DNA from: Clostridia bacterium | Lineage (GTDB): Bacteria; CBDUZB01; JAGLHV01 | Assembly: GCA_030595925.1 (NCBI GenBank) | Contig: JAUVLC010000140.1 | Location: 1 to 5,465, forward strand | Reading direction: 5' to 3' | Length of the DNA: 5,465 nucleotides | Shown: in pieces, positions 1 to 5,465 of the stretch | Numbering within the stretch: position 1 is the stretch's first letter | How the letters are laid out: every line of letters starts with the position of its first letter | Translations under genes and position numbers: made by a program | The notes under the pieces: model-generated | Database searches by the model: none | Seen by the model: only the letters and a program-made list of their open reading frames with translations | Told to the model about the DNA's origin: nothing

Positions 1-84
1 TATTTCTTTTTTCGTTTCTTTTATTATTTCTCGTATTTTATATCCTGGTATTTCTAAACATTTTTTGATACTATATCTTTGCAT
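1..84 (-). CDS. N-terminal fragment of a probable transposase (ISL3-like)
   Basis: Only the first 28 codons are inside the window; the gene continues past the left edge. The ATG is at 84-82, six bases after a strong AAGGAGG ribosome binding site (91-97). The peptide begins MQRYSIKKCLEIPGYKIREI and continues with a Lys/Glu-rich stretch. The 'LEIPGYKI' segment followed by a charged strand resembles the N-terminus of ISL3-type transposases, which precedes their zinc-binding region, but that region is not visible. The family call rests on recall of this short motif. A 72-nt hairpin overlapping the start supports a mobile-element gene, since such hairpins are common ahead of transposase genes. It could instead be another small AT-rich gene. 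Start and strand are much more certain than product. Confidence 0.5.
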   Translation of the reverse strand, partial: MQRYSIKKCLEIPGYKIREIIKETKKEI

Positions 85-152
85 CGATTGCCTCCTTGGT
101 TAGTTTGATTCAGCTATCATAACTATACCAAGTTTTTGTTGGTAATCGATGC
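81..152 (-). promoter_or_regulatory. Long imperfect hairpin sequestering ribosome binding site and start codon
   Basis: Read as minus-strand RNA, GCATCGATTACC (152-141) pairs with GGCAATCGATGC (92-81) at 11 of 12 positions. Inside this, CTTGGT, TAGTT and TGAT pair with ATCA, AACTA and ACCAAG, with single A bulges and a loop of about six bases. The 3' arms contain most of the AAGGAGG ribosome binding site and the ATG of the gene at 1-84. Transcripts reading through from outside would fold and hide the translation start. A transcript starting inside the structure would not. This is a known strategy in some insertion sequences to prevent activation by external promoters; applying it here is inference from the fold. 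Confidence 0.6.
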
Positions 153-378
153 TTTTTTATTTTACCTTTTAATATTTACTTGCTTTTTCCTCCATTCCCT
201 TTTATTTACAATCTATTTCACTCTCTTTCTATACTATTATTCCACAATAAATACGAATGAACCAGTTTTTACAGTATTTTTTAGCATCGACTATAAATCA
301 ACTATTCCGTAGCAAGCTGCTGGAGATAAATCAATGTCACTCCTGCGAATAGACTATGTCACAACTCATATTTTCATG

Positions 379-446
379 TGGTAGCCGCAGGCTTTAGCCT
401 GCGTTATCGTCGGAGCTTTTCCGCAGGCTAAAGCCTGCGACTACCA
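379..446. repeat. Nested (palindrome-of-palindromes) intergenic repeat
   Basis: Two 25-nt arms, 379-403 and 422-446, are inverted copies with one mismatch (gtagCc versus gtagTc), separated by 18 nt. Each arm also contains its own palindrome, CGCAGGCT-TT-AGCCTGCG on the left and its inverted copy on the right. The unit can fold as one long stem or as two side-by-side hairpins, a REP/BIME-like arrangement. It is far more GC-rich than the flanks. Similar 'CGCAGGCTTTAGCCTGCG' units are, from memory, frequent between genes of several uncultivated bacterial lineages. Imperfect direct repeats TATGTCACAA (355-364) and TATGACACAA (457-466) lie outside it. Confidence 0.8.
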
Positions 447-504
447 AAAAAGGGATTATGACACAATCTGGGAAGCAGGAATCTATTCCTATAAATCCCG
501 CCCC

Positions 505-569
505 CCTTCGACTCTCTACAAGGAAGTTTATGCTGAGTAAAGCAAAGTGCTCAGGATCAATTCGACTAC
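505..569. repeat. Probable degenerate dispersed repeat with CTGAG/CTCAG inverted arms
   Basis: The stretch opens with CCCTTCGACT, contains CTGAG (533-537) and its inverted partner CTCAG (550-554) around an A-rich loop, and ends near a second TTCGACT (561-567). It resembles a decayed copy of the 'CTTCGACTNNGCTCAG' type of intergenic repeat known from many environmental genomes. The assignment is by recall; only the inverted arms and the repeated TTCGACT are directly visible. Confidence 0.4.
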
Positions 570-593
570 AGAGTTTTTTCAGAAAAAAACTCT
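570..593 (-). terminator. Hairpin after the operon, possible weak transcript end
   Basis: A perfect 10-bp stem AGAGTTTTTT/AAAAAACTCT with a 4-nt loop lies 16 nt after the stop codon of the PorV-like gene. It is the only simple hairpin directly behind the operon. The stem is AT-rich and no T-run follows it in the minus direction, so it is not a canonical intrinsic terminator. It may only stabilise the 3' end or belong to the neighbouring repeat. Confidence 0.3.
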
Positions 594-608
594 AAGTCTC
601 ATTAGAAA

Positions 609-1601
609 TTAAGCAGAAAATCTTATCGTGAAAGAAACCTTATGTAAAAGCCCCAAATCATCCATTATCCCAATCCCATAATCAAATTGAAACTGTTCAA
701 ATTCACATCCTATTCCAAGAGTATAAGTATCCGGAGTATAACCTAATTTATAACCGCCTCTTAGTAAATATCTGTGTTGCTTCCAATACTTTCCATATTC
801 AAACCCTAATTTTCTTTTAATTTCCTTTTCTTTTGGTTTTTCCACTTCAAGTGAAAAAAGGCATCCCGGTAACCTATTACTTATGGGGGAGACTTCATTA
901 AAAAACCCCGGATAGATTTTATTTCCTTCAAGATCTAATTTATAAGCTATGCCTCCTTTCAAAGTAAAGGGTAAATCATCTTCTCCCTCACTATATTTTA
1001 TTCCTTTCCCTATGTTTTGAACGGTAAAACCAATACTTAAATTATTATGCATAAGTTTTTTATACATTATTCCCAAATCTACGCTTACCGCCTGAGCGGT
1101 ATATTCTTCTACCAGCGTAGAATGCAGCAATTTCACATTTCCCCCTATAAAAAAACTATCGTTAATATCTCGGGCATAGGATAATATTCCCACATAATCC
1201 CGCTGTGCCTCATAGGAATGAGAATTTCCATCCAAATAATTTATTTTAATTCTTCCCCCGTTTAAATAAAGAAAACCCATTGCCAGGTTACCTCTTTTTT
1301 CCCAGGGGACTACATAGCCTAAAAAGCCAGTCTGAACATCTGCTAATCCTTTAAAATACATTGTGGTTAATTCTTTTTTTTGAATAATGGCTAAGCCGGC
1401 AGGATTACTGAAGAGAGCATTAATATCATCACTCACGGCAACATAAGCTTCTCCCATTCCGAACGATCTTGCCCCCACTCCCTGCCTCAGGGTAAGCCCG
1501 CTGACGGTCCCCCTGCTTTCCTCGGCAAAACAAGATATTGAAATCAATCTAAAAAAATAAACCAAAAATGAAAACAATAAAACCTTTTTTTTTAAATCCA
1601 T
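609..1601 (-). CDS. PorV/PorQ-family outer-membrane beta-barrel protein
   Basis: The 330-residue product begins with a signal peptide (Lys-rich start, hydrophobic 8-24, likely cleavage after CFA at 26). The family signature is clear at residues 41-71: GVGARSFGMGEAYVAVSDD followed by NALFSNPAGLA. This is the start of FadL-like barrels of the PorV/PorQ (formerly UPF0164) group. The rest alternates short amphipathic strands and turns, ending in an aromatic-containing strand (FTIRF), as expected for a barrel of normal length. In Bacteroidota, PorV binds C-terminal signals of type IX cargo; many relatives elsewhere have no known role. The ATG shares one base with the stop of the protease gene (TAATG, 1603-1599), and no good ribosome binding site precedes it, so translation is probably coupled. 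A PorV-like cargo role is inferred from the neighbour; the fold call is firm. Confidence 0.85.
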   Translation of the reverse strand: MDLKKKVLLFSFLVYFFRLISISCFAEESRGTVSGLTLRQGVGARSFGMGEAYVAVSDDINALFSNPAGLAIIQKKELTTMYFKGLADVQTGFLGYVVPWEKRGNLAMGFLYLNGGRIKINYLDGNSHSYEAQRDYVGILSYARDINDSFFIGGNVKLLHSTLVEEYTAQAVSVDLGIMYKKLMHNNLSIGFTVQNIGKGIKYSEGEDDLPFTLKGGIAYKLDLEGNKIYPGFFNEVSPISNRLPGCLFSLEVEKPKEKEIKRKLGFEYGKYWKQHRYLLRGGYKLGYTPDTYTLGIGCEFEQFQFDYGIGIMDDLGLLHKVSFTIRFSA

Positions 1602-2524
1602 TATTTTACCAACGCAATTTTATAGATTTTATCGGTGAAATTTAATTTCACCAGATAAATTCCAGCACCTACTTTATTTCCGGCATCATTTTTCCCCGAC
1701 CAAAAAACCCAATGATCCCCTTCTCCGTAAACATCATCAGCCAAATCCTTTACTAATTCCCCATCTATGGTGTAAATATTTATTTTTATTCGTTTAGACT
1801 CAAACAATCGAAATCCAATGCTACAAGTATCCCCTTTGCTCAGATCAATTAAATTATTAATTAAAGAAACCTTCGCTTCCATAATAAACTCTCCTGTTTT
1901 TGGCCCACTGGATCCGGGATAAAGAGCCCTTATTCCATCTTGATCATTGGGACTTAATGTCCGTTTCTTGGTTTCCCCCCACCCGGCAATCCAAAACATT
2001 GTTGCTTCACTGTCAGAGGAATCTTTCAAATCATCCAATCCTAAAAAATGGCCAATCTCATGGGTAGCAATATTCTGCACATCCATTTTATTACTTTCCC
2101 CTGATGAAGACCACTCAAAATGTTCTCCGTTAAATGTAATATCTGCTTCTATAATCTCGTTAGTACTTTCATTATACCAAACAGTAGCTATAGCAATTGC
2201 ATTTGAAGAAAACCCATAAAGATTCCAACCGGATTCAATCCAGACACAAAGATTGGTTCCATCTAAGGCATATGTTTCTGAACTTGGGCCTTTATAAGTA
2301 AAATCCATATATTGTCCCGAAACATTTTCCCATGAATTAAAAGAAGATATTATCGCTGCATTTTCTCCGGAACAATCAGGAGTTCCATAATAATTGATAT
2401 AATAATCCACAGGAATATCGCTTCGGGCCCATTTACAAGGCAGAAGTTTAAAAGCAAAACTATAATTGCATACTATCCCTAAAAAAATAGTCACTATCCC
2501 TGCTAATCTTTTCCCGAATGACAT
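1601..2524 (-). CDS. Secreted matrixin-type zinc metalloprotease with C-terminal FlgD/T9SS-like Ig domain
   Basis: The product has 307 residues. Residues 1-24 form a signal peptide (cleavage likely after YSFA). The catalytic domain spans about 30-205: EADITFN at 126-132 is a matrixin hallmark, the zinc site is HEIGHFLGLDD (H155, E156, H159, G162, with D165 at the third-ligand position), M176 in 'ATMFW' fits the Met-turn, and LSPNDQDGIRALYP closes the domain. No propeptide with a cysteine switch is present; the mature protein would start directly with the catalytic fold. After a Ser/Gly-Pro linker, residues 215-307 look like a FlgD Ig-like module (INIYTIDGELVKDL, then W-G-ND-G-GIYLVKL) ending IALVK, very similar in layout to type IX sorting domains. 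A GGAGG site (2537-2541) inside the upstream gene precedes the ATG. The gap to the upstream gene is 2 nt. Substrate unknown. Confidence 0.85.
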   Translation of the reverse strand: MSFGKRLAGIVTIFLGIVCNYSFAFKLLPCKWARSDIPVDYYINYYGTPDCSGENAAIISSFNSWENVSGQYMDFTYKGPSSETYALDGTNLCVWIESGWNLYGFSSNAIAIATVWYNESTNEIIEADITFNGEHFEWSSSGESNKMDVQNIATHEIGHFLGLDDLKDSSDSEATMFWIAGWGETKKRTLSPNDQDGIRALYPGSSGPKTGEFIMEAKVSLINNLIDLSKGDTCSIGFRLFESKRIKINIYTIDGELVKDLADDVYGEGDHWVFWSGKNDAGNKVGAGIYLVKLNFTDKIYKIALVK

Positions 2525-2526
2525 TT

Positions 2527-3027
2527 TTATTTCTTTCCTCCGTCAAATTTTTTAATGATATGTTTAATATTTCCTATAAACTGTCTTACCGGCATATTTT
2601 TTCTTTCTACTTTTTCCTTTTTTATTGCAAATTTCCCCTCGGATAATCCGGTTACATAAAACTTGTTTAATTGTTTTTCATCTTTTTTTAAAAAAAGGAT
2701 TACCTCTTCTTCTTCCTGAAAAACAGGCATACCGATAACCTTCAATCTTAAATCCCCTACCTTCCCCCCTAATTGCCTAATTACTATTTCTTTTTTTTCC
2801 TTTTCTCCTTTGATTCTTTCTTTCACCTCAATTTTTATCTCACTAAAAATAAGTGTTTTCTTCTCATTCCATTGGCTGGTAATTTCTTTCACTTTTCCCT
2901 GTACTATTTCTTCGGATGATGTAGTAAGCTCCTCCATACTCATTTTTAATAAAACTGTTGCCGAAAGAGGCAATACAAAAAATATCATCCCTAAAAGAGA
3001 AATCAAAAGTACTCTTTTTTTCTTCAC
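2527..3027 (-). CDS. Small exported protein of unknown function, protease neighbour
   Basis: I chose the GTG at 3027 (166 aa). AAGGGGG at 3034-3040 sits six bases ahead of it, and the product then starts MKKKRVLLIS as a normal signal peptide with likely cleavage after LPLSA (23). An in-frame ATG at 3066 would add 13 residues, but lacks a ribosome binding site and would put residues ahead of the signal. The mature part reads as a compact beta-rich domain: 'EEIVQGKVKEI' then 'FSEIKIEVKERIKG', a GGKVGD turn (87-92), 'GMPVFQEEEEVILFLK' (99-114) and 'YVTGLSEGKFAI' (124-135). I recall similar proteins with the GxVGD...G.P.F..GE.V.LFL...GL..GKF pattern encoded next to bacterial matrixins, but know no function. 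A chaperone or inhibitor of the downstream protease is possible; nothing in the sequence proves it. The tail is Lys-rich. Confidence 0.7.
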   Translation of the reverse strand: MKKKRVLLISLLGMIFFVLPLSATVLLKMSMEELTTSSEEIVQGKVKEITSQWNEKKTLIFSEIKIEVKERIKGEKEKKEIVIRQLGGKVGDLRLKVIGMPVFQEEEEVILFLKKDEKQLNKFYVTGLSEGKFAIKKEKVERKNMPVRQFIGNIKHIIKKFDGGKK

Positions 3028-3033
3028 CCTTAA

Positions 3034-3040
3034 CCCCCTT
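3034..3040 (-). promoter_or_regulatory. Ribosome binding site deciding the GTG start
   Basis: Minus-strand AAGGGGG lies six bases before GTG 3027-3025. The alternative ATG at 3066 is preceded only by an A/T-rich stretch from a dispersed repeat, with no Shine-Dalgarno-like sequence. This favours the shorter 166-residue protein. Confidence 0.65.
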
Positions 3041-3084
3041 ATATACTCAAAAAAACCCACAAACATTACAAAAAATTCTTTTTC

Positions 3085-3120
3085 TGCGTAATTTGCAATT
3101 TTTTTCGCGTAATCTGTGTC
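3085..3120. repeat. Short 'GCGTAAT' dispersed repeat inside the operon
   Basis: The spacer between the lipoprotein gene and the small exported protein gene contains two imperfect direct copies, TGCGTAATTTG (3085-3095) and CGCGTAATCTG (3106-3116), the second continuing TGTC. This resembles the 'GCGTAATCTGTGTC' intergenic repeat seen, from memory, in many environmental bacterial genomes. It separates the first operon gene from the tightly packed last three, so it may have been inserted into an originally closer arrangement. Confidence 0.45.
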
Positions 3121-3121
3121 T

Positions 3122-4519
3122 TTAAAAAATACTTATTTTCAATTTTAATTGTTCAAACGCTTTAAAATTTCCACTATAAGGATTACTATACTGTTTAGTT
3201 TTAAACTCCATAATTTCCGCAATAATTTTTAACGAAGAGAGATTAATCTCTTTTTTCTCCCCTTTATTACATTGATTGGCTAAAAATAAAATTTCTTCCT
3301 GCGCATCTATAAACTCCATCTCTTGTATTTCTATTTTTGTATTTTTTTTATTCTCTGAACTAATGTCCCCTTCAAGCGGAGATAAAGTAAAAATTATTTT
3401 TTCCGCCGCTCCCGGATTAAAAAGCTCAATATTAAGTACCGCTCCTTGCTTCTTGTCTTTTTTATAGAAAATAATTTTTTCTTTTTTTCTGCCTCTTCCG
3501 AAAGAAAGAGAATAATCTTTTTTCCATAAAGGCATATCTTCTCCCGTGGCAGTAAAAGTAAAACTCACTTTTCCCGCCTGAGCGCGAGAAAGAATATCTT
3601 GCTCAATAAATGCTTCCACAGTATTTACCCTGTTAGAAAAATTAATTTGTTTGACCCGGCTGGAAGCTATTCCGGACTTATCAGAAAAAACTCTTTTTTC
3701 CAACATTCCCTTTCCCTGGGTAAAATTGAATATTACCGGGATGTTATTTAAAGGAATATATTCTTTCATTTGGTACATTAATTTCACCGAAAGAGGACGT
3801 TTTAAACCGGAAATAGTTTCCCCTTTTTTGTCATAGGGCAATATTTCTATTTTTATTTTTTGCAGGGTATTAGTTGCCTCATTTAATATAGTTCGATAAA
3901 GGCTTTGTGCATCTCCTACTTCTTTTAAAATTTTTAATGTCTGAGCATAATTTTCCAGTGCAGTGCCCACTTCTCCTTTTTGTGTAAGTTTTCCGGCCAA
4001 ATTAAACATTTCCTGTGCTTGATTTTTTTTACGGTTTTTCTCTGCCTGTATTCTTTTTTTTTCTCTTTCTATTTCCGCACGTGGATACTTTAACAAAATG
4101 AAGATATTATAAAGATGATATCCACCTTTTTCTTTCCATTGTTCGTAATACATTTCCTCAAGTTTCACCCCGCTGACCTTAGCTTCTCCCTTTGCTATAA
4201 TCTGGTCCATAATCTCAGAAGAAATTTCATTCTTTTTCTCTTCATAACGGGTTTCTGTTTTTACGCCAAAATATCCAACAATGTCACTTACTGCACTACC
4301 AATAGCACTTTGCTTCCCTTCTTCTAATGTCCCTGCCGCAGTTTTCATCCCTACAAAATATAAAAATCGGCTGTCGGCTGCAGGGGGCTTAGTTATCCAT
4401 TCCGGCTTTTTCTTTTGAGAAGAATAAATTAAATTGGAATCTTTTATTGATTTTGCCGTACACCCAACAAACAAAAAAATAAAACTGACGCTGATACTGA
4501 TTAAAAAAAGTTTTTTCAT
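3122..4519 (-). CDS. LPP20-like lipoprotein with helical-repeat and Ig-like regions
   Basis: The 465-residue product starts with a lipoprotein signal ending FLFVGC, so Cys20 would be lipidated. Residues 38-42 (KPEWI) and 'FLYFVGMKTA...A...A...IVGYFGV' (52-85) match the LPP20/PEWI-type lipoprotein layout, with another strand-rich part to about 145. Residues 146-222 are strongly helical: a Lys/Glu/Arg-rich coiled-coil-like segment, then a TPR-like pair ('AGKLTQKGEVGTALENYAQTLKIL'). From 223, a beta-rich region has an Ig-like or transthyretin-like stretch (IPVIFNFTQGKG...FSDKSGIASS...VNTVEAFI, 260-304). The C-terminal 130 residues are beta-rich and unrecognised. AGAGG (4526-4530) lies at proper spacing before the ATG. 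It is the first gene of the operon. It is probably membrane-anchored facing the periplasm or outside; its function is unknown and an assembly or scaffold role is only a guess. Confidence 0.75.
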   Translation of the reverse strand: MKKLFLISISVSFIFLFVGCTAKSIKDSNLIYSSQKKKPEWITKPPAADSRFLYFVGMKTAAGTLEEGKQSAIGSAVSDIVGYFGVKTETRYEEKKNEISSEIMDQIIAKGEAKVSGVKLEEMYYEQWKEKGGYHLYNIFILLKYPRAEIEREKKRIQAEKNRKKNQAQEMFNLAGKLTQKGEVGTALENYAQTLKILKEVGDAQSLYRTILNEATNTLQKIKIEILPYDKKGETISGLKRPLSVKLMYQMKEYIPLNNIPVIFNFTQGKGMLEKRVFSDKSGIASSRVKQINFSNRVNTVEAFIEQDILSRAQAGKVSFTFTATGEDMPLWKKDYSLSFGRGRKKEKIIFYKKDKKQGAVLNIELFNPGAAEKIIFTLSPLEGDISSENKKNTKIEIQEMEFIDAQEEILFLANQCNKGEKKEINLSSLKIIAEIMEFKTKQYSNPYSGNFKAFEQLKLKISIF

Positions 4520-4755
4520 TTTTTACCTCTAAACTTTCTAACAGTCATATCGATAATTTTTAATGAAATTTTCCATATTTTTAATAACTACCGAACCTTT
4601 GCCCCCAACTCATAAATATTAGTCATCTATTCACAAATCCCCCTAACCCCCTTTTTCAAAGGGGGAAAATTCGTTTGTATCATAAACTACATTTAAAAAT
4701 AAAGGCGAAATGTGTTTTGAACGATATAGCAAATTTTTCGCATAAAAACCACCCT
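4520..4755. other. Upstream spacer of the operon
   Basis: No gene is seen here. The minus-strand promoter of the operon should lie here or just beyond, but I find no convincing -35/-10 pair in the AT-rich 4531-4620 stretch. The notable content is the C5/G5 hairpin at 4647-4665. The segment ends at the stop of the reverse-transcriptase remnant. Confidence 0.5.
4647..4665. repeat. CCCCC/GGGGG hairpin repeat
   Basis: CCCCCTTT (4647-4654) and AAAGGGGG (4658-4665) form a perfect 8-bp stem with a three-base loop, preceded by AAATCCCCCTAA. This wording is, from memory, a very widespread intergenic repeat in environmental bacteria. It is an isolated GC-rich island in AT-rich DNA. On either strand it could act as a strong hairpin, and one followed by AAAATT is not a standard terminator. 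Confidence 0.7.
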
Positions 4756-4935
4756 TTAAGTCTTTCTGGCGACCAAGGTCGCCCCTACTTTATGGCTTTT
4801 TCTTTTATCCTTTAGTAGAGTAGAACACTGGCGCAGTGGCTTCAGGTTAATGTTTGTTTTCCCTGTTTCTCCCCGTTTCCTTTGAAGTTCCCGAACTTTA
4901 TTCGTAGCTATTAGATTTTCTTCCAATCTACTCAT
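4756..4935 (-). pseudogene. 5' remnant of a group II intron reverse transcriptase gene
   Basis: The frame opens at ATG 4935-4933, with GAGAGGGG shortly before it, and runs 59 codons to TAA. The first part, MSRLEENLIATNKVRELQRK, fits the N-terminal region of intron-encoded reverse transcriptases, where 'VRELQRKL' precedes the RT domain. No RT motif follows. The last 14 codons read through a non-coding palindromic repeat (GATLVAR comes from 4768-4787) and then stop. The gene is therefore truncated within its first 45 or so codons. It follows intron domains II and III at the expected place, in domain IV. There is no room for the rest before the operon. Confidence 0.7.
4768..4788. repeat. GGCGACC/GGTCGCC palindromic repeat at the intron truncation point
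   Basis: GGCGACC (4768-4774) and GGTCGCC (4777-4783) form a perfect 7-bp stem with a two-base loop, followed by CCTAC. It matches my memory of a common dispersed 'GTAGGGGCGACC...GGTCGCC' repeat. It lies directly next to where similarity to an intron ORF ends, so it marks or caused the truncation. Confidence 0.7.
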
Positions 4936-4967
4936 TCTTCCCCTCTCTAAAAATACCGTTTAACGTA

Positions 4968-5024
4968 GAGCCCCTTCGCTACTAACAGGTTATCTTTCCT
5001 GTTTATCCTCACTACTATGGGCTC
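4968..5024 (-). ncRNA. Group II intron domain III
   Basis: In the minus direction GAGCCC (5024-5019) pairs with GGGCTC (4973-4968). An internal hairpin AACAGG/CCTGTT (5003-4998 with 4989-4984) closes an AAAGATA-type loop. The basal stem with flanking purine-rich internal loops (AGTAGTG, AGTAGCGAAG) and position between domain II and the ORF fit domain III. Confidence 0.7.
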
Positions 5025-5032
5025 ATCCGACT

Positions 5033-5093
5033 ACCATTATAACCATTTTCAATTTCGGTTTTGCCTTATATGAAAATGTATTGCTATAATGGT
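5033..5093 (-). ncRNA. Group II intron domain II
   Basis: ACCATTATA (5093-5085) pairs perfectly with TATAATGGT (5041-5033). After a small asymmetric interior loop, ATTTTCA (5077-5071) pairs with TGAAAAT (5051-5045), closing a loop of about 19 nt. The long two-part stem just 5' of domain III is what domain II should look like. Confidence 0.7.
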
Positions 5094-5201
5094 TCTCCCA
5101 AGTTCCCTTTGTATTCTTTCCCTGCATACCATCCCTGTTACCCCGAAAGAGTATAAGTCTTCTCTTGTCTGTTTATCCAACTTATATGCCGGCTTCCTCT
5201 A

Positions 5202-5207
5202 ATTGGT
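5202..5207 (-). other. Candidate EBS1 of the group II intron
   Basis: ACCAAT on the minus strand lies in a 9-nt loop closed by CTCT/AGAG (5213-5210 with 5200-5197) and is perfectly complementary to the last six exon bases, ATTGGT (5465-5460). A second ACCAAT occurs at 5234-5229, outside an obvious stem-loop, so the loop copy is preferred. Confidence 0.6.
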
Positions 5208-5391
5208 ACAGAGTCGCCCTCTTTATTTATTGGTTTGACGAGGCTACATATAGATTCACTTTATTACGGTCTGCAAGTTCACGTTGCCCTCCTTATGAAG
5301 GCTTTGTCGGGTGGCTTAGAAAACAAAAGTTACCTTTTGCTTCTCACCCCTCGCTACACAGCTAACAGACATTTACTGTCTCCTGAACTTT

Positions 5392-5421
5392 CCTGCCTGT
5401 GCGTGTCCGCACGCAGACAGG
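5392..5421. repeat. Palindromic repeat inside intron domain I
   Basis: CCTGCCTGTGCG and its imperfect inverse CGCACGCAGACAGG form a stem of 8 or more base pairs around TGTCC. It is nested in an outer stem TCCTGA (5381-5386) / TCAGGA (5425-5430). Its wording resembles a widespread dispersed 'CCTGTCTGCGTGCGG' repeat, so it may be an insertion in a peripheral stem of domain I rather than original intron sequence. Confidence 0.55.
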
Positions 5422-5459
5422 TCATCAGGATAGTTTACAAAGAACTTATCTTGGCACAC

Positions 5460-5465
5460 ACCAAT
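5460..5465 (-). other. 5' exon end with IBS1
   Basis: These six bases, ATTGGT on the minus strand, lie just before the GTGTGCC intron start and pair perfectly with ACCAAT in a domain I loop. They are the only exon bases inside the window, so the interrupted gene or site cannot be named. Confidence 0.55.

Follow-up and report, generated by a model that had tools for sequence, protein, structure and literature searches.

The window analysed here is the whole of contig JAUVLC010000140.1 (C92), 5465 bases, from a 2.6 Mb genome that is 97% complete (hereafter G000). Its minus strand carries four consecutive genes, for a putative lipoprotein, an unknown 179-aa protein, a matrixin-type protease and a PorV/PorQ-family barrel. 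In the order of transcription, the features are:

3122..4519, minus strand: putative lipoprotein gene, weakly LPP20-like (PF02169, E 0.017, below the cut-off), heading the conserved four-gene cluster; orthologues in both congeners
2527..3066, minus strand: unknown 179-aa gene, separated by a 2-bp gap from the downstream protease gene; same place in both congeners
1601..2524, minus strand: matrixin-type (M10) protease gene, 307 aa, with an N-terminal signal peptide and a C-terminal domain (CTD); orthologues in both congeners
2030..2062, minus strand: zinc-binding motif HEIGHFLGLDD (HExxHxxGxxD, residues 155-165) of the protease, read from the sequence
1604..1888, minus strand: C-terminal Ig-like sorting-type domain of the protease, its last 95 aa, ending in KIALVK; FlgD_ig match
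1599..1603, minus strand: TAATG, the overlap of protease stop (TAA) and barrel start (ATG) with one base in common, read from the sequence
609..1601, minus strand: PorV/PorQ-family outer-membrane barrel gene, 330 aa (NF033709, 159.8 bits)

The 179-aa gene has no family match in profile searches. Two further elements flank the row. A Group II intron RNA (Rfam RF02005, 76.8 bits) lies at the contig end (5131-5391, minus strand), and the window holds no intron-encoded protein. Just downstream of the barrel gene is a palindromic REP-like element (379-446) with 25-nt arms that are 96% complementary; its core also turns up on roughly a dozen further contigs.

The protease and barrel

The initial annotation described a matrixin that ends in a FlgD-like Ig module and whose stop overlaps the start of a PorV/PorQ-family gene as TAATG, and both parts of this description hold. 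The protease matches Peptidase_M10 (PF00413, E 6e-12, 46.2 bits, cut-off 24), its residues 243-297 match FlgD_ig (PF13860, E 1.7e-6, 28.4 bits, cut-off 27), and the overlap is found at 1599-1603. The signal peptide reads MSFGKRLAGIVTIFLGIVCNYSFA. Asp replaces His as the third zinc ligand, so that the motif is HExxHxxGxxD in all three species of the genus and departs from the matrixin HExxHxxGxxH. Asp as the third zinc ligand occurs in snapalysin-type zincins.

The Ig module had also been likened to a type IX sorting tag, a comparison that the fold supports and the sequence profile does not. Against the type A sorting domain model TIGR04183, the CTD scores 12.2 bits and does not reach the cut-off of 23. 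Its AlphaFold model (pLDDT 94) is an Ig-like sandwich with the seven strands of the type A domain. By VIA-align, the best match is the CTD of PorU (6za2, Z 10.9 over 90 residues), and the CTD of PorZ (5m11) gives Z 9.6; unrelated Ig domains score Z 9-10 too, so the fold match to PorU is supportive only. Other CTD proteins in the same genome pass PF18962 or PF13585.

The barrel lies well within the PorV/PorQ family (NF033709, 159.8 bits against a cut-off of 90) and is above the cut-offs of PF19572 (PorV) and PF03687 (UPF0164), but it stays below the equivalog cut-offs of both PorV (NF033710, 71.5 bits, cut-off 250) and PorQ (NF033711, 104.4 bits, cut-off 220). It has no match to the PorP/SprF family PF11751. 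A search of its sequence against solved structures gave nothing relevant, whereas fold comparison did find matches. The model (pLDDT 87.5) is a barrel of the FadL/PorV type with about 14 strands, and the best fold matches are to Flavobacterium johnsoniae PorV in the translocon (8gl6_F, Z 33.5; 6h3i_F, Z 33.0), with the FadL-type channels (FadL/TodX) at Z 31 and below. By barrel, the nearest named relatives are in FCPU426, Desantisbacteria, Firestonebacteria, Elusimicrobia and WOR-3.

The pair recurs in both congeners, where the genes are again adjacent and overlapping. The four-gene order is identical in congener G001, while the contig of G002 stops within the lipoprotein gene. The junction sequences differ from ours and from one another (TGATG in G002, ATGA in G001). 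Identity to the two congeners is 87 and 67% for the barrel and 79 and 72% for the protease, and dN/dS is about 0.2-0.3 for these two genes and for the 179-aa gene, indicating purifying selection. Because both congeners retain the pair with overlapping ends and dN/dS is this low, the arrangement is more than chance.

Pairing of CTD genes with PorV-family genes

Family searches across G000 return 31 PorV-family matches, 19 of them above the cut-off; some are pieces of one gene, and the matches correspond to about two dozen genes. The CTD proteins number about 28-31. When the surroundings of each barrel gene are mapped, 12 of the 23 assessable PorV genes have a CTD gene as their next neighbour upstream on the same strand, against an expectation of well under one (binomial P ~7e-17); this and the other pairing counts are slightly low, since the gene caller skips or misframes some genes (e.g. 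PorV on C9 and PorU on L379). The paired cargos include the matrixin, a subtilase, a thermolysin-like protease and glycoside hydrolase-like, beta-propeller, Ig-domain and lectin-like proteins. In these very different cargos the Ig domain forms the very C-terminus and has a common ending, K-h-x-h-h-K/R.

The arrangement extends far beyond this genus. Of 139 PorV-family genes in 15 genomes, 95 are immediately preceded by a CTD gene; on the downstream side, the count is 15 of 141. The gap within pairs is at most 60 bp in 73%, and the two genes overlap in 20 pairs. A set of 80 named loci, chosen by barrel similarity alone, holds 35 PorV genes that immediately follow a CTD gene, and these 35 come from at least 10 named phyla. 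The main exception is the Poribacteria (L197-L256), whose PorV-family genes mostly stand without an upstream CTD gene.

Several loci hold barrels of unusual architecture. In L138 (9078-10673) and L135 (10125-12203), PorV-family barrels are fused to OmpA peptidoglycan-binding domains; the L138 fusion gene follows a CHU_C (type-B-like) CTD gene, and its product is a one-protein analogue of PorP plus PorE. The PorV-family barrels of L131, L133, L148 and L140 have long C-terminal extensions, with TPR repeats in the first three. The PorV-family gene at L139 (16191-17169) is split over two frames, probably as a pseudogene or through sequencing error.

Secretion machinery in this and other genomes

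The initial annotation remarked on the lack of a type IX core gene nearby. This is true of the window, a complete contig in which we find none, but the genome encodes a full-length, 1748-aa SprA/Sov homologue on contig C187. It has an SprA_N match and scores 150 bits against TIGR04189 (E 3.6e-44), below the equivalog cut-off of 200, and it has orthologues in both congeners. Searching the whole genome for SprA and PorU, which had been proposed as a check, yields SprA but does not yield PorU. For the PorU sortase (C25 domain), G000, G001 and G002 give matches to the CTD region and no catalytic match, and the same search is above the cut-off in 13 other genomes. The GldM (PorM) model gives zero matches anywhere, PorU- and SprA-bearing genomes and controls included, and therefore says nothing on the motor. 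Elsewhere in G000 (L147, contig C68, 3964-11403), a PorV-family barrel with an extra FlgD-like domain stands beside a 1002-aa TPR protein, ExbB, two ExbD proteins and a TonB-like protein; this row is a possible proton-driven energiser in place of PorL/PorM.

SprA homologues are present in 24 of the 25 genomes examined, some of them in phyla outside the FCB group. Desantisbacteria, Elusimicrobia, FCPU426, Goldiibacteriota and other candidate phyla have both these homologues and tight CTD-barrel pairs, and in most cases PorU is not detectable there. A single genome, from Firestonebacteria (G063, L189), departs from this: it has 36 PorV-family matches, CTD proteins and CTD-barrel pairs with no SprA match at all, which may reflect an assembly gap, a diverged SprA or a genuine SprA-less case. 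According to one review, T9SS genes do not occur outside Bacteroidetes, with other FCB phyla as possible exceptions (PMC11285876); our data argue that SprA, PorV-family barrels and CTD proteins exist beyond that range.

A proposed cargo-receptor pair

The most likely arrangement is that an SprA-type translocon serves this conserved pair, one of many. Our preferred reading, to which we assign a probability of about 0.6, is that the protease is a cargo with a private outer-membrane receptor, so that export by SprA would be followed by capture and uncleaved anchoring on its own barrel. Sec would first export the protease, which would then pass the outer membrane via the SprA-type translocon, whose gene lies on another contig, with the CTD as its sorting signal, and would be handed to its own PorV-family barrel acting as shuttle and anchor. 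Because there is no detectable PorU sortase to remove the CTD, the protease is expected to stay on the barrel, held 1:1 and displayed uncleaved at the surface, as PorU is on PorV. Translational coupling would supply the two partners in equal numbers. Since PorU was searched for and not found, we class the barrel as a member of the PorV/PorQ family with a presumed role like that of a type IX shuttle, and not as part of a proven type IX system.

Known systems provide precedents for the individual steps. In Porphyromonas gingivalis, PorU:PorV and PorZ:PorQ are 1:1 complexes in which the CTDs are retained, and in porU mutants uncleaved cargo builds up bound to PorV (PMC5562754). As in these complexes, the pair described here consists of a CTD-bearing, predicted surface protein (a protease, as is PorU) and a PorV-family barrel. 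The likeness to PorU-PorV extends to the gene order, with the CTD gene first in several lineages, and to the CTD itself, for which that of PorU is the best structural match. Roughly half of the examined PorU loci have the PorU gene directly upstream of a PorV-family gene, which is the order of protease and barrel here. However, the protease here is an M10 metalloprotease whereas PorU is a C25 sortase, and the barrel, under both the PorV and the PorQ equivalog cut-offs, is one of about two dozen such barrels in a genome where PorU was not detected. In F. johnsoniae, cognate pairing of type B CTD cargos with PorP/SprF shuttles has been shown experimentally (PMC12618676, PMC9143113), and there too the cargo gene is followed directly by the shuttle-barrel gene; our pair differs in its FlgD_ig/type-A-like CTD, its PorV/PorQ-family barrel and its host outside Bacteroidota. 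With the canonical Bacteroidota type IX system, G000 shares an SprA/Sov homologue, PorV-family barrels and CTD proteins, but it differs in the non-detection of PorU and in a greatly expanded PorV family.

The strongest competitor, which we regard as unlikely although it deserves serious weight, is that the barrels are interchangeable parts of ordinary type IX-like secretion. Any PorV paralogue would then take any CTD cargo, and adjacency would reflect co-regulation or joint transfer. Many CTD genes of G000 indeed have no adjoining barrel, a single PorV serves all type A CTDs in Bacteroidota (PMC12618676), and a mirror-tree comparison of the 12 pairs in G000 alone gives no significant signal (r 0.07, p 0.34). 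With the genomes pooled, however, within-genome CTD distances follow the distances between the adjacent barrels (rank r 0.41, null sd 0.07, p 0.0005). Duplication of whole pairs would likewise yield covariation, and joint inheritance could account for part of what we see, but the correlation persists (r 0.23-0.33, p 0.006 or less) when close duplicates and divergent barrels are left out. The strict CTD-gene-first order and the short or overlapping junctions also speak against free exchange. The dedicated cargo-barrel pair suggested at the outset is well supported by adjacency in both congeners, by the recurrence of the arrangement across many phyla and by the pooled co-divergence of CTD and barrel.

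Far less probable is a FadL-type small-molecule transporter fed by the products of the protease, with the Ig domain as a plain structural module. FadL/TodX structures are nearly level with PorV in the fold comparison (Z 31 versus 33.5), and FlgD-type Ig domains are known in other settings. Against this, the domain ends very different cargos with the same K-h-x-h-h-K/R motif, beta-propeller, lectin-like and Ig-domain cargos would not supply a transporter, and the NF033709 match of the barrel is far above the cut-off.

Least probable of all is the self-sufficient or reduced secretion unit raised by the initial annotation, in which the barrel itself would carry the protease over the outer membrane: it could draw on the tight coupling of the two genes and on the SprA-negative Firestonebacteria genome, but with an SprA homologue in G000, as in nearly every genome examined, and a barrel model that most resembles PorV, a shuttle rather than a pore, the pair is better read as one of many SprA-served shuttle/anchor modules without detectable PorU.

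A role of the matrixin as a stand-in for PorU seems unlikely: among the genomes covered, the matrixin is limited to this genus, and other PorU-less genomes pair different cargos.

Returning to the private-receptor reading, a sortase-less lineage that holds each cargo on a barrel should have about as many barrels as cargos. There are 1.04 CTD candidates per PorV match (median) in 15 PorU-less genomes, compared with 4.3 in 13 genomes that have PorU (p 4e-5), although an important caveat is that these are proxy counts and that the two groups are largely separate branches, so that phylogeny confounds the comparison; one Cloacimonadota genome deviates at 6.9. The CTD counts are first-look candidates of the PorU model; in G000 they come to 28, in line with about 30 by FlgD_ig. 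The contrast is suggestive, and fits one barrel per cargo where the sortase is absent. The absence of PorU does not explain pairing as such, an idea we discarded, because pairs are found at ~28 of 44 PorV-family genes in PorU-bearing genomes and ~67 of 95 in PorU-less ones; only the CTD/PorV ratio differs.

Reviews restrict type IX secretion to Bacteroidota, or to the FCB group at the widest, and describe one PorV for all type A cargos, in contrast to the pairs described here. A literature search by phylum names, covering few subscription papers, returned no report of cognate pairing of type-A-like CTDs with PorV-family barrels. Our observations suggest that secretion machinery commonly attributed to Bacteroidota also operates in other lineages, there without the cargo-cutting enzyme. 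If the pairs are cognate, the identity of a barrel would predict that of its cargo in each genome, natural covariation would reveal the CTD-PorV code, and ideas on how the sortase branch arose would become testable.

More tentatively, and with more doubt than confidence, we propose that several non-Bacteroidota phyla have a sortase-less, SprA-based system in which every CTD cargo is served by its own PorV-family barrel, at once shuttle and permanent surface anchor, with PorU-PorV and PorZ-PorQ as survivors of this older scheme.
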